Assembly: GCA_944325655.1 (NCBI GenBank)
Contig: CALVAW010000007.1
Location: 1 to 57,719 of the forward strand
Source of the DNA: Candidatus Gastranaerophilales bacterium
Lineage (GTDB): Bacteria > Cyanobacteriota > Vampirovibrionia > Gastranaerophilales > Gastranaerophilaceae
Direction: 5' to 3'
DNA: 57,719 nt
Shown: positions 1-57,719 of the stretch, one piece after another
Position numbering within the stretch: position 1 is the first letter of the stretch
Layout: every line of letters begins with the position of its first letter
Position numbers and translations under genes: made by a program
The notes under the pieces: model-generated
Told to the model about the DNA's origin: nothing
Databases searched by the model: none
What the model saw: the letters and a program-made list of their open reading frames with translations, nothing else

Positions 1-65
1 GTTGAATATGTTCCTGCTTGGCAGGGAGTGCAGCTTGTAGAACCTTCGGTTGAATATGTTCCTGC
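1..65 (-). repeat. 48-bp direct repeat inside the Cys-rich gene
   Basis: The 17-base string at 1-17 recurs exactly at 49-65, a period of 48 bp, which is 16 codons. It encodes the AGTYST core of the Cys-rich repeat. At least one further copy may lie outside the window, because the first copy abuts the edge. Confidence 0.75.
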
Positions 66-431
66 CGAGCATATTTGACATTTCTTATTTGAATTTACAA
101 TATATCCTGTCTCACATTTTTTACATTCTCTGCTGTTACAATCTATGCATCCTGCTCCATGGACCAAGCAATTAACACAAGTGCACGCTTCAAAATCTAA
201 TGTCTCATCCGCTAAACAAGTCTTCTCGCATATTATACACTTATTTGAATAACATAATGAACAATCACTGCCAAATCTGTCGCAACTGGAAGTAATTTCA
301 GATAATGCTACTCTTACCGGAGAAGATTTTATTCTTTTTGTTATAACCGGAATAAAAACCCCAACTATACACATAATGACAACAAGAGATATCATTAACT
401 CAATTAAATTAAAAGCATATATTTTTTTCAT
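1..431 (-). CDS. Prepilin-like Cys-rich surface protein, N-terminal part (cut by window edge)
   Basis: Open from an ATG at 429-431 to the left window edge (143 codons). The N-terminus starts MKKIYAFNLIELM and continues into a hydrophobic helix to about residue 30. This is the class III signal/N-methylation pattern of type IV pilins and pseudopilins, with Ala rather than Gly before the probable cleavage point and FNLIEL instead of FTLIEL. From about residue 50 the chain is rich in Cys in CxxC-type spacing. It then enters 16-residue repeats of the form C-x-AGTYST-EGSTSC-x-PC, which resemble GCC2/GCC3 or ephrin-receptor-like Cys repeats. I infer an exported, disulfide-rich stalk or adhesin anchored by a pilin-like helix. 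No good ribosome-binding site precedes the ATG. The true length and C-terminal domain are outside the window. Confidence 0.8.
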   Translation of the reverse strand, partial: MKKIYAFNLIELMISLVVIMCIVGVFIPVITKRIKSSPVRVALSEITSSCDRFGSDCSLCYSNKCIICEKTCLADETLDFEACTCVNCLVHGAGCIDCNSRECKKCETGYIVNSNKKCQICSAGTYSTEGSTSCTPCQAGTYS

Positions 432-637
432 ATTATTTTTTGTGTGATATATTCTGTCTTATAAAACAGAATATAAAATATCATCAGGAACATTCTAATA
501 TACGAAGCCCAAAATATCAATAAATATCATATAATCAAAGGATTATTACAATTTGTAAAAATTTTAACCTTTTCTGCAATTATTAATCTTTCAAAGACTT
601 TATAAATATAAGATTAATAAACGATTGAGAGAAAATT

Positions 638-844
638 ATGACAGAAGTAGAACTCAATGCTTTATTTAACATTTCCCCAGAGAAAGTTAAAAATGTTTAC
701 GCTACAAACACAATCAAGAGTGTTCAAGAAATTCAAAGAATTGTAAAGATTTTTTCTATTGCAAAAGAACAGAGAAAAACATCAAAATGTATTTCAGCAC
801 GTGGTTTAGCTGCTTTTAGAACAATAATGGTAAGCAACAATTAA
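638..844 (+). CDS. Small hypothetical protein (68 aa)
   Basis: Not recognised. The product is a short, mostly helical, basic protein with no signal peptide, membrane segment or Cys pair. A GAGAG ribosome-binding site lies 5-10 bases before the ATG, which supports real translation. It ends tail-to-tail with the diguanylate cyclase gene, overlapping it by 4 bases. Its promoter must lie in the AT-rich gap at 432-637, which it shares divergently with the prepilin-like gene. The middle segment could be a small helix-turn-helix, but I cannot support that from residues. Confidence 0.55.
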   Translation: MTEVELNALFNISPEKVKNVYATNTIKSVQEIQRIVKIFSIAKEQRKTSKCISARGLAAFRTIMVSNN

Positions 845-2457
845 TCAAGTTGCGACTGTATATCAACATTAATTTGTTCAACTTTTTTACAGCCTTCTTT
901 TTCATAAGTTGAAACCATGTTCTTTCCGTTATGTTTTGAATAGTAAAGTGCTGTATCTGCGGCATTTATAAGCTCTTTTGCTTCTTTACCGTCTGTTGTA
1001 TATTGAGCTACCCCGATTGAAACAGTTGGAGAAAGATTTTGAGTTTCGTTTACTTTAACAACAATTTGCGAAATATTTTTTCTTATACGCTCAGCTATAA
1101 TGCACGCTTCCTCTTTATCTGTTTCAGGAAGTATTACAACAAATTCTTCGCCGCCATATCTTGCCGGAATATCAATTTTTCTGACACTTTCTTGTAAAAC
1201 TATTGCAAGATTTTTTAATATTGTATCACCTGTAAGATGACCGTATGTGTCATTAATTCGCTTAAAATTATCAATATCCATCATAATTAATGACATATTT
1301 CTTTTATACCTTGAACATCTTCTGATTTCATTTTCCAATAAAGTATAAAAATGACGATAAATATATAATTTTGTCATGCCGTCTTTTGTAGCAAGTTCAT
1401 ACAATTTAGCATTATCTATTGCAATTGCGGCTTGGTTTGCAAGAGAAGTAATAAATTCCAAATCTTTTTGATTAAATAACTTATCGTGCTTTTTATTTGT
1501 AATATTAATAACCCCTATAACTTCCCCCTTGGCAATTAAAGGAACACAGAGCAAAGATTTTGTATTTGATAAAACTTCTTTTGCTATAAATCTTGGATCA
1601 GCAGAACCTAAATTGGTTATAATAGGTTTTCTTTCTAAAAATACCGTTCCTGCTATTCCTTCTCCAACGCCGATTTTAGCACACTGAACAGCTCCGTTAT
1701 TAATTGCTTCTTCTAATTTTTTATCCTGCAAACCGGACACAATCCTGACTTGCAGAGCATTTAAAGAATAATCATACAACATTAAAGAGCCTTTTTCAGC
1801 ATCCAAAGTAACTAATGCTTTCTGTATGATTACTTGTAAAAGCCTCTTGAGGTCATCTATAAAATTTACCGCTTGCGAAATATTATATAATATCGAAATA
1901 TTATGCAAAGACTTTTGCAGTTGAGCAATCTCTTTATCTCTTCTTACTTTTCTGTAAAATTTAGCAATTATAGGTTCTATATAATCAAAAGCGCAGTTCA
2001 AATTATTAAATGTTTCTTTCGAAATAGGATTTAGAGGATTTTCTTTAATAAAGAAAAAACAAATCGGTTTTAAATTATGAAAAAATACTCTTACATGACT
2101 TGGATCCAGCGTTAAAATATTATTATGCTCCAAAAAAGGTTTAAATATATGCGAGCCTTCAGAATCTTTCATAATAGTTAATTTTGCCTGATTTACAGCA
2201 TCCCAAAAAGGAGAATTACCTTCTTCACATTCAAAATACTCATTATTTCTTGTTTTTTCATTGGTATAAATACACTTAAAATGCTGATCCTCAAGAAGAT
2301 AAATTGTTACATCCTGAGAATCAATCTGAAAAGCAACATAATCTTTTAATTTTCTTAAAAGTTCGTATACATCATCAGTTTGGTTAGCAATTGTACTAAC
2401 CTCAAACATCATGCTAAGATATCTTATATTACTTTCTAAGGACTTTTCTTCGGGCAT
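841..2457 (-). CDS. GAF-domain diguanylate cyclase
   Basis: Probably makes the second messenger c-di-GMP from two GTP. Residues 1-170 look like a divergent sensory (possibly GAF) domain. About 185-355 is a recognisable GAF domain (GVGEGIAGTVF, SLLCVPLIAKGEVIGVI). A GGDEF domain follows from about 370, with an intact GGEEF signature at 435-439. The upstream RKID matches the RxxD inhibitory site, so product feedback is likely. No membrane segment is visible, so it should be cytosolic and sense an intracellular ligand or redox state. It stands alone on the minus strand. Of the GGDEF-type domains in this window it is the only one with an intact active-site motif. Confidence 0.9.
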   Translation of the reverse strand: MPEEKSLESNIRYLSMMFEVSTIANQTDDVYELLRKLKDYVAFQIDSQDVTIYLLEDQHFKCIYTNEKTRNNEYFECEEGNSPFWDAVNQAKLTIMKDSEGSHIFKPFLEHNNILTLDPSHVRVFFHNLKPICFFFIKENPLNPISKETFNNLNCAFDYIEPIIAKFYRKVRRDKEIAQLQKSLHNISILYNISQAVNFIDDLKRLLQVIIQKALVTLDAEKGSLMLYDYSLNALQVRIVSGLQDKKLEEAINNGAVQCAKIGVGEGIAGTVFLERKPIITNLGSADPRFIAKEVLSNTKSLLCVPLIAKGEVIGVINITNKKHDKLFNQKDLEFITSLANQAAIAIDNAKLYELATKDGMTKLYIYRHFYTLLENEIRRCSRYKRNMSLIMMDIDNFKRINDTYGHLTGDTILKNLAIVLQESVRKIDIPARYGGEEFVVILPETDKEEACIIAERIRKNISQIVVKVNETQNLSPTVSIGVAQYTTDGKEAKELINAADTALYYSKHNGKNMVSTYEKEGCKKVEQINVDIQSQLD

Positions 2458-2557
2458 AATCTAAAATCTTACAAACTACCACCAATATAATAAATTATAA
2501 TTCTTTAAGAATTAAAAATCACTTTTTAAACTTTAAATACAGCGTTTGGAGGAACAA

Positions 2558-3424
2558 TTGAGCGAAATTTGCAAAAACTGGTCAACTTGGCTTAAAAAAA
2601 CAAGATTTTCATACATGAATGAAACACAACGCGAACAAACCCTAAATTGGCTGCTATCAGTAAGAGACAGCGTATTAAATCTTGCAAATTTAAAAGAAGG
2701 GCAAAAAATAGCAGATTTCGGTTGCGGTTCCGGATTATTAGGATTTGGAGTTTTAGAAAGATTTGAAGATAAAGTCGAATTAATATTTTCTGATAAATTT
2801 CAAGATTGTCTTGATGAATGTAAAAAAATTCTAAACAAAACAAAAATTAAAAATAACGTAAAATTTTTAAAAACCGACATTTTAAACATCAAGCTTGAAA
2901 ATGATTTCTTAGACAGATTAATGACAAGATCGGTTCTTGTACATGTAAAAGAAAAACAAAAAGCTTTTGAAGAATTTTACAGAGTTTTGAAACCAAACGG
3001 AATTTATGCGGCATTTGAGCCGATAATATCAGAAAATACAAGATACTATGAGCTTTTAAAGCCGGAAGAAATAAGCGACTATCAAGAATTTAAAAATGCA
3101 GAAAAAGAATTTATGGAAAATCCTAACGACCCTCTGGTAAATTTTTGTGCTGAAAGTTTAAACAAAAATTTAAATAAATCAGGTTTTAGAACGGTAAACA
3201 TTAATATTCAAACAGCCGACTCAAAATATTCTCCCACAAAAGAAACCATACTAAATTGGTTTATAGCCCCGCCGGCACCCGATCAAAAATCTATGAAAGA
3301 AAGATTTCTGGAATATTTTGAAGAAAAAAAAGTAGATAATTTCATTTTAGAAGTACAAAATGCACTAAATAATAAAGAAATAAAAATCAGTGCTAAAACT
3401 GCATTCATTAAAGCAATAAAATAA
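2558..3424 (+). CDS. Class I SAM-dependent methyltransferase
   Basis: Transfers a methyl group from S-adenosylmethionine to an unknown acceptor. Motif I (IADFGCGSGLLG), an acidic motif II (LIFSDKF) and the post-motif segment ending in YRVLKPNG are those of Rossmann-fold methyltransferases. The C-terminal 110 residues are a helical, probably substrate-specific arm. I chose the TTG start at 2558 because GGAGG at 2548-2552 sits 5 bases upstream. The longer TTG start at 2546 would put that ribosome-binding site inside the coding region. The gene is monocistronic and diverges from the cyclase gene. The substrate cannot be told; Glu- and Lys-rich composition is normal for this genome. Confidence 0.85.
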   Translation: MSEICKNWSTWLKKTRFSYMNETQREQTLNWLLSVRDSVLNLANLKEGQKIADFGCGSGLLGFGVLERFEDKVELIFSDKFQDCLDECKKILNKTKIKNNVKFLKTDILNIKLENDFLDRLMTRSVLVHVKEKQKAFEEFYRVLKPNGIYAAFEPIISENTRYYELLKPEEISDYQEFKNAEKEFMENPNDPLVNFCAESLNKNLNKSGFRTVNINIQTADSKYSPTKETILNWFIAPPAPDQKSMKERFLEYFEEKKVDNFILEVQNALNNKEIKISAKTAFIKAIK

Positions 3425-3434
3425 AATTAATGAT

Positions 3435-3959
3435 TTATCTGAATTCAACTTCTTTTGAAAATATTTTGTCAGCTAATGCAGTAAGCCAGCTTCTCGTATC
3501 TATTTCTTTTATAACTTCTCCGTTTTCATCATAAAACTTATACAATTCAGGCACACCGTCATTTGTTATATCTTCAATTGTTTGTTCCAAAACACCGTCT
3601 TTATATATTGAAACAATGTCATATTTTCCGTTTTTATCTCTATCTTGTGCTGTTTTATACAAATTCCCTTTATTATCATATTCCGCATAATAATCAAATA
3701 AGTTATCTTTATTTGGATTTTGATTTTGCACCACTACTGTTGTTTTTTCATTCGATTCTTTTTGAATTTTATCAATCCAGCCGTCTTTATTTAAATCATA
3801 ATATGTAACCGAATCAAAGCCATATTCATCTGTTCTTCTTCTGCTATATCCATCCGATAAATATGCTCCGTTTACACTATGAAGCGAATCCACAACATAT
3901 TTTTTCGCTTTATTTACAGTATCGTTAAATAATCTTTGATTTGTTACAAAATCAGTCAT
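3435..3959 (-). CDS. Hypothetical protein with EF-hand/dockerin-like Ca-binding loops
   Basis: Not a recognised family. Three acidic loops fit the DxNxDGxxD calcium-loop pattern: residues 55-63 (DLNKDGWID), 106-114 (DRDKNGKYD) and 130-138 (DITNDGVPE). They alternate with YYDxxGxLY-type strands, so the fold is probably a small beta-repeat domain with bound Ca. There is no signal peptide, so a cytosolic location or a non-classical export route is implied. A strong AGGAGAG ribosome-binding site precedes the start. It is transcribed alone, convergent with the methyltransferase. Confidence 0.65.
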   Translation of the reverse strand: MTDFVTNQRLFNDTVNKAKKYVVDSLHSVNGAYLSDGYSRRRTDEYGFDSVTYYDLNKDGWIDKIQKESNEKTTVVVQNQNPNKDNLFDYYAEYDNKGNLYKTAQDRDKNGKYDIVSIYKDGVLEQTIEDITNDGVPELYKFYDENGEVIKEIDTRSWLTALADKIFSKEVEFR

Positions 3960-4115
3960 ATACTCTCCTTTTGGTATCTATAATTTAATAAAAAATTATT
4001 TTTTAAAAAAATTGTTATAATTTTTATATAAAAAATTCATATTGTAGATATAACAAACATTTTAATATTAATATTTCTTAACACTCAAAACTATTTTTTT
4101 GGTTAAAATAAGCTT

Positions 4116-4382
4116 ATGAACAAAATTAAATACAGAAAATGCCAAGGCTGTCTTGAAATAAAAGATAGAAGCTTCATGATAAAAATAACAAAATTAAATA
4201 ACGGATTGTTAAAGATAAATCCTTCTTCCAATGAACTCGGAAGAAGTGTTTATGTTTGCAAAAACAGTGAGTGCATTAAAAACTTTATTAAAAAAAAGAA
4301 AATTAAAACGGCACTCAAATATTCCAATCATACCGAAATCGAAAGAATTGAAGAAGAAATAAAAAAAATGCTCCTTAATTAA
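4116..4382 (+). CDS. ylxR: YlxR (RnpM)-family RNA-binding protein
   Basis: Family DUF448/YlxR, a small basic protein that in Firmicutes binds RNase P RNA and other RNAs. Visible hallmarks are RKCxxC near the N-terminus, the LGRSVYVCxxxxC segment and a Lys-rich C-terminus; length (88 aa) is normal. In many bacteria it sits between nusA and infB; here it stands alone, which is uncommon. Its last codons and stop fall inside the terminator palindrome at 4365-4392. Given that the RNase P RNA in this window is enlarged by repeats, a functional link is conceivable but is only inference. Confidence 0.88.
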   Translation: MNKIKYRKCQGCLEIKDRSFMIKITKLNNGLLKINPSSNELGRSVYVCKNSECIKNFIKKKKIKTALKYSNHTEIERIEEEIKKMLLN

Positions 4383-4392
4383 GGAGCATTTT
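4365..4392. terminator. Bidirectional intrinsic terminator between ylxR and hup
   Basis: A perfect palindrome (AAAATGCTCCTTAA and its complement) with A/T runs on both flanks serves the convergent genes on either side. It overlaps the stop codon of ylxR. Confidence 0.85.
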
Positions 4393-4411
4393 AAATTTAA
4401 TTTAAAAGAAA

Positions 4412-4693
4412 TTATTTCTTTTTAGCTACCATTTCTTTGAATTTTTTACCTGCAGAAAAAGCGGGAACTGTTTTAGCAGCAATTTTAATTTCTTTACCGG
4501 TTTGTGGGTTTCTACCAACTCTTGCAGCTCTTTTTCTTGCTTCAAAAGTACCAAAACCAACTAAGGTAACTTTTTTACCTTTAGAAACTGTTTTTTGAAC
4601 TGTTTCAATAACAGCACTAATTACTTCAGCTGTTTCTTTTTGAGAAAGCTTAGCACTTGTAGCAACTGCTTTTACCAATTCTTCTTTGTTCAT
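4412..4693 (-). CDS. hup: HU-family nucleoid DNA-binding protein
   Basis: A 93-residue HU/IHF-family protein that bends DNA non-specifically and compacts the nucleoid as a dimer. The diagnostic segment GFGTFEARKRAARVGRNPQTG (beta-arm base) and the Lys-rich C-terminal tail are intact. IHF-specific features cannot be excluded, but a single gene of this sort is normally HU. AAGGAG precedes the ATG at good spacing. It is monocistronic and ends at the shared terminator. Confidence 0.95.
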   Translation of the reverse strand: MNKEELVKAVATSAKLSQKETAEVISAVIETVQKTVSKGKKVTLVGFGTFEARKRAARVGRNPQTGKEIKIAAKTVPAFSAGKKFKEMVAKKK

Positions 4694-4797
4694 ATCTAAC
4701 TCCTTTTTAGTAATACAACATCATTATACATATTTTTCAAGCTTTTGCAAGCTTTTTAACGTCAAAATTCAATAATTTATGTTATGTATACAGAAAA

Positions 4798-5691
4798 TTA
4801 ATCTTCTTTTAGCTTTAATCTTGAAAAATTGATATCTTTATAAAAATAATTTAATATTTGTCTTGCACTAAATCCTCTATTTGCAAGATTATTAGCCCCA
4901 TATTGGCTCATACCGACTCCATGCCCGTTTTTTCTGATACCTCTGTCAAAACTTTCAACAGATTGAATGTATGGAAGATCATGGTTCCAAACTTCACCCG
5001 CAGAAATTGTCCTTCCGCCTGATGCTGCATGATAATATGCAGGAATTATTTTATTGTTATATGTTAACACTTCACCTCTTGTAGAAAGCACTGCATGTGT
5101 AGTTTGAGGAGTTTCACTGCTTGCTCCGCCATAAGCTTGATCGGCAGGTGTATCTTTTAAATCATAACCTTTTGAACCCCTTTTATTTAGGTTTGCAAGA
5201 GCATAGCTCCTTGCGGCAATCGCTTGAGCTTTATGAGCTTCTTCATTCCATTTTGAAGGCATTTCAGCAGGCACAACCCCCATCAAATATTCTTCTAACG
5301 GCAAAGAATTAACAATTGTAAGAGTTCCCGCTATATTATAAACAATAATATCGCCGCGATACCATCTCTTTTTTGTTGCTAAAAAACCCTTGCTTTCAGG
5401 ATTTTGTATAAAAATTGCATTAGTAGAGCAATCATAATAACGCCCTTTAACTTTTATTGCAATTGAATCACCGTATGCTTTAATTGAATACGGAAAAAAA
5501 GAACGAGAAACAAAAAGGAGTTTACCTGTATTTGCATCTCTAAAAGAAGCATTTTGAGAACTTCCGACATAAGTTTTTTTTATGCCTTCATTTAATCCTA
5601 TCCTTATTGCTTGAGCATTTTGTACAAACACCAGCATTAAAAAAAGAATTAAAAAAACTTTAATATTCGGTTTTATTACAATAAATTTCAT
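4798..5691 (-). CDS. SpoIID/LytB-domain exported protein
   Basis: SpoIID/LytB-family proteins are peptidoglycan lytic transglycosylases or amidase enhancers. Residues 1-28 form a signal peptide ending VQNAQA. The core LPLEEYLMGVVPAEMPSKW, the following AQAIAARSYAL, and the C-terminal GHGVGMSQYGA are the family's conserved blocks. Despite the name, nothing suggests sporulation; the family is widespread in Cyanobacteria-related bacteria and probably trims septal or lateral wall. It is transcribed alone, head-to-head with the small gene at 5811. Confidence 0.88.
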   Translation of the reverse strand: MKFIVIKPNIKVFLILFLMLVFVQNAQAIRIGLNEGIKKTYVGSSQNASFRDANTGKLLFVSRSFFPYSIKAYGDSIAIKVKGRYYDCSTNAIFIQNPESKGFLATKKRWYRGDIIVYNIAGTLTIVNSLPLEEYLMGVVPAEMPSKWNEEAHKAQAIAARSYALANLNKRGSKGYDLKDTPADQAYGGASSETPQTTHAVLSTRGEVLTYNNKIIPAYYHAASGGRTISAGEVWNHDLPYIQSVESFDRGIRKNGHGVGMSQYGANNLANRGFSARQILNYFYKDINFSRLKLKED

Positions 5692-5810
5692 AACTCTTCA
5701 CCAAAATATTAACACATCAATATAAACATGTGTATATTAGAGCCTATTGCAAATTATACCAATGAAACATAAATAAAAATTTATTAAAATAAGGTAAAAA
5801 CGGTGCAATT

Positions 5811-6068
5811 ATGCGTAAATTTGTGCAAAATAAAAAAATGACCGAAAAAAATCTTGAAGATTTAAAGGTTAAAGAATATATGAATAAGTACATAAAAGAA
5901 TTGCAACGACACTTTGATATGTCGGATAAAAGAATGCGTCTGATTTTATATAAAATATATAAAGAATCAAGCCCCGTAAATATCGCAAAAAAATTTTTTA
6001 AAAACTATATAAACATGATAAAATCCTTTTGTAATAAAAAAATAATTTCAAAAGGAAATATTAAATGA
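5811..6068 (+). CDS. Small basic hypothetical protein (85 aa)
   Basis: Not recognised. The product is highly basic and helical, without Cys or membrane segments. Its stop overlaps the start of the MBL-fold hydrolase by 4 bases (ATGA), so the two are probably translationally coupled and may act together. An in-frame ATG at 5838 is an alternative start; neither has a strong ribosome-binding site. Confidence 0.5.
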   Translation: MRKFVQNKKMTEKNLEDLKVKEYMNKYIKELQRHFDMSDKRMRLILYKIYKESSPVNIAKKFFKNYINMIKSFCNKKIISKGNIK

Positions 6069-6712
6069 CAGATAAAATTGAAATAAAAACCTTTTCAAAC
6101 GGAATATTTGGCGCAACAACTTATCTTGTATATGACAAAAAAACCTTAGAAGCTGCAATTATTGACTGCACTTGTTCTATTAAAGAAATCGAAAAAGAAA
6201 TAAAAGAAAAAAAACTTATTCTTAAATATATTTTAATAACACATGGACATTTTGACCATGTGTATTGTGTTAAGAATATGAAAGAAAAATTTTCAAATTC
6301 GCTTGTCTTTATGCACAAAGATGACTTGCCTCTACTAAAACAAGTGGAAACGCAATGCACAATGGCAGGAGTTGAGGGCATTGAAATTCCTTGTATCGAC
6401 GGTTTACTAGATGAAAAAACACAAAATCTTAAACTTGGAGAAAATGAAATAAAAATAATACACACAAAAGGACACTCAAAAGGCGGTGTATGTTATCTGA
6501 TTGACGATGTTCTTTTTTCGGGAGATACATTATTTTGCGGTTCAATAGGCAGATGTGACCTTTTTGGAGGTTCTTTCAAAGAAATAGAATACAGTATTAA
6601 AAATAAACTTTTTAATCTTAACGACAACACAATCGTTTACCCCGGACATGGCGAAAAAACAACAATAGGATATGAAAAAAAGTATAATCCTTATTTTGGC
6701 TCTAACTATTAA
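6065..6712 (+). CDS. MBL-fold hydrolase, glyoxalase II-like
   Basis: Metallo-beta-lactamase fold enzyme of the YcbL/GloB-like class. The dinuclear metal site is complete: H60, H62, D64 and H65 (THGHFDH), H137, D154 (FSGDTLF) and H195 (YPGHGEKT). Length (215 aa) matches the short YcbL type, which lacks the C-terminal substrate domain of true glyoxalase II. The substrate may be a thioester such as a hydroxyacyl-glutathione analogue; a persulfide dioxygenase role is less likely. It forms a two-gene unit with the upstream small protein and overlaps the permease gene tail-to-tail by 11 bases. Confidence 0.85.
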   Translation: MTDKIEIKTFSNGIFGATTYLVYDKKTLEAAIIDCTCSIKEIEKEIKEKKLILKYILITHGHFDHVYCVKNMKEKFSNSLVFMHKDDLPLLKQVETQCTMAGVEGIEIPCIDGLLDEKTQNLKLGENEIKIIHTKGHSKGGVCYLIDDVLFSGDTLFCGSIGRCDLFGGSFKEIEYSIKNKLFNLNDNTIVYPGHGEKTTIGYEKKYNPYFGSNY

Positions 6713-8078
6713 TTGATTTTCTGCGATGCTTTTTCCATAAATTATACACAGGAACTCCGGCAAAAGTAATCAATAAGCCCGGTACGGTATAAGCCGGTTT
6801 AAAAATCGTTAATCCAATAATTATTATTATAGAAAAAATAACAAAAACCACCGGAACAAAATCAGGAACTCTATATACATCTTTTGCATCCGGATATATT
6901 TTTCTCATTTTAAAAATTCCAAATATCGTAACCGCATAAAAAATAATGGAAGAATATATAACATAATCCAATAATTGAGAATAATTTCCCCATAAAATCA
7001 AAACACAAATCCAAAAACATTGAAGCCAAAGTGAATTTTGAGGAACTTTTGTTTTTCTGTCGATATATGCTAAACTCCTGAAAAACACTCTTTCTTTAGC
7101 CATTTTATAATATACTCTTGAACCGGTTAAAATCATGCCGTTTGCACAACCAAACGCCGAGATTGCTATAACAACAGCAATAATTATAAGTCCTTTTTCT
7201 CCGAAAATATTTTGCATCATCTGCGCAACGACAATATCTTCGGGAGATATTTTAATTAAATCCAAAGGCAAGGCGGATAAATATATCATATTCAAAAAGA
7301 AATAAAGCAAAATCACAAGCATTGTGCCTATAAACAATGCTTTTTTAATATTTTTTTTGGGATTTTTAATTTCAGATGTCACAAACGTTACATTATTCCA
7401 AGTAATTGAAGCAAATAAAGCACCTACAATACTTGTTGAAATTATCTTTAATGTATTCATGTTAAATTCAATGCTATTGTTTGAAATATCAAAATTCGAA
7501 ACTAAAACGTCAAAATTAAAACCAAAAAATATGCCGCAAACTATTATTGCAACTATGGACAATATTTTTGTAACCGTAAAAATATTCTGGGTTATTATAC
7601 CGGCTTTTATGCCTCTTGAATTTATAAATGTTATAAATAAAACACTTAAAATTGCAAAAAGTTGTTGACTTGAAAAAGAATATGAACCAAAAGACAATAT
7701 TTTATGAGCAGAGTCAATAAAAGGAAAAATCAAACCCAAAAACTTAGCCATAGCAATATTTACAGCAGCAAGGATGCCTGTTTGTATAACAAAAAATAAA
7801 GTCCATCCGTATAAAAAAGCAACTTTTCTTGAAAATATTTTTTCAAGATAAATATATTGTCCGCCTTCATGGGGTATGGTAGAAGAAAGCTCCCCATAGC
7901 TTAATGCTCCCAAAAGAGTTATAAATCCGGCTAAAATCCATACTAAAATTAACAGTATTGCGCTGTTTGTTATTCTGGCAATATGAGACGATACAATAAA
8001 AATACCGCTTCCTATCATGGAACCTGCAACTATTGAAATAGAATCTTTAAGGGATAATGTTCTTTTAAGTTCAGACAT
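6702..8078 (-). CDS. APC-superfamily amino acid permease
   Basis: Inner-membrane secondary transporter, probably for an amino acid or amine. It starts with SLKDSISIVAGSMIGSGIFIVSS, the unwound helix 1 substrate loop of the APC family. About 12 hydrophobic helices follow over 458 residues, the usual length. YGELSSTIPHEGGQYIYLE is the conserved helix 2-3 signature. No neighbour suggests the substrate. Monocistronic on the minus strand. Confidence 0.9.
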   Translation of the reverse strand: MSELKRTLSLKDSISIVAGSMIGSGIFIVSSHIARITNSAILLILVWILAGFITLLGALSYGELSSTIPHEGGQYIYLEKIFSRKVAFLYGWTLFFVIQTGILAAVNIAMAKFLGLIFPFIDSAHKILSFGSYSFSSQQLFAILSVLFITFINSRGIKAGIITQNIFTVTKILSIVAIIVCGIFFGFNFDVLVSNFDISNNSIEFNMNTLKIISTSIVGALFASITWNNVTFVTSEIKNPKKNIKKALFIGTMLVILLYFFLNMIYLSALPLDLIKISPEDIVVAQMMQNIFGEKGLIIIAVVIAISAFGCANGMILTGSRVYYKMAKERVFFRSLAYIDRKTKVPQNSLWLQCFWICVLILWGNYSQLLDYVIYSSIIFYAVTIFGIFKMRKIYPDAKDVYRVPDFVPVVFVIFSIIIIIGLTIFKPAYTVPGLLITFAGVPVYNLWKKHRRKSINS

Positions 8079-8101
8079 AACACTATAATATCATAAACAA
8101 T

Positions 8102-9502
8102 TTATTTATAATCTTTTATCCCGACAAATTCATCATTATTTGTTAATTTACGACGAATCATATATTGAATTTTAGGTATCAAAAATCCAAGCGCATAAAT
8201 TGATATTGCAGTAGCTATGGAATAAAAAGCAAAACTTTTTCTAATACTGTTCTTTGCTAGATTTTCAACAAAACTTGAATCAACAGTGCAATTTTTCTTT
8301 TCTGCGCTCTTTTGCAATTGTAATATAAATTCATTAATTGATTGTCTTATTTTTTCAACTTTTTTCGCCGAAATATAACGTTTTTTATCCTTATAAGCTC
8401 CTTTTGTAACTCTATTCATTACATCATGTAAAAATTCGGGATTGCTAACCCAACCACCCTTAACGACGTCTTTCGCTTGAGTTTTATTTAATATCCTCAT
8501 ACCGTTTAATTCAGGCTGTAAACCGGACATCGCTTCAGCTTTTGAAGCAAACTCAAAAAATTCTTTTTTAAATTCATCAAGAGTTATTATTTTTCTTCCT
8601 TTAAACAATTCATCAATTTTTCTTAAATCACCCAAACGCCCGCTTCCTAATGTTTTGCTTAAAAAATTATGACTGTCGGTTAAGTTTGATTTTTTTAACC
8701 TTTCTTTTAACATATCGACGGTAGCTTCAAGCACTTTAGGATCAATATCCGTATTTGAAGTCAACTTGTTCAATAATTTCACAATATGGCTTGTTGAGAA
8801 TAAATAAAAATATATTGATGCTATATCTCTAAATAAGCATTCCTTTTTTTCATATTTATTTCTTGCATTATGATATCTGCCCCCGACAACCCCAATATCC
8901 GTAACTAAAAGACGAAAGGTTGAATTATTTTCGAAAATATTTGCCAATTTATACAAATTTGAAGTAAAAGAAATATCTTTGAAATTTTTTCTAAATTCTT
9001 CAAAACCTATAACTTTTATATGCTCTTTTTGTTTCTTTTTATTTTCTTTTTTCAACATTTTTTTAGTTATAAAATGATTTATTTTAGGAAGACCAAAACC
9101 TATAAAAAGTGTAGCAACAGCAGCACTTGAAAGAAGATTAATTGTTTTGAATTTTATAGCATTTTTATCCAAACTTTCAAGAGGATTTCTTAAATAATCA
9201 AAACCAACATCAAAATTAAAATCATCTCTTTTTAAAATTTTTTTTCCGAGTTTCTCACCCATTTTTTGAAGCAGTTTTACTCCATATATCCAAATTAAAG
9301 CACTTGTCCCTTGTTCAACAAAACGCTCAGATGCTTCAATTTTGCCTCCTTTTTTATTTGCTTCAAATGTTCTGCCTGCCGTCACTCCGCTTTCAATTAT
9401 AAGAGTAGGGATTGTTGCATTAGAATTGCAAAACATGCTCAAAGGAGATGAAAATAAAGACAAATTACCAAAATTTATTCTATTTGAATGATTTATGCGC
9501 AT
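8102..9502 (-). CDS. Membrane protein of unknown function with two similar TM-PKI segments
   Basis: Not recognised. It has two clear membrane helices, about residues 122-142 and 425-446. Each ends in a matching motif, GFGLPKINHFITKK (near 135-148) and GFLIPKIQYMIRRK (near 439-452), so the protein seems to contain a duplicated anchor. Between them lies about 280 residues of charged, mainly helical sequence. The N-terminus (INHSNRINFGN) is polar, with no signal peptide. It lies head-to-head with the four-winged-helix regulator gene across a 117-base gap, so the regulator could control it. No ribosome-binding site is evident. Confidence 0.6.
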   Translation of the reverse strand: MRINHSNRINFGNLSLFSSPLSMFCNSNATIPTLIIESGVTAGRTFEANKKGGKIEASERFVEQGTSALIWIYGVKLLQKMGEKLGKKILKRDDFNFDVGFDYLRNPLESLDKNAIKFKTINLLSSAAVATLFIGFGLPKINHFITKKMLKKENKKKQKEHIKVIGFEEFRKNFKDISFTSNLYKLANIFENNSTFRLLVTDIGVVGGRYHNARNKYEKKECLFRDIASIYFYLFSTSHIVKLLNKLTSNTDIDPKVLEATVDMLKERLKKSNLTDSHNFLSKTLGSGRLGDLRKIDELFKGRKIITLDEFKKEFFEFASKAEAMSGLQPELNGMRILNKTQAKDVVKGGWVSNPEFLHDVMNRVTKGAYKDKKRYISAKKVEKIRQSINEFILQLQKSAEKKNCTVDSSFVENLAKNSIRKSFAFYSIATAISIYALGFLIPKIQYMIRRKLTNNDEFVGIKDYK

Positions 9503-9619
9503 AACTAAATATTCTTAAACCGCTAAATAAATTTTTTTGCTCTTAAAATATTTAAAATTGTAAATAAAAAGGTCAAAATACCCCCTTTAATTTGGTTTTA
9601 TGTTTAAATATTTATTGAT

Positions 9620-10744
9620 ATGAAACACTTAACATTGGATGATATTAGAATAGCCAAACCTGATTTTCATACTTCCAAATTACCAAAAGGACAAACGGTT
9701 ACTTCTTGGCTTATTGATTGGATTAAACATTCTCTGGAATGCGGCATAGCCGATATCGGAGATTTTATCCCGTCAAAAGAAGATTTAGCTTCTTTTTTAA
9801 ATGTTTCAACGGCAACCGTACAAAATTCCATTCGCCAAGTTAAAAATCTGGGCTACTTTTGCTCAAAACAATCAATAGGAACATATATAGCGGATTTTTA
9901 TTCTAAAGATATAAAACAACAAGATGATTTATACCATGGAACACTTACCGAATGTAAAATTAAAAAACTGGTGCTTGATGAAGGCATAAAACTGAATTCC
10001 CCCCTGCCGAGCATAAAAAGAATATCGGAAATAACCGAAATTTCACAAAATACAATAAGGTTTAGTCTCTTAAATTTAGTAAATAAAGGATATATTAAAA
10101 AAGTTTCGCAAAGAGGAAACAAATTCTCTTGGATATATATAAAAGAATTTGAACTTACAAAAGAAGAGATAATGAACGGAATAAACGATGAGGATTTTAC
10201 ACTCACTCACCAACTTGTCGATAAAATTCAAAAATACATAGAAAAAACTTATAAAGCAGGAGAGAAAATTCTTCCGAATATGGCATTTTCAGGAATGTTT
10301 GATGTAAGCATCAAAACGGTAAATGATGCCATGAAAATTTTAAATGCGAAAAAAATAATACTGTCAAGGAGAGGAAGATACGGGACAATATATCTTGGCA
10401 ACAACAGAAATACAAAAACAGACTATATAAGCTCCGAAAGAAAAAAGAACACTATTCCTCAAAATTATATATATTCTTGGCAAAAAGCTCTTGGACATCT
10501 TAAAAAATACATAACGGAAAATTATAAAATCGGAGACAAAATTGCACCAATAAGAGAACTGGCAGCAATTTTAAACGTCAGTCCGAATACCATAAGGCGA
10601 GCACTTGAAGACATGTTCGAAAATAATTATCTGATTTCAAAAAGAGGCAAAACAGGCGGTATTTTTATAACCGAAATGCCTCAAGAAACAGAAGCGTACA
10701 GATGGCTTGCCATTAATCCGGATGTTATAAACTTTAAAAATTAA
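9620..10744 (+). CDS. Regulator with four tandem GntR-like winged-helix domains
   Basis: Four copies of a GntR-type winged helix-turn-helix fill the 374-residue protein. They lie at about 26-92 (PSKEDLASFLNVSTATVQNSI), 108-175 (PSIKRISEITEISQNTIRFSL), 195-260 (LPNMAFSGMFDVSIKTVNDAM) and 284-352 (APIRELAAILNVSPNTIRRAL). Each has the 'x-LAxxLNVSxxTVxxAL' recognition helix and a following G-Y/K-I wing. No FCD, UTRA or aminotransferase effector domain is present, unlike ordinary GntR regulators. It directly precedes the flagellar/type III operon and is separated from it by a palindrome, so it is a good candidate for that operon's regulator (inference). Confidence is high for DNA binding and low for the target. 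Confidence 0.85.
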   Translation: MKHLTLDDIRIAKPDFHTSKLPKGQTVTSWLIDWIKHSLECGIADIGDFIPSKEDLASFLNVSTATVQNSIRQVKNLGYFCSKQSIGTYIADFYSKDIKQQDDLYHGTLTECKIKKLVLDEGIKLNSPLPSIKRISEITEISQNTIRFSLLNLVNKGYIKKVSQRGNKFSWIYIKEFELTKEEIMNGINDEDFTLTHQLVDKIQKYIEKTYKAGEKILPNMAFSGMFDVSIKTVNDAMKILNAKKIILSRRGRYGTIYLGNNRNTKTDYISSERKKNTIPQNYIYSWQKALGHLKKYITENYKIGDKIAPIRELAAILNVSPNTIRRALEDMFENNYLISKRGKTGGIFITEMPQETEAYRWLAINPDVINFKN

Positions 10745-10770
10745 TAGACATTTATTTAAAAATCCTTAAG

Positions 10771-10806
10771 TATAATCCAGATAATTTCATACAAAAGTAT
10801 GAAATT
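10771..10806 (+). promoter_or_regulatory. Candidate promoter -10 box with palindromic operator
   Basis: TATAAT at 10771-10776 is followed by a perfect 10-bp inverted repeat, AATTTCATAC and GTATGAAATT, at 10783-10792 and 10797-10806 with an AAAA centre. It covers the expected transcription start of the downstream secretion operon and lacks the T-run of a terminator, so an operator is the better reading. Confidence 0.5.
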
Positions 10807-10870
10807 TATTAAATTTATTTAATTTCAATTCCTCAAATCCGTAATCATTTACAGGGGAAAGGGTAAATTT

Positions 10871-11527
10871 ATGTTTAGTCCTAAAATTCAAAATTATATA
10901 AATTCATCCGGTCAAATGCAAGCTTTCAATCGTGTAAGCGAATTAAATAATTACATTAATTCAATTTACCCTAAAGAAAACGTTGAGCAAACAAAAAATT
11001 TAAGTGCATTTCAGGAAATTCTTGCAGAATCAAATAATGAAAACAAAACATCCGGTATTTTTGAACTTGATCCGCCCCCAAATGTAAAAAAAATTGCCCC
11101 GCTACCCTTCGGATCACTTTCAAAAACAGACAAAAACAAATCCTCGCAAACCAAAGAAGCAATAATAGGCTATATAAAAGATGCAAGTGAAAAATACGGA
11201 GTAGAAGAAAAATTAATAAAAGCATTAATAAAGCAAGAATCCGGCTTCAATCCTAACGCAGTATCCAAAGCCGGCGCAAAAGGATTAATGCAGCTAATGC
11301 CTGCAACGGCACGCTCACTCGGAGTGAACAATGCATTTGATCCGCAAGAAAACATAGAAGGCGGAGTAAAATATCTAAAACAAATGCTTGATAAATATAA
11401 CGGAAATAAAATATTAGCACTTGCAGCATACAATGCAGGACCCGGAGCAGTTGACAAATATGACGGAATTCCGCCGTACAAAGAAACGCAAAACTATGTA
11501 AAAGCAATATTATCTCAATATTTATAA
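10871..11527 (+). CDS. SLT-type lytic transglycosylase, flagellar/type III associated
   Basis: Cleaves peptidoglycan glycan strands, here probably to let the basal body through the wall. The C-terminal 120 residues are a complete SLT domain: catalytic Glu in [13 protein letters not shown], then [13 protein letters not shown] and [13 protein letters not shown]. The first 100 residues are low-complexity with no obvious signal peptide. It may therefore be exported by the type III system itself, as seen for some flagellar muramidases (inference). AGGGGAAAGGG lies before the ATG. It is the first gene of the operon, 10 bases before fliE. Confidence 0.9.
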
Positions 11528-11537
11528 AGGAAATGAA

Positions 11538-11852
11538 ATGGATAAATTAAATCAGGTAAATTTTTTTAAAATGAATTCAATTGAACCGATGCAATTAAAC
11601 GGAAATATTTCAATCAACTCCGATGAAACAAATGTTAAAAGTTTTAAAGATATTGTATCCGATATGATTGTTCAGATGAATGAAGTTACAAATAAACCTG
11701 AAAAACTGACAATTGATGCTATGCAAGGAAAAGCGGACATTCATGATGTCATGGCAGCAATTGCTCAATCAGAAATTACAGTTCAAGCAGCCACAACAAT
11801 AACAGGTAAAATCCTACAAACGTATGAGAAAATAATGCAAATTCAGATTTAA
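11538..11852 (+). CDS. fliE: FliE-family basal body/inner rod adaptor, copy 1
   Basis: FliE links the MS ring to the rod and is among the first exported axial subunits. The C-terminal two thirds match FliE: SFKDIVSDMI, then the DIHDVMAAIAQSEI block and a terminal YEKIMQIQI. The 104-residue length is typical. It sits directly upstream of fliF, the canonical fliE-fliF order. A second fliE lies at 48309-48788 beside flgB and flgC, so the gene is duplicated. An SctI-type inner rod is a possible alternative, since SctI and FliE are related. Confidence 0.8.
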   Translation: MDKLNQVNFFKMNSIEPMQLNGNISINSDETNVKSFKDIVSDMIVQMNEVTNKPEKLTIDAMQGKADIHDVMAAIAQSEITVQAATTITGKILQTYEKIMQIQI

Positions 11853-11868
11853 CTTAACTTTCAAAGAT

Positions 11869-11882
11869 TATAATAGTATAAT
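11869..11882 (+). promoter_or_regulatory. Double TATAAT promoter candidate ahead of fliF
   Basis: Two perfect -10 boxes, TATAAT at 11869-11874 and 11877-11882, lie 27-35 bases upstream of the fliF start. An AT-rich segment with possible TTAACT/TTTCAA -35 elements lies before them. An internal promoter of the operon is plausible; the -35 match is weak. Confidence 0.4.
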
Positions 11883-11908
11883 TTAATTAAAGAATATTCT
11901 AAAAATCT

Positions 11909-13612
11909 ATGGAAAAATTTGACCTAAAACAAATAACTGAAAACAAACCTCTTTTTTACACAATCATAACTTGTGCCATTGCTGTTGCAATAATGTTTGT
12001 GATGATGATTGTTGTTTTGACTTATAATTCGGGAAATTCAACCACACAACAAGGAAAAATAAAAGCAGCGGAACAAGTAATAAAAAATGACCCTGTCACA
12101 CTCTTTACAACGGATAATTCAGGCAAAGCCCTCGAAGTACAAGCTCTTTTAGCCAGAGAACAAATAACGGCTACAAAAGTTGAAAACGGGTCTAAAGTAA
12201 GTATTGTATTAAAAGAATACACAAAAGACCAAAGAGACAGAGCTCTTTTAGCTATAGTTAAAAGCGGTTTAATGGACGAACATACAGGACTTGAAATTTT
12301 TGATAAAGGCGATTTTACCTCGACTAAAGATGATAAAAAAATCAGACTTATAAGAGCAATCAATGGTGAACTTGCAAGGCTGATAAGAAAAATTCCTCCG
12401 ATTGAAAATGCTCAAGTATTCATTTCAATTCCTGAACAAACATTTTTCTCGCAAGACCAAAAACCCATTACCGCAACTGTCCAAATCACAATGCCTTCAG
12501 GCGAAAGACTTGACAATATGAAAGTTAAAGCAATATCTAATTTGCTTTTAGGAGCAGTCCACGGGCTTCAATCAGACAATATCTCAATAACGGACACAAA
12601 CGGAACAGTATATAACTCAATAATAGGGGCTTCAGATGATGCCATTGCTAAAATAGAAGAAAACGATAAATACATGCAATCCAAAGTAAATGCACAATTA
12701 GACAGATTATTGGGCAAAGGAAATTATATTGCAACGGTTTCAACATTTCTAAAACAAGCACCTATCGAAAAAACAAGCATATTATATGACCCTGAACAAA
12801 AAACATCGATATCGGAACAACGTTTTAAAGAAAATCTTGGAGATAACCAAAGTGATTTATCGTCATCAGGCATGAACCCTGTCAGTGTTTATGTTCCCGA
12901 CGGAGTCAAAAACGGAATACAAACCGGAGCATCATCTCAAGACAGACAATACTCAAGAACAGCAACCGAAACTCAATATGGGGTATCGAAAACTCAAATA
13001 AACGAATACATGCAAGCAGGAACAATAGAAGAAATAACTGTTGCGGTATCTATAGAAGAAAGTGCAATACCCACTAATATGAGCTTATATGAGCTTAAAA
13101 CATTAATTGCAAACGCCGCAAGTCCGAAAGTTGATCCTGAAAATGTTTCAATAGCTTTCGTTGAATCCAATAATCTTGTGCTTGCACCTGATAAAGAAAA
13201 TGAACTTCCAAAACCTGCAGAATCCGGAAATCCCTGGTGGCTTGTTGGCTCACTTCTTCTTGCAGGACTTTTGGGCGGTTTATTCCACATAGGCAAAAAA
13301 GTCAAAACGGAAGCTAAAAAACAAGAAGAAGAACTTGAATATTTAAGACAAATTGCCGCTTCTCAGGAACAGCAATTAAAAGATGTCACAAATCAAGCTT
13401 CTAATCTTATTGCACAACAGGAACAAATGGCTCAAAGCTTCATAGAACAAAAAAATCAATATGCTCTTGCTTTAGAACAAGCAAAATCTATGGCACAAGC
13501 TGCTCCAAAACACAACTTATCGGATGCCATTAATGAATTAGAATCGGATTTTAACAGTATAGATGAAAATGAAGCTATAGAAAAAATTAAAAACTGGATT
13601 GAAAACGCTTAA
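11909..13612 (+). CDS. fliF: Flagellar MS-ring protein FliF
   Basis: Forms the membrane-supramembrane ring that anchors the rod and houses the export gate. The 567 residues follow the flagellar, not the injectisome, layout. There is an N-terminal membrane helix (about 17-40), YscJ/FliF ring-building domains to about 230, the long FliF-specific periplasmic region (EYMQAGTIEEITVAVSIEE) and a second membrane helix near 445-465 (WWLVGSLLLAGLLGG). A cytoplasmic tail ends EAIEKIKNWIENA, matching the FliG-binding end of FliF. SctJ lipoproteins are half this length with no such tail. The ribosome-binding site is weak. Confidence 0.93.
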   Translation: MEKFDLKQITENKPLFYTIITCAIAVAIMFVMMIVVLTYNSGNSTTQQGKIKAAEQVIKNDPVTLFTTDNSGKALEVQALLAREQITATKVENGSKVSIVLKEYTKDQRDRALLAIVKSGLMDEHTGLEIFDKGDFTSTKDDKKIRLIRAINGELARLIRKIPPIENAQVFISIPEQTFFSQDQKPITATVQITMPSGERLDNMKVKAISNLLLGAVHGLQSDNISITDTNGTVYNSIIGASDDAIAKIEENDKYMQSKVNAQLDRLLGKGNYIATVSTFLKQAPIEKTSILYDPEQKTSISEQRFKENLGDNQSDLSSSGMNPVSVYVPDGVKNGIQTGASSQDRQYSRTATETQYGVSKTQINEYMQAGTIEEITVAVSIEESAIPTNMSLYELKTLIANAASPKVDPENVSIAFVESNNLVLAPDKENELPKPAESGNPWWLVGSLLLAGLLGGLFHIGKKVKTEAKKQEEELEYLRQIAASQEQQLKDVTNQASNLIAQQEQMAQSFIEQKNQYALALEQAKSMAQAAPKHNLSDAINELESDFNSIDENEAIEKIKNWIENA

Positions 13613-13629
13613 ATACGGACAGGGGAGAA

Positions 13630-14583
13630 ATGGCAAAAACCGATATAAAAACTTTTGATTATGATGCGTTTGCAAAAGACCTTTCAAGCCAAGCAAGCCA
13701 AGTCATTCCTGCAGATATTAAGAATAACGACAAAGATTTTGTTGTCGAAATAATATACAGATTCTGTAAAATGGCAGGTGACGCCCTTGTAAAAGAAGAG
13801 AACTCAAAATTAACCGCTCAAGAAGCAAGTCTTGTTACTCAATTTATCGGTGAATGGATTTTTCACAAATCAATAGACATAATCAGAGCAAATATAGAAG
13901 AAAAATATCGCGAAGGAATACTTCAAAAAGTTGCATTTACCGTTTTTGATATTGCAAAAAAAGCGGTAGAAAGTAAAATTCCTCAAGAACAACTAATATC
14001 GCTTGTGGAAGCACATGTTAAAAAATGTTTTACAAAAGCTATAGAAGATTTAAAAGAAAAAGGCATTTTAAATGAGCAAACAAGCTCTAATGCACTCTCC
14101 CAATCAAATATCGATGCTATGGCAAAAGAACAGGTAGAAGAAGAAACAACAACGGAAATTGCCTGTATGAGCGATGCTAAGATTATTAAACTGGCATCTC
14201 TGGCAATTTTAATGAAAAATTTCTCCGGTGAAAAAATAAAAAATATTCTTATGAAATTTAACAAACCGGAAAGAGACGTTCTGATTAAATATCTCAAAAT
14301 GCCTGATTTAGAAGAAAAATTGGATATGAGAGCAACTATGCGATGTTTTGATGAAATAAAAAATACACTTCCGGAGGCTGTGGTTGTGAGTTATGATAAA
14401 GCTTTTAAAAAATTGTATAAAATTGTTAAAAATTCGGACAAAAATGAAATTTTAAGTATTATAGGAAGCGAAAGACCTGCAGTGGTAGATTTTGTTTTAT
14501 CCTGTTATGATCAAAAAAGACGCAAGATGCCTGCATATATCGCAGATGTTATATCTAAATATTTAGAAGAAAACGTTTCATGA
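13630..14583 (+). CDS. Divergent FliG-like rotor/C-ring protein
   Basis: Assigned mainly by position between fliF and fliH and by weak local similarity. Residues about 185-235 (KLASLAILMKNFSGEKIKNIL) resemble the first FliG armadillo helix set. The C-terminal EILSIIGSERPAVVDFVLSC resembles the FliG ALKGA...FLSNM region. The classic EHPQT motif and the charged torque helix of FliG are not recognisable, and the protein ends where FliG would continue with its last helices. The first 175 residues match nothing I know. AGGGGAG precedes the start; the stop overlaps fliH by 4 bases (ATGA). It may be a rotor protein of an unusual motor or a non-torque C-ring adaptor. Confidence 0.5.
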   Translation: MAKTDIKTFDYDAFAKDLSSQASQVIPADIKNNDKDFVVEIIYRFCKMAGDALVKEENSKLTAQEASLVTQFIGEWIFHKSIDIIRANIEEKYREGILQKVAFTVFDIAKKAVESKIPQEQLISLVEAHVKKCFTKAIEDLKEKGILNEQTSSNALSQSNIDAMAKEQVEEETTTEIACMSDAKIIKLASLAILMKNFSGEKIKNILMKFNKPERDVLIKYLKMPDLEEKLDMRATMRCFDEIKNTLPEAVVVSYDKAFKKLYKIVKNSDKNEILSIIGSERPAVVDFVLSCYDQKRRKMPAYIADVISKYLEENVS

Positions 14584-15377
14584 TTATCAGAAAAAAAATA
14601 TCTCAACAAAAAGAAAAAACATCTTCAAAACAAACCTCCTCAACTAAAGGAAGCGTAATAAAAAAAGAAGATTTAATTTTGAGTACCAAAAAAAATAAAG
14701 ATATTGAACAAGAAAATTCTCAATCAAAGAAAAATAATTCTCCTAAAAAAGAAGAAGAAAGTTTTGAAAAAATTGATATATCAAGCATTGAATTTAAAGA
14801 AAGAGCAGAAAGAAGACGTGGCGACAGACGCAGAGGCTACAGAAGGATAGATGAGCGTTCGCTTGTAACAAGAGCGCAAGCTGAAGCACACACAATAAAA
14901 GAACTTGCGGCACGTGAGGGATATCAAAACGGCTTAAAAAAAGCACAAAATGAAATTGAAGAAATTAAATCATCAATAATTGAATTTTTATCCTTAAAAG
15001 ATGAAATGTATAAAGAATTTTACCCTCATATTATGGAGATTTCTCTGGAAGTTGCAAAAAAAATCATTAAAAAAGAAGTAGAAGCGAATGAAAATATTTT
15101 AAAAAGTACTATTATGTCAACTCTGGATGAAATTAACCCTGAAACTGAAAAAATAACCATAAAAGTGAACTCTGAAGATTTAGAATTTGCTACGGTATCC
15201 TTGCCTGAAATAATTCAAACTAAAGGATTAACAACAAAAATTAATATTGTCCCCGATGATACAATTGAAAAAGGAAGTTGTATAGTAATAGCTAATAACG
15301 GCGTAATTGATGCAAATTTCAAAACGCAACTTGCAGTTTTACAAAATGCATTTGGAATATACAAAGGGGGGCTGTAA
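14580..15377 (+). CDS. fliH: FliH/SctL-family ATPase regulator
   Basis: Stator-like protein that holds the type III ATPase at the export gate. A basic, disordered N-terminus (about 1-95, including RRRGDRRRGYRR) leads into AREGYQNGLKKAQNEIEEIK, the coiled coil typical of FliH. A C-terminal domain (about 150-265) follows with EVAKKIIKKEVEAN and an NGVIDANFKTQL ending, as in FliH/SctL/V-ATPase E relatives. The partner ATPase gene fliI, which usually follows fliH, is absent; flhA comes next after 3 bases. Confidence 0.85.
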   Translation: MIIRKKISQQKEKTSSKQTSSTKGSVIKKEDLILSTKKNKDIEQENSQSKKNNSPKKEEESFEKIDISSIEFKERAERRRGDRRRGYRRIDERSLVTRAQAEAHTIKELAAREGYQNGLKKAQNEIEEIKSSIIEFLSLKDEMYKEFYPHIMEISLEVAKKIIKKEVEANENILKSTIMSTLDEINPETEKITIKVNSEDLEFATVSLPEIIQTKGLTTKINIVPDDTIEKGSCIVIANNGVIDANFKTQLAVLQNAFGIYKGGL

Positions 15378-15380
15378 AAT

Positions 15381-17468
15381 ATGTCAGCTCCGCAAAAAAC
15401 AAATTCAAATCCGATTAGTGAAATTGCTCTTGCGGGTTTTGTCATAATTTTAATTTTAATATTACTCCTTGAAATGCCGAATTGGGTTATCAATTTTTCA
15501 ATTAGTTTCAACATAACTTTAGGTGTTGTTCTATTGATGATATCTTTATACGTAAATAAACCTCTTGAATTGGCTGCTTTTCCTTCAATTCTTCTTATAG
15601 GGACAGTTTTCAGACTTGTTCTTTCAATTGCCTCAACTCGTCTTATACTTGCAAAAGGTGATGCAGGTCAAGTAATTGAAGCCTTCGGTCATTTTGTAAC
15701 CGGCGGCAATATGGTTGTGGGAGGAGTTATATTCTTAATTATCACAGTCGTACAATTCATGGTAATAACAAAAGGTGCAGAACGTATAGCGGAAGTATCC
15801 GCAAGATTTGCTCTTGATGCAATGCCTGGTAAGCAAATGACAATAGATGCAGACTTCAATGCGGGCTTAATATCACCGGATGAAGCGGTAAGACGTCGTG
15901 AAGAATTACAAAGAGAATCAAGTCTGTTTGGCTCCATGGATGGTGCTATGAAATTTGTAAAAGGCGATACCATAGCCGGCATAATAATTACAATTATAAA
16001 TATTGTAGGCGGATTAATCATAGGCATTTTGCTTAACGGGATGAGCCCCGAAGATGCGATTCAAAAATATACGATTTTAACCATCGGGGACGGACTCGCA
16101 GCACAAGTTCCTTCACTTTTAATGGCAATATCATCAGGTATCGTAATGACACGTGCAACAGGCGGAGGAGTTGCGCTTGGTTCAGATTTATCAACCCAAA
16201 TTTTATCAAAACCTACAAGTTTATTTCTCGCTTCCGGTTTTTTAATTCTAATTGCTCTAACATCAAATATAACGGGCTTACCATGGTTTCCTTTTGTTGT
16301 ATTTGCGGTAATTCTCATTCTTGGCGGCTTATCAGTTCTTGTAAATCTTGATGTTCAACAACAACTCGGTCAGCTGGATGCCGTTAAACAAAACATGCAA
16401 GATTTAGTTAATCCGAATAAAATGTATGAACGTTTGGGAGTAGATGTTTTATCTCTACAAGTAGGTGCGGGATTACTTGTAATAGCAGATCCGGAACAAG
16501 ACGGACAATTATTGGCAAAAATTGCGGCATTGCGTCAAAGAGTAACCGATGATTTAGGCTATATTATTCCAAACATAAGAATTATGGACTCATCAGCAAT
16601 CGGAGACAATGAATATCTAATTTCAATCAGAGGAAACCCTGTAGCGACAGGAACGGTATATCCCGGCAAATTAATGGTTATTGCAGACCAGTACGATGCG
16701 CTGGGCAAAAAACTTCCGGATAACGCCATAGTGTCACTTGAGCCAACCTTTCAATCACAAGCATATTGGCTCAATCCTCAACACATAGGTAAAAATGATA
16801 AAATACAAGCAGTAGATGCAGTTGATGTAATAGTAACCCACTTACAAGAATGTGTAAGAAAATATGTTGACGAAATAATGACAAAAACAGATGTCTTAAA
16901 ATTAATGGAACTGGTTAAATCTCAAGACCCGACTCTTGTAAATGACCTTGTACCGACAATTATATCAACATCCGATTTAAGAAAAATATTTGTTAACTTA
17001 ATTCGTGAAAAAGTTTCAATTAAAGATATAATCTTTATTTTTGAAAGATTGTGTGACTACGCAAGATTTTCAAAAGAACCGGATATTTTATCAGAAAGAT
17101 TGAGAGCAGCGCTCGGCAGACAAATTTGTTTATCAAATTCAAACAAAGAAAAAGTATTATACGCTCTTACGCTTTCAAGCGAATGGGAAAAAACTCTTGA
17201 TGACAGTTGTCAAAGAACGGAACTCGGAACTATGTTTCTGTTAAATCCTATGCAAGTTCAGGAATTAATCGAATCAACTGCCAATACCTTAATGAGGGCT
17301 CAACAAACAATAGGAATACAACCTGTTATTCTATGCTCACCCAGAATTCGTCTGCCCTTGTATCAAATGCTTGAAAGACATATTCCTACAATCGTAGTAA
17401 TTTCATATTCGGAACTGATTACGGATATAAGGGTTGAAGCCATAGACACAATCGGAGAAGACTACTAA
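15381..17468 (+). CDS. flhA: Type III export gate protein FlhA/SctV
   Basis: Inner-membrane export gate of flagella or injectisomes. Eight-helix N-terminal half (to about 330) with the FHIPEP-family signature, then the cytoplasmic nonamer-forming domain to residue 695. Several diagnostic positions agree with injectisome SctV rather than FlhA as I remember Salmonella InvA and FlhA. These are LSIASTRLIL (82-90), VQF...TKGAERIAEV (124-139, FlhA has INF...TKGAGRIAEV) and ESSLFGSMDGAMKF (179-192, FlhA has EADFYGSMDGASKF). The family call is certain; whether it serves a flagellum or another type III system is not. GGGGGG before the start and the 3-base gap suggest coupling to fliH. Confidence 0.95.
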   Translation: MSAPQKTNSNPISEIALAGFVIILILILLLEMPNWVINFSISFNITLGVVLLMISLYVNKPLELAAFPSILLIGTVFRLVLSIASTRLILAKGDAGQVIEAFGHFVTGGNMVVGGVIFLIITVVQFMVITKGAERIAEVSARFALDAMPGKQMTIDADFNAGLISPDEAVRRREELQRESSLFGSMDGAMKFVKGDTIAGIIITIINIVGGLIIGILLNGMSPEDAIQKYTILTIGDGLAAQVPSLLMAISSGIVMTRATGGGVALGSDLSTQILSKPTSLFLASGFLILIALTSNITGLPWFPFVVFAVILILGGLSVLVNLDVQQQLGQLDAVKQNMQDLVNPNKMYERLGVDVLSLQVGAGLLVIADPEQDGQLLAKIAALRQRVTDDLGYIIPNIRIMDSSAIGDNEYLISIRGNPVATGTVYPGKLMVIADQYDALGKKLPDNAIVSLEPTFQSQAYWLNPQHIGKNDKIQAVDAVDVIVTHLQECVRKYVDEIMTKTDVLKLMELVKSQDPTLVNDLVPTIISTSDLRKIFVNLIREKVSIKDIIFIFERLCDYARFSKEPDILSERLRAALGRQICLSNSNKEKVLYALTLSSEWEKTLDDSCQRTELGTMFLLNPMQVQELIESTANTLMRAQQTIGIQPVILCSPRIRLPLYQMLERHIPTIVVISYSELITDIRVEAIDTIGEDY

Positions 17469-17469
17469 A

Positions 17470-17700
17470 TTATTGTTCCGTTTGTTTTTTTAATGCTGCT
17501 TCAAGAGTTTTAATTTTATTTTCCAATGTCTTAACCCTTAAAGATGAATCGTCCGCTCCGATAGATTTTTTTTCATATTGTCTTTTTATTGTTTTAATTT
17601 CTTTTTTCAACTTAAAAACATAAAATCCTAAAACTATCACGGCTAAAATAAAGCCGACCATAAAATAACAAATATCATAAAATTCAATATTAATGTTCAT
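17470..17700 (-). CDS. Small single-TM coiled-coil protein
   Basis: Not recognised. A hydrophobic helix (about residues 10-30) is followed by a Lys/Glu heptad region to the end, giving a membrane-anchored coiled coil of 76 residues. It overlaps the pseudouridine synthase gene by 11 bases as the last gene of a minus-strand operon. It ends 1 base from the stop of flhA, so the two operons converge without a visible terminator. Confidence 0.6.
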   Translation of the reverse strand: MNINIEFYDICYFMVGFILAVIVLGFYVFKLKKEIKTIKRQYEKKSIGADDSSLRVKTLENKIKTLEAALKKQTEQ

Positions 17701-18661
17701 TCTTGCTCCTTAAAAAATTTAATACCTTTATAAAATCTTTGCTAAAATCCTTTTCATTAAGTTTAAATTCCATCAATTTATTTGTTCGCGGATGATAAAA
17801 ACTCAAACAATATGACTGTAAGAGCTGTTGTGTTGTTTTCAAATTATAAAATTCGTTCCTCATATAACTTTTTGCTCCATACAAACTATCCCCAAAAACA
17901 GGATGTTTAATTGAAGCTAAGTGAGCTCTGATTTGATGTGTTCTACCGGTTTCAAGCTCTAATTCAACCAATGCGCAGCCCTTAAATTGCTCTAACACTT
18001 TATACTTGGTTATTGCCTCGAGACCTTTTCTGTCTTCAGCTATAGACATTTTAACATTATTTTTAATATAGTGCACAAGCGGTTTATCAATAATTCCTTC
18101 TTTTTTCTCAAATTCGCCCAAAGAAAGAGCTAAATACTTCCTTTTTGCCTTTTTTTCTTTAATCTGTTTCGCTAAAATCTCATGAGCAAAATTATTTTTA
18201 GCAACCAACATAAGCCCTGCAGTATTTTTATCCAGCCTATGAACTATACCCGGACGAAATTTTCCCGATAAATTCGACAAATTATCGCCACAATGATAAA
18301 TAAGTGCATTACATAAAGTTTTATCGTTTTCAAATTTTGTAGGATGAGAAAGCATCTCTTTAGGTTTATTTATAACCATTAAATCGTCGTCTTCATATTT
18401 AATATCAAGGTTATAATTATAAGGAATTAATCTTATATCAGAACAAAAAAACTCATCAAATTCATCTTCACTATATTCAATTGTATCGTTTAATTTAAGC
18501 TTATACGAAGGTTTCTGCCTTTTTCCGTTTACTAAAACAACGTTCTCGTCAATATAAGAACTTATCTTTGCTCTCGGATACAAATTATCAAAAAAACAAG
18601 TAATAAAAATATCAAGTCTTTTTTGAACATCATCGTTTTGTGTAATTTTAATTGTTGTCAT
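17690..18661 (-). CDS. RluA-family pseudouridine synthase
   Basis: Converts uridine to pseudouridine in rRNA (RluD/RluC-like) after binding through an S4 domain. S4 domain about 12-60; catalytic block HRLDKNTAGLMLVAKN with catalytic D144; later GRTHQIRAHL and HPVFGDSLYG complete the RluA motif set. 323 residues is normal. It follows lspA with a 14-base overlap, the common lspA-rluD pairing of bacteria. I cannot say which 23S position is the target. Confidence 0.92.
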   Translation of the reverse strand: MTTIKITQNDDVQKRLDIFITCFFDNLYPRAKISSYIDENVVLVNGKRQKPSYKLKLNDTIEYSEDEFDEFFCSDIRLIPYNYNLDIKYEDDDLMVINKPKEMLSHPTKFENDKTLCNALIYHCGDNLSNLSGKFRPGIVHRLDKNTAGLMLVAKNNFAHEILAKQIKEKKAKRKYLALSLGEFEKKEGIIDKPLVHYIKNNVKMSIAEDRKGLEAITKYKVLEQFKGCALVELELETGRTHQIRAHLASIKHPVFGDSLYGAKSYMRNEFYNLKTTQQLLQSYCLSFYHPRTNKLMEFKLNEKDFSKDFIKVLNFLRSKNEH

Positions 18662-19130
18662 GGGTTTGTTCCTTTAAAGACTTAAAATCAAACAAGACAA
18701 ACACAACATATAAAAACACTCCAAGACAAATCATAATATCGAAAGCATTAAAAACAGGAAAATCAATAAAATTTAATTTTATATAATCGACCACATGCCC
18801 GTTATTTATCCTTTCAAAAAGATTGCCCAAAGTACCGCCCATAAAAACAGTCAAAGAAAAAAGCTCTATCTTATCTTTAAAAGAAACATTTTTATATACA
18901 TAAATTGTAATTAATGCTACAGCTATTATACTTACAACAATCAACATCAGCGTGCTATTTTGGAACATACCAAAAGCACTGCCGGTATTATTTACATGAA
19001 TAACCGAAAACAAAGGATTTTTGAAATTATCAAAATAACTATCATAGCTTATTTTTCTTAACTGATTTCCAAAATCCCAAAAAATAATACTCATTAAAAA
19101 ATAAAAAATAAAAGCTCTTTGATCCTTCAT
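18648..19130 (-). CDS. lspA: Lipoprotein signal peptidase LspA
   Basis: Aspartic protease that removes signal peptides from diacylglyceryl-prolipoproteins in the inner membrane. Four hydrophobic helices; NNTGSAFGMF (48-56) and the catalytic pair D115 (HVVDYI) and D131 (PVFNAFDI) are present. In the second motif the usual N-x-A-D order reads N-A-F-D, but the Asp aligns. AAGGA lies upstream of the ATG. The gene immediately upstream encodes a probable lipoprotein. Confidence 0.93.
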   Translation of the reverse strand: MKDQRAFIFYFLMSIIFWDFGNQLRKISYDSYFDNFKNPLFSVIHVNNTGSAFGMFQNSTLMLIVVSIIAVALITIYVYKNVSFKDKIELFSLTVFMGGTLGNLFERINNGHVVDYIKLNFIDFPVFNAFDIMICLGVFLYVVFVLFDFKSLKEQTHDNN

Positions 19131-19145
19131 ATAGTAATAGTTCCT

Positions 19146-20027
19146 TTAATTGTTTTCTACTAAAGTTGCTTTTTGACCTTTTATTTTTTCCATGTTTATT
19201 CTCTTCATAATATATGCCATACCCAAAACTTCAATTCTTGCTTTGAGTTCTTCTTCATTAACCGAAACTTTCGTAAATCCTACCGAAGCAATAGCATACT
19301 CATCAAGATTTTTGCTGTTTGCCTTGACTAAACGTTCAAGATCTCCGCTTTCAGGTATTCTTCTGAATTTTTCGCTACATTCTGCGGGAGGATATACTAT
19401 TTCTTCTCTTGATATAGAGGCAAGAGCAACAATGTCATCCGGTTTATCCATCTTTAACATAAGATCATATTCACGTCCGTTTTTAACAAAAGCCGGAGTA
19501 ATAAGCTCCATATCAATTTTATTTGCTATTCCGTATTTCAAAGAAGTTTCTTCCATCAATATTTCATCAGAAAGAATTTTCCATCCGTCATCGGTTTTTT
19601 TCATATAGATAACGTATGCGCTTTTACCGTCAAGTCTGCCCATTTTGTCTTTATTTTTTTTATCTTTATCCGGATAAACTTTTGCATAAGACGTATCTGA
19701 CATTTGCACAAGCGCCCAGTTATCAAAAGTGGTTATATTATTAATTTTTGTCTTATATTTTATATCCCCGTATGCACTATAAGTTTTTTCAAGCATAGTA
19801 GCTAAATCATCAACATCAAAACCGTCTGCGCTCTGGTAATCTTTATCATAAAAAGTTTTTACTTGTTCTATATCACGTTTTTCCAAAGCTTTATTGTAAT
19901 CTTTCAATAAAGAACGAATTTGAGAATCGGGAGTTTTTTTAAGAAAAGGAATTTCAAATGCTTGAGCACAAGAAGTTATGTTAATCCCCAAAAAAATCGC
20001 AACTGTTGCTGTTATAATTTTTTTCAT
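19146..20027 (-). CDS. Exported NTF2-like protein, probable lipoprotein
   Basis: Starts at the ATG at 20027, which has AAGGA upstream. An ATG at 20066 would add 13 charged residues before the signal peptide and overlap the upstream gene. The signal peptide ends INITSCAQA. ITSC is an acceptable lipobox, although AQA/F could instead be a signal peptidase I site. Residues about 25-150 look like an NTF2/SnoaL-type domain (LLKDYNKALEKRDIEQVKTFYDKDY, KTDDGWKILSDEI), a cone fold often used for ligand binding. The C-terminal 130 residues are unrecognised. Adjacent lspA would mature it if it is a lipoprotein. Confidence 0.7.
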   Translation of the reverse strand: MKKIITATVAIFLGINITSCAQAFEIPFLKKTPDSQIRSLLKDYNKALEKRDIEQVKTFYDKDYQSADGFDVDDLATMLEKTYSAYGDIKYKTKINNITTFDNWALVQMSDTSYAKVYPDKDKKNKDKMGRLDGKSAYVIYMKKTDDGWKILSDEILMEETSLKYGIANKIDMELITPAFVKNGREYDLMLKMDKPDDIVALASISREEIVYPPAECSEKFRRIPESGDLERLVKANSKNLDEYAIASVGFTKVSVNEEELKARIEVLGMAYIMKRINMEKIKGQKATLVENN

Positions 20028-20043
20028 TGTGTTTTCCTTATAT

Positions 20044-20643
20044 TTAATCTTTTTTAAAAAGAACATAGTATTTTTTCATCCCATAATATAATACCATATC
20101 CCAATACTCCCCTGCATCATTAAACTCGATATATGCTTCGGGTATAGGAGTTCTTTGATTTTTTTTACCCCATTTTGTACCTATGAAGTCCATTGTTTTT
20201 TTCTTAATTTTTTCAAAAGCCGTCGGTTTTTTTCTTGGAAATTTTTCTTCATAAAATCCTTCATATACCACATCTTCTTTATACACAGGAATAACATAAG
20301 AAACTCTGCCATTCTCCTTAAATAAAATCCAAGTTTTTCCGTTCTTTTCTCTGGGTGTTAAAAGATAATATCCGGGAGGAATTTTTTTAGACTTAAAAAT
20401 CAAATTTACTCCGCTTCTAAAAAGAGGATAAGGGGAACGCATATAAACTGTATAATCATCCGCTTGATACGGATCGATTCCAAAAATATAATCAAAATCA
20501 GGTTCCTCTAAAGATGAATATATTTTTTCGTAGTCATTTGAACCTGCTTTTAAAGAGCCGTCCTGCGCAAAAGAATACAACGCACTTACAAAAAAAGCTA
20601 CAATAACAAATAAAATTTTAATTTTCAATTTATGATTTGCCAT
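20044..20643 (-). CDS. Exported protein of unknown function
   Basis: Not recognised. Residues 1-27 form a signal peptide ending YSFAQ. The mature part (about 170 residues) is rich in Tyr and aromatic beta-strand-like segments, for example IPPGYYLLTPREKNGKTWILFKENG, so a secreted or periplasmic beta domain is likely. First gene of the minus-strand operon that continues through lspA. Divergent from the Maf gene; the two start codons are only about 30 bases apart. Confidence 0.65.
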   Translation of the reverse strand: MANHKLKIKILFVIVAFFVSALYSFAQDGSLKAGSNDYEKIYSSLEEPDFDYIFGIDPYQADDYTVYMRSPYPLFRSGVNLIFKSKKIPPGYYLLTPREKNGKTWILFKENGRVSYVIPVYKEDVVYEGFYEEKFPRKKPTAFEKIKKKTMDFIGTKWGKKNQRTPIPEAYIEFNDAGEYWDMVLYYGMKKYYVLFKKD

Positions 20644-20673
20644 AATTCCTCAACTAATGCTACCATATTGACT

Positions 20674-22599
20674 ATGGAAAATAAAGTATTGGAAAAAAAT
20701 CTTATAAGAATAGCTCAATATGACAAAGAGCTTTGTAATAAAATTTTAATGTCGGATTTTGAAAAATCAAATATTAAAGTAACTCAAACTTTAAAAAACG
20801 AATACAACATAATTTTTCAAAATATTTTACTGCATGATGATTTAGGCGCTGTTGATGAAGCTAAAAAAATTGTTCAAAATCTCAAAAATACAGAAAACAA
20901 AAATACAATAAGAATAATATACGGGCTTGGTCTGGGCTATTTAGCAGATGAAATGAGCAAAGTAAACTCAAAAATAATTGTCTATGAACCAAATATTGAA
21001 CTTTTGAGTTTCGTTTTAAATATAGCGGAAATAGATGCCTTATATAAAAACAATGTTTTTGTATGCTCTGATGAAAAAAAATTAAAAGAACATATATTTA
21101 ATAACTCAAATCCCGAAACAAAAATATCTTTAAGTTTTTTAAAATCATATAAAACATTATTTTATGAAGATATTATAAATGTTTCAAAAATTGCACAAAA
21201 AGTTCAAGGAGAACACTTTGCAGCTCAAAATACATTAATAAAAAGTGCTCCTAAAGCAATTTTCAACACATTTAGAAATTTAAAAAATATTATAAAAAAT
21301 CCAAACATACAAGATTTAAAAGATTTGTATAAAAATAAAGACATGGCTGCACTATGTTTGAGTGCAGGTCCTTCATTAAGAGAAAATATAGAAATAATAA
21401 AAAATAATCAAGATAAATTTGTAATTTTTGCAGTTAACCCAACCGTAAAATTACTTCAAAAATTCGATATAAAACCTGATTTTATTGTTGATATTGAAGC
21501 AGGAGACACTATCAGACAATTTGACACAATAAATACCAAAGACTACTATTTTATTCTTGAAGGATTTTGCAGTTTTATTGTTTCTGATTTAAAAACCAAA
21601 AAAACTTTTAACTACCTCTCTAATTCTAATTTTATAAATCCTTGGGTCAGAGATTGCTTAAAATTAAACGATGAATTAAAAACGCTGGGAACAGTCTCCT
21701 ATACTGCATTTATGAGTGCAGCTATCATGGGTTTCGAAAAAATAATTTTATGCGGTCAGGATTTGGCATATAAAGACGGAAAATGTTATGCAAAAGGAAG
21801 TCAATTCGAGGATTTAGAATGTATTTATGATAAAAACGAAAACAAGTTCAAAATTACCGCAAAAGATTTTGAAAAATATGCATCATCCTTCAAAACCCCA
21901 AGAAACACAGAACAAGCCGCAAAAAAAATTGCACAAAATAATATAAATTTTTTAAATAAAAACATTTACACAATAAAATCACAAACAGGAGAAAATATCC
22001 CAACACAAACCGGATACGCGCTTTTTATTGACTGGTTTGCAAATGCCGCAGAAGAAATAACAAAAGAAAATCCTAACATAAAATTAATAAATTCATCTTC
22101 CGGCGGAGCACAAATTAACGGATTTGAAAACATAAAATTAGAAGATTTAGTGCACAAACTAAAGCCATGCCAAAAACCCCAATTGGAAAATTACAACGCA
22201 AATACAGATAAAAACTTTGTAATTAAAAAAATTACCGCCATGAATGATAAATTAGAAATTTTTAAAACATTTTTAGAGGAATTTTTAGAACTTACTCAAA
22301 AAATTATTAAAGAATTTGAAAATAAAAAAGTTCTAACACCAAATTCTCAAAAACTGCTGGAAAAACATGAAGAATTTTTATTAAAAATGATATCCTGCAA
22401 AAAAGACAATGACCTTAAACAAGTCATAATAGTATTCTTATATAGTTTTGCAGAAATTTTAAAAACAGATTATCAAAAAAATTATGATGATGCTAAATCA
22501 GCAATTAAAAAAATGCTTGAACAAGCATTATTTACAAAAAAATATATCGATTTATATTTAAAAGAATTAACAAATTGTAAGACGCTCATCTTGAAATAA
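20674..22599 (+). CDS. Motility-associated factor (Maf)/DUF115 glycosyltransferase-like protein
   Basis: Maf proteins transfer nonulosonic acids such as pseudaminic acid to flagellin. The DUF115 (MptE-like) domain is visible at about 220-400: LCLSAGPSLRENIEIIK, then KFDIKPDFIVDIEAGD and IILCGQDLAYKDGKCYAKGS. The C-terminal part is a helical domain common in Maf proteins. I chose the ATG at 20674. The upstream ATG at 20632 would add an unrelated 14-residue leader that overlaps the divergent gene's start. No ribosome-binding site is seen. If it is a Maf, the organism has a glycosylated flagellin encoded elsewhere. The end overlaps the double-CheW gene by 33 bases tail-to-tail. Confidence 0.82.
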   Translation: MENKVLEKNLIRIAQYDKELCNKILMSDFEKSNIKVTQTLKNEYNIIFQNILLHDDLGAVDEAKKIVQNLKNTENKNTIRIIYGLGLGYLADEMSKVNSKIIVYEPNIELLSFVLNIAEIDALYKNNVFVCSDEKKLKEHIFNNSNPETKISLSFLKSYKTLFYEDIINVSKIAQKVQGEHFAAQNTLIKSAPKAIFNTFRNLKNIIKNPNIQDLKDLYKNKDMAALCLSAGPSLRENIEIIKNNQDKFVIFAVNPTVKLLQKFDIKPDFIVDIEAGDTIRQFDTINTKDYYFILEGFCSFIVSDLKTKKTFNYLSNSNFINPWVRDCLKLNDELKTLGTVSYTAFMSAAIMGFEKIILCGQDLAYKDGKCYAKGSQFEDLECIYDKNENKFKITAKDFEKYASSFKTPRNTEQAAKKIAQNNINFLNKNIYTIKSQTGENIPTQTGYALFIDWFANAAEEITKENPNIKLINSSSGGAQINGFENIKLEDLVHKLKPCQKPQLENYNANTDKNFVIKKITAMNDKLEIFKTFLEEFLELTQKIIKEFENKKVLTPNSQKLLEKHEEFLLKMISCKKDNDLKQVIIVFLYSFAEILKTDYQKNYDDAKSAIKKMLEQALFTKKYIDLYLKELTNCKTLILK

Positions 22600-23610
22600 T
22601 TTTTCTACGTCAAGAACCTGATAAATCTCACCATCTTTAACAAATTCAAGCATTTTATTTTCTTCTTGGGAGTTCAGTCTGTTTTGTAAAATTTCTTCAA
22701 AATTAACATTCATACTCTCGCAAATTTCATCTGCTAAAATTCCGACTTTATATTCCGTAGAATTTAATATAATAATCGTGGATTTCTCTTTAATTTCAGT
22801 CTTTGATGTGTTAAAAAATCTTCTTATGTCTATAACGGTAATGTAATCTCCCTTTATATTAATGAGTCCAAAAATATACTCGGGAGTATTGGGAATTTTA
22901 ATAAACTTAGAATTATTAACTTTATAAAATTCTTTAACACTTGCCATGTTTATATAATATTTTATTTTATTGATTATAAAAGAAACACCCCTATCATATA
23001 AAGGAGAACTTACTTGAGTATCTTCTGTAACTTTTGATAAAAAATTTTTTCTCTCGGCTAATATTTTTTTTGAATTATCATCATCAACTATATAATTGCC
23101 TGTGAAATTATTACCTTCGAAAAGATTAGGATTTTTTTCTATATAAGAAACAACATTCTCAATATTTAATATATAAACATTTTCATCTTCATTTATATAC
23201 AAACCTTCATAAAAATCGGTTTGCTGCTGATAAGGTAATAAATGTATTTTTTCTTTATTTAATTTTTTAATATCTAAAACTTTATCGCAAATTATTGATA
23301 CAATTGTTTTTTCAGTTTTTATAATAATTATTTTTGCACTCAAATCATATACGATTCTTTCATTCTTAAAAACTTCTCGAAGATCAATAACCCCCACCGG
23401 CGTTTCATCATATTCCACTATACCCAAAATACAAGAAGGCATTTTATTAGGATAATCAAGCTCTAAAATCTTAACTATTTCAAGTACATTTTTTGTTTTT
23501 ATTGCAAAAATCTTTTTGTTAATTTCAACAAGGGTATAATATTCATCATTATTCTTAAATTCCGTAGATTGAATAAAATTCTGATTAGCTGCAATTATTT
23601 TATTTTGCAT
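22567..23610 (-). CDS. Double CheW-domain coupling protein
   Basis: Couples receptors to CheA in a chemosensory array. Two CheW domains in tandem: about 20-160 (EYYTLVEINKKIFAIKTKNVLEIVK, PVGVIDLREVF) and about 205-340 (VSFIINKIKYYINMASVKEFYK, YITVIDIRRFF). Each has the ILGIVEY/IFGLINIKG turn. Single-domain CheW is about 160 residues, so this is a natural fusion. It is translated from the same transcript as the REC protein upstream (11-base overlap). Confidence 0.9.
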   Translation of the reverse strand: MQNKIIAANQNFIQSTEFKNNDEYYTLVEINKKIFAIKTKNVLEIVKILELDYPNKMPSCILGIVEYDETPVGVIDLREVFKNERIVYDLSAKIIIIKTEKTIVSIICDKVLDIKKLNKEKIHLLPYQQQTDFYEGLYINEDENVYILNIENVVSYIEKNPNLFEGNNFTGNYIVDDDNSKKILAERKNFLSKVTEDTQVSSPLYDRGVSFIINKIKYYINMASVKEFYKVNNSKFIKIPNTPEYIFGLINIKGDYITVIDIRRFFNTSKTEIKEKSTIIILNSTEYKVGILADEICESMNVNFEEILQNRLNSQEENKMLEFVKDGEIYQVLDVEKLFQDERLTIC

Positions 23611-25033
23611 TATTTACCACCACTCTATCGGATAAATTAGCTGCATCAAGAGCATCACGCGCCATCTTTTGAGCCTCTCTGATATTGAAAACTCCATCTA
23701 TCATGCAGCAACTAATACCAACTATTGATTTAACCTTGTATGAATTAAAGGAAATTTCTTCCAAAAGTTTTATAATATTATTAAATTTTGTTGTTGCACG
23801 ATTTTCATCTTTTGCATAAAGAATTATTATATATTCATCATCATCATTTTTATAAACATATTCATCTTTATCCAAATAATTTATAATTTTTTCTGAAATT
23901 TTTGAATTTATTATATCAAGCTCTTCTATAGCAAGATTTGAGGTCAATTCCTGAAAATTAGCAATGTCTAATATCCCGACAAAAGATTTCTTATCTTCAT
24001 TTTCAAATTTTGTATAGATATCCAAATCTGTTTTATTGGAATAATACTTTTTAGATGTATTTTCCTTCTTACCATCTTTAAAAAACTTGTCTATATAACG
24101 ATTTTTAAACAATTTACTTAATAATTTATCTATGGTTTCTATGTTTTCCTCATTACGCCATTTTGATTTCTTTTTGGAATAAAAAGCCGCATAACCGGTT
24201 TTAACTCCCTTATAGTCAAAACTGAATTCAATCTTGGAATTAAAATCATCTTCGCTTGAAATCATTTTTAAATTAGGAACATATTTCTTAAATAAAACTG
24301 ATTCTTTCGCATTAAACTTATTTAAAATTGCATTTTGAAAAGCACGACTCAAAATAACATTTTTTATATCAAAATAAACATTATTTTTTTCTTGGCTGGA
24401 ATAAGGGTAAATAATAGATAAATCATAATTCAAAAGAGAATCCAACAAAGAAAATAAATCTAAAAACAATTTTTCATCTTCTTTAAAATAGTCACATTTT
24501 TCCTTGAACTCTCGTTCCAAAGTTTCAAAGTCAAAAATAGGCTCAACTTCTTCCCAAGCAGACTCAATCTCTTCATCCTGTGTAATAATTTCTTCTTTCG
24601 ACTCTTCTTTTTGAGTTTTCTTTTTTTGTCTCAATATTTCTATTTTATATGCATCACTAAGAGGGTATTTTTTTATTATTTCTTCCGCAAGTCCAATAAC
24701 CTCGTTATAATTTCCCCCTTTAGTCAAAAAATATTCAATTGAATCTTCTCTTGTATAAAATTTCGCATTATTTTCAGGCAACACGCTGTATATAATAACA
24801 GGAATTTTTGAAATCTTTTCATTGCGTCTTATCGCTTTTAAAAGCTGAAAACCACCCATAACAGGCATTATAGCGTCTGTTATAATTAAATCCGGCGCAA
24901 CATCAAAAATCATATCATAGGCGCTCATTCCTGACTTAGTCACATATACTTCCCATGAATAATTTTCAAATGTCGATTTTAAAAGATTTAAAGCCGTAGA
25001 ACTATCATCTATAATAATTACTTTTTTTGTCAT
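23600..25033 (-). CDS. REC domain protein with degenerate GGDEF domain
   Basis: N-terminal receiver (1-125) with intact phosphoacceptor D53 (LIITDAIMPVMGG) and acidic pair D9-D10, so it is probably phosphorylated by the CheA encoded next door. A poorly conserved middle region is followed by a GGDEF-like fold at about 335-470, in which the active-site motif reads NDDDEY (396-401). Catalysis is therefore unlikely; a GTP- or c-di-GMP-sensing or purely structural role is more likely. It corresponds in position to the PilG/PatA-type output regulators of Pil/Pix chemosensory clusters. Confidence 0.85.
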   Translation of the reverse strand: MTKKVIIIDDSSTALNLLKSTFENYSWEVYVTKSGMSAYDMIFDVAPDLIITDAIMPVMGGFQLLKAIRRNEKISKIPVIIYSVLPENNAKFYTREDSIEYFLTKGGNYNEVIGLAEEIIKKYPLSDAYKIEILRQKKKTQKEESKEEIITQDEEIESAWEEVEPIFDFETLEREFKEKCDYFKEDEKLFLDLFSLLDSLLNYDLSIIYPYSSQEKNNVYFDIKNVILSRAFQNAILNKFNAKESVLFKKYVPNLKMISSEDDFNSKIEFSFDYKGVKTGYAAFYSKKKSKWRNEENIETIDKLLSKLFKNRYIDKFFKDGKKENTSKKYYSNKTDLDIYTKFENEDKKSFVGILDIANFQELTSNLAIEELDIINSKISEKIINYLDKDEYVYKNDDDEYIIILYAKDENRATTKFNNIIKLLEEISFNSYKVKSIVGISCCMIDGVFNIREAQKMARDALDAANLSDRVVVNNAK

Positions 25034-25098
25034 AACTTAACTTATTTACTATAATTTAATATAATATAATTATACATTTTTTTATATAAAGGTGGAAT
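25034..25098. promoter_or_regulatory. Divergent promoter region of the chemosensory cluster
   Basis: A 65-base gap between two head-to-head operons. It contains several TATAAT-like boxes in an A/T-only stretch, and AAAGGTGG just before the MCP start. Both halves of the cluster would be fired from here. Confidence 0.5.
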
Positions 25099-26148
25099 AT
25101 GTCAAAAGAAGTAGAAAAAAACAAAATCAGCATAACAAAAGAACTGATAAGAAAACAAATAATTGATTGTGCAGCTATATTTTTTGTTTTAGCGGCAATA
25201 TTTTACATGGTATATTTTCAAGAATTCGGAGCAATTGAATTTGGAGTTGCTCTTGGAGTCTTATATTTAATTATATTTTTAGTTTTTGAATACAATAAAA
25301 ATGATATAAAAAGACTTTTAGACGGAATTATTGTTTCTTGTGCAGATAATACAATTACTGAAATCGAAACCATGCAAAACAAAAATAATTCACAGAAACA
25401 AAACAACTTGACCTCAAACAACAAAATAAAAGATGCAATAAATTTAATTGAAAATTTACAAAAATGTTCCGCAAATATGGACGAATTAACCAATATGACC
25501 CAAGAAAAAACGGACCAATCACTTAATTTTACCAACAACGAATACGGTGCCGTAAAAACCAACATTGAAAAAATGTTCTCAATCAGACATAAAATACAAA
25601 CAATAGCAGAACTTATTCTTGAGCTTTCCGATTTTGTTCAATCCATTTCTTCAACTATAGGTCTTGTTGAAGACATTGCTGAACAAACTAATCTTTTAGC
25701 TCTTAATGCAGCAGTAGAAGCGGCAAGAGCAGGGGAACACGGAAAAGGATTTGCTGTTGTAGCTTCTGAAATCAGAAAACTGGCGGATGAATCAAAACAA
25801 GCTACAACAAAAATCATTTCGCTAATCAATGACATTCAACAAACGGCAAATTCAACAGTATTAGCAACAGAAGAAGGTACAAAAGAAATAGAATCCGGAT
25901 TGGAACATGCTCATATAATAAGCGAAAATATTGAACAATTAATTAATGTCATGAATGAAATATCATCGAACATGAAAGAAATCATCACTTCATCAAAACA
26001 AATACAAACAGATTCCAAAACAACTGACAACTATATGAAAGAAATTTCAAAAATGGTTGAAGAAAGTCAAAAAATTACAAACGAAAACGAAACAATTTTT
26101 GAAAAACTGGAAACTGCTTCAAACAATTTAAAACAATCCATTGTATAG
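25099..26148 (+). CDS. Methyl-accepting chemotaxis protein without periplasmic sensor
   Basis: Receptor that clusters with CheA and CheW. Two close hydrophobic helices (about 20-60) anchor it, with only a few residues between them, so there is no periplasmic ligand domain. The signalling hairpin is intact at about 190-235 ([21 protein letters not shown]...[14 protein letters not shown]). It probably senses a cytoplasmic, membrane or mechanical cue, as PilJ-like receptors may. AAAGGTGG precedes the ATG; cheA follows after 14 bases. Confidence 0.92.
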
Positions 26149-26162
26149 TTTAAGGCTTCAAA

Positions 26163-29100
26163 ATGGAATTTCAAAAAGAAGAATTAAATGAAATATTAAA
26201 TATCTTTCAGCAAGAAAGCACGGAAATAATCTCATCAATGGATGGAAAGCTTTTATTGCTTGAAAAAGATAACACAAATTCGGAAATTGCCATGCAGCTT
26301 TTTAGAGACGCGCACTCTCTGAAAGGCTCCGCAAGAATGCTCGGATTTGAAGATATACAAAATTTAGCTCACAAAATAGAAGATATAATAAGTCTCGTTA
26401 AAGAAGAAAAACTAATTATAACATCTAAAATAGCAGACACTATTTCTGAGTGTCTTGAATTTATATCATCTTTAATAAATAAAACCGTAGAACAAAAAGA
26501 AGAATATAAAAGTCCGGATATTAATTTATATATAGAAAAACTTGAATCACTCATCATTAATAATGAAAATGATGCGCCCAAAAATCTGGCAGAGCAAATC
26601 GAAAACAACCCGGCAAAAAAAGAATTTCTTGATAAATTTGAAAAAATAGAAAATACTTTAATAGAAATATTATATACAATATCGAAAGTAAGAAAAACAA
26701 AAGACTTCGAAAAACTATTCGAAATAGAAAGCAATATAAAAAATTTCGAAAGTTTAATTAAAAATATTAACTCAAATATTGCTTCATCTTTTGAAAATTT
26801 TGCACAAAATATATTAAACTCGCTCGACAAATTTAAATTATCAGATAATAAAGATTTTTCATTTTTAGAAGTAAATAACTCAGCCATTGCCTTAATAGAG
26901 GCAGTATGCAAATATGCGGATAAAGAACACATAAAAAGAAAAGACTACTATGAAATTGTCGAGGAAAAACTGAAAGAAAATGAAAATATTTTATCTATTG
27001 AACAAATTAATCCCGCAAAAATTGAAAAAACAAATGAAGTAATAGAAAGACTGCCTCTTCTTGAAATTAATTCGGATTTTATCAATGATACCTTAGATAT
27101 AGTTAATGATTTAATTTTAAAAGAAGAAAACAAACAAATACAAGTCGCCTACAAAAATATAAAAGAAATATTGGAGATATTTAAAGAAAAAAATTCAACG
27201 ATAACCCATGATATTACATTAGGCATTAAAGAAATATTAAATTCAATAAAATCAAATAATACAACCCAGATAAAAGACGCATTAATTAAAGCCGATGTTA
27301 TAAAAACAATGGTTAAGTTTCAACAAAAACACAAAAATGAAAAAAATGAAAAAAATCAAAATACAGGAGAACTTACACAAAAAGAAATTTTAAATACAAT
27401 TACAAACACGGAAATTAAAACTCTAAGGGTTGACTCTGTTAAACTTGATAATCTTGTAGGACAAATAGGAGAGCTAATAGTATCAAAAATAAAAACAAAC
27501 GAACAACTTTCTTTAGCTAAAAAAATCAGCAATGACCTTGCGGATTGGCAAAAAAACTTCATAAAAATGGGATACTACATAAAATATTTTGATAAAAAAT
27601 ATTTATCCAACCCAATTAATGAAGAAATACAAGACTATCGAAAAATAATAGCATACAATAAACAGCTATGTACATTATCCGAACAGCACCAAGAAAAAAT
27701 TGCAAGTTTAATTAAAGAAATGTCAAACTTATTTAAACAATTGCAGGAAAGTGAAACAAAACTAAATTCAACTGCAACCGAAATTGAAACTATGGTTAAA
27801 AACATGAGAATTCTTCCTCTTTCAACCATTTTTCAACTTTTTCCAAGAATGGTGCATAATATAGCTCGTGATAAAAATAAAAAAATTGATTTAGTCATTG
27901 AAGGCGCAGACATAACAGCCGACAAAACCATTATCGAAGAAATCAAAATCCCGCTTATTCATATTATAAGAAACTCGATTGACCATGGAATTGAAGATAT
28001 CGAAACAAGAAAATCTCTAAATAAAAATCCGGTAGGCAAAATTGAAATAGATGCATCATATCAGGATAACAAAATTATAATTGATGTTAAAGATGACGGA
28101 AGGGGCCTGGATATAGAAAAAATTAAAGCCAAGGCTCTCGAAAAAAAACTTCTGACAGAAGACGAACTAAACGCAATAAGCAACGAAGAATTAACCAATT
28201 TAATATTTTATCCGGGTTTTTCAACCGAAGATTTTGTAACGGAATTATCAGGCAGAGGCCTTGGTCTGGACATAGTCAACAACAAAATTAACCAATTAAA
28301 CGGCAGAGTTGATATTTTCTCTGAAATCCACAAAGGAACTGTTGTAAGAATTATTTTGCCTGCAACCGTTGCAACAAAAAAAGTATTTGTAATAGAAGAA
28401 CAAGCGCAATTATATGCAATAGAAACTTCCGCTATAAAAACCATAGTAAGAATAAATCCGGATGAAATTTTTGAAAAAGATGACAGAAGCTATTACATAT
28501 ACAACGGTTCCGCTATTGCAATTTATACTTTATCTCAAATTTTAAATTTCAAAAATACTCCGAGAGAAACAAATAAATATACATTATTAATTATTGAAAC
28601 GGATAATACAATTTTTGGAATTATTGTAGAAAAACTTATCTCAGATCAAGAAATTGTTCACAAAAAACTTGCTCCGCCATTATATAAAGTTAAGCACATT
28701 TCCGGCATAACAACTCTTGCAAACGGTGAAGCTTGTTTAATTTTAAATCTTTCGGATATAATCACAACAATTAACTCCAAAAAAATTAAAACAAAAATAA
28801 TCACCAAAAACGGAATAATAAAAACTCAAGATAATTTCAAATATAAAATATTAATTGTTGATGATTCTCATACTACAAGAATTTTACAAAAAAATATTTT
28901 ATCTAATTACGGATATAATATATCGACTGCAACAAACCCGATAAAAGCTCTCGAAAAAGCTAAGCAAACAAAATACGATATGATTATAACCGATGTTCAA
29001 ATGCCCGAAATGAACGGATTTGAATTTATTTCGGAATTAAGAAAAATTACAGGATATGAAAATGCTCCGGTTATAGTCGTAAGCTCTGAACCCAGAGAAA

Positions 29101-29207
29101 AATACTTAAAAGAGGCCGAACAAACTCACATAGTAACTTATATAGAAAAAAATCTCTTTAAACAAGAAGAACTGATTGCAAAAATTGAAAAAATTTTAAA
29201 TTACTAA
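26163..29207 (+). CDS. cheA: CheA-type hybrid histidine kinase (Hpt-CheA-CheW-REC)
   Basis: Core kinase of the chemosensory system. Order: Hpt with phosphorylated H51 (RDAHSLKGSARMLGF); a long linker (about 120-410) of helical sequence; the dimerisation/P3 helix (LRVDSVKLDNLVGQIGEL); an HATPase domain with its N box near residue 600 (HIIRNSIDHGIED) and GRGLGLDIV G box; a CheW domain; and a C-terminal receiver with D944 (MIITDVQMPEMNG). The 1014-residue CheA-REC fusion matches the cyanobacterial PilL/PixL pattern. No CheR, CheB or stand-alone CheY lies nearby, so adaptation may be absent or encoded elsewhere. Confidence 0.95.
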   Translation: MEFQKEELNEILNIFQQESTEIISSMDGKLLLLEKDNTNSEIAMQLFRDAHSLKGSARMLGFEDIQNLAHKIEDIISLVKEEKLIITSKIADTISECLEFISSLINKTVEQKEEYKSPDINLYIEKLESLIINNENDAPKNLAEQIENNPAKKEFLDKFEKIENTLIEILYTISKVRKTKDFEKLFEIESNIKNFESLIKNINSNIASSFENFAQNILNSLDKFKLSDNKDFSFLEVNNSAIALIEAVCKYADKEHIKRKDYYEIVEEKLKENENILSIEQINPAKIEKTNEVIERLPLLEINSDFINDTLDIVNDLILKEENKQIQVAYKNIKEILEIFKEKNSTITHDITLGIKEILNSIKSNNTTQIKDALIKADVIKTMVKFQQKHKNEKNEKNQNTGELTQKEILNTITNTEIKTLRVDSVKLDNLVGQIGELIVSKIKTNEQLSLAKKISNDLADWQKNFIKMGYYIKYFDKKYLSNPINEEIQDYRKIIAYNKQLCTLSEQHQEKIASLIKEMSNLFKQLQESETKLNSTATEIETMVKNMRILPLSTIFQLFPRMVHNIARDKNKKIDLVIEGADITADKTIIEEIKIPLIHIIRNSIDHGIEDIETRKSLNKNPVGKIEIDASYQDNKIIIDVKDDGRGLDIEKIKAKALEKKLLTEDELNAISNEELTNLIFYPGFSTEDFVTELSGRGLGLDIVNNKINQLNGRVDIFSEIHKGTVVRIILPATVATKKVFVIEEQAQLYAIETSAIKTIVRINPDEIFEKDDRSYYIYNGSAIAIYTLSQILNFKNTPRETNKYTLLIIETDNTIFGIIVEKLISDQEIVHKKLAPPLYKVKHISGITTLANGEACLILNLSDIITTINSKKIKTKIITKNGIIKTQDNFKYKILIVDDSHTTRILQKNILSNYGYNISTATNPIKALEKAKQTKYDMIITDVQMPEMNGFEFISELRKITGYENAPVIVVSSEPREKYLKEAEQTHIVTYIEKNLFKQEELIAKIEKILNY

Positions 29208-29208
29208 T

Positions 29209-29856
29209 TTAAGCCATTGATTTTAGTCCGTCTACAAGAACAAACCTTCCCAAAGTAACAACATCACAGTATTCGCTCAAGCACCTTATGAAACATTCAT
29301 TTTCGCAAAACCCGCCCGAAATACATATTTTTTCAGGATTTTTTGTAAATGCAAATGCATTATATGCAATCCCATGGATAAATTTTGAAATTGCGATATG
29401 CGGCTCTACCCCCATAGAAACATCGTCCATAATTTTTTCTAAACCAAAAATACCGCATGTTATTGCATATTTATCTTTAACAAAAACCAAATCTTCAACC
29501 TTAACATCATAAAACTTTAAAAGCATCTCAACAGTAGCACCGGTAGCACTTGCGCAAGAAGAATTCCAATCCATATCATGAAATTTTTTATTCTTAAATT
29601 TAACCCATTTTATATCTCTTGAACCCAAATCAAGAGCAATAAAATCATCTTCTAAATATTCCTTAGCACCATTAGCAAGTGCAACAACCTCATTTTCATA
29701 ATTATCAGACTTTAAAATACTGTGTCCCGTAGCTTTATTTGGTCTTAAATCAAGTTTTTTCAACTCGCTTGTCGGTATAACTTTATATAATTTTTTTTCT
29801 TCTTCTATTTTTAAAATTTTTGTCCAGGTAGTTCCTGCATCTATGTATAATTCCAT
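29209..29856 (-). CDS. BadF/HgdC-family ATPase (2-hydroxyacyl-CoA dehydratase activator-like)
   Basis: ASKHA-fold ATPase of the type that drives electrons into 2-hydroxyacyl-CoA or benzoyl-CoA enzymes. Phosphate loop DAGTTWTKIL (6-15) and DLGSRD (76-81) are clear. The two Cys that hold the interdimer 4Fe-4S cluster in HgdC are matched by C101 (SSCASATG) and C134 (AITCGIF). At 215 residues it is shorter than HgdC (about 260). No dehydratase alpha or beta subunit is in the operon, so the physiological acceptor is unknown. It follows the gene at 29859 by 2 bases. Confidence 0.82.
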   Translation of the reverse strand: MELYIDAGTTWTKILKIEEEKKLYKVIPTSELKKLDLRPNKATGHSILKSDNYENEVVALANGAKEYLEDDFIALDLGSRDIKWVKFKNKKFHDMDWNSSCASATGATVEMLLKFYDVKVEDLVFVKDKYAITCGIFGLEKIMDDVSMGVEPHIAISKFIHGIAYNAFAFTKNPEKICISGGFCENECFIRCLSEYCDVVTLGRFVLVDGLKSMA

Positions 29857-29858
29857 TT

Positions 29859-30593
29859 TTACCTCAATTTTATAAATGCTTCTATTTTTGCCCGAATAGA
29901 ATTATTCACAAACCCGTCAACATCTATAAAAAGTCCTTCATATTTATTCGCAAGGTATTTTGCAAGTTGAGTTTTGGAACAAAATGCCTGCGTAAAAAAA
30001 ACAGTAGGCAAATCGGGATTAACATAACTTTCCAACTGAAAATCACCGGGATATCCTGCTTCTACAGCCCTACACCATCCAAAAACTTCTGTCTGACAAG
30101 GAAAAAGCTCTAATAAAGATAAATCATTAGGAGGTACACCCCAAAAACCAAATTTTGGTTCGATTTTCTCAAGATAAGAATAGTCTTTTTGCTCGACAAT
30201 GTTTTTAGTAATTAATTCAACCTTTTCTCTTAAAGATAAACCGCTTTTTGAAATTGGAACTTTTACACTTTTTATATTTTGGCAAACATCTTCAAAAACT
30301 GATTGAATAACACTAAAGCCGGATTCTTTTAATATTTCACTTGTAAAATAAGCGCTATCGCATTTATCTTTTCCTATCGGAGCTAAAATCTTTATAATCC
30401 TGTCTTTTAAAAATAAAGCATTGTTATAAATATTTTTAATTATTGCACAATAATTCTCAGGCAAATATTTTAAGTCGGGAGCTCCTGCTTCAATATCCAG
30501 ATCAACCCAGATAGCATTTGGATATTCTTTTTTTGTTTCTTTAATGAGCTCTTTTTCGGGATAGCCCCAAAAAGCAATAATATCTTTTGTCAT
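29859..30593 (-). CDS. Hypothetical partner of the HgdC-like ATPase
   Basis: Not recognised. A soluble 244-residue protein with scattered Cys (CQTEVFGWCRAVEAG, TQAFCSKTQ). It lies in an operon between a flavoprotein and an HgdC-like activase, with gaps of 16 and 2 bases. By position it could be a distant 2-hydroxyglutaryl-CoA dehydratase D-type subunit or an electron-transfer adaptor. I see no domain signature that proves it. Confidence 0.55.
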   Translation of the reverse strand: MTKDIIAFWGYPEKELIKETKKEYPNAIWVDLDIEAGAPDLKYLPENYCAIIKNIYNNALFLKDRIIKILAPIGKDKCDSAYFTSEILKESGFSVIQSVFEDVCQNIKSVKVPISKSGLSLREKVELITKNIVEQKDYSYLEKIEPKFGFWGVPPNDLSLLELFPCQTEVFGWCRAVEAGYPGDFQLESYVNPDLPTVFFTQAFCSKTQLAKYLANKYEGLFIDVDGFVNNSIRAKIEAFIKLR

Positions 30594-30609
30594 AGTCTGT
30601 TATATTTAC

Positions 30610-31992
30610 TTATAATACTTTTCTTTTTGCAATAACCCTTGCAGCATATACACCTGAAGCACTTGCTTGGATTAATCCCCTTGTTACACCTGCACCGTCG
30701 CCAATAGCAAAAAGATTTTTAACGCCCAGTGTTTCAAGCTCATTCGAAACCAAAACTCTTGCGGAATAAAATTTAACCTCGATACCATATAAAAGCGTAT
30801 ATCTGGAAGCCACACCCGGGGCAATCTTGTCAAGCGCATAAAGCATTTCTATAATACTTAACAGCTGCCTGTACGGAAGAACCAAGCTTAAATCTCCGGG
30901 AGTAGCGCACTCAAGAGTCGGTTGAATAATTGACTCTTTAATTCTCTGAGGAGTTGAACGACGTCCGTCCAATAAATCCCCAAATCTTTGAACCAAAATT
31001 CCCCCCGATAGCATATTTGCTAATGAAGCAATATGCTGACCATATTTAATCGGTTCATGAAAAGGTTCCGTAAACTTCTTTGAAACAAGAAGTGCAAAAT
31101 TAGTATTAGGTGTTTTTTTGTCTGCATAAGAATGTCCGTTGACGGTTGAAATTCCGTTATAGTTTTCATTAACTACTTCACCGTTAGGATTCATACAAAA
31201 AGTTCTGACTTCATCACCGAAAGTAGGAGCATGATAAATCAATTTTGATTCGTATAGCCTTGAAGTAATCGGCTCCATAACCGCAGCAGGTAACTCAACA
31301 CGAACTCCTACATCAACTGCATTATTTACCATTTCTATTTTATGCTTAATAAATTGCTTGGATAACCAATCAGCACCTTCTCTTCCCGGCGCTACAACAA
31401 CATATTCAGCTAAATATTCTCTTCCCTCACGCGTAGTAAATCCTTGAATAACATTATCTTTAATAATCAACTCTTCAACTTGTTCATTATTTATTATATC
31501 TATTCTAGGCTCCAAATAATCCTGCATGGATTTTAAAACGGCAAGAGATTTTTCTGTACCCAAGTGTCGAACAGGCGAGTGAACCAATTTAAGCTCGGCT
31601 AAAGTTGCAGCATGTTCAATATCGGCAAAATCAGCTTTATTTGTACCAAAAACAGTTTGAGTCGCTCCATGGTCAAGATAAATATTGTCGCAATAATTAA
31701 TTAAATTTTCAACATCATTATAAGGCATGTAATCAACAAGATGTCCGCCAACTTCCGGAGTAAGAGTTAATTTTCCGTCCGAAAAAGCACCGGCTCCGCC
31801 CCATCCGCACAAAAGACCGCAAGTCTTACAAGACAAACATTTTTTTTGTCCTTCTCTTATCGGGCATACTCTTTTTTCTATCTTTCTGCCCTTTTCGATT
31901 AATAAAACTTTCCAATCGGGTTTTAACTTTGTGATTTCCAATGCGGTAAAAATTCCTGCAGGACCGCCGCCGATTATTGCAACATTGTACAT
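30610..31992 (-). CDS. COG2509-type FAD-dependent dehydrogenase
   Basis: Flavoprotein of an uncharacterised but widespread family. The FAD Rossmann motif IIGGGPAGIFTALE is at residues 6-19. The family hallmark, a Cys-rich segment CPIREGQKKCLSCKTC then GWGGAGAFSDGKL, follows at about 43-76 and could ligate a cluster or form disulfides. The C-terminal GDGAGVTRGLIQASASG closes the FAD domain. First gene of a three-gene operon with the HgdC-like pair, so these may form one redox module (inference). Divergent from clpP across 188 bases. Confidence 0.88.
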   Translation of the reverse strand: MYNVAIIGGGPAGIFTALEITKLKPDWKVLLIEKGRKIEKRVCPIREGQKKCLSCKTCGLLCGWGGAGAFSDGKLTLTPEVGGHLVDYMPYNDVENLINYCDNIYLDHGATQTVFGTNKADFADIEHAATLAELKLVHSPVRHLGTEKSLAVLKSMQDYLEPRIDIINNEQVEELIIKDNVIQGFTTREGREYLAEYVVVAPGREGADWLSKQFIKHKIEMVNNAVDVGVRVELPAAVMEPITSRLYESKLIYHAPTFGDEVRTFCMNPNGEVVNENYNGISTVNGHSYADKKTPNTNFALLVSKKFTEPFHEPIKYGQHIASLANMLSGGILVQRFGDLLDGRRSTPQRIKESIIQPTLECATPGDLSLVLPYRQLLSIIEMLYALDKIAPGVASRYTLLYGIEVKFYSARVLVSNELETLGVKNLFAIGDGAGVTRGLIQASASGVYAARVIAKRKVL

Positions 31993-32180
31993 CTTTCATC
32001 CTTCTTTCAGATTGCAACTATAGATTATTCCGAACAGGTAATGCACCCTATTTTATTTTACTATAAAAAAAGATTTTACCCTTTAAGATTAATTGAAATT
32101 TAAAATAGCTTAATAAAATACTGAAATTAAATGAAAATTAAAATAAAATTTATATTATAATTATAAAAAAAGGAAAAAAT

Positions 32181-32789
32181 ATGTACGGTATAAATGAATA
32201 CAAAATTTTAGACTATGTTCCTACTGTAATTGAAGCGTCAAGCAGAGGAGAAAGGTCTTTTGACATTTTTTCAAGACTTTTAAGAGAAAGAATAATCTTT
32301 TTAGGTTCGGAAATTGATGATGATGTTGCTAATTCAATTGTCGCTCAACTTCTACTTTTAGACAGCGAAAATTCCGAAAAAGATATAATGCTATATATTA
32401 ATTCACCCGGAGGCGTAATAACTGCAGGAATGGCAATTTATGACACTATGAAACTAATCAAAGCGGATGTTTCAACTATATGTCTGGGTGACGCAGCATC
32501 AATGGGAGCGTTCTTGCTTTCAGGCGGAACAAAAGGAAAACGATTAGCGCTTCCAAATTCAAGAATAATGATACATCAACCTTTAGGCGGCGCAAAAGGT
32601 CAAGCAACAGATATAGAAATCGAAGCAAAAGAAATTTTAAGAATGAAAGCAATGTTGAATGAACTTTTAGCTGAACATACCGGTCAAAAACTTGAAACTA
32701 TAAAAAAAGATACGGAACGTGATAATTTTATGAGTGCGGAAGAGGCACTGAAATACGGTTTAATTGATAAAATAATCACAAAAGATTAA
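32181..32789 (+). CDS. clpP: ATP-dependent Clp protease proteolytic subunit ClpP
   Basis: Serine protease barrel subunit that works with ClpX, ClpC or ClpA. Catalytic triad S107 (GDAASMGAF), H132 (IMIHQPLGG) and D181 (TERDNF) is complete, and [16 protein letters not shown] is conserved; 202 residues is the normal length. AAAGGAAAAA precedes the ATG. No clpX neighbour, and monocistronic. It may be one of several ClpP paralogues, as in Cyanobacteria. Confidence 0.96.
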
Positions 32790-33079
32790 TATTGAAATTC
32801 ATAAATCGTCCAATCATAAGTATCTTTTTTATTAACATAATCCAATTTCAGATAAGCAATATCTAAAACGGAATTTCTGATATAACTTGAAATAAGGTAT
32901 AAAAAAGGAATCTTTTTATACCTTATTTCATCTTTAGCAATATTACTTAAACTTGGCGAATCGAACAAACTGACACTTGTAAGATCAACAATAAAAAGCC
33001 TTTCGCCTTTCTTCATTTTATTAAAAACTACTTCATCAAATCTTTCTTCTACTTCTTTTTTAGTGTTTTCTAAAAAAAA
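32786..33079 (-). CDS. C-terminal piece of the membrane glycosyltransferase, -1 frame
   Basis: This reading frame is open from just upstream of the T9 run and encodes about 97 residues ([14 protein letters not shown]... to YEFQY). Its only internal ATG is at 33016, with no ribosome-binding site. Read as a continuation of the upstream protein it gives a smooth C-terminal domain ([27 protein letters not shown]). I therefore take it as the second half of one gene, not an independent small protein. Confidence 0.6.
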
Positions 33080-34470
33080 ACTTTATACAACTCATGCCCG
33101 TCATTAAAAGCATCAAACGTATCGCCTTTTTTTAACACATAAGAAAAATTGTATTTATTAATCGAAGAAACCACATAATCATTTTCATTATAATATTTTG
33201 AAAAATGAGTTTTCGGATAATATAAAAAAAGAATTTTATCATTTTTTCTGATACCCATCTCTTGCATTGCAACAACAGGAAGTCTTTGACCTTCAGTGCG
33301 TACAAGTCTTATAGCGGAAGTATGAGAAACTATAATAAAAAACAAACTCATAAAAATATACACTGTCGCAAAGGCAATCTTTGAATTCTTAGAATTTAAC
33401 TCTGCCCATCCGATAGCCATCATCAAAATTAAAATCGGATACAACTCGGTTAAATATTTTGTCAAAAATATTATCTTTCCGGCAATAGAAGCAATCAAAA
33501 TCGTTAAAAATACTGCCGTAAAAACAGCTAAAAAATATTTGTTAATTCTTTTTGAATCAATATTTGATTTAATTATTAAAAACAAAGCTATTGTAGCGGG
33601 GATAATTGCAAATAAAATAAAACCGACATTTATAACATCATTTCTTATAATTTGGTGATAAAAACTTACCGGAGAATTTGTAATGTTTTTAAGTACTGGT
33701 GAAAATAAATCCGTAAAATAGAAAAATATTTTTGACCAGCTAAAAGGAGCCCACCATTGAGAAAAATATGTAGGATGAGCAAAAATCCTAAACAAAAAAG
33801 GAATTATAGGAATACATAAAATCAAACCCGACAAAACGGGAATATAAAAATCATCCGCATCCTTTTTCTTTTTTGCTCTTTGTTTAAATGCTAAAAGACC
33901 AAAAATATTAAACAATACAAAAACAAATCCTATTGTATGTTCTAAAATAAGCAAAACTGAAAAAAATGTAAGCCACCAATAATTTTTCTTGCTTGGGGAG
34001 TAATGTACTTTTATTGAAAACAAAAGTATCAGTGAAGAAAGAAGAAAAATCATTGAATAAATTCTTACTTCCTGTGAAAAATATATTAAAAATGAACTAA
34101 TAGCACTTATCAATGCGCAAGCAAGTCCAATTTGAGTTGAATATCCCTTTGTTTGATAACTTTTTCCCACAAAATACATCACATAACAACCTAAAAGATT
34201 TGGCAAAAGCGACGACAACCTCAACATAAAATCAGAATTTTTAAATACAGCCATCCACAATTTTAAATAAAAATAATGCAAAGGGGCATGGCAGTTAGTC
34301 TTTATGCCTTCAAAAAAATCAAACGGGAATTTTAACATAGAAATTGAATAAGCAATATATTCATCATTCCAAAGCCCTTCGGGCTTATTCAAATTCCACA
34401 ATCTTAATCCTAATCCTATAAGTAATATTATTGTTAAAATTACTTTATTATCTTTAAAAAATTCTTTCAT
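33070..34470 (-). CDS. Membrane glycosyltransferase (GT39/ArnT-like), frameshifted near its end
   Basis: Multi-spanning inner-membrane glycosyltransferase of the dolichyl-phosphate-mannose/ArnT (GT-C) type, which moves sugars from polyprenyl phosphate to lipid or protein. GLWNDEYIAYSISMLKFP (about 32-50) carries the catalytic acidic residue in the first periplasmic loop. About ten hydrophobic helices follow to residue 380, then the start of a soluble domain. The frame stops at TAG 33070-33072, inside a run of nine T residues on the coding strand; one extra T would continue it into the 32786-33079 frame for about 560 residues in total. Monocistronic. Confidence 0.85.
   Translation of the reverse strand: MKEFFKDNKVILTIILLIGLGLRLWNLNKPEGLWNDEYIAYSISMLKFPFDFFEGIKTNCHAPLHYFYLKLWMAVFKNSDFMLRLSSLLPNLLGCYVMYFVGKSYQTKGYSTQIGLACALISAISSFLIYFSQEVRIYSMIFLLSSLILLFSIKVHYSPSKKNYWWLTFFSVLLILEHTIGFVFVLFNIFGLLAFKQRAKKKKDADDFYIPVLSGLILCIPIIPFLFRIFAHPTYFSQWWAPFSWSKIFFYFTDLFSPVLKNITNSPVSFYHQIIRNDVINVGFILFAIIPATIALFLIIKSNIDSKRINKYFLAVFTAVFLTILIASIAGKIIFLTKYLTELYPILILMMAIGWAELNSKNSKIAFATVYIFMSLFFIIVSHTSAIRLVRTEGQRLPVVAMQEMGIRKNDKILFLYYPKTHFSKYYNENDYVVSSINKYNFSYVLKKGDTFDAFNDGHELYKVFF
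33072..33080 (-). repeat. T9 homopolymer causing a frameshift in the glycosyltransferase
   Basis: Nine consecutive T on the coding strand (A9 on the plus strand) at the junction of the two frames. Addition of one T, a -1 ribosomal slip, or polymerase slippage restores a continuous product. Such tracts are classic sites of slipped-strand variation. Confidence 0.8.
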
Positions 34471-34585
34471 AAAATTAATTTTAGCAGAATTAATTTATAT
34501 TGTCATTTGTAAAATTTTTTACAAAAAAGTTATTTTTGTAGTATTGTAATTACTATAAAGAATTAATTTGGAGTGATGGTTATAA

Positions 34586-35929
34586 ATGGCTGATGCAAAT
34601 ACCGTTGTAGTCGTAAGTGACAGACAGGAATTGGTTAGTCAGATTTCACAAAAACTTGTTTTATTAAGAAATCTTGACAAAATCAAATCATGTTCAATTG
34701 AAGAAGCTCAAAACATGTTTGACGGTTTTAGCCCGAATGTTGTTGTTTTACACTGCGATAACAATAATTTGCACGCAATTAATCTTATTAAAAAAATAAA
34801 AAAACAAGAGTTATACAAACATTTACCAATACTTTTAATAAACGAAAACTGTTCCAGAGAAACAATAATAGAAGCATTTGACAGCGGCATAAGCGACGTT
34901 CTTTTTATGCCGATTATAGATTATGAACTTTTAATTCGTGTTATTTGGTGCTTGCAAAAAAATGAATTAAACTTAAATATTGAATCAAGAACGGAATTTT
35001 TAACTTCTCTGGGAATAGTACAGTCAGATACGGGCGTTTATACACAAAAATATTGTGATGATTTTCTGAAAAACGAAATTTCACAATCTAAAAAATATCA
35101 ACAAAGAGCTTGTATTTTATTAGTTGCGCCTGACAAAAAATATCCTGAATACAAAAACCCCAAAGAATTTATTGAAATAATCAAAAAGTCAATTCGTATA
35201 AACGATTCCGTTATCATTAAAGATATTGATAAATTTTATATTTATCTCCATAAAACAAAACTCAACGGAGCATACAGTGTGTTTGAGCGAATTAACAATA
35301 ACCTTGGAATTGATGCAGGAGCTAATGCCGGAGTAGTTGAAGTATTGGAACAAAAATTTGATGATATTAAAGAAGCTCTGGATGCCGCTCTTGAAAAAGC
35401 GTCCGAAAACACCAATTCACTTATAGTCGCTTCCGATTTTTACGCCGGTGAAAGCAAACCTACAATGAATTTTGAAGCTAAACGTGAATTATTAAATTCA
35501 AAAAATTTATCAGCCGGTATTGAAACATCAGAAAACACTCCGAGCAAAGAAATACAATCAGGTTTTGATAAAAACAGCATTAAACTTTTTAATCAAGCAT
35601 ATCAAAGAAAATTAAAAGTTGTTATTTCTCCGGTATTTAAAAAATACGAAGGTATTTTAAAAATTAAAAGACAAGATTTTGCAATTAACTCCTATGTAGG
35701 TACAAAATCTTTATTTAGTGTTTCCTCAGGAGAAGTATGCGCTTCTATGGCAATTGAATATGACGGCATTGAACACGCACAAGTTCGACTTACAATTATG
35801 GATGATGAACAAAAACGACTTTTTGAAACGGAAACAATCGATTTTACTATTTTAGATTATCGACGCATGTCAATGATGTTGTCCGAATTAATTGACAAAT
35901 TCATTATAATCTTAAAGAAAAAAGCATAA
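34586..35929 (+). CDS. Pseudo-receiver protein with degenerate GGDEF-like middle domain
   Basis: Residues 1-125 have a receiver fold, but the phosphoacceptor position is His (VVVLHCDNN) and the conserved Lys before the last helix is replaced (DVLFMPIIDYELL), so phosphorylation is unlikely. About 130-290 resembles a degenerate GGDEF domain without a GG(D/E)EF motif. The last 110 residues form a separate, unrecognised alpha/beta domain. A signal-independent scaffold or nucleotide-binding adaptor is the best guess. GGAG lies 12 bases before the ATG. It stands alone between the glycosyltransferase and a small minus-strand gene. Confidence 0.75.
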   Translation: MADANTVVVVSDRQELVSQISQKLVLLRNLDKIKSCSIEEAQNMFDGFSPNVVVLHCDNNNLHAINLIKKIKKQELYKHLPILLINENCSRETIIEAFDSGISDVLFMPIIDYELLIRVIWCLQKNELNLNIESRTEFLTSLGIVQSDTGVYTQKYCDDFLKNEISQSKKYQQRACILLVAPDKKYPEYKNPKEFIEIIKKSIRINDSVIIKDIDKFYIYLHKTKLNGAYSVFERINNNLGIDAGANAGVVEVLEQKFDDIKEALDAALEKASENTNSLIVASDFYAGESKPTMNFEAKRELLNSKNLSAGIETSENTPSKEIQSGFDKNSIKLFNQAYQRKLKVVISPVFKKYEGILKIKRQDFAINSYVGTKSLFSVSSGEVCASMAIEYDGIEHAQVRLTIMDDEQKRLFETETIDFTILDYRRMSMMLSELIDKFIIILKKKA

Positions 35930-35933
35930 TTAA

Positions 35934-36203
35934 TTATATGTTCATATCAAAATTACGCTTGGTTTCAGCCGCTTTTAAATTCATTCCGACTATCATGGCC
36001 TGACGTGAGTACATATTAATTTCTTCCGCTACTTCGCCATTAAAAACATTTTCGTATTTTGCAACATAACCCGTCATCGAGTCAAATAAATTCAATGACG
36101 ACTTCTCCGCTTCTTGCATTTGACTTTCCGCAAACGAAAGCTTGCTTCCTTTTGCGGAAACATTTAAACCGAATCTTGAACTAAAACTATAACTTTCGGT
36201 CAT
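35934..36203 (-). CDS. Small hypothetical protein (89 aa)
   Basis: Not recognised. Helical, soluble, with a Ser-rich N-terminus (MTESYSFSSRFGLNVSAKGS) and a repeated pattern of Met and Ala in the C-terminal half (MYSRQAMIVGMNLKAAETKRNF). That half is reminiscent of the amphipathic termini of flagellar axial or chaperone proteins, without a firm match. It lies tail-to-tail with the pseudo-receiver gene, 4 bases apart. Confidence 0.5.
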   Translation of the reverse strand: MTESYSFSSRFGLNVSAKGSKLSFAESQMQEAEKSSLNLFDSMTGYVAKYENVFNGEVAEEINMYSRQAMIVGMNLKAAETKRNFDMNI

Positions 36204-36293
36204 AAGCTTAAAACTATTCCTTTATTGTCTCACAATAAACTATACGACAGTATTAAACTTATACTTTAATAATTTTTATTATTTTGTAAAGTT

Positions 36294-37520
36294 TTATTTA
36301 GCAGGTTCCGTATTTTTGTGAACTTGTTGTAACAATATCTCGCAAGCTTTTGCTAATTGAGGATCTTTATTTGCTTTAATGTCTTCTTCCGTTATATCAA
36401 CCACATAGTCAGGAACAATACCTTTTTTATTAATATCCGTTCCGTTTGGAGTTAAATATTTTTGAATTGTAATATGCAAAGCGGAACCGTCAGGAAGCTT
36501 ATTAATTTCTTGAACTAAGCCTTTACCAAAAGATTTCTTACCTATTATTGTTGCTCTGTTGTTGTCCTTAAGTGCGCCGGATAATATCTCGGAAGCAGAA
36601 GCTGAACCGCCGTTAATCAATACTGCAATCGGCTGTTTTGTGCTCACTTGAGACAAGGAATTTTGAGTTTCTTTATAACCGTCTCTGTCAACTGTTGAAA
36701 CTATTACTTTAGATTCAAGCAACATATCCGCTATATATATTGCATTTGTTAAAAGCCCGCCTGGATTTGAACGCAAATCAATGATTATTCCATCCTTATC
36801 TTTCATCTGGTTCAAAGCATTTTGAAATTCAGAAGCTGCATTTCTTGAAATAAAAGAACTTAATCTGATATATCCCAAGTTATCATCCACTTTGCCGATT
36901 TTTGGCGGTTTTGTTGAAACCGATTTTAATTCTATATTCGCCCTTGTTATTGTATAATATTTAGGTTCTTGACCTTTTCTCTTAATTAAGAGTTTAACTT
37001 GAGTGCCTTCAGGACCTCTGATTTTATCTGCAGCGGCTTCGACTGTTATACCTTTTGTTGATTTACCGTCTATTTCAAGGATTTCATCTTCACTCATCAA
37101 ACCGGCTTTTTCGCCAGGGGTATCTTCCAATGGAGCAATGATTAAAAGTTTACCGTCACGAACTCCTATTTGAACGCCAATGCCTTTTAAAGAGCCTTGA
37201 ATACTTTCGGATTCCTCTTTATATTCTTTTGGAGTTAAAAATTTCGTATATACATCTCCAAGACTATCTACCATTGTTCCTATTGCTACATAAGCATCTT
37301 CTTCATCTTTTATTACATTATCGTATTTATGACGCCAACGTTCCCAATTCTGCTGATTTTGTGTTTCATCAACATATTTTGTATAAATAAGCTTCCAAGC
37401 TTTATCATACAAACTTTGTGGAGTTATTGCCAAGGCAGGATTTTGCACATTTGTAATGCAAAATAATATAAACATAATAAAAAATACTGAAAATCTTTTA
37501 AGCATTTGTCTAAAACCCAT
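36294..37520 (-). CDS. ctpA: Carboxyl-terminal processing protease (S41, CtpA/Prc type)
   Basis: Periplasmic Ser-Lys protease that trims protein C-termini. N-terminal signal peptide or anchor (about 8-31); PDZ domain about 105-190 (KGIGVQIGVRDGKLLIIAPLEDTPGEKAGL); S41 domain with S308 (GGSASASEI) and K333 (KSFGKG) as the catalytic dyad. In Cyanobacteria CtpA processes photosystem D1; here a housekeeping or envelope role is implied since photosynthesis genes are not expected. Monocistronic and divergent from ilvD. Confidence 0.93.
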   Translation of the reverse strand: MGFRQMLKRFSVFFIMFILFCITNVQNPALAITPQSLYDKAWKLIYTKYVDETQNQQNWERWRHKYDNVIKDEEDAYVAIGTMVDSLGDVYTKFLTPKEYKEESESIQGSLKGIGVQIGVRDGKLLIIAPLEDTPGEKAGLMSEDEILEIDGKSTKGITVEAAADKIRGPEGTQVKLLIKRKGQEPKYYTITRANIELKSVSTKPPKIGKVDDNLGYIRLSSFISRNAASEFQNALNQMKDKDGIIIDLRSNPGGLLTNAIYIADMLLESKVIVSTVDRDGYKETQNSLSQVSTKQPIAVLINGGSASASEILSGALKDNNRATIIGKKSFGKGLVQEINKLPDGSALHITIQKYLTPNGTDINKKGIVPDYVVDITEEDIKANKDPQLAKACEILLQQVHKNTEPAK

Positions 37521-37669
37521 ATTTTTTTCATCCTTTATTTTGATTTTTCTATATTATAACAAAATCAAAATTGTTTTCTACATATAAAACGATTATATTC
37601 CATAAACATTATTGATGAATAGTTAAAAAAATGTTTTAATTAATGTAGACTAAGCCGACAGGAGTAAAA

Positions 37670-39328
37670 ATGAGAAGTAATATTTTAAAAGAAGGAATAG
37701 AACACGCACCGCACAGAGCATTATTGTATGCCGGAGGTTTATCGGACAAAAATATTAAAAAACCTTTCATAGGCATTGCAAGTTCTTTTTCCGATTTAGT
37801 CCCGGGACATGCAGGAATGCGAGATTTAGAACGACAAATTGAAAAAGGCATACATTCAAATGGCGGGCAAGCATTCATATTTGGTGTTCCTGCCGTTTGC
37901 GACGGAATTGCCATGGGGCATTGCGGTATGAGATATTCCCTTCCAAGCCGAGATTTAATAGCAGATTGTGTCGAAACCGTTGCAAATGCTCATCAACTTG
38001 ACGGGCTCGTACTTTTAACAAACTGCGATAAAATAACACCCGGAATGCTTATAGCAGCATTAAGATTAAATATACCTTCAATTATAGTTACTGCAGGTCC
38101 GTCTCTTGAAGGGCATTGCAAAGGCGAAACATTAACTTTTATAAGAGGCTCGTCCGAAGCTGTCGGAAGATACAGAATTGGAGAAATTACAAAAGAAAAA
38201 TTATGCGAAATGGAGCATTATGCTTGCCCCACAATAGGGTCATGCCAAGGAATGTATACAGCTAATACTTTAGCATGTCTTACCGAAGTTATGGGAATGA
38301 GCCTGACAGGATGCGCAACTGCAGCGGCAGTATCCTCAAAAAAACGACGTATAGCTTTTGATTCAGGCTATACAATATGTGATTTAGTTAAAAACAACGT
38401 ACTTCCAAAAGATATAGTAACTATAGATTCCATCAAAAACGCCATTATTGTGGATTTAGCTTTGGGAGGTTCAACGAATTCAATACTTCATCTTCTTGCA
38501 ATAGCACAAAGTGCAGATATACCTTTAACGTTAGAAGATTTTGAAGATTTGAGCAAAAAAATCCCTCAAATAATAAAATTAGACCCTTCAAGCACGCTTA
38601 CTATGACCGATTTAGATAATGCAGGCGGCATCTCCGGAGTAATCAAAACAATATACGGTAAAACACCTGAAATGAAAAACACAAAAAACATATTGGGTAT
38701 ATCCATAAGTGATATTGCTCAAAATGCATGGGCAGACAATGATGTAATAAAACCATTCGACAATCCGATAACTTCAAATCCCGGACTCGCCATTTTACAT
38801 GGAAATCTTGCTCAACAGGGAGCAGTAGTAAAAATTTCAGGAGTAGACCCCGATGTATTTGAATTTTGCGGAACGGCAAAAGTATATAACCATGAAGAAG
38901 ATGCTATGAAAGCAATAGAAGACGATGAAGTTGTAGCAGGCGACGTTGTTGTAATAAGATACGAAGGACCAAAGGGTGGACCCGGAATGCGTGAAATGCT
39001 TGCCCCCACTTCACTTTTGGTTGGAAAAGGTCTGGGCAAAAAATGTGCACTTATTACAGACGGAAGATTTTCAGGAGGAACAAGAGGTTTATGCATAGGG
39101 CATATATGCCCTGAAGCAGCAGCAGGCGGCAATATAGGTCTCATTGAAAACGGAGACAAAATTCAAATAGACATAAATAAAAGAACAATAAATCTTCTTG
39201 TTAGTGAAGAGGAATTGAATAAAAGAAAAGAAAATTTTAAACCATATCAAAACGAAATTTCAAAAGGATATTTAGCAAAATATCAAAGAAACGTATCACA
39301 AGCAGATAAAGGTGCTATAGCAGAATAA
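37670..39328 (+). CDS. ilvD: Dihydroxy-acid dehydratase IlvD
   Basis: Dehydrates 2,3-dihydroxy-isovalerate and -methylvalerate in Val, Leu and Ile synthesis. 552 residues, full length. Cluster Cys and active-site motifs are visible: [47 protein letters not shown] and the C-terminal [14 protein letters not shown]. No other ilv genes are near, although the organism must make or salvage their substrates. AGGAG precedes the ATG. The MCE gene starts 2 bases after the stop and is probably co-transcribed. Confidence 0.97.
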
Positions 39329-39329
39329 A

Positions 39330-39989
39330 ATGAAAAAAAGAGCAATTTTAGCCGAAATAATAATTTGGACAATATTATTATCTATAGTATTTTGCGGAAT
39401 AATCTTCACATATTCTAAAATTTTTGTTGAACCAAATATATATGATATTGATTTCAAAGACATAGACGGTATAACAAAAGGCTCACCCGTAAGATTTATG
39501 GGAATTAATGTCGGTTATGTCAGAAAATTAAAATCTAAAAATGAACACATAAAAGTTCAAATAATAATTACCGAAAAAAACATGAAAATTCCAAACGGAA
39601 CTGTTGCAAGGGTTGAATTCTACGGTCTTGGCGGTTCAAAATCCATAGAACTTATGCCGCCGGACGGTTCTTGCGATGTCGGAATATTAACAGGAAGCAC
39701 AATAAGAATAAATGACGTGGCTCAAGAAGCTATGGGGCTTGTTGAGATAATGGAACAAATTGAAAAATACATAAAAAATCTCGATAAAGCCGGTATGGAA
39801 AAATTTTTTAACGAAATCAAAAACACCAATGATGAAAAAATTAAAGAAATCGGTAAAGAAATTCAAAATATAAACTCTAACATGACCAAAAAAATTGAAA
39901 CAATAAAAACCGAACAAAACAAAATGACTGACACTATCCAGAAGACAAACTTCAGAATAGATGAAATAAACGAATTTATAAAAAAATAA
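39330..39989 (+). CDS. MCE/MlaD-domain lipid-binding protein
   Basis: Membrane-anchored MCE protein of the Mla/TGD type, which moves phospholipids across the envelope. One N-terminal membrane helix (9-30), one MCE domain (about 35-115, DIDGITKGSPVRFMGINVGYV, EFYGLGGSKSIELMPPDG), then a C-terminal coiled coil to residue 219. The usual mlaE permease and mlaF ATPase partners are missing here and must be elsewhere. It sits in an unexpected place, directly behind ilvD. Confidence 0.88.
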   Translation: MKKRAILAEIIIWTILLSIVFCGIIFTYSKIFVEPNIYDIDFKDIDGITKGSPVRFMGINVGYVRKLKSKNEHIKVQIIITEKNMKIPNGTVARVEFYGLGGSKSIELMPPDGSCDVGILTGSTIRINDVAQEAMGLVEIMEQIEKYIKNLDKAGMEKFFNEIKNTNDEKIKEIGKEIQNINSNMTKKIETIKTEQNKMTDTIQKTNFRIDEINEFIKK

Positions 39990-40029
39990 TTTTTATGTTA
40001 TTATTTTCTTGAAAGAAAGCGAAAATTAA

Positions 40030-40953
40030 ATGCCTAGAAAACCTAAAGAAGTTGAAATTGTTATAGATGTAGAAACAACAGGTCTGGATTATACCAGAGA
40101 AAAAATTATAGAATTTGCCGGAGTGAAGCTTGTAAATGGAAAAATTAAAGACAAATTTGAAACTTTAATAAACGCAAAGCACCATATAAGAAAATCCTCT
40201 CAAGCAATTCACGGAATAAGCGAAGATGACCTTAAAGACGCACCAACGGAAGAAGAAATATATCCTAAAATTTTTGAATTTATATCAGATGCCACAATAG
40301 TAGCTCATAATGCCATTTTTGATTTTAGTTTTTTAAATAAAACATCAAAAAGGCTTTATAATAAACCGTTAGAAAATAACTATATAGATACTCAAATGAT
40401 GTTTAAAGAAGTATATCCGCAATATGAATCATGCGGACTTGATTGCCTTGTAAGTGTTTTTAAAGCAGACAATGAGCAAAGACACAGAGCCATGGGAGAC
40501 GCTATGGCACTAGCTAAATGTTATCCTAAATTAAAAGCTCTTTACTATCAAAAATACAACTGGCAATTATCTCAAATTGATCATGTGGAATATCTTTTTG
40601 AAAGATATTTAAGATTACAATCTGCAATTAATACAATGCAAGCGGAAATTCAAGACTTACGTTCAATCTTTAAAATATATTTCGAAAGAGGCGGAAAACA
40701 AATCCAATCAAATAGCGGTGAAATTTTAACATATAATCATAAAAAAACTTTTTCTTATGATTTTGCAAAAATTAAAGAAGCACTGGAAGAACTCGGAGCT
40801 CTTCCTAAGGCAATAAAATTAAATAATGCATTTATAGACAGACTTGTCCAAGGCTCAGGGATTTCAGACGAAATTAAAGATAAAATCAAATCCGCAAGAG
40901 TTGAAATTAACGAAAATAAATCATTCAGCATACAAAAACCTGATAAAAAATAA
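40030..40953 (+). CDS. DEDDh 3'-5' exonuclease (DnaQ/PolC epsilon-like)
   Basis: Exonuclease domain 1-170 with the four acidic residues and His of the DEDDh group: D13 and E15 (VIDVETTGL), D98 (AHNAIFDFSF), H152 and D157 (HRAMGDA). It could be the proofreading subunit of DNA polymerase III or a stand-alone repair nuclease. The C-terminal 135 residues are a helical extension not found in the short E. coli epsilon. It follows the MCE gene at 40 bases. Confidence 0.87.
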   Translation: MPRKPKEVEIVIDVETTGLDYTREKIIEFAGVKLVNGKIKDKFETLINAKHHIRKSSQAIHGISEDDLKDAPTEEEIYPKIFEFISDATIVAHNAIFDFSFLNKTSKRLYNKPLENNYIDTQMMFKEVYPQYESCGLDCLVSVFKADNEQRHRAMGDAMALAKCYPKLKALYYQKYNWQLSQIDHVEYLFERYLRLQSAINTMQAEIQDLRSIFKIYFERGGKQIQSNSGEILTYNHKKTFSYDFAKIKEALEELGALPKAIKLNNAFIDRLVQGSGISDEIKDKIKSARVEINENKSFSIQKPDKK

Positions 40954-41015
40954 AATCATTACAAACTCTTAAAAAAATGTTAAAATAACTTTGTACATTA
41001 TAAAGGAGTTTTTGT

Positions 41016-42212
41016 ATGTGGGAAAAAGACATTAACATTAACGAAGTTAAAGAAATCAGAACAAGAACCTGCGTTTATTTTGGCATTGGCGCTATTGAAA
41101 AAATTAACGACATAGCAAAAGACCTCAAAAACAAAGGTATAGATAAATTAATAGTTATGTCAGGCAGAAATGCCTATAAAGCAACAGGCGCTTGGGATGT
41201 TGTTGAAAAAGCATTAAAAGAAAACAATATTGAATACGTAAATTATGATAAAGTTACTCCAAACCCAACCAATGAAGCTATTGATGAGGCTGTTAAAATT
41301 GCTCGTGAATTTAACGCAAAAGCAGTTATTGCAATAGGCGGCGGCTCACCGACTGATGCAGGCAAATCAGTTGCAATTTTGCTTGAATATAAAGATAAAA
41401 CCGCAAACGATTTATATGAATTCAAATTTGCACCCACAAAAGCAGTGCCTATCGTAGCAATTAATTTAACCCATGGAACAGGAACAGAAACAAACAGGTT
41501 TGCAGTTGCAACAATTGTAGAAAAAGACTATAAACCGGCAATTGCATATGATTGCATATATCCAATGTATGCAATTGATGATCCTAAATTAATGACTAAG
41601 TTATCGGAAAAACAAACAAAATATGTTTCAATTGACGCCGTTAACCACGTAGTAGAAGCTGCAACAAGCAAAGTAGCTTCTCCATATACCGTATGCCTTG
41701 CGCATGAAGTAATATCAATGGTAGCAAAATATCTTCCAAATGCAATTCAAAATCCAAACGACCTAAATGCAAGATATTTCTTGGCATACGCAGCAATGAT
41801 GGGCGGTGTTTGCTTTGATAACGGTCTGTTACATTATACACATGCACTGGAACATCCGCTATCAGCTGTTAAACATGAACTATCACATGGTTTAGGACTT
41901 GCAATATTGCTTCCTGCAGTAGTTGAAAACATGTGGGAAGCTAAAAAGGAAACACTGACGCACATCTTAAAACCGATGGCACCGTCCATAAAAGACACAA
42001 TGAGCTCAAAAGAAGCCGGCGATTTAGTTTATGAATGGTTAAAATCGGTTGGAGTACCAAATAAATTAAAAAATGAGGGATTTAATGAAAATGATATAGA
42101 AAGATTAACCGAATTGGCATTTACAACCCCTTCATTAGACGGATTACTTTCAATAGCTCCGACTAAAGCAACCAAAGAAGCTGTTCGTGAAATTTATGAA
42201 AAATCACTATAA
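41016..42212 (+). CDS. Iron-containing alcohol dehydrogenase
   Basis: NAD(P)-dependent group III dehydrogenase that reduces an aldehyde or oxidises an alcohol during fermentation. Nucleotide loop AIGGGSPTDAGKSVA (about 109-122); metal-binding region with D and three His across about 210-285 (DAVNHVVEA, HALEHPLSAVKHELSHGLGLA). 398 residues is normal. A strong AAAGGAG ribosome-binding site and a terminator directly after the stop make it a single-gene unit. Confidence 0.93.
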   Translation: MWEKDININEVKEIRTRTCVYFGIGAIEKINDIAKDLKNKGIDKLIVMSGRNAYKATGAWDVVEKALKENNIEYVNYDKVTPNPTNEAIDEAVKIAREFNAKAVIAIGGGSPTDAGKSVAILLEYKDKTANDLYEFKFAPTKAVPIVAINLTHGTGTETNRFAVATIVEKDYKPAIAYDCIYPMYAIDDPKLMTKLSEKQTKYVSIDAVNHVVEAATSKVASPYTVCLAHEVISMVAKYLPNAIQNPNDLNARYFLAYAAMMGGVCFDNGLLHYTHALEHPLSAVKHELSHGLGLAILLPAVVENMWEAKKETLTHILKPMAPSIKDTMSSKEAGDLVYEWLKSVGVPNKLKNEGFNENDIERLTELAFTTPSLDGLLSIAPTKATKEAVREIYEKSL

Positions 42213-42233
42213 AATTCAATTTTTTTAAATTTA

Positions 42234-42259
42234 AAAGAGGCAAATTTGCCTCTTTTTTT
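42234..42259 (+). terminator. Intrinsic terminator of the iron alcohol dehydrogenase gene
   Basis: A 22-base perfect palindrome (AAAGAGGCAAA and its complement) followed by a run of seven T, 22 bases after the stop codon. Confidence 0.88.
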
Positions 42260-42262
42260 ATT

Positions 42263-42286
42263 AAAAAACTGCCTCAAACGAGGCAG
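42263..42286 (-). terminator. Intrinsic terminator of rnpB
   Basis: On the minus strand CTGCCTC-GTTT-GAGGCAG is followed by TTTTTT. It begins right after the 3' end of RNase P RNA. Confidence 0.88.
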
Positions 42287-42877
42287 AAAGTCGGGTATAA
42301 GCCGGATTCTGTAGTAAGATAATTATCTGTCTTGTGCGTTTTTTTATGCAATTTTTGTAAAAACAAAACGGAAATAGCACCTTCTTGCAAATTTAAACTT
42401 GCAGTCAACCGGGGTTTACCTTGCCCGATATCTCACGATATCGGCGGTGGGCTTTTACTCCGCCGTTGCACTTGTACTGACTTGCAGTAACATATTTTCT
42501 GTGGCACTTTCCTCACCCTCACGGGCACTTGGATTTCCCAAGCGGTCTGCTATTTAGACTGTCCGGACTTTCCTCACAACCCTCGCCTTCGCTTGTTAAG
42601 CTTTCGCTAAACTCGCTCGGCTCTTAAGGCGGTACGGTCTTCGCACTTGGCACGAGCTCAAACGCTCCTGCCTGCGTGCTTCGCACACCTTTGCCCTCGC
42701 CTTCGCTTGTTAAGCTTTCGCTAAACTCGCTCGGCTCTTAAGGCGGTACGGTCTTCGCACTTGGCACGAGCTCAAACGCTCCTGCCTGCGTGCTTCGCAC
42801 ACCTTTGCCCTCGCCTTCGCTTGTTAAGCTTTCGCTAAACTCGCTCGGCTCGGGTTGCGCAATTATCAGCCGACTTT
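42287..42877 (-). ncRNA. rnpB: RNase P RNA (rnpB) with repeat-expanded P3 region
   Basis: Catalytic RNA that cuts the 5' leader of pre-tRNA. On the minus strand the 5' AAAGTCGG pairs with the 3' CCGACTTT. All type A landmarks are present: GAGGAAAGTCCGGAC, GAGGAAAGTGCCACAGAAA, GGCAAGGTAAACCCC and ACAGAATCCGGCTTATA. The molecule is about 590 nt against the usual 350-400, because two 114-nt repeat units are inserted in the P3 helix region. Without the extra units it would be about 363 nt. It starts 19 bases after the alcohol dehydrogenase stop on the same strand. A TAAAAT box about 6 bases upstream of the 5' end may be its own promoter. Confidence 0.95.
42580..42851 (-). repeat. 114-bp tandem repeat (2.4 copies) inside rnpB
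   Basis: Units start at 42580, 42694 and 42808. The first two are 114 bp and the third is a partial 44 bp; the copies look identical by eye. The unit is distinctly G+C-rich compared with the surrounding genome and contains small hairpins (GTGC-GAA-GCAC, a GAAA-capped GTTTAGC stem, and GGCAGGAGC with its imperfect complement). I found no other copy in this window. Confidence 0.92.
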
Positions 42878-42896
42878 TTTAATTATTTTAACACAA

Positions 42897-43865
42897 CTAA
42901 AATCTAACCAAAACTTTCAAAGTTCCTTTTTCGGAATTCTTTTTAAAAGCCTCTACAAAATCATCAATATCATATATCTTTTCAACTAAAGGTTTAACAT
43001 TAATTTTACCTTCTTCAAGGAGCCTCAATATTGGAGCAAACTGCCCGCAACGAGAACCTACAACAGTAATCTCGTCAACAACAATAGAAGCAAGATTTAG
43101 CCCTTCTTGCGCAACAATAGTGCTTTTTAAAACCAAAACACCCCTCGGTTTAACCAATGAAGCACTTGTTTCAAAGCCGCCGGTTGAGCCCGTCGCTTCA
43201 ATTACTACATCAAAAGACTTTTTATCTTTTTCCGTTAATTCAGAAAGCATCATTGTTTTGGCACCTATATCTTTAGAAATTTTAAGTTTATTTTCATGTT
43301 TTCCTATATGCACAAAATCTATATTTAAAGCTTTAAATACTAAAGAAATGCACAATCCCAACTTGCCGTCACCTAAAATTGCAACCTTATCATCAGGTTT
43401 AATATGAACTTGTTCAAGTATTTCATAAGCAGCCGCAAGAGGTTCCGTAAATGTTGCCGTTATATCATCTATTTTATCCGAAATTTCAAAAACGTTTTTA
43501 TAAGGCAAAGTAAAATACTCACTAAAACATCCGTCTTTTTTATATATTCCTAATGTCGAACGATTTGGACAATGTCTTTGCAAATTTTTATGACACCAAG
43601 AGCAATCCTCACATGCGCAATTTATCTCGCCCACAACTCTTTTGCCCATAATATTTCTATCGACATTTTTTCCGGCACCTGCAACAACTCCGATAAATTC
43701 ATGTCCTAAAACTCCCTTATAGCCCATATATCCTTTTGTAATTTCATAATCAGTATTACATATACCGACCATAATAGTCTTTATCAAAACCTCATCATCT
43801 CTTAAAACAGGTTTTTGATAATCGCCTGAAAGTTTTAATTCGCCGTCGTACACAAGTGCTTTCAT
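42897..43865 (-). CDS. Zinc-dependent MDR-family alcohol dehydrogenase
   Basis: NAD(P)-linked medium-chain dehydrogenase. Catalytic zinc ligands C36 and the GHE at 54-56; structural zinc Cys C85, C88, C91 and C99 (CACEDCSWCHKNLQRHC); Rossmann fold near 160-200 (VAILGDGKLGLC). 322 residues, slightly short for the family. It is co-transcribed after trxB (8-base gap) and immediately precedes rnpB on the same strand. The substrate is unknown. Confidence 0.92.
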   Translation of the reverse strand: MKALVYDGELKLSGDYQKPVLRDDEVLIKTIMVGICNTDYEITKGYMGYKGVLGHEFIGVVAGAGKNVDRNIMGKRVVGEINCACEDCSWCHKNLQRHCPNRSTLGIYKKDGCFSEYFTLPYKNVFEISDKIDDITATFTEPLAAAYEILEQVHIKPDDKVAILGDGKLGLCISLVFKALNIDFVHIGKHENKLKISKDIGAKTMMLSELTEKDKKSFDVVIEATGSTGGFETSASLVKPRGVLVLKSTIVAQEGLNLASIVVDEITVVGSRCGQFAPILRLLEEGKINVKPLVEKIYDIDDFVEAFKKNSEKGTLKVLVRF

Positions 43866-43872
43866 AATTTAT

Positions 43873-44814
43873 TTAATTCCTCACTGCTTCCTTAATATCC
43901 ATTAAATATTTACTAACCTCAACTGCCGCTATGGCTCCGTCAGATACTGCCGTTATAACTTGTCTCAAAGGAGTATTTCTGACATCACCCACAGCATAAA
44001 CACCGTCAATATTTGTTTTCATTGCACTGTCAGTTAAAATAAATCCATTCTTATCTTCTTCAATTTGTCCAGAAAAGAGCTCCACATTAGGCTCTAAACC
44101 AATATAAGGAAAAACTCCGTCCGTTTTATAATCTTTAATTTTAGATGTTTGAACATTTTGCAAACTTATTTTTTCAACTTTATTACTTGCAATTATTTCA
44201 ACGGGAATATACTCTAAAAGCAGCTCTATTTTTTCATTTTCAAAAACTCTTTTTTGAATAATCTCATCAGCTCTAAATTTATTTCGTCTGTGAACAATAT
44301 AAACTTTTTTAGCAAACTTTGTAAGATATAAAGCTTCTTCTAGTGCGGAATTGCCTCCGCCAATTACACAAACCGTTTTATCCTTGTAAAAAGCTCCATC
44401 GCAAACGGCACAGTAACTTACGCCCTTGCCTATATTTTCACTTTCACCTTTTATATTTAATTTCTTAGGTTTCGCACCTGTTGCAATGATTACCGTTCTG
44501 GCTAAAAAAACATTTTCTTTGGTTTGAATTTTTTTAACGGGAGAAATTAAATCCGCACTTTCTATCTCCTCATAAGGGTATTTTTGAACATCAAAATTAT
44601 CAACATGCTCTTCAAATTTTTCACATAATTCAAAACCTGATACTTTTCCAAAACCCAAATAATTTTCTATTTCGCAATAATTTGTCGGTGTGCCGCCAAG
44701 AGCAGATTTATCAACTATCGCACAATTAAGATTTGCACGCCTCAAATAAAGCGCAGCCGATAAACCCGCAGGTCCTCCGCCCAAAATTACGCAATCAAAT
44801 ATTTTTTCTTGCAT
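43873..44814 (-). CDS. trxB: Thioredoxin reductase
   Basis: NADPH-dependent flavoenzyme that reduces thioredoxin. FAD motif LGGGPAGLSAALYLRR (11-26), redox-active C135-A-V-C138 (YCAVCDGAF), NADPH motif IGGGNSALEEALYL, and the C-terminal GVYAVGDVRNTPLRQV. 313 residues is normal. First gene of a two-gene operon with the zinc alcohol dehydrogenase. Confidence 0.96.
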   Translation of the reverse strand: MQEKIFDCVILGGGPAGLSAALYLRRANLNCAIVDKSALGGTPTNYCEIENYLGFGKVSGFELCEKFEEHVDNFDVQKYPYEEIESADLISPVKKIQTKENVFLARTVIIATGAKPKKLNIKGESENIGKGVSYCAVCDGAFYKDKTVCVIGGGNSALEEALYLTKFAKKVYIVHRRNKFRADEIIQKRVFENEKIELLLEYIPVEIIASNKVEKISLQNVQTSKIKDYKTDGVFPYIGLEPNVELFSGQIEEDKNGFILTDSAMKTNIDGVYAVGDVRNTPLRQVITAVSDGAIAAVEVSKYLMDIKEAVRN

Positions 44815-44870
44815 ATTTCAACCCTTTGACTACTATTTTAACATAAATCCTTATTTTTAAGACGAAAAAA

Positions 44871-45359
44871 TCATGGATTGGTTCCCGAAATACGAACGCC
44901 TGAGATTGAATACTTAGCACAATCTTTCTTTACAAATTGATTTTGTTCATTATATCTTTCCACAACAAAATCGTCAGTACCCGAAAAATTATTACCCAAA
45001 AGTACAAAACTTACAGTTTCTTTATATATAACCTTTTTTCCGCCCTCTTGAACAACTTTTTGACGTTCAAATTTAAGTGTCTTACCGTCAGTTGACTTAT
45101 CTTTTATGGTAATTTCCGATCTTGCGCCGGATTCTAAATTTTCAAGCACTAAAACATTACCATAACCTGACAATGTCCAAATATCTCTGCTTTCATAATT
45201 AAAAATAACAGGATTATTGGAATTATTTAATTTCGAAATAACACCCCAAGAACCAAAAAAACCCTTAGGTATATAATCTTCAGATACACCGCCCTTTAAT
45301 ACTTGAGCGTTTACAACAAAAAATAACATATAAACGAATATTAAAAATATTCTTTTCAT
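44871..45359 (-). CDS. Exported hypothetical protein (162 aa)
   Basis: Not recognised. Residues 1-20 form a signal peptide. The mature part is a beta-rich domain (GSWGVISKLNNSN, DIWTLSGYGNVLVLENLES, NNFSGTDDFVVERYN) that resembles small lipocalin-like periplasmic proteins in style, but without a family motif. It lies divergent from the TTG-started gene at 45454. Confidence 0.6.
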   Translation of the reverse strand: MKRIFLIFVYMLFFVVNAQVLKGGVSEDYIPKGFFGSWGVISKLNNSNNPVIFNYESRDIWTLSGYGNVLVLENLESGARSEITIKDKSTDGKTLKFERQKVVQEGGKKVIYKETVSFVLLGNNFSGTDDFVVERYNEQNQFVKKDCAKYSISGVRISGTNP

Positions 45360-45453
45360 ATAATGATTTTAATTAAATCTCAAGAAATTTCAACCCGAAG
45401 ATTGAGGAATTTTAAAAAAATTATTGTAATATAGGATTAAGGGGAGAATAATT

Positions 45454-45921
45454 TTGAAACAAGCACTATCCATACTAATTCCTTTAATGTTGGTGGTAGC
45501 ACTAATAATAAATCAGGCGCTTCCTGCTGATGCCGCAAAAAAAACCGTTAAGAAAAAAGGCATGAGCCAAGAAGCACTTGGAGAACTGACTGAAAGCGTT
45601 GATTATTTAACAAAAAAAATATATGAAAGAGAATTTTATTCTCCGGAAGACTCAAAAAATCTTATTGCTCTCAAATTAAAACTTGATGAACAAATGGATA
45701 TACTTCCGGAAGCCGCATTCGCACCCATATATTATAAACTCGGAAACATTTTTAAAATGAGAGGCAATGAAAAAGATGCCGTTGTTTGTTATCAAACAAT
45801 ACTTGAAAATTTTGCAGATACCGCATACGGTCCTAAATCAAGAGATATTTTATCGGAAATGGGAATTGAAATAAAACTTCCTACAGATGAATCCGAAGAC
45901 GATTTGGATGAAGAGATATAA
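45454..45921 (+). CDS. Exported TPR-like protein
   Basis: The start is a TTG at 45454 with AAGGGGAGA well placed upstream; no better ATG exists before the signal peptide. Residues 1-28 are the signal peptide (ends PADAA). The rest is helical with at least one TPR-like unit (APIYYKLGNIFKMRGNEKDAVVCYQTIL) and an acidic tail. A periplasmic scaffold role is likely; the partner is unknown. Confidence 0.72.
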   Translation: MKQALSILIPLMLVVALIINQALPADAAKKTVKKKGMSQEALGELTESVDYLTKKIYEREFYSPEDSKNLIALKLKLDEQMDILPEAAFAPIYYKLGNIFKMRGNEKDAVVCYQTILENFADTAYGPKSRDILSEMGIEIKLPTDESEDDLDEEI

Positions 45922-45954
45922 AAATTTCATTTTTATTGTATAATTTAAAAAATA

Positions 45955-46015
45955 AGCAGGAAATAAGGGTGAAATTCCCTAACCGGGCCGCGGCCGTAAC
46001 AGTCGGAATACTGGA
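45955..46015 (+). promoter_or_regulatory. Cobalamin-type riboswitch aptamer
   Basis: The transcript contains GGAAAUAAGGGUGAAAUUCCCU, then CCGGGCCGCGGCCGUAAC, then AGUCGGAAUACUGG. These fit the conserved core of the cobalamin riboswitch (GGGAAUnnGGUGnAAnUCC, the CCGC loop, and the late GAAGnCnGGAnACCUGCC box). Peripheral helices look reduced. It lies in an otherwise AT-rich gap upstream of two genes of unknown function. I recall the consensus from RF00174; a covariance-model search is needed for a firm call. Confidence 0.7.
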
Positions 46016-46020
46016 TTTTA

Positions 46021-46052
46021 AACATTTTGCGGATTTTCCAAAATTGTTTTTC
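46021..46052 (+). terminator. Putative riboswitch expression-platform terminator
   Basis: AACATTTTG at 46021-46029 can pair with CAAAATTGTT at 46039-46048 (one mismatch), followed by T residues. It sits between the aptamer and the first codons, as expected for a transcriptional off-switch. The stem is AT-rich and so weak. Confidence 0.4.
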
Positions 46053-46060
46053 AAGTATTC

Positions 46061-46801
46061 ATGCGCCCGAAAATGAGGCGTATCTTGGTAACACCACTAA
46101 ATCAAACAGTTCAAAATGCAGGTAAATGTCCGCATGGACTTCCGATTGGGGCATGCCCGATATGCTCCGGTATGGGGGGCGGAATAAAACGAGATAAAAA
46201 TAAACCAAGAGTACCGGGCGAAATGAGCTACAACGAATGCATGGCAGAATGGATGAAAATTCTTGCCAATAAAGAAGCAAAACTGCAAGCAAAGCAAGAT
46301 AAAATAGAAGCAGCCCATCAAAAACTCTTAGAAGACAGAATAATACAAGGACTGGATAAAATTCAAAAAAATCTTGATAAATTTATGCAAACTATAGAAA
46401 ATTTTTCTATTATAATAAAAGCTCCGATAAAATTCGTTATAAATGCCTTTATAGCTCCTATATTAAATCTGATATCAAAAATTCCGAACGTTATAAAAAA
46501 TATTCAATTATTTTTTCAAAATACATCAACAACAATCACAAATTTCATAAATTCAACTGCAGAAAAGCTCGCTGCCATTTTTGGTGAAATAAAAAATTTC
46601 ATTATTGCCTTCAATTCAAATAATAAATTTAAAAAAATACTTAAAACAATTTTATCTCTTGCAACAGAAGAAGAAGACGAAGAAGAAGAAAATGAAGAAA
46701 TTCAAAAATTAAAAGCAAGAGAATTAAAAAAAGTACTAAAAGGAATATTCAGAATAAAACGCCATCCAAAGGAAGAAAAAGATGAAGAAAGTATCGTTTG
46801 A
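46061..46801 (+). CDS. Hypothetical protein with Cys-His motif and hydrophobic central region
   Basis: Not recognised. Near the N-terminus lies CPHGLPIGACPICSGMGGG, a C-x8-C-x2-C arrangement with His that could bind zinc or a metal cofactor. A charged coiled-coil region is followed by amphipathic or membrane-associated helices (about 120-200), then an acidic and basic tail. The ATG at 46061 has no ribosome-binding site. A TTG at 46085, in frame and with GAGG 6 bases upstream, may be the real start and keeps the Cys motif. The gene lies directly behind the cobalamin-type riboswitch and overlaps the next gene by 20 bases. Confidence 0.65.
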   Translation: MRPKMRRILVTPLNQTVQNAGKCPHGLPIGACPICSGMGGGIKRDKNKPRVPGEMSYNECMAEWMKILANKEAKLQAKQDKIEAAHQKLLEDRIIQGLDKIQKNLDKFMQTIENFSIIIKAPIKFVINAFIAPILNLISKIPNVIKNIQLFFQNTSTTITNFINSTAEKLAAIFGEIKNFIIAFNSNNKFKKILKTILSLATEEEDEEEENEEIQKLKARELKKVLKGIFRIKRHPKEEKDEESIV

Positions 46802-48305
46802 TGTGTATAAAAAAAGCGTATATACTACACCAACAAGTATGTCGCAAGATTTTAACACAGTAAAGGACAATAAAATAACTACAGAAAAAAACACTATACA
46901 GGGTGTTTTACTGAATAATTATATTAAAGACAAAAAACAAGAAGATTTTGACAGTTTTGAAAATATATCAAAACAACTTTTGATACCTGAAAACTTTAAA
47001 CCGGCAGAAAACGATACTTCTGGTAATATCCAAAGCTCTTTTGACCATAAAAAAGCACTAAAACCAATATTATTAGCAGCAGGAATTTCTTTAGCGACGA
47101 TAATCGGAATAAGTGTTTCAATGAAACAATATTCAAAAGCATTGGCAAACAAAGCGGGATTAGTTGTCCCTGCGGATTTGGCAAGAAATATTAATATTGT
47201 TGAAGAGCCTCATTTTGCAATGTATAGAGCGCTAAGAGATCCCAATGCAAAAAATATTATAGGTTTAATCGGGGTCGGATTAATGACAGCAGTTACAGTT
47301 TGTGCTAAAAATTTAACTCAAGGCATCAAAGAAATTTGGATTAAAAAACAAAATTGCGACATAGAACACGACCTTCAAAAAAACTTGATTGATGTTGAAG
47401 CAGAGGTCTTTTCAGGAAAATTAAATGTTGTAAATACATTGCTCATCAATTCAACAGACTATTTTAAAACGGTTTTAAAAGAAAACGGAAATAAAAATAC
47501 TAACTTCAGAAGTTTTTTAAATTTTAAAGGAAAAGAAAAAAAAGATGAACCATCCGAAAAAAACTATAAAAAAATAATTCTCCCGATTGCATTAGGCTCA
47601 ATAGGTTTTGGTGCTCTTTGTTTTATGCTTTTTAAAAATTTTCAAAAAACAGCGGTAAATTTACAAAATTTCTATGAAAAAACCGAAGATACAAAAATAA
47701 GACAAGAAATTCAAAAAGCAATTAAAAACAATAATAAAGAAAGTGCAATTGAAACATTGTGCAACATTTTAAAAACAATCAACGCAAGAGAAGAAACAAT
47801 GCGAACCAATTTGTCAAAAATCAAAGGTATAGAACCTGAAGAAATTGAAAAAGCGGTAAGAGAAATTAAAAAAGCTCAAATATATGCTCAAGCCCCTGAA
47901 GCTCTCGGAGGTATAAGCGAAAAAATACAATATTATTGCTATATAAATGAAGAAAGAGGACATTTGTATAACTGGATTTTAAACCCTGAAAACAAATTCA
48001 ATAAATATTTGTTTTTATCTTTTTGCATGGTAAGTTCCATAGGATATGCCATGCGCAATATAGCGGAAGCAATAAAAGATGTTATGGTAAGTCGTGAAAA
48101 CTCCAAAAATGAACTGAACCTCAGAAAACAACTTGTCAAAGTCGAAATTGAAAATTTTAAAACTAAAAAAATGAGTGCAATAAATCCCATGCTTGAAAAT
48201 TTCAAATATCAGGCACAAAAAGGCAAATCAAAACAAGAATTAAAAGAATTGGCTGAAAACATCTTAATTGAAATTAAAAACGGTCCACCTTATGTATATT
48301 CATAA
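46782..48305 (+). CDS. Internally duplicated membrane protein of unknown function
   Basis: Not recognised. Four membrane helices, near residues 94-112, 158-175, 264-284 and 408-425. Residues 174-213 align without gaps to 423-462 (IKEIWIKKQN...EHDLQKNLIDVEAEVF against IKDVMVSREN...ELNLRKQLVKVEIENF), about one third identical, so each half is a helix pair plus a conserved cytoplasmic-type helix. The N-terminal 90 residues are polar. AAGGAAG precedes the ATG. It is co-transcribed with the Cys-motif gene under the cobalamin-type riboswitch, so a role linked to corrinoids or envelope homeostasis is possible but unproved. Confidence 0.65.
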   Translation: MKKVSFDVYKKSVYTTPTSMSQDFNTVKDNKITTEKNTIQGVLLNNYIKDKKQEDFDSFENISKQLLIPENFKPAENDTSGNIQSSFDHKKALKPILLAAGISLATIIGISVSMKQYSKALANKAGLVVPADLARNINIVEEPHFAMYRALRDPNAKNIIGLIGVGLMTAVTVCAKNLTQGIKEIWIKKQNCDIEHDLQKNLIDVEAEVFSGKLNVVNTLLINSTDYFKTVLKENGNKNTNFRSFLNFKGKEKKDEPSEKNYKKIILPIALGSIGFGALCFMLFKNFQKTAVNLQNFYEKTEDTKIRQEIQKAIKNNNKESAIETLCNILKTINAREETMRTNLSKIKGIEPEEIEKAVREIKKAQIYAQAPEALGGISEKIQYYCYINEERGHLYNWILNPENKFNKYLFLSFCMVSSIGYAMRNIAEAIKDVMVSRENSKNELNLRKQLVKVEIENFKTKKMSAINPMLENFKYQAQKGKSKQELKELAENILIEIKNGPPYVYS

Positions 48306-48308
48306 CAA

Positions 48309-48788
48309 TTAAATTTGCATGGACTTAAATTCATTATACGCATTTAACATCTGATTTCTGAGTTGAATTGCCATTTGCATTGCAAGACTTGACTTTTGCG
48401 CTGAAATCATTACTTCGTGTACACTTATATCTCCGCCTGAAGCAAAAGTTTCGAAATCTGTTTCAGCCTGCTTATCCACAGCATTCAAATCATTTATACC
48501 TTTTGAAAAACCGGAACCTATGTCTTTTGCCATTTTTTCAACAGGCGAAATGCTCTTGTTATTTTCAACCTTAAAAGCATTGTCATTAATATCATTAATC
48601 TGTGCTCCGGCTTGAATTGGTGCAATATTTTGAGACATAGAATTAAATATTTCACCAAAATCCGATGAATTTTGCAAATTCTCATTAAAACCGCTGACAG
48701 AATTTGAAAAAGCTCTGTTAAAATCATTAATTGAATTATTAAAATTATTCATATTAAAATTAGGATTAATCGAAAAATTACTTCCCAT
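48309..48788 (-). CDS. fliE: FliE basal body protein, copy 2
   Basis: Flagellar hook-basal body adaptor. The C-terminal 90 residues match FliE closely: AVDKQAETDFETFASGGDISVHEVMISAQKSSLAMQMAIQLRNQMLNAYNEF. The first 70 residues are a Asn/Phe-rich extension not typical of FliE. Encoded after flgC (12-base gap) in the canonical flgB-flgC-fliE order. This is the more ordinary of the two fliE genes in the window; fliF does not follow it. Confidence 0.92.
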   Translation of the reverse strand: MGSNFSINPNFNMNNFNNSINDFNRAFSNSVSGFNENLQNSSDFGEIFNSMSQNIAPIQAGAQINDINDNAFKVENNKSISPVEKMAKDIGSGFSKGINDLNAVDKQAETDFETFASGGDISVHEVMISAQKSSLAMQMAIQLRNQMLNAYNEFKSMQI

Positions 48789-48800
48789 AATTAAACCTCA

Positions 48801-49292
48801 CTATATATTTATCGCACTTTGTATCATCGTTTTTGTTGTTTGAGCAATTGTAACATTAGCTTCATAAGCCCTTGAAGCATTTACCATATTAACCATTTCT
48901 TCAACAACATTGACATTAGGAAGCTCGACATAACCGTTTTCATCTGCATCCGGATGATTGGGATCATAAACAATTTTTGTAGGATTATCGGCATCAGTTA
49001 TAGAATCAACCATTACACCTTTTGAAATAACATTATCGTTTAAACTTACACCACCCCTCAAATAAGGCTCTGAAGGAGCATCAAACTCAACGCTTACATT
49101 ACCATTGGGAAAAGAGGCTCCTTTATTTAGAACCATTTCTTTAAAATTGACTTGTTTTTTATGATATACCTGTTTTTCTCCAAATTCATTTCTTGTTGTA
49201 TTAACGTTAGCAATATTGGAAGAAACCGTATCCATTTTTATTCTTTGTGCATGCATGCCTGTAGCTGCTATATCAAAAACATTAAAACTCAT
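48801..49292 (-). CDS. flgC: Flagellar proximal rod protein FlgC
   Basis: Proximal rod subunit exported by the flagellar type III system. N-terminal FNVFDIAATGMHAQRIKMDTVSSNIANVNTTR is the class hallmark; C-terminal VVEEMVNMVNASRAYEANVTIAQ completes the coiled-coil domain D0. 163 residues, slightly long. Lies 24 bases behind flgB. Confidence 0.96.
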   Translation of the reverse strand: MSFNVFDIAATGMHAQRIKMDTVSSNIANVNTTRNEFGEKQVYHKKQVNFKEMVLNKGASFPNGNVSVEFDAPSEPYLRGGVSLNDNVISKGVMVDSITDADNPTKIVYDPNHPDADENGYVELPNVNVVEEMVNMVNASRAYEANVTIAQTTKTMIQSAINI

Positions 49293-49315
49293 ATTCTATC
49301 CTCCAAAAACTATAA

Positions 49316-49783
49316 CTACTGGTTTTGACCCTTGATAATATTTCCTAAAGCAGCGTAGGATTTCGACAACAAACTGGCAACCACTTGATATTGCATACCA
49401 TTTTTGGCCTCATCCATCATCTCAACTTCCAAATTAACATTGTTTCCGTCTAAACCATTAGGTTCTGCCGGATCATTTTGAACGTCAATTGAAAAACCGC
49501 TCTCAGGGTGAGTATTCAAAAAAGCAATTTGCGCGGGACTCTGTCCTGCTAAGACATTTTTTGGATTTTTTTGATATTCTATTGAATTTTGAATTTTCAT
49601 TTGCTCTTTTTCATCTTCTCTTTTAATTATCTCTTGAAGACTGGACTCAAATGAAACTTCTTTTCTTTGATATCCCGGCGTCAAAACATTGACTGTGTTT
49701 GCACTAATCGCCTTAGCACGTTCATTTAACCCGTCTAAAGCCATTGCAGCAATTTCTTTTGTCCTATTTGTAACTATATCCAT
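49316..49783 (-). CDS. flgB: Flagellar proximal rod protein FlgB
   Basis: First rod subunit, contacting FliE. ALDGLNERAKAISANTVNVLTPGYQRKEVSFE at the N-terminus and MMDEAKNGMQYQVVASLLSKSYAALGNIIKG at the C-terminus are the paired terminal helices of FlgB; 155 residues. First of the flgB-flgC-fliE group, 22 bases behind the histidine kinase gene. Confidence 0.95.
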   Translation of the reverse strand: MDIVTNRTKEIAAMALDGLNERAKAISANTVNVLTPGYQRKEVSFESSLQEIIKREDEKEQMKIQNSIEYQKNPKNVLAGQSPAQIAFLNTHPESGFSIDVQNDPAEPNGLDGNNVNLEVEMMDEAKNGMQYQVVASLLSKSYAALGNIIKGQNQ

Positions 49784-49805
49784 AATTCTATCCTTAAATT
49801 AAATC

Positions 49806-51044
49806 TTATTTTGTTTGAGCAAGAGGAATACAAATAGAAAACTCCGTCTCCTTTTCATCACTTTTAACTAATTCCAATGTTCCGAATTGAGAACCCACAA
49901 GTTTTTTACAAACAGAAAGTCCTATACCCCATCCGTCTTTTTTTGTTGTATAACCTTGTTCAAAAATTTTCTCTTTATTTTCCTTTGCTATGGTTTCTCC
50001 ATGATTAATAAAAGAAATTTTTATTTTTTCATTAATTTGAGAAAGTTTTATTATTATTTCGTCATCCGATGTGCAATCGTGTGCATTTTTGATTATATTA
50101 TTAATTACAATTAAAAATTTATCTTCATCAACAAATGCATTTGCTTCTACACCGGCCATTTCATCTATCAAAATCAACTTATTATTTTTTTCTTTAACAA
50201 TATTTGCATACATTTTGATTGATTCTTGAATAATTAATTTTACATTTTTCTCCTGCAAATTAATAACATCAAGATTTTTAAATTGTTCAATCTGACCCTT
50301 AATTAAAGCAATTGATTTTTTAATAGGTTCTATAGTTTCAAAATCTTGAGTTTTCTTTTCGAAAATTCTTGCGTATATGTCCAAAATACTTAATTGATTT
50401 TTTATTTCATGAGCAATTTGACGTACATTTTGATAAATTTCATTTCTGAATGTAGTGTTTACGGTATTTACATTTCTGTAATTTTCTTGAATTTTCGTAT
50501 TATACTCATTTTCTTTTATTGTTTCTTCAAAAAACTTTAAAATATTACCTATAGCTTCATTCATTAAACTGTTTTCACGACGCTCGGGACGATATGAATA
50601 AAATTCTTCGTCATAATTTATCAAAAATATACTCTTTAGAGTTTCATATACGTTTGATACTAATTTTGAATTTAATTTTAAATAAATTTCATACTTATCA
50701 TCATCTATTTCTCTAAAAATAAATGCACAATTATACCTGTTTGTTGAAAGAACAACAAAACCCACATCTTCAACATCAAACTTTGAAAATTCAAAATCAC
50801 TAAATTCTTTTAAAGTAATATTAGCAGAATATTCTAATCTTTTAATCAAGCTTTCCGTTTCAGGAATATTTTTAATTCTTAAAAAAGCAATCGCCTTAGA
50901 ATTATTTGCGGCAATAGGTTCAAGCAGACTTCTAACCAAAGACTCAACAATAGAACCTGAGTAAGCTTCATTTTGAGTTAAATCTTTATTTTCAAAATAT
51001 ATATTAAAATTTTTTTTAACTTTATTTGTCATCCAACTTACCAT
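49806..51044 (-). CDS. Cytosolic sensor histidine kinase linked to flagellar rod genes
   Basis: Kinase core with H212 in QIAHEIKNQLS, an N box near KNAHDCT, and EQGYTTKKDGWGIGLSVCKKLVG as the ATP lid. About 190 residues precede it without membrane helices; they may form a GAF- or PAS-like sensor. Such soluble kinases next to rod genes, for example FlgS of epsilonproteobacteria, time flagellar gene expression. The partner is probably the response regulator at 51171. Start ATG at 51044 or 51032; neither has a clear ribosome-binding site. Confidence 0.85.
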   Translation of the reverse strand: MVSWMTNKVKKNFNIYFENKDLTQNEAYSGSIVESLVRSLLEPIAANNSKAIAFLRIKNIPETESLIKRLEYSANITLKEFSDFEFSKFDVEDVGFVVLSTNRYNCAFIFREIDDDKYEIYLKLNSKLVSNVYETLKSIFLINYDEEFYSYRPERRENSLMNEAIGNILKFFEETIKENEYNTKIQENYRNVNTVNTTFRNEIYQNVRQIAHEIKNQLSILDIYARIFEKKTQDFETIEPIKKSIALIKGQIEQFKNLDVINLQEKNVKLIIQESIKMYANIVKEKNNKLILIDEMAGVEANAFVDEDKFLIVINNIIKNAHDCTSDDEIIIKLSQINEKIKISFINHGETIAKENKEKIFEQGYTTKKDGWGIGLSVCKKLVGSQFGTLELVKSDEKETEFSICIPLAQTK

Positions 51045-51057
51045 TTGACTTTTGAAA

Positions 51058-51148
51058 ATTGATTATTTATCTGATATACCAATCTCTAAACTGCCAACAA
51101 GTGCAAGCATTTAGCTTGTACTTGTTTTTGCAATTTTGAATAATCAAT
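51058..51148 (-). promoter_or_regulatory. Structured intercistronic region between the response regulator and kinase genes
   Basis: Two nested inverted repeats. The outer pair is ATTGATTATT at 51058-51067 and AATAATCAAT at 51139-51148. The inner pair is CAAGTGCAAGC at 51098-51108 and GCTTGTACTTG at 51114-51124, with one mismatch and an ATTTA loop. On the minus-strand transcript this sits just ahead of the kinase start; a leader structure or processing site is possible. Confidence 0.45.
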
Positions 51149-51170
51149 AATCTTTTTTATTTTTTCTTTG

Positions 51171-51884
51171 CTATACCGCAATTTTCTTAGCCTTAGGTTT
51201 AAATCCTTTATTAATTGCATATAGCACAGCTTGCGTTTTTTCTTTAACTTGAAGCTTTTGAAAAATATTGTTCACATGAGTTTTAACGGTTGTCTCGGAG
51301 ATAAATAATTCTCTGGCAACATCTTTATATGTAGCTCCCTCAAGCAGCAAAGACAGAACTTCTTCTTCTCTGTTTGTTAAATAATGAAGCAAATTTTCCT
51401 CGCCGTCATCTTCTTGATTATTGCAGCCGTTTCTTTCAAAATCCTGAAAGTATTCAAAAAATTTCGAACACAAAACATTAGGAAGATAAATTTTTCCCAT
51501 AGACACTTCATCCAGTGCTTTAATTAACTGTGCAGAAACCATTGTTTTTAAAACATAACCGCAAGCGCCGACTTTCATAGCTCTATAAATCAAATCCGCA
51601 TCATCATAAGCAGTCAACACAATTATTCTTGTTTTAACGCCTAATTTTTGAATTTCAGCAATTGCATTAACGCCGTCCATTTCGGGCATATTAATATCCA
51701 TTAAAACAATATCGGGTTGATATTTTTTAATTAAAGAAATGGCAACATTTGCATTTCCGGCATTTGCAATTACTTCATAATCATTTTCAAGATTAACAAG
51801 TTCACGAACGCCTGAAGCATGTTCATACTTGTCATCAACTACAATGACTTTTTGCTTTCTTTTAAAATCCACAGTTCTTCTCAT
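51171..51884 (-). CDS. NarL/LuxR-family response regulator
   Basis: Receiver domain (12-130) with acidic D17-D18 and phosphoacceptor D63 (IVLMDINMPEMDG), then a LuxR-type helix-turn-helix (about 168-230: TNREEEVLSLLLEGATYKDVARELFISETTVKTHV). TTTTTGGAGGGG precedes the ATG. Its partner is most likely the adjacent kinase; a promoter for flagellar or other genes is the probable target. It is NarL-type, not the NtrC-type regulator usual beside FlgS-like kinases. Confidence 0.93.
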   Translation of the reverse strand: MRRTVDFKRKQKVIVVDDKYEHASGVRELVNLENDYEVIANAGNANVAISLIKKYQPDIVLMDINMPEMDGVNAIAEIQKLGVKTRIIVLTAYDDADLIYRAMKVGACGYVLKTMVSAQLIKALDEVSMGKIYLPNVLCSKFFEYFQDFERNGCNNQEDDGEENLLHYLTNREEEVLSLLLEGATYKDVARELFISETTVKTHVNNIFQKLQVKEKTQAVLYAINKGFKPKAKKIAV

Positions 51885-52140
51885 TACCCCTCCAAAAAGT
51901 ATATATTTTTGTAAATTTTAATCTATTTTGCGTAACTTACATTTTGAATATACTTCTTTTGGGCGGTTTATTCATCAATAACAAGATTGAAATTTAACCT
52001 ATTTGTTGTGGTTCTTTTTATCTAAATCAAAAGATTTAGAAAAGATTTTAAAAACCTCAAATAAAATTTCATCCAAATAGATTAAATACGTTTTTCAAAA
52101 TTGAGTTAAGATAAATTTTGAAGTCAAATCAGGTAAAACA
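51885..52140. promoter_or_regulatory. Divergent promoter region, response regulator and ATP synthase operon
   Basis: 256 bases without a gene. It is AT-rich throughout; TAAGAT near 52106 could be a -10 box for the ATP synthase operon. I see no riboswitch or tRNA here and no convincing operator. Confidence 0.35.
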
Positions 52141-52941
52141 ATGGAATTTCATATAGGTCAACATTGGATAGTAAATATATTAGGACTTAACGTCCACATG
52201 GATACTCTTATAACATTGTGGATAACAATGGCAATTATAATATTTTTTGCCCTCTTAGCAGTTGGAAATTTGAAGCTCATACCTTCAAAATTACAAGCGA
52301 TTTTTGAAAACATAGTAACAATATTCTCGTCCCTGACAAAAGGTATGGGGGACGAAGGAAAACGTCATACACCAATTTTAATAGCTTTATTTTTATTCAT
52401 AATAACAGGCAATTTAATAGGACAAATACCTTGGAAAATATTAAATTTTATCCCGGCATTTCGTTTGTCGCATGGAGAATTAGCATCTCCGACTAACGAT
52501 ATAAATGTAACTGCGGCATTGGCGATTATAGTTCTTGTATATTATATAGCATCAGGTGTCAGATTGAAGGGTTTAAGCTACTTTAAACACTATTTTCAAC
52601 CTGTTTGGTTTATGACACCGTTTAATATGCTTGAAGACATAGTAAGACCCTTAACCTTGGCACTCCGACTTTTTGCAAATATATTAGCCGGAGAAATCCT
52701 GATAATGGTATTAGGCGGATTAATTGCCTCTCTGTTAAGCCCTGAAGCAGTAAACGCATTTTGTCAAAACACACTTGGCGGGATTTTACCTTCAAGCTGG
52801 GTATATAACATCGGACTGTTTTTAGGTTCTTTGTTACCTTTGCCTATTATGTTTTTTGAGTTATTTGTAGCATTTATACAAGCCTTGGTATTTACGCTTT
52901 TAACAAGCGCATATATACAAGGAGCAGTAAGTAAGCATTAA
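52141..52941 (+). CDS. atpB: ATP synthase F0 subunit a
   Basis: Proton half-channel subunit of F0. Hydrophobic throughout with the essential Arg R176 in LALRLFANILAGE and the conserved TGNLIGQIPW and GLFLGSLLPLPIM-type C-terminal segments. 266 residues. First gene of a seven-gene operon whose order (a, c, b', b, delta, alpha, gamma) is the cyanobacterial atp1 order; no atpI precedes it. RBS AGGTAAAA is weak. Confidence 0.96.
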   Translation: MEFHIGQHWIVNILGLNVHMDTLITLWITMAIIIFFALLAVGNLKLIPSKLQAIFENIVTIFSSLTKGMGDEGKRHTPILIALFLFIITGNLIGQIPWKILNFIPAFRLSHGELASPTNDINVTAALAIIVLVYYIASGVRLKGLSYFKHYFQPVWFMTPFNMLEDIVRPLTLALRLFANILAGEILIMVLGGLIASLLSPEAVNAFCQNTLGGILPSSWVYNIGLFLGSLLPLPIMFFELFVAFIQALVFTLLTSAYIQGAVSKH

Positions 52942-52958
52942 AAAAGGAGAAAATAACT

Positions 52959-53192
52959 ATGGATTTATCAGTTTTAAAATTTATCGCAATGGGTTTAGCG
53001 ATAGGTTTTGGTGTAGTAGGCCCCGGTATTGGTTTGGGTCTTGCAACAAAAGCAATAATCGAATCTATTGCTCGTCAACCGGAAGTTGAAGGTCAAATTT
53101 CGAAATATTTCTATATTGGTGCCGGCTTAATCGAAGCTTGTGCTATATATGCTCTACTTGTAGTAATATTAATCGGTTTCGTTTTAAAATAA
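52959..53192 (+). CDS. atpE: ATP synthase F0 subunit c
   Basis: Ring-forming proteolipid of 77 residues: two helices joined by the ARQPEVEG loop (38-45). The ion-binding carboxylate is E59, followed by Ala (IEACAIYAL), so the Ser/Thr of Na-type c rings is missing and proton coupling is expected. AAAAGGAG precedes the start. A strong hairpin right after the stop separates it from the b' gene. Confidence 0.97.
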   Translation: MDLSVLKFIAMGLAIGFGVVGPGIGLGLATKAIIESIARQPEVEGQISKYFYIGAGLIEACAIYALLVVILIGFVLK

Positions 53193-53196
53193 AATA

Positions 53197-53228
53197 ATGC
53201 GCAATCAACTGTATTGTCGATTGCGCAT
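53197..53228 (+). promoter_or_regulatory. Intercistronic hairpin after atpE
   Basis: ATGCGCAATC at 53197-53206 and GATTGCGCAT at 53219-53228 form a perfect 10-bp stem with a 12-base loop. No T-run follows, so it is not a terminator. It probably stabilises the atpE end of the mRNA or reduces b' expression, supporting the high c-to-b stoichiometry. Confidence 0.75.
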
Positions 53229-53253
53229 AAACAAACTTAACGGAGAAACAACA

Positions 53254-53727
53254 ATGTTAATGCAAATTGACGGAACTTTTATATTCGTAATAATAAGCTT
53301 TATACTCTTTCTTTTTATAATTAAAGCAATTCTTTTTAATCCGATTTCCAAAATTCTTGATGAAAGAGAAAAGTTTTATGCCAAAAATTCAAAAATGGAA
53401 ATTGAATCAAAAGAAAAAACAACAACCCTTATAAATGAAAAAGAAAACGCACTCAAAGAAAGCAGACTAAAAGCCGCAGAATTAATAAAAGAAACCTCAA
53501 AGAAAGCACAACAAGAAAGTTTAAAATCCGTTAAAAAAACAAAAGAAGAAATTCAAAATAAAATTGAAAAAAATAAAAACGAACTTGAAGCAGCAAAATT
53601 TAATTCAAAAAATGAATTAAAAAATGAAATTTCAACTTTTGTATCTTCAATAGCATCCAAAATCCTATCGGAAGATATAAAAATTGAAATTGAAGAAGAA
53701 AGAATTAAAAAACATTTAAACATCTAG
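53254..53727 (+). CDS. atpF': ATP synthase F0 subunit b'
   Basis: Peripheral stalk subunit. The start is the ATG at 53254 with CGGAG 8 bases upstream; an ATG at 53197 lies in the hairpin and would add an implausible leader. One membrane helix (about 6-27: FIFVIISFILFLFIIKAI), then LFNPISKILDEREKF and a long Lys/Glu coiled coil, the standard b-type layout; 157 residues. It is the first of two different b-type genes, so the stalk is probably a b-b' heterodimer as in Cyanobacteria. Confidence 0.92.
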   Translation: MLMQIDGTFIFVIISFILFLFIIKAILFNPISKILDEREKFYAKNSKMEIESKEKTTTLINEKENALKESRLKAAELIKETSKKAQQESLKSVKKTKEEIQNKIEKNKNELEAAKFNSKNELKNEISTFVSSIASKILSEDIKIEIEEERIKKHLNI

Positions 53728-53735
53728 GTGATAAA

Positions 53736-54245
53736 ATGCAAGAAGCAAGCTTATTTGAAAGTATTTTACGTACAAACATAATAAATTTTATAATTGTTGT
53801 ATCAACTCTTGTTTGGATATTCAAGAAAGCTAATCTTGGTGCATTGATTCAAAAATTAGCGGATGATATAAGATTGTCCGTTGAAAAAAGTTCAGCAGAC
53901 GCACAAAGCGCAATAAGTCAATATAAAACAACAAAAAAATCAGTAAAAGACACTCCTAAACTCCAAGAAGAGATTATATCACAGGCAAAAAACAGTGCTC
54001 AAAATATAAAAGAAAAAATTGAACAAAAAACGCTTCTTGAAAAAAATGAACTCAAAAAAAATGTGGAAAAAATTCTTCTAAGCCAAGAAGAAAAATTTAA
54101 AAAATTAACTATAAGTGAAATATATAACGCAAGTATTGACATGGCAAAAGAAGAAATACAAAAAAGACTTGACGAAAAAACACATCAAAGAATAATACAA
54201 AAATCAATTGAAGAACTTGATGAAATCGAAGGAAGTTTATCTTGA
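53736..54245 (+). CDS. atpF: ATP synthase F0 subunit b
   Basis: Second peripheral stalk subunit. N-terminal helix (RTNIINFIIVVSTLVWIFKKAN, about 12-33), then a polar coiled coil to residue 169. It lacks the DERxxxF-type junction seen in b'. GGTGA before the ATG is a weak ribosome-binding site; the end overlaps atpH by 4 bases. Confidence 0.9.
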   Translation: MQEASLFESILRTNIINFIIVVSTLVWIFKKANLGALIQKLADDIRLSVEKSSADAQSAISQYKTTKKSVKDTPKLQEEIISQAKNSAQNIKEKIEQKTLLEKNELKKNVEKILLSQEEKFKKLTISEIYNASIDMAKEEIQKRLDEKTHQRIIQKSIEELDEIEGSLS

Positions 54246-54781
54246 ATAAAAATATAGACATAAAAAATTTAAAAGTAGCAAAAAGGTACTCTCAAGCCCT
54301 TATCGAAAGTGCTGCCGATAATGTTGACGAAGTTTTAAACAACCTAAAATCCATAAACGAAGCTATATTCGACAATCAAGATTTAAAAACGTTTTTTCTG
54401 CATCCCGTAATATCTTTAAAAGATAAAAAAGAAGCTTTAAAAACTGCTCTTGAAAACAAAATAGATAATTTAACTTTAAATTTTATCGAAACATTGCTTG
54501 ATGAAAATCGATTCGGAGCATTTAAAACTATTTTTGAATTATTCAAAAAAGAAGTTGATAAAATTAAAAACAAACAAGAAATAGAAGTAGTAAGTGCAGT
54601 TAATATTGATGAAAAATATAAAAAACAACTTGAAGAAAAATTAAAAACAAAAATCAACAAAGATGTAATCCTTAATTATAATCTTGATGAAAATATTATT
54701 GGCGGCATTATAGTCAAAATCGAAGACAAGATAATTGATTTAAGCTTAAAAAATAAATTTGAAGCTTTAAGAAAGTATTAA
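54242..54781 (+). CDS. atpH: ATP synthase F1 subunit delta
   Basis: Connects the peripheral stalk to the alpha3beta3 head (OSCP homologue). KVAKRYSQALIESA near the N-terminus, HPVISLKDKKEALK in the middle, and a C-terminal NYNLDENIIGGIIVKIEDKIIDLSLKNKFEALR match the family; 179 residues. The start is a TTG at 54242 overlapping the atpF stop, which implies coupled translation. Confidence 0.93.
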   Translation: MNKNIDIKNLKVAKRYSQALIESAADNVDEVLNNLKSINEAIFDNQDLKTFFLHPVISLKDKKEALKTALENKIDNLTLNFIETLLDENRFGAFKTIFELFKKEVDKIKNKQEIEVVSAVNIDEKYKKQLEEKLKTKINKDVILNYNLDENIIGGIIVKIEDKIIDLSLKNKFEALRKY

Positions 54782-54809
54782 TAAGAAAACATAAAGAAAG
54801 GCAAATCTT

Positions 54810-56333
54810 ATGTCATCAAAAATAAACAGTTCCGAAATAACGGCAATAATTAAACAAAAAATAGAAAACTACGAAGAAAAATTAAAGGTAGATAATGTCG
54901 GCTCCGTAATCGAAATATCTGACGGTATTTCAAGAATATACGGATTAAATGATGTTATGTCTTCAGAACTTGTTGAGTTTGATGACGGAAAAGGAACATT
55001 GGGCATAACATTAAACCTTGAAGAAGATAATGTCGGGGTTGTAATACTTGGTGATTACACCGGAATTAAAGAAGGAATGAGTGTCCGCTCAACCGGAAAA
55101 ATTGCTTCAATCCCCGTCGGAGATGCTTTAATAGGAAGAATTATAGATCCCACAGGAATTCCTATAGACGGCAAAGGCGATATACAAACAAATAAAACTC
55201 GTCCAATAGAGCGCATTGCCCCCGGTATCATAGAAAGAAAATCAGTCCATGAACCGCTTCAAACCGGTTTAACAGCAATTGACGCACTAACTCCAATAGG
55301 AAGAGGACAAAGAGAACTCATAATCGGAGACAGACAAACAGGAAAAACCGCTATTGCAATTGATACTATTATTAACCAAAAAGGCAAAGATGTTATATGT
55401 ATATACGTAGCAATCGGTCAAAAAACATCAACCGTTGCACAATTGGCAAAAACCTTAGAAGAAAAAGGTGCCATGGATTATTCCATAATAGTATCCGCTA
55501 CAGCGGATAATTCGGCTCCTTTGCAATATATCGCTCCTTTTGCAGGCTGTGCTATAGGCGAAGAATTTTTAGAAAGCGGAAAACACGTCTTAATTATATA
55601 TGATGACTTAACAAAACATGCGCAAGCATACAGAGCAATGAGTTTGTTATTAAAAAGACCGCCGGGACGTGAAGCATACCCCGGAGATGTATTCTATTTG
55701 CATTCAAGATTATTGGAGCGTGCTTGCAAATTATCCGATGAACGCGGAGCAGGGTCTTTAACAGCTCTTCCTATTATTGAAACACAAGCAGGAGACGTCT
55801 CTGCATACATTCCGACAAATGTTATATCGATTACGGACGGACAAATCTTCCTGGAATCCAATCTTTTTAATGCCGGTCAAAGACCTGCAATAAATGCGGG
55901 TATTTCAGTATCAAGGGTGGGCGGAGCAGCTCAAACAAAAGGTATTAAACAAGTAGCAGGACAATTAAGATTGGATTTAGCTCAATATCGTGAATTGGCA
56001 GCTTTTGCACAATTTGCCTCAGATCTTGATCCTGCAACAAAAGCACAACTTTTAAAAGGTGAAAAATTAACCCAAGTACTTATTCAACCTCAATACAATC
56101 CTTTAAGCGTGGCTGAACAAGTTGCAATATTATTCTGCGCAAACGAAGGCTATGTTAATGATGTTGAAAATAAAGATATTCAAGAATTTAAAAAGCAATT
56201 CTTTGAATACTTCTCTTCCAATTGTGCCGATTTAGAAACAAAATTAAATGAAGGCGCAAAACTTGAAGAAAATGATAAAAAAGAGTTAGCTGAACACATT
56301 AAAAACTTTAAAGAAAACATTTTTAAAGTCTAA
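54810..56333 (+). CDS. atpA: ATP synthase F1 subunit alpha
   Basis: Non-catalytic nucleotide-binding subunit. P-loop GDRQTGKT at 173-180; [29 protein letters not shown] before it; [20 protein letters not shown] and the C-terminal helical domain intact; 507 residues. AAGAAAGG precedes the ATG. Confidence 0.98.
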
Positions 56334-56346
56334 AACGGTAAAAATT

Positions 56347-57315
56347 ATGGCAAGTTTAAGAAACATAAAAGACAGAATAAACAGTATCAAAAATACTCAA
56401 AAAATAACAAAAGCAATGAAAATGGTTGCGGCAGCAAAAGTCAAAAAAGCTGAAAATGCGGTTAAATCCTCAAGACCATTTACTTTTGAATTATACAAAA
56501 TGTTCTGCTGGGCTTATAAGCAAACACTTAAAGACAAATGCGAAAAAATTAAAACCGAAAACAGCATAGATAACTATTCTGCCCTTTTATGTCCCAGAGA
56601 AATCAAAACTACGGGAGTAGTTATTATTTCTTCCAATAAAGGACTTGCAGGCGCATATTGCGCAAATATTGTAAGATATGCTTTAAATCTTATAAAAAAA
56701 TTAAAAGAAGAAGGCAAAAATGTCAAAGTATATTTAGTGGGTCAAAAAGCTGTTCCGGCAATAAAAAATGCAAAAAACAGATACGGTTTTGAAATAGAAA
56801 AAACATACATAAATATTCTGGACGGGATTAATTCAAGCTCGGCATACACAATTGCATCGGATTTAGCAGATGATTATATCAAAAATAAAATTGATTCCAT
56901 TGAATTAGTAACGACAAGATATAAAAATATGATGACATATTCGGCAGAAAGTTGGCAGCTATTACCTGTTATGACTGACAGCGAAAAAATTCAAGAATTC
57001 AGAAATAAAGAACTTGATGAAGAACTGAAAATTAAACACCATGAAGCACATGTCGAGCCTTTAAGCGAGTTTTTACCAAATTTAAAAACAGTTCTTTCGA
57101 AAATTGTTCCAATGTTTATTACAAATGTAATTTTTCAAGCATTGCTTGAAGCGCAAGCAAGCGAACTGGCATCAAGAATGACTGCAATGGGAGCGGCAAC
57201 AAATAATGCAGCTGAAATGATTACATCTTTAACAGTAGAATACAATAAAGCCCGTCAAGGAAAAATTACTCAGGAAATAACAGAAATTATTTCCGGCGTC
57301 GGAGCTTTAAAATAA
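56347..57315 (+). CDS. atpG: ATP synthase F1 subunit gamma
   Basis: Central rotor shaft. N-terminal RNIKDRINSIKNTQKITKAMKMVAAAKV and C-terminal ASELASRMTAMGAATNNAAEMI are the paired coiled coil. At 322 residues it exceeds the roughly 290 of E. coli. The segment between SWQLLPVM and EPLSEFLP is about 10 residues longer than in E. coli, at the site where cyanobacterial gamma has its regulatory insert. No Cys pair is present there, so thiol regulation is unlikely. Last gene of the operon; beta and epsilon do not follow. Confidence 0.96.
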   Translation: MASLRNIKDRINSIKNTQKITKAMKMVAAAKVKKAENAVKSSRPFTFELYKMFCWAYKQTLKDKCEKIKTENSIDNYSALLCPREIKTTGVVIISSNKGLAGAYCANIVRYALNLIKKLKEEGKNVKVYLVGQKAVPAIKNAKNRYGFEIEKTYINILDGINSSSAYTIASDLADDYIKNKIDSIELVTTRYKNMMTYSAESWQLLPVMTDSEKIQEFRNKELDEELKIKHHEAHVEPLSEFLPNLKTVLSKIVPMFITNVIFQALLEAQASELASRMTAMGAATNNAAEMITSLTVEYNKARQGKITQEITEIISGVGALK

Positions 57316-57328
57316 GAATATTAAATTC

Positions 57329-57359
57329 AAAACAACCTTCCTGATTGGAAGGTTGTTTT
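57329..57359 (+). terminator. Intrinsic terminator of the ATP synthase operon
   Basis: AAAACAACCTTCC-TGATT-GGAAGGTTGTTTT, a 13-bp perfect stem ending in T residues, 14 bases after the atpG stop. Confidence 0.9.
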
Positions 57360-57365
57360 ATTAAG

Positions 57366-57389
57366 AAAAAGGGATGTATAAAACATCCC
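57366..57389 (-). terminator. Intrinsic terminator of the FISUMP-like gene
   Basis: On the minus strand GGGATGT-TTTAT-ACATCCC is followed by TTTTT. It lies about 30 bases after the stop of the gene entering from the right edge. Confidence 0.85.
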
Positions 57390-57419
57390 AAACTAAAACA
57401 CAAAAAAATAATATGAAAT

Positions 57420-57719
57420 TTATTCCATTTCAGTAACACAACGAACAGATGCAGAATAATATTCATAAGAAACAGGAGAGCTTAATAACCACCAAAGAGC
57501 AAACATATTATAATACCCGCTTTGATTCAAAACATATTGAGCGGCGCAATAATTATTATAAGCTCCATAGCATCTTGAAGAAGATAAATAACTACATTGA
57601 GCATTATTACCATTATTCAACCTCTGATCGCATAGCATTAATCCATTAACCCCTAAATTTCCGGAGTAATATTCCCAATTCTTCATTTCTGAGGCAGTTG
57701 CTAATCTCCAAGTTTTACC
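57420..57719 (-). CDS. FISUMP-like C-terminal domain of a surface protein (cut by window edge)
   Basis: The frame is open to the right edge beyond the internal Met at 57686, so only the last 99 residues are seen. It reads GKTWRLATASEMKNW at the cut, then WWLLSSPVSYEYYSASVRCVTEME at the end. This is the GxxWRLPTxxE ... WxSS ... SVRCV pattern of FISUMP/C-type-lectin-like domains found at the C-termini of secreted proteins. The middle is rich in Tyr, Asn and Cys. The same genome region starts with a Cys-rich prepilin-like protein, and FISUMP domains are often its distal end. Confidence 0.75.
   Translation of the reverse strand, partial: GKTWRLATASEMKNWEYYSGNLGVNGLMLCDQRLNNGNNAQCSYLSSSRCYGAYNNYCAAQYVLNQSGYYNMFALWWLLSSPVSYEYYSASVRCVTEME

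Follow-up and report, generated by a model that had tools for sequence, protein, structure and literature searches.

The window, by which we mean the whole stretch of 57,719 nucleotides that was analysed, carries on its minus strand the gene rnpB, encoding a class A RNase P RNA. Using cmscan, the Rfam model RF00010 scored 160 bits on this strand, above its gathering score of 100 (E 4e-51), the conserved core is in place and P1 and P2 close the molecule, in keeping with the initial annotation of the gene as an rnpB that retains its conserved core. This is the only rnpB copy in the genome. The neighbouring genes at 41016-42212 and 42897-43865 both read, by eye, as alcohol-dehydrogenase-like. Within rnpB, TRF delimits a tandem array at 42580-42851 with a period of 114, 100% matches and 2.4 copies, a copy number that is as assembled, the source genomes being metagenome assemblies; coordinates, period and copy identity are exactly those given by the initial annotation. 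Each 114-bp unit is made up of a module X (~44 bp) and a module Y (~70 bp), arranged in the array as X-Y-X-Y-X. The features are as follows, where R1 is a covariance model built from 16 units.

42283 to 42876, minus strand: rnpB, RNase P RNA class A, ~594 nt including the insert (RF00010; P1 and P2 strands at both ends)
42870 to 42877, minus strand: P1 5' strand AAAGTCGG, pairing with 42287-42294 (7/7 tested pairs in the full-RNA MFE), kept in relatives
42853 to 42858, minus strand: 5' side of the P3 stem, GCAACC (6/6 pairs in the MFE)
42808 to 42851, minus strand: X1 palindrome, first in the RNA (TRF; R1 match 42745-42851)
42738 to 42807, minus strand: Y1 module, a GGTGTG...CCGTACC hairpin (R1)
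42694 to 42737, minus strand: X2 palindrome (TRF; R1 match 42631-42737)
42624 to 42693, minus strand: Y2 module, same sequence as Y1 (TRF, R1)
42580 to 42623, minus strand: X3 palindrome, last partial unit, taken by cmscan as P1-P3 (TRF; weaker R1 match 42566-42623)
42576 to 42581, minus strand: 3' side of the P3 stem, GGTTGT, then conserved GAGGAAAGTCC (sequence and MFE)
42269 to 42286, minus strand: intrinsic terminator of rnpB, CTGCCTCGTTTGAGGCAG and a T-run (consensus match, a terminator-like site)

The RF00010 match puts the 5' boundary of rnpB at 42624, inside the array, because the last X copy can mimic P1-P3. We rejected 42624 as the 5' end, as the array stops short of the conserved 5' strand of P1, and placed the end at ~42876. 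The strands AAGTCGG and GATAATT, located at 42861-42876 past the array, are complementary to CCGACTT (P1) and AATTATC (P2) at the 3' end of rnpB. In the MFE structure of the 596-nt stretch, P1 forms with 7/7 and P3 with 6/6 pairs; P2 forms with 0/7, so that its pairing is one of sequence complementarity only. The AAGTCGGCTGATAATTGCGC 5' end of the gene recurs, slightly changed, in relatives with an empty P3. Since the strands of P1, P2 and P3 enclose the array, it lies, judged by sequence, within the mature RNA and not outside it, and the P3 stem GCAACC...GGTTGT that closes around it confirms P3 as the insertion site named at the outset. The enlarged RNA is presumably transcribed and active.

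Compared with an empty P3, the occupied one is ~260 nt longer; the earlier figure of 228 nt corresponds to two extra units beyond one X. Its G+C content is 58%, compared with 31% for the window, and the insert alone folds far better than shuffles (z -6.7), which agrees with the description of the unit as structured and G+C-rich. In the fold of the whole RNA, 79 pairs are internal to the insert and three cross its nominal edge, which by eye is the P3 junction; with two units omitted, the remainder of the fold looks unchanged. The insert is thus predicted to fold by itself, extending P3.

The unit has further copies in the host genome (G000): on contig C18 (X-Y-X), on C9 (two, both in a 200-bp duplication near tRNA-Pro) and on C13 (X-Y-X-Y-X in rseP). 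R1 finds ten matches in this genome and between 2 and 66 in each of the 26 of 28 genomes of the genus that have any. A scan of 84,980 GTDB species for an exact core pattern returned 40 stretches; their record titles name Gastranaerophilales, Melainabacteria or an uncultured bacterium in every case. As far as searched, the family therefore appears restricted to Gastranaerophilales, gut-dwelling relatives of cyanobacteria, and their near kin. The core pattern has no match in viral contigs (IMG/VR), nor does the 114-bp unit by BLAST in phages or plasmids, and we dropped carriage by phage or plasmid on these grounds. No known RNA family reached its gathering score at the element positions of the 60 loci scanned, and an integron attC site, considered from motifs, was dropped by eye, there being no R'/R'' pair and no cassettes. 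A literature search by title found no work on repeats in Gastranaerophilales. A second G+C-rich repeat motif, CGWAGGAYAATYGAG, is dispersed in 25 of the 28 genus genomes, with 0 matches in the reversed control.

These copies bear on the initial reading of the locus as an expansion within rnpB. That a tandem array sits in rnpB holds; that it is specific to rnpB does not, as the unit belongs to a dispersed genomic repeat family. Because the unit is dispersed both in the genome and across the genus, the array reflects invasion of rnpB by an element and not a tandem expansion peculiar to this gene. An expansion by slippage confined to rnpB, in which an ordinary P3 hairpin became duplicated, would fit the identity of the array copies and the readiness with which recombination forms tandem arrays; the copies outside rnpB largely refute it already, the empty P3 loops of relatives bear no resemblance to the unit, and we consider it very improbable.

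Pairing within the element is conserved. Across 144 distinct units, in an alignment that was fitted to the model and so favours the model's structure, 95.7% of cells are paired, and two-sided changes occur at 22 of 23 pairs, affecting 707 cells where shuffles give 189; structures slid along the alignment are 24-38% paired. The 16-unit alignment, which was not fitted, already has two-sided changes in 15 of the 23 pairs. Outside two invariant G-U pairs, G-U makes up ~1.6% of pairs by our own count, compared with ~11% in the rnpB core. This low share hints that pairing is kept at the DNA level, and template-switch repair of palindromes could be an alternative source of it.

To relate the insert to the history of rnpB, we compared P3 and P12 among relatives. 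Of the 26 resolvable genus species (28 genomes, with G008 and G014 left out), 16 have an occupied P3 and 10 an empty one, a count that mixes script output and reading by eye. Occupied are G000, G001, G003, G007, G009, G010, G011, G015, G017, G018, G019, G020, G024, G025, G026 and G027; empty, with 36-57 nt from P1 to the core, are G002, G004, G005, G006, G012, G013, G016, G021, G022 and G023, where G005 and G006 were read by eye from sequence after the script had misplaced P1. In G011 and G018 rnpB is split over contigs, and in G027 it starts at a contig edge. P3 holds X only in G024 and a reversed element in G026. Two rnpB copies occur in G007 (L014, L037), one with an empty P3 resembling that of G012, possibly by assembly contamination. 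Outside the genus, script-parsed relatives have a P1-core distance of 31-98 nt and no P3 element, the misparsed row of G063 excepted.

P12 is occupied as well. It is long (126-233 nt) in eight genus species (G001, G002, G003, G004, G005, G013, G020 and G025) and 29-49 nt in the remaining parsed ones; outside the genus, P12 lengths cover the relatives parsed by script. A repeat, CGTAGGAYAATYGAG, dispersed in 25 of the 28 genomes and without a match in the reversed control, lies inside P12 of five of the eight (G001, G002, G003, G004 and G020). It is absent from the P12 inserts of G005, G013 and G025, and that of G025 weakly matches the Y part of R1. In two other genera, R1-family elements lie in P12 (G063) or interrupt rnpB in the P12 region (G138; L236, L247 and L248 are the rnpB loci of the two). 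On a tree of RseP, which has several weak inner branches but strong support for the pairs G013/G025 and G005/G006, P3 status changes at least four times and P12 status at least six. Differences between close relatives in whether P3 or P12 is filled, and with what, amount to a natural experiment on the extra RNA that an essential ribozyme can carry.

The content of P3 also turns over: in the host genome, the rnpB unit shares 87% identity with the C18 copy, against 82-83% with its counterpart in rnpB of the sister species G011. The G011 rnpB unit is in turn 92% identical to the G000 rseP unit, and the G011 insert has one element nested in another (L038 1571-1822, by eye). Other pairs are closer at the locus, with 93% identity between the rnpB units of G009 and G019 and 96% between those of G010 and G018. 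Taken together, these identities indicate a P3 insert that has in part been inherited and in part been replaced. A recent or actively homogenised expansion, as first proposed from copy identity, is plausible for the array, whose copies are identical while the sister species' units at the locus have diverged.

The copies elsewhere, at the loci read, are mostly intergenic, and rseP, the RseP/M50 protease gene, is the only gene found with the element in frame (arrays at L012 186-1835 and L083 1279-3009). The RseP insert follows GGYVSFAEPE, in one linker, in G000 and G008 (of PSELSESLASEGE type) and in G010 and G018 (of PESQGASDSEANGSRAE type). The in-frame arrays are lacking in the sister species G011 and G015, and RseP of the remaining species has different linkers without peptides of either type. 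We saw no codon phasing of unit lengths.

Of 69 arrays, 25 start within 20 nt of a sense-strand stop codon, seven of them slightly overlapping the ORF end, and on the other side a convergent stop lies within 20 nt in one; a T-run precedes eight as flagged, L089 being unconvincing. Because these figures count orthologous loci repeatedly and compare two ends that are not quite symmetrical, we give no p-value for the stop-codon counts. The element often starts 3-7 nt past a same-strand stop (L047, L058, L067, L071, L082, L085, L087, L088, L097, L098, L107 and L114). Several copies that lie upstream of tRNA genes have direct repeats of 13-35 bp on either side, comprising the tRNA leader and first nucleotides (23 bp at L110 and L096, 33 bp at L052, 28 bp at L076, 35 bp at L091), and direct repeats of up to 38 bp surround several copies near tRNA genes; at rnpB none were seen. 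An intact tRNA lies downstream of the copies at L110, L096, L117, L052, L076, L062 and L091. It is conceivable, if rather unlikely, that the family prefers transcripts as insertion sites, in sense orientation: RNase P RNA, the 5' part of tRNAs with duplication of the leader, positions after stop codons and after terminator T-runs. If so, it would be a new class of small element with RNA- or transcription-dependent targeting, and RNase P RNA would be a regular home for it.

We consider it highly probable that a small, non-autonomous palindromic repeat landed in P3 and was tolerated as nearly neutral DNA, the array varying later. The insert would be a tandem cluster of a non-autonomous repeat of X and Y hairpins, possibly mobile, as its dispersion and its presence or absence among relatives suggest, and the terminal loop of P3 would be the site that the element entered. 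In RNase P RNA, the P3 and P12 arms are peripheral, and a self-complementary element placed in a hairpin loop would merely lengthen the arm. The peripheral position of P12 has been described (PMC2858038). Because the element folds by itself, with its ends prolonging the P3 stem, we propose that the catalytic core would stay undisturbed and that the insertion would be tolerated as nearly neutral. The direct X repeats would allow unequal recombination or slippage to make the array grow, shrink or be homogenised, with units replaced over time. We looked for a motor without finding support for one: a Y1/RAYT transposase (PF01797) is encoded in 1 of the 28 genus genomes and a reverse transcriptase in 12 of the 28, neither of them in the host genome. 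No clean pair of empty and filled rnpB sites with a target duplication was found. One early insertion followed by turnover and a series of separate insertions are equally likely, because nearly all P3 arrays with readable orientation share it (the exception is G026) and most share the junction GCG(C/T)ACC(C/T)GAG.

Three other accounts were weighed against that of a tolerated palindromic repeat. A long P3 arm might have been co-opted by the RNase P of the genus, for stability, localisation or the binding of protein or substrate, and both the maintained pairing and the fact that no resolvable species of the well-supported G000/G011 and G009/G019 clades has an empty P3 are what one would then expect. 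Against this, ten species of the genus do without the element, sisters differ in content, the element is reversed in G026, and pairing is also kept among copies located for the most part outside rnpB; we find co-option improbable. The insert might instead behave like an rRNA intervening sequence, excised from the transcript to leave RNase P RNA in two pieces joined by P1-P3. Fragmented rRNAs with hairpin-rich inserts of this kind exist, and the present insert resembles theirs in its length, its many hairpins and its place in a peripheral loop; however, the predicted helices are broken every few pairs, which would make them poor substrates for RNase III, and the insert extends the P3 stem, and we hold excision to be quite improbable.

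It is hardly credible that the array, or its copy number, is an artefact of assembly in this metagenome-assembled genome. Many units are located at contig ends, and perfect repeats of 114 bp are difficult for short reads, but the contig continues through both flanks, and independent assemblies of several species have X-Y or X-Y-X arrays at the identical rnpB site. In the Gastranaerophilales genomes analysed, the inserts explain some truncated rnpB matches and contig ends.

The locus is best read as a new family of RPE- or REP-like palindromic repeats tolerated in rnpB, and the closest precedents are RPE, REP elements and the rnpB repeats of cyanobacteria. Among the latter, the STRR in rnpB of heterocystous cyanobacteria, Vioque is said to have found in 1997 heptamers that enlarge P12 and are dispensable in vitro. 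What the two cases share is the presence of repeats in RNase P RNA and a common wider bacterial group; in contrast to the tandem heptamers of STRR, the period here is 114, as the initial annotation stressed in setting the unit apart from short cyanobacterial repeats, and a structured element occupies P3 as well as P12. REP elements are habitually found within 15 nt of a stop codon. Like REP/BIME, the repeats here are G+C-rich and palindromic and form intergenic clusters, often right after stop codons; unlike them, they have a larger, two-hairpin unit, lie inside rnpB and occur in a genus of which 27 of 28 genomes are missing the Y1 transposase. ERIC, Correia, RUP and CIR are non-autonomous, MITE-like repeats of 100-200 bp with stable secondary structure (PMC2229807). 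The present family is likewise small, non-autonomous and stably structured, but it differs in sequence and host, and a terminal inverted repeat with target duplication is not demonstrated here.

RPE are palindromic, ~100-150 nt long and dispersed between genes, with some in frame in conserved protein genes (PMC2229807, PMC4316617), and a passage of PMC2229807 citing Ogata 2002 reports them in the rickettsial genes for tmRNA and RNase P (M1) RNA. The family described here is similar in its dispersed 114-bp unit with covariant hairpins, in its frame-preserving copies in a protein gene (rseP of G000, G008, G010 and G018) and in its copies inside a functional RNA gene (P3 and P12 of rnpB). It differs in host phylum, in that copies are mostly intergenic and in frame in rseP only, without codon phasing, and in its two-module tandem arrays. 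It is set apart from RPE by description and by the core scan, in which the pattern occurs in no Rickettsia-titled record among the 84,980 species. With RPE-like behaviour now seen in a second, unrelated lineage, palindromic repeats would seem to invade the loops of RNase P RNA recurrently and not as an oddity of Rickettsia.
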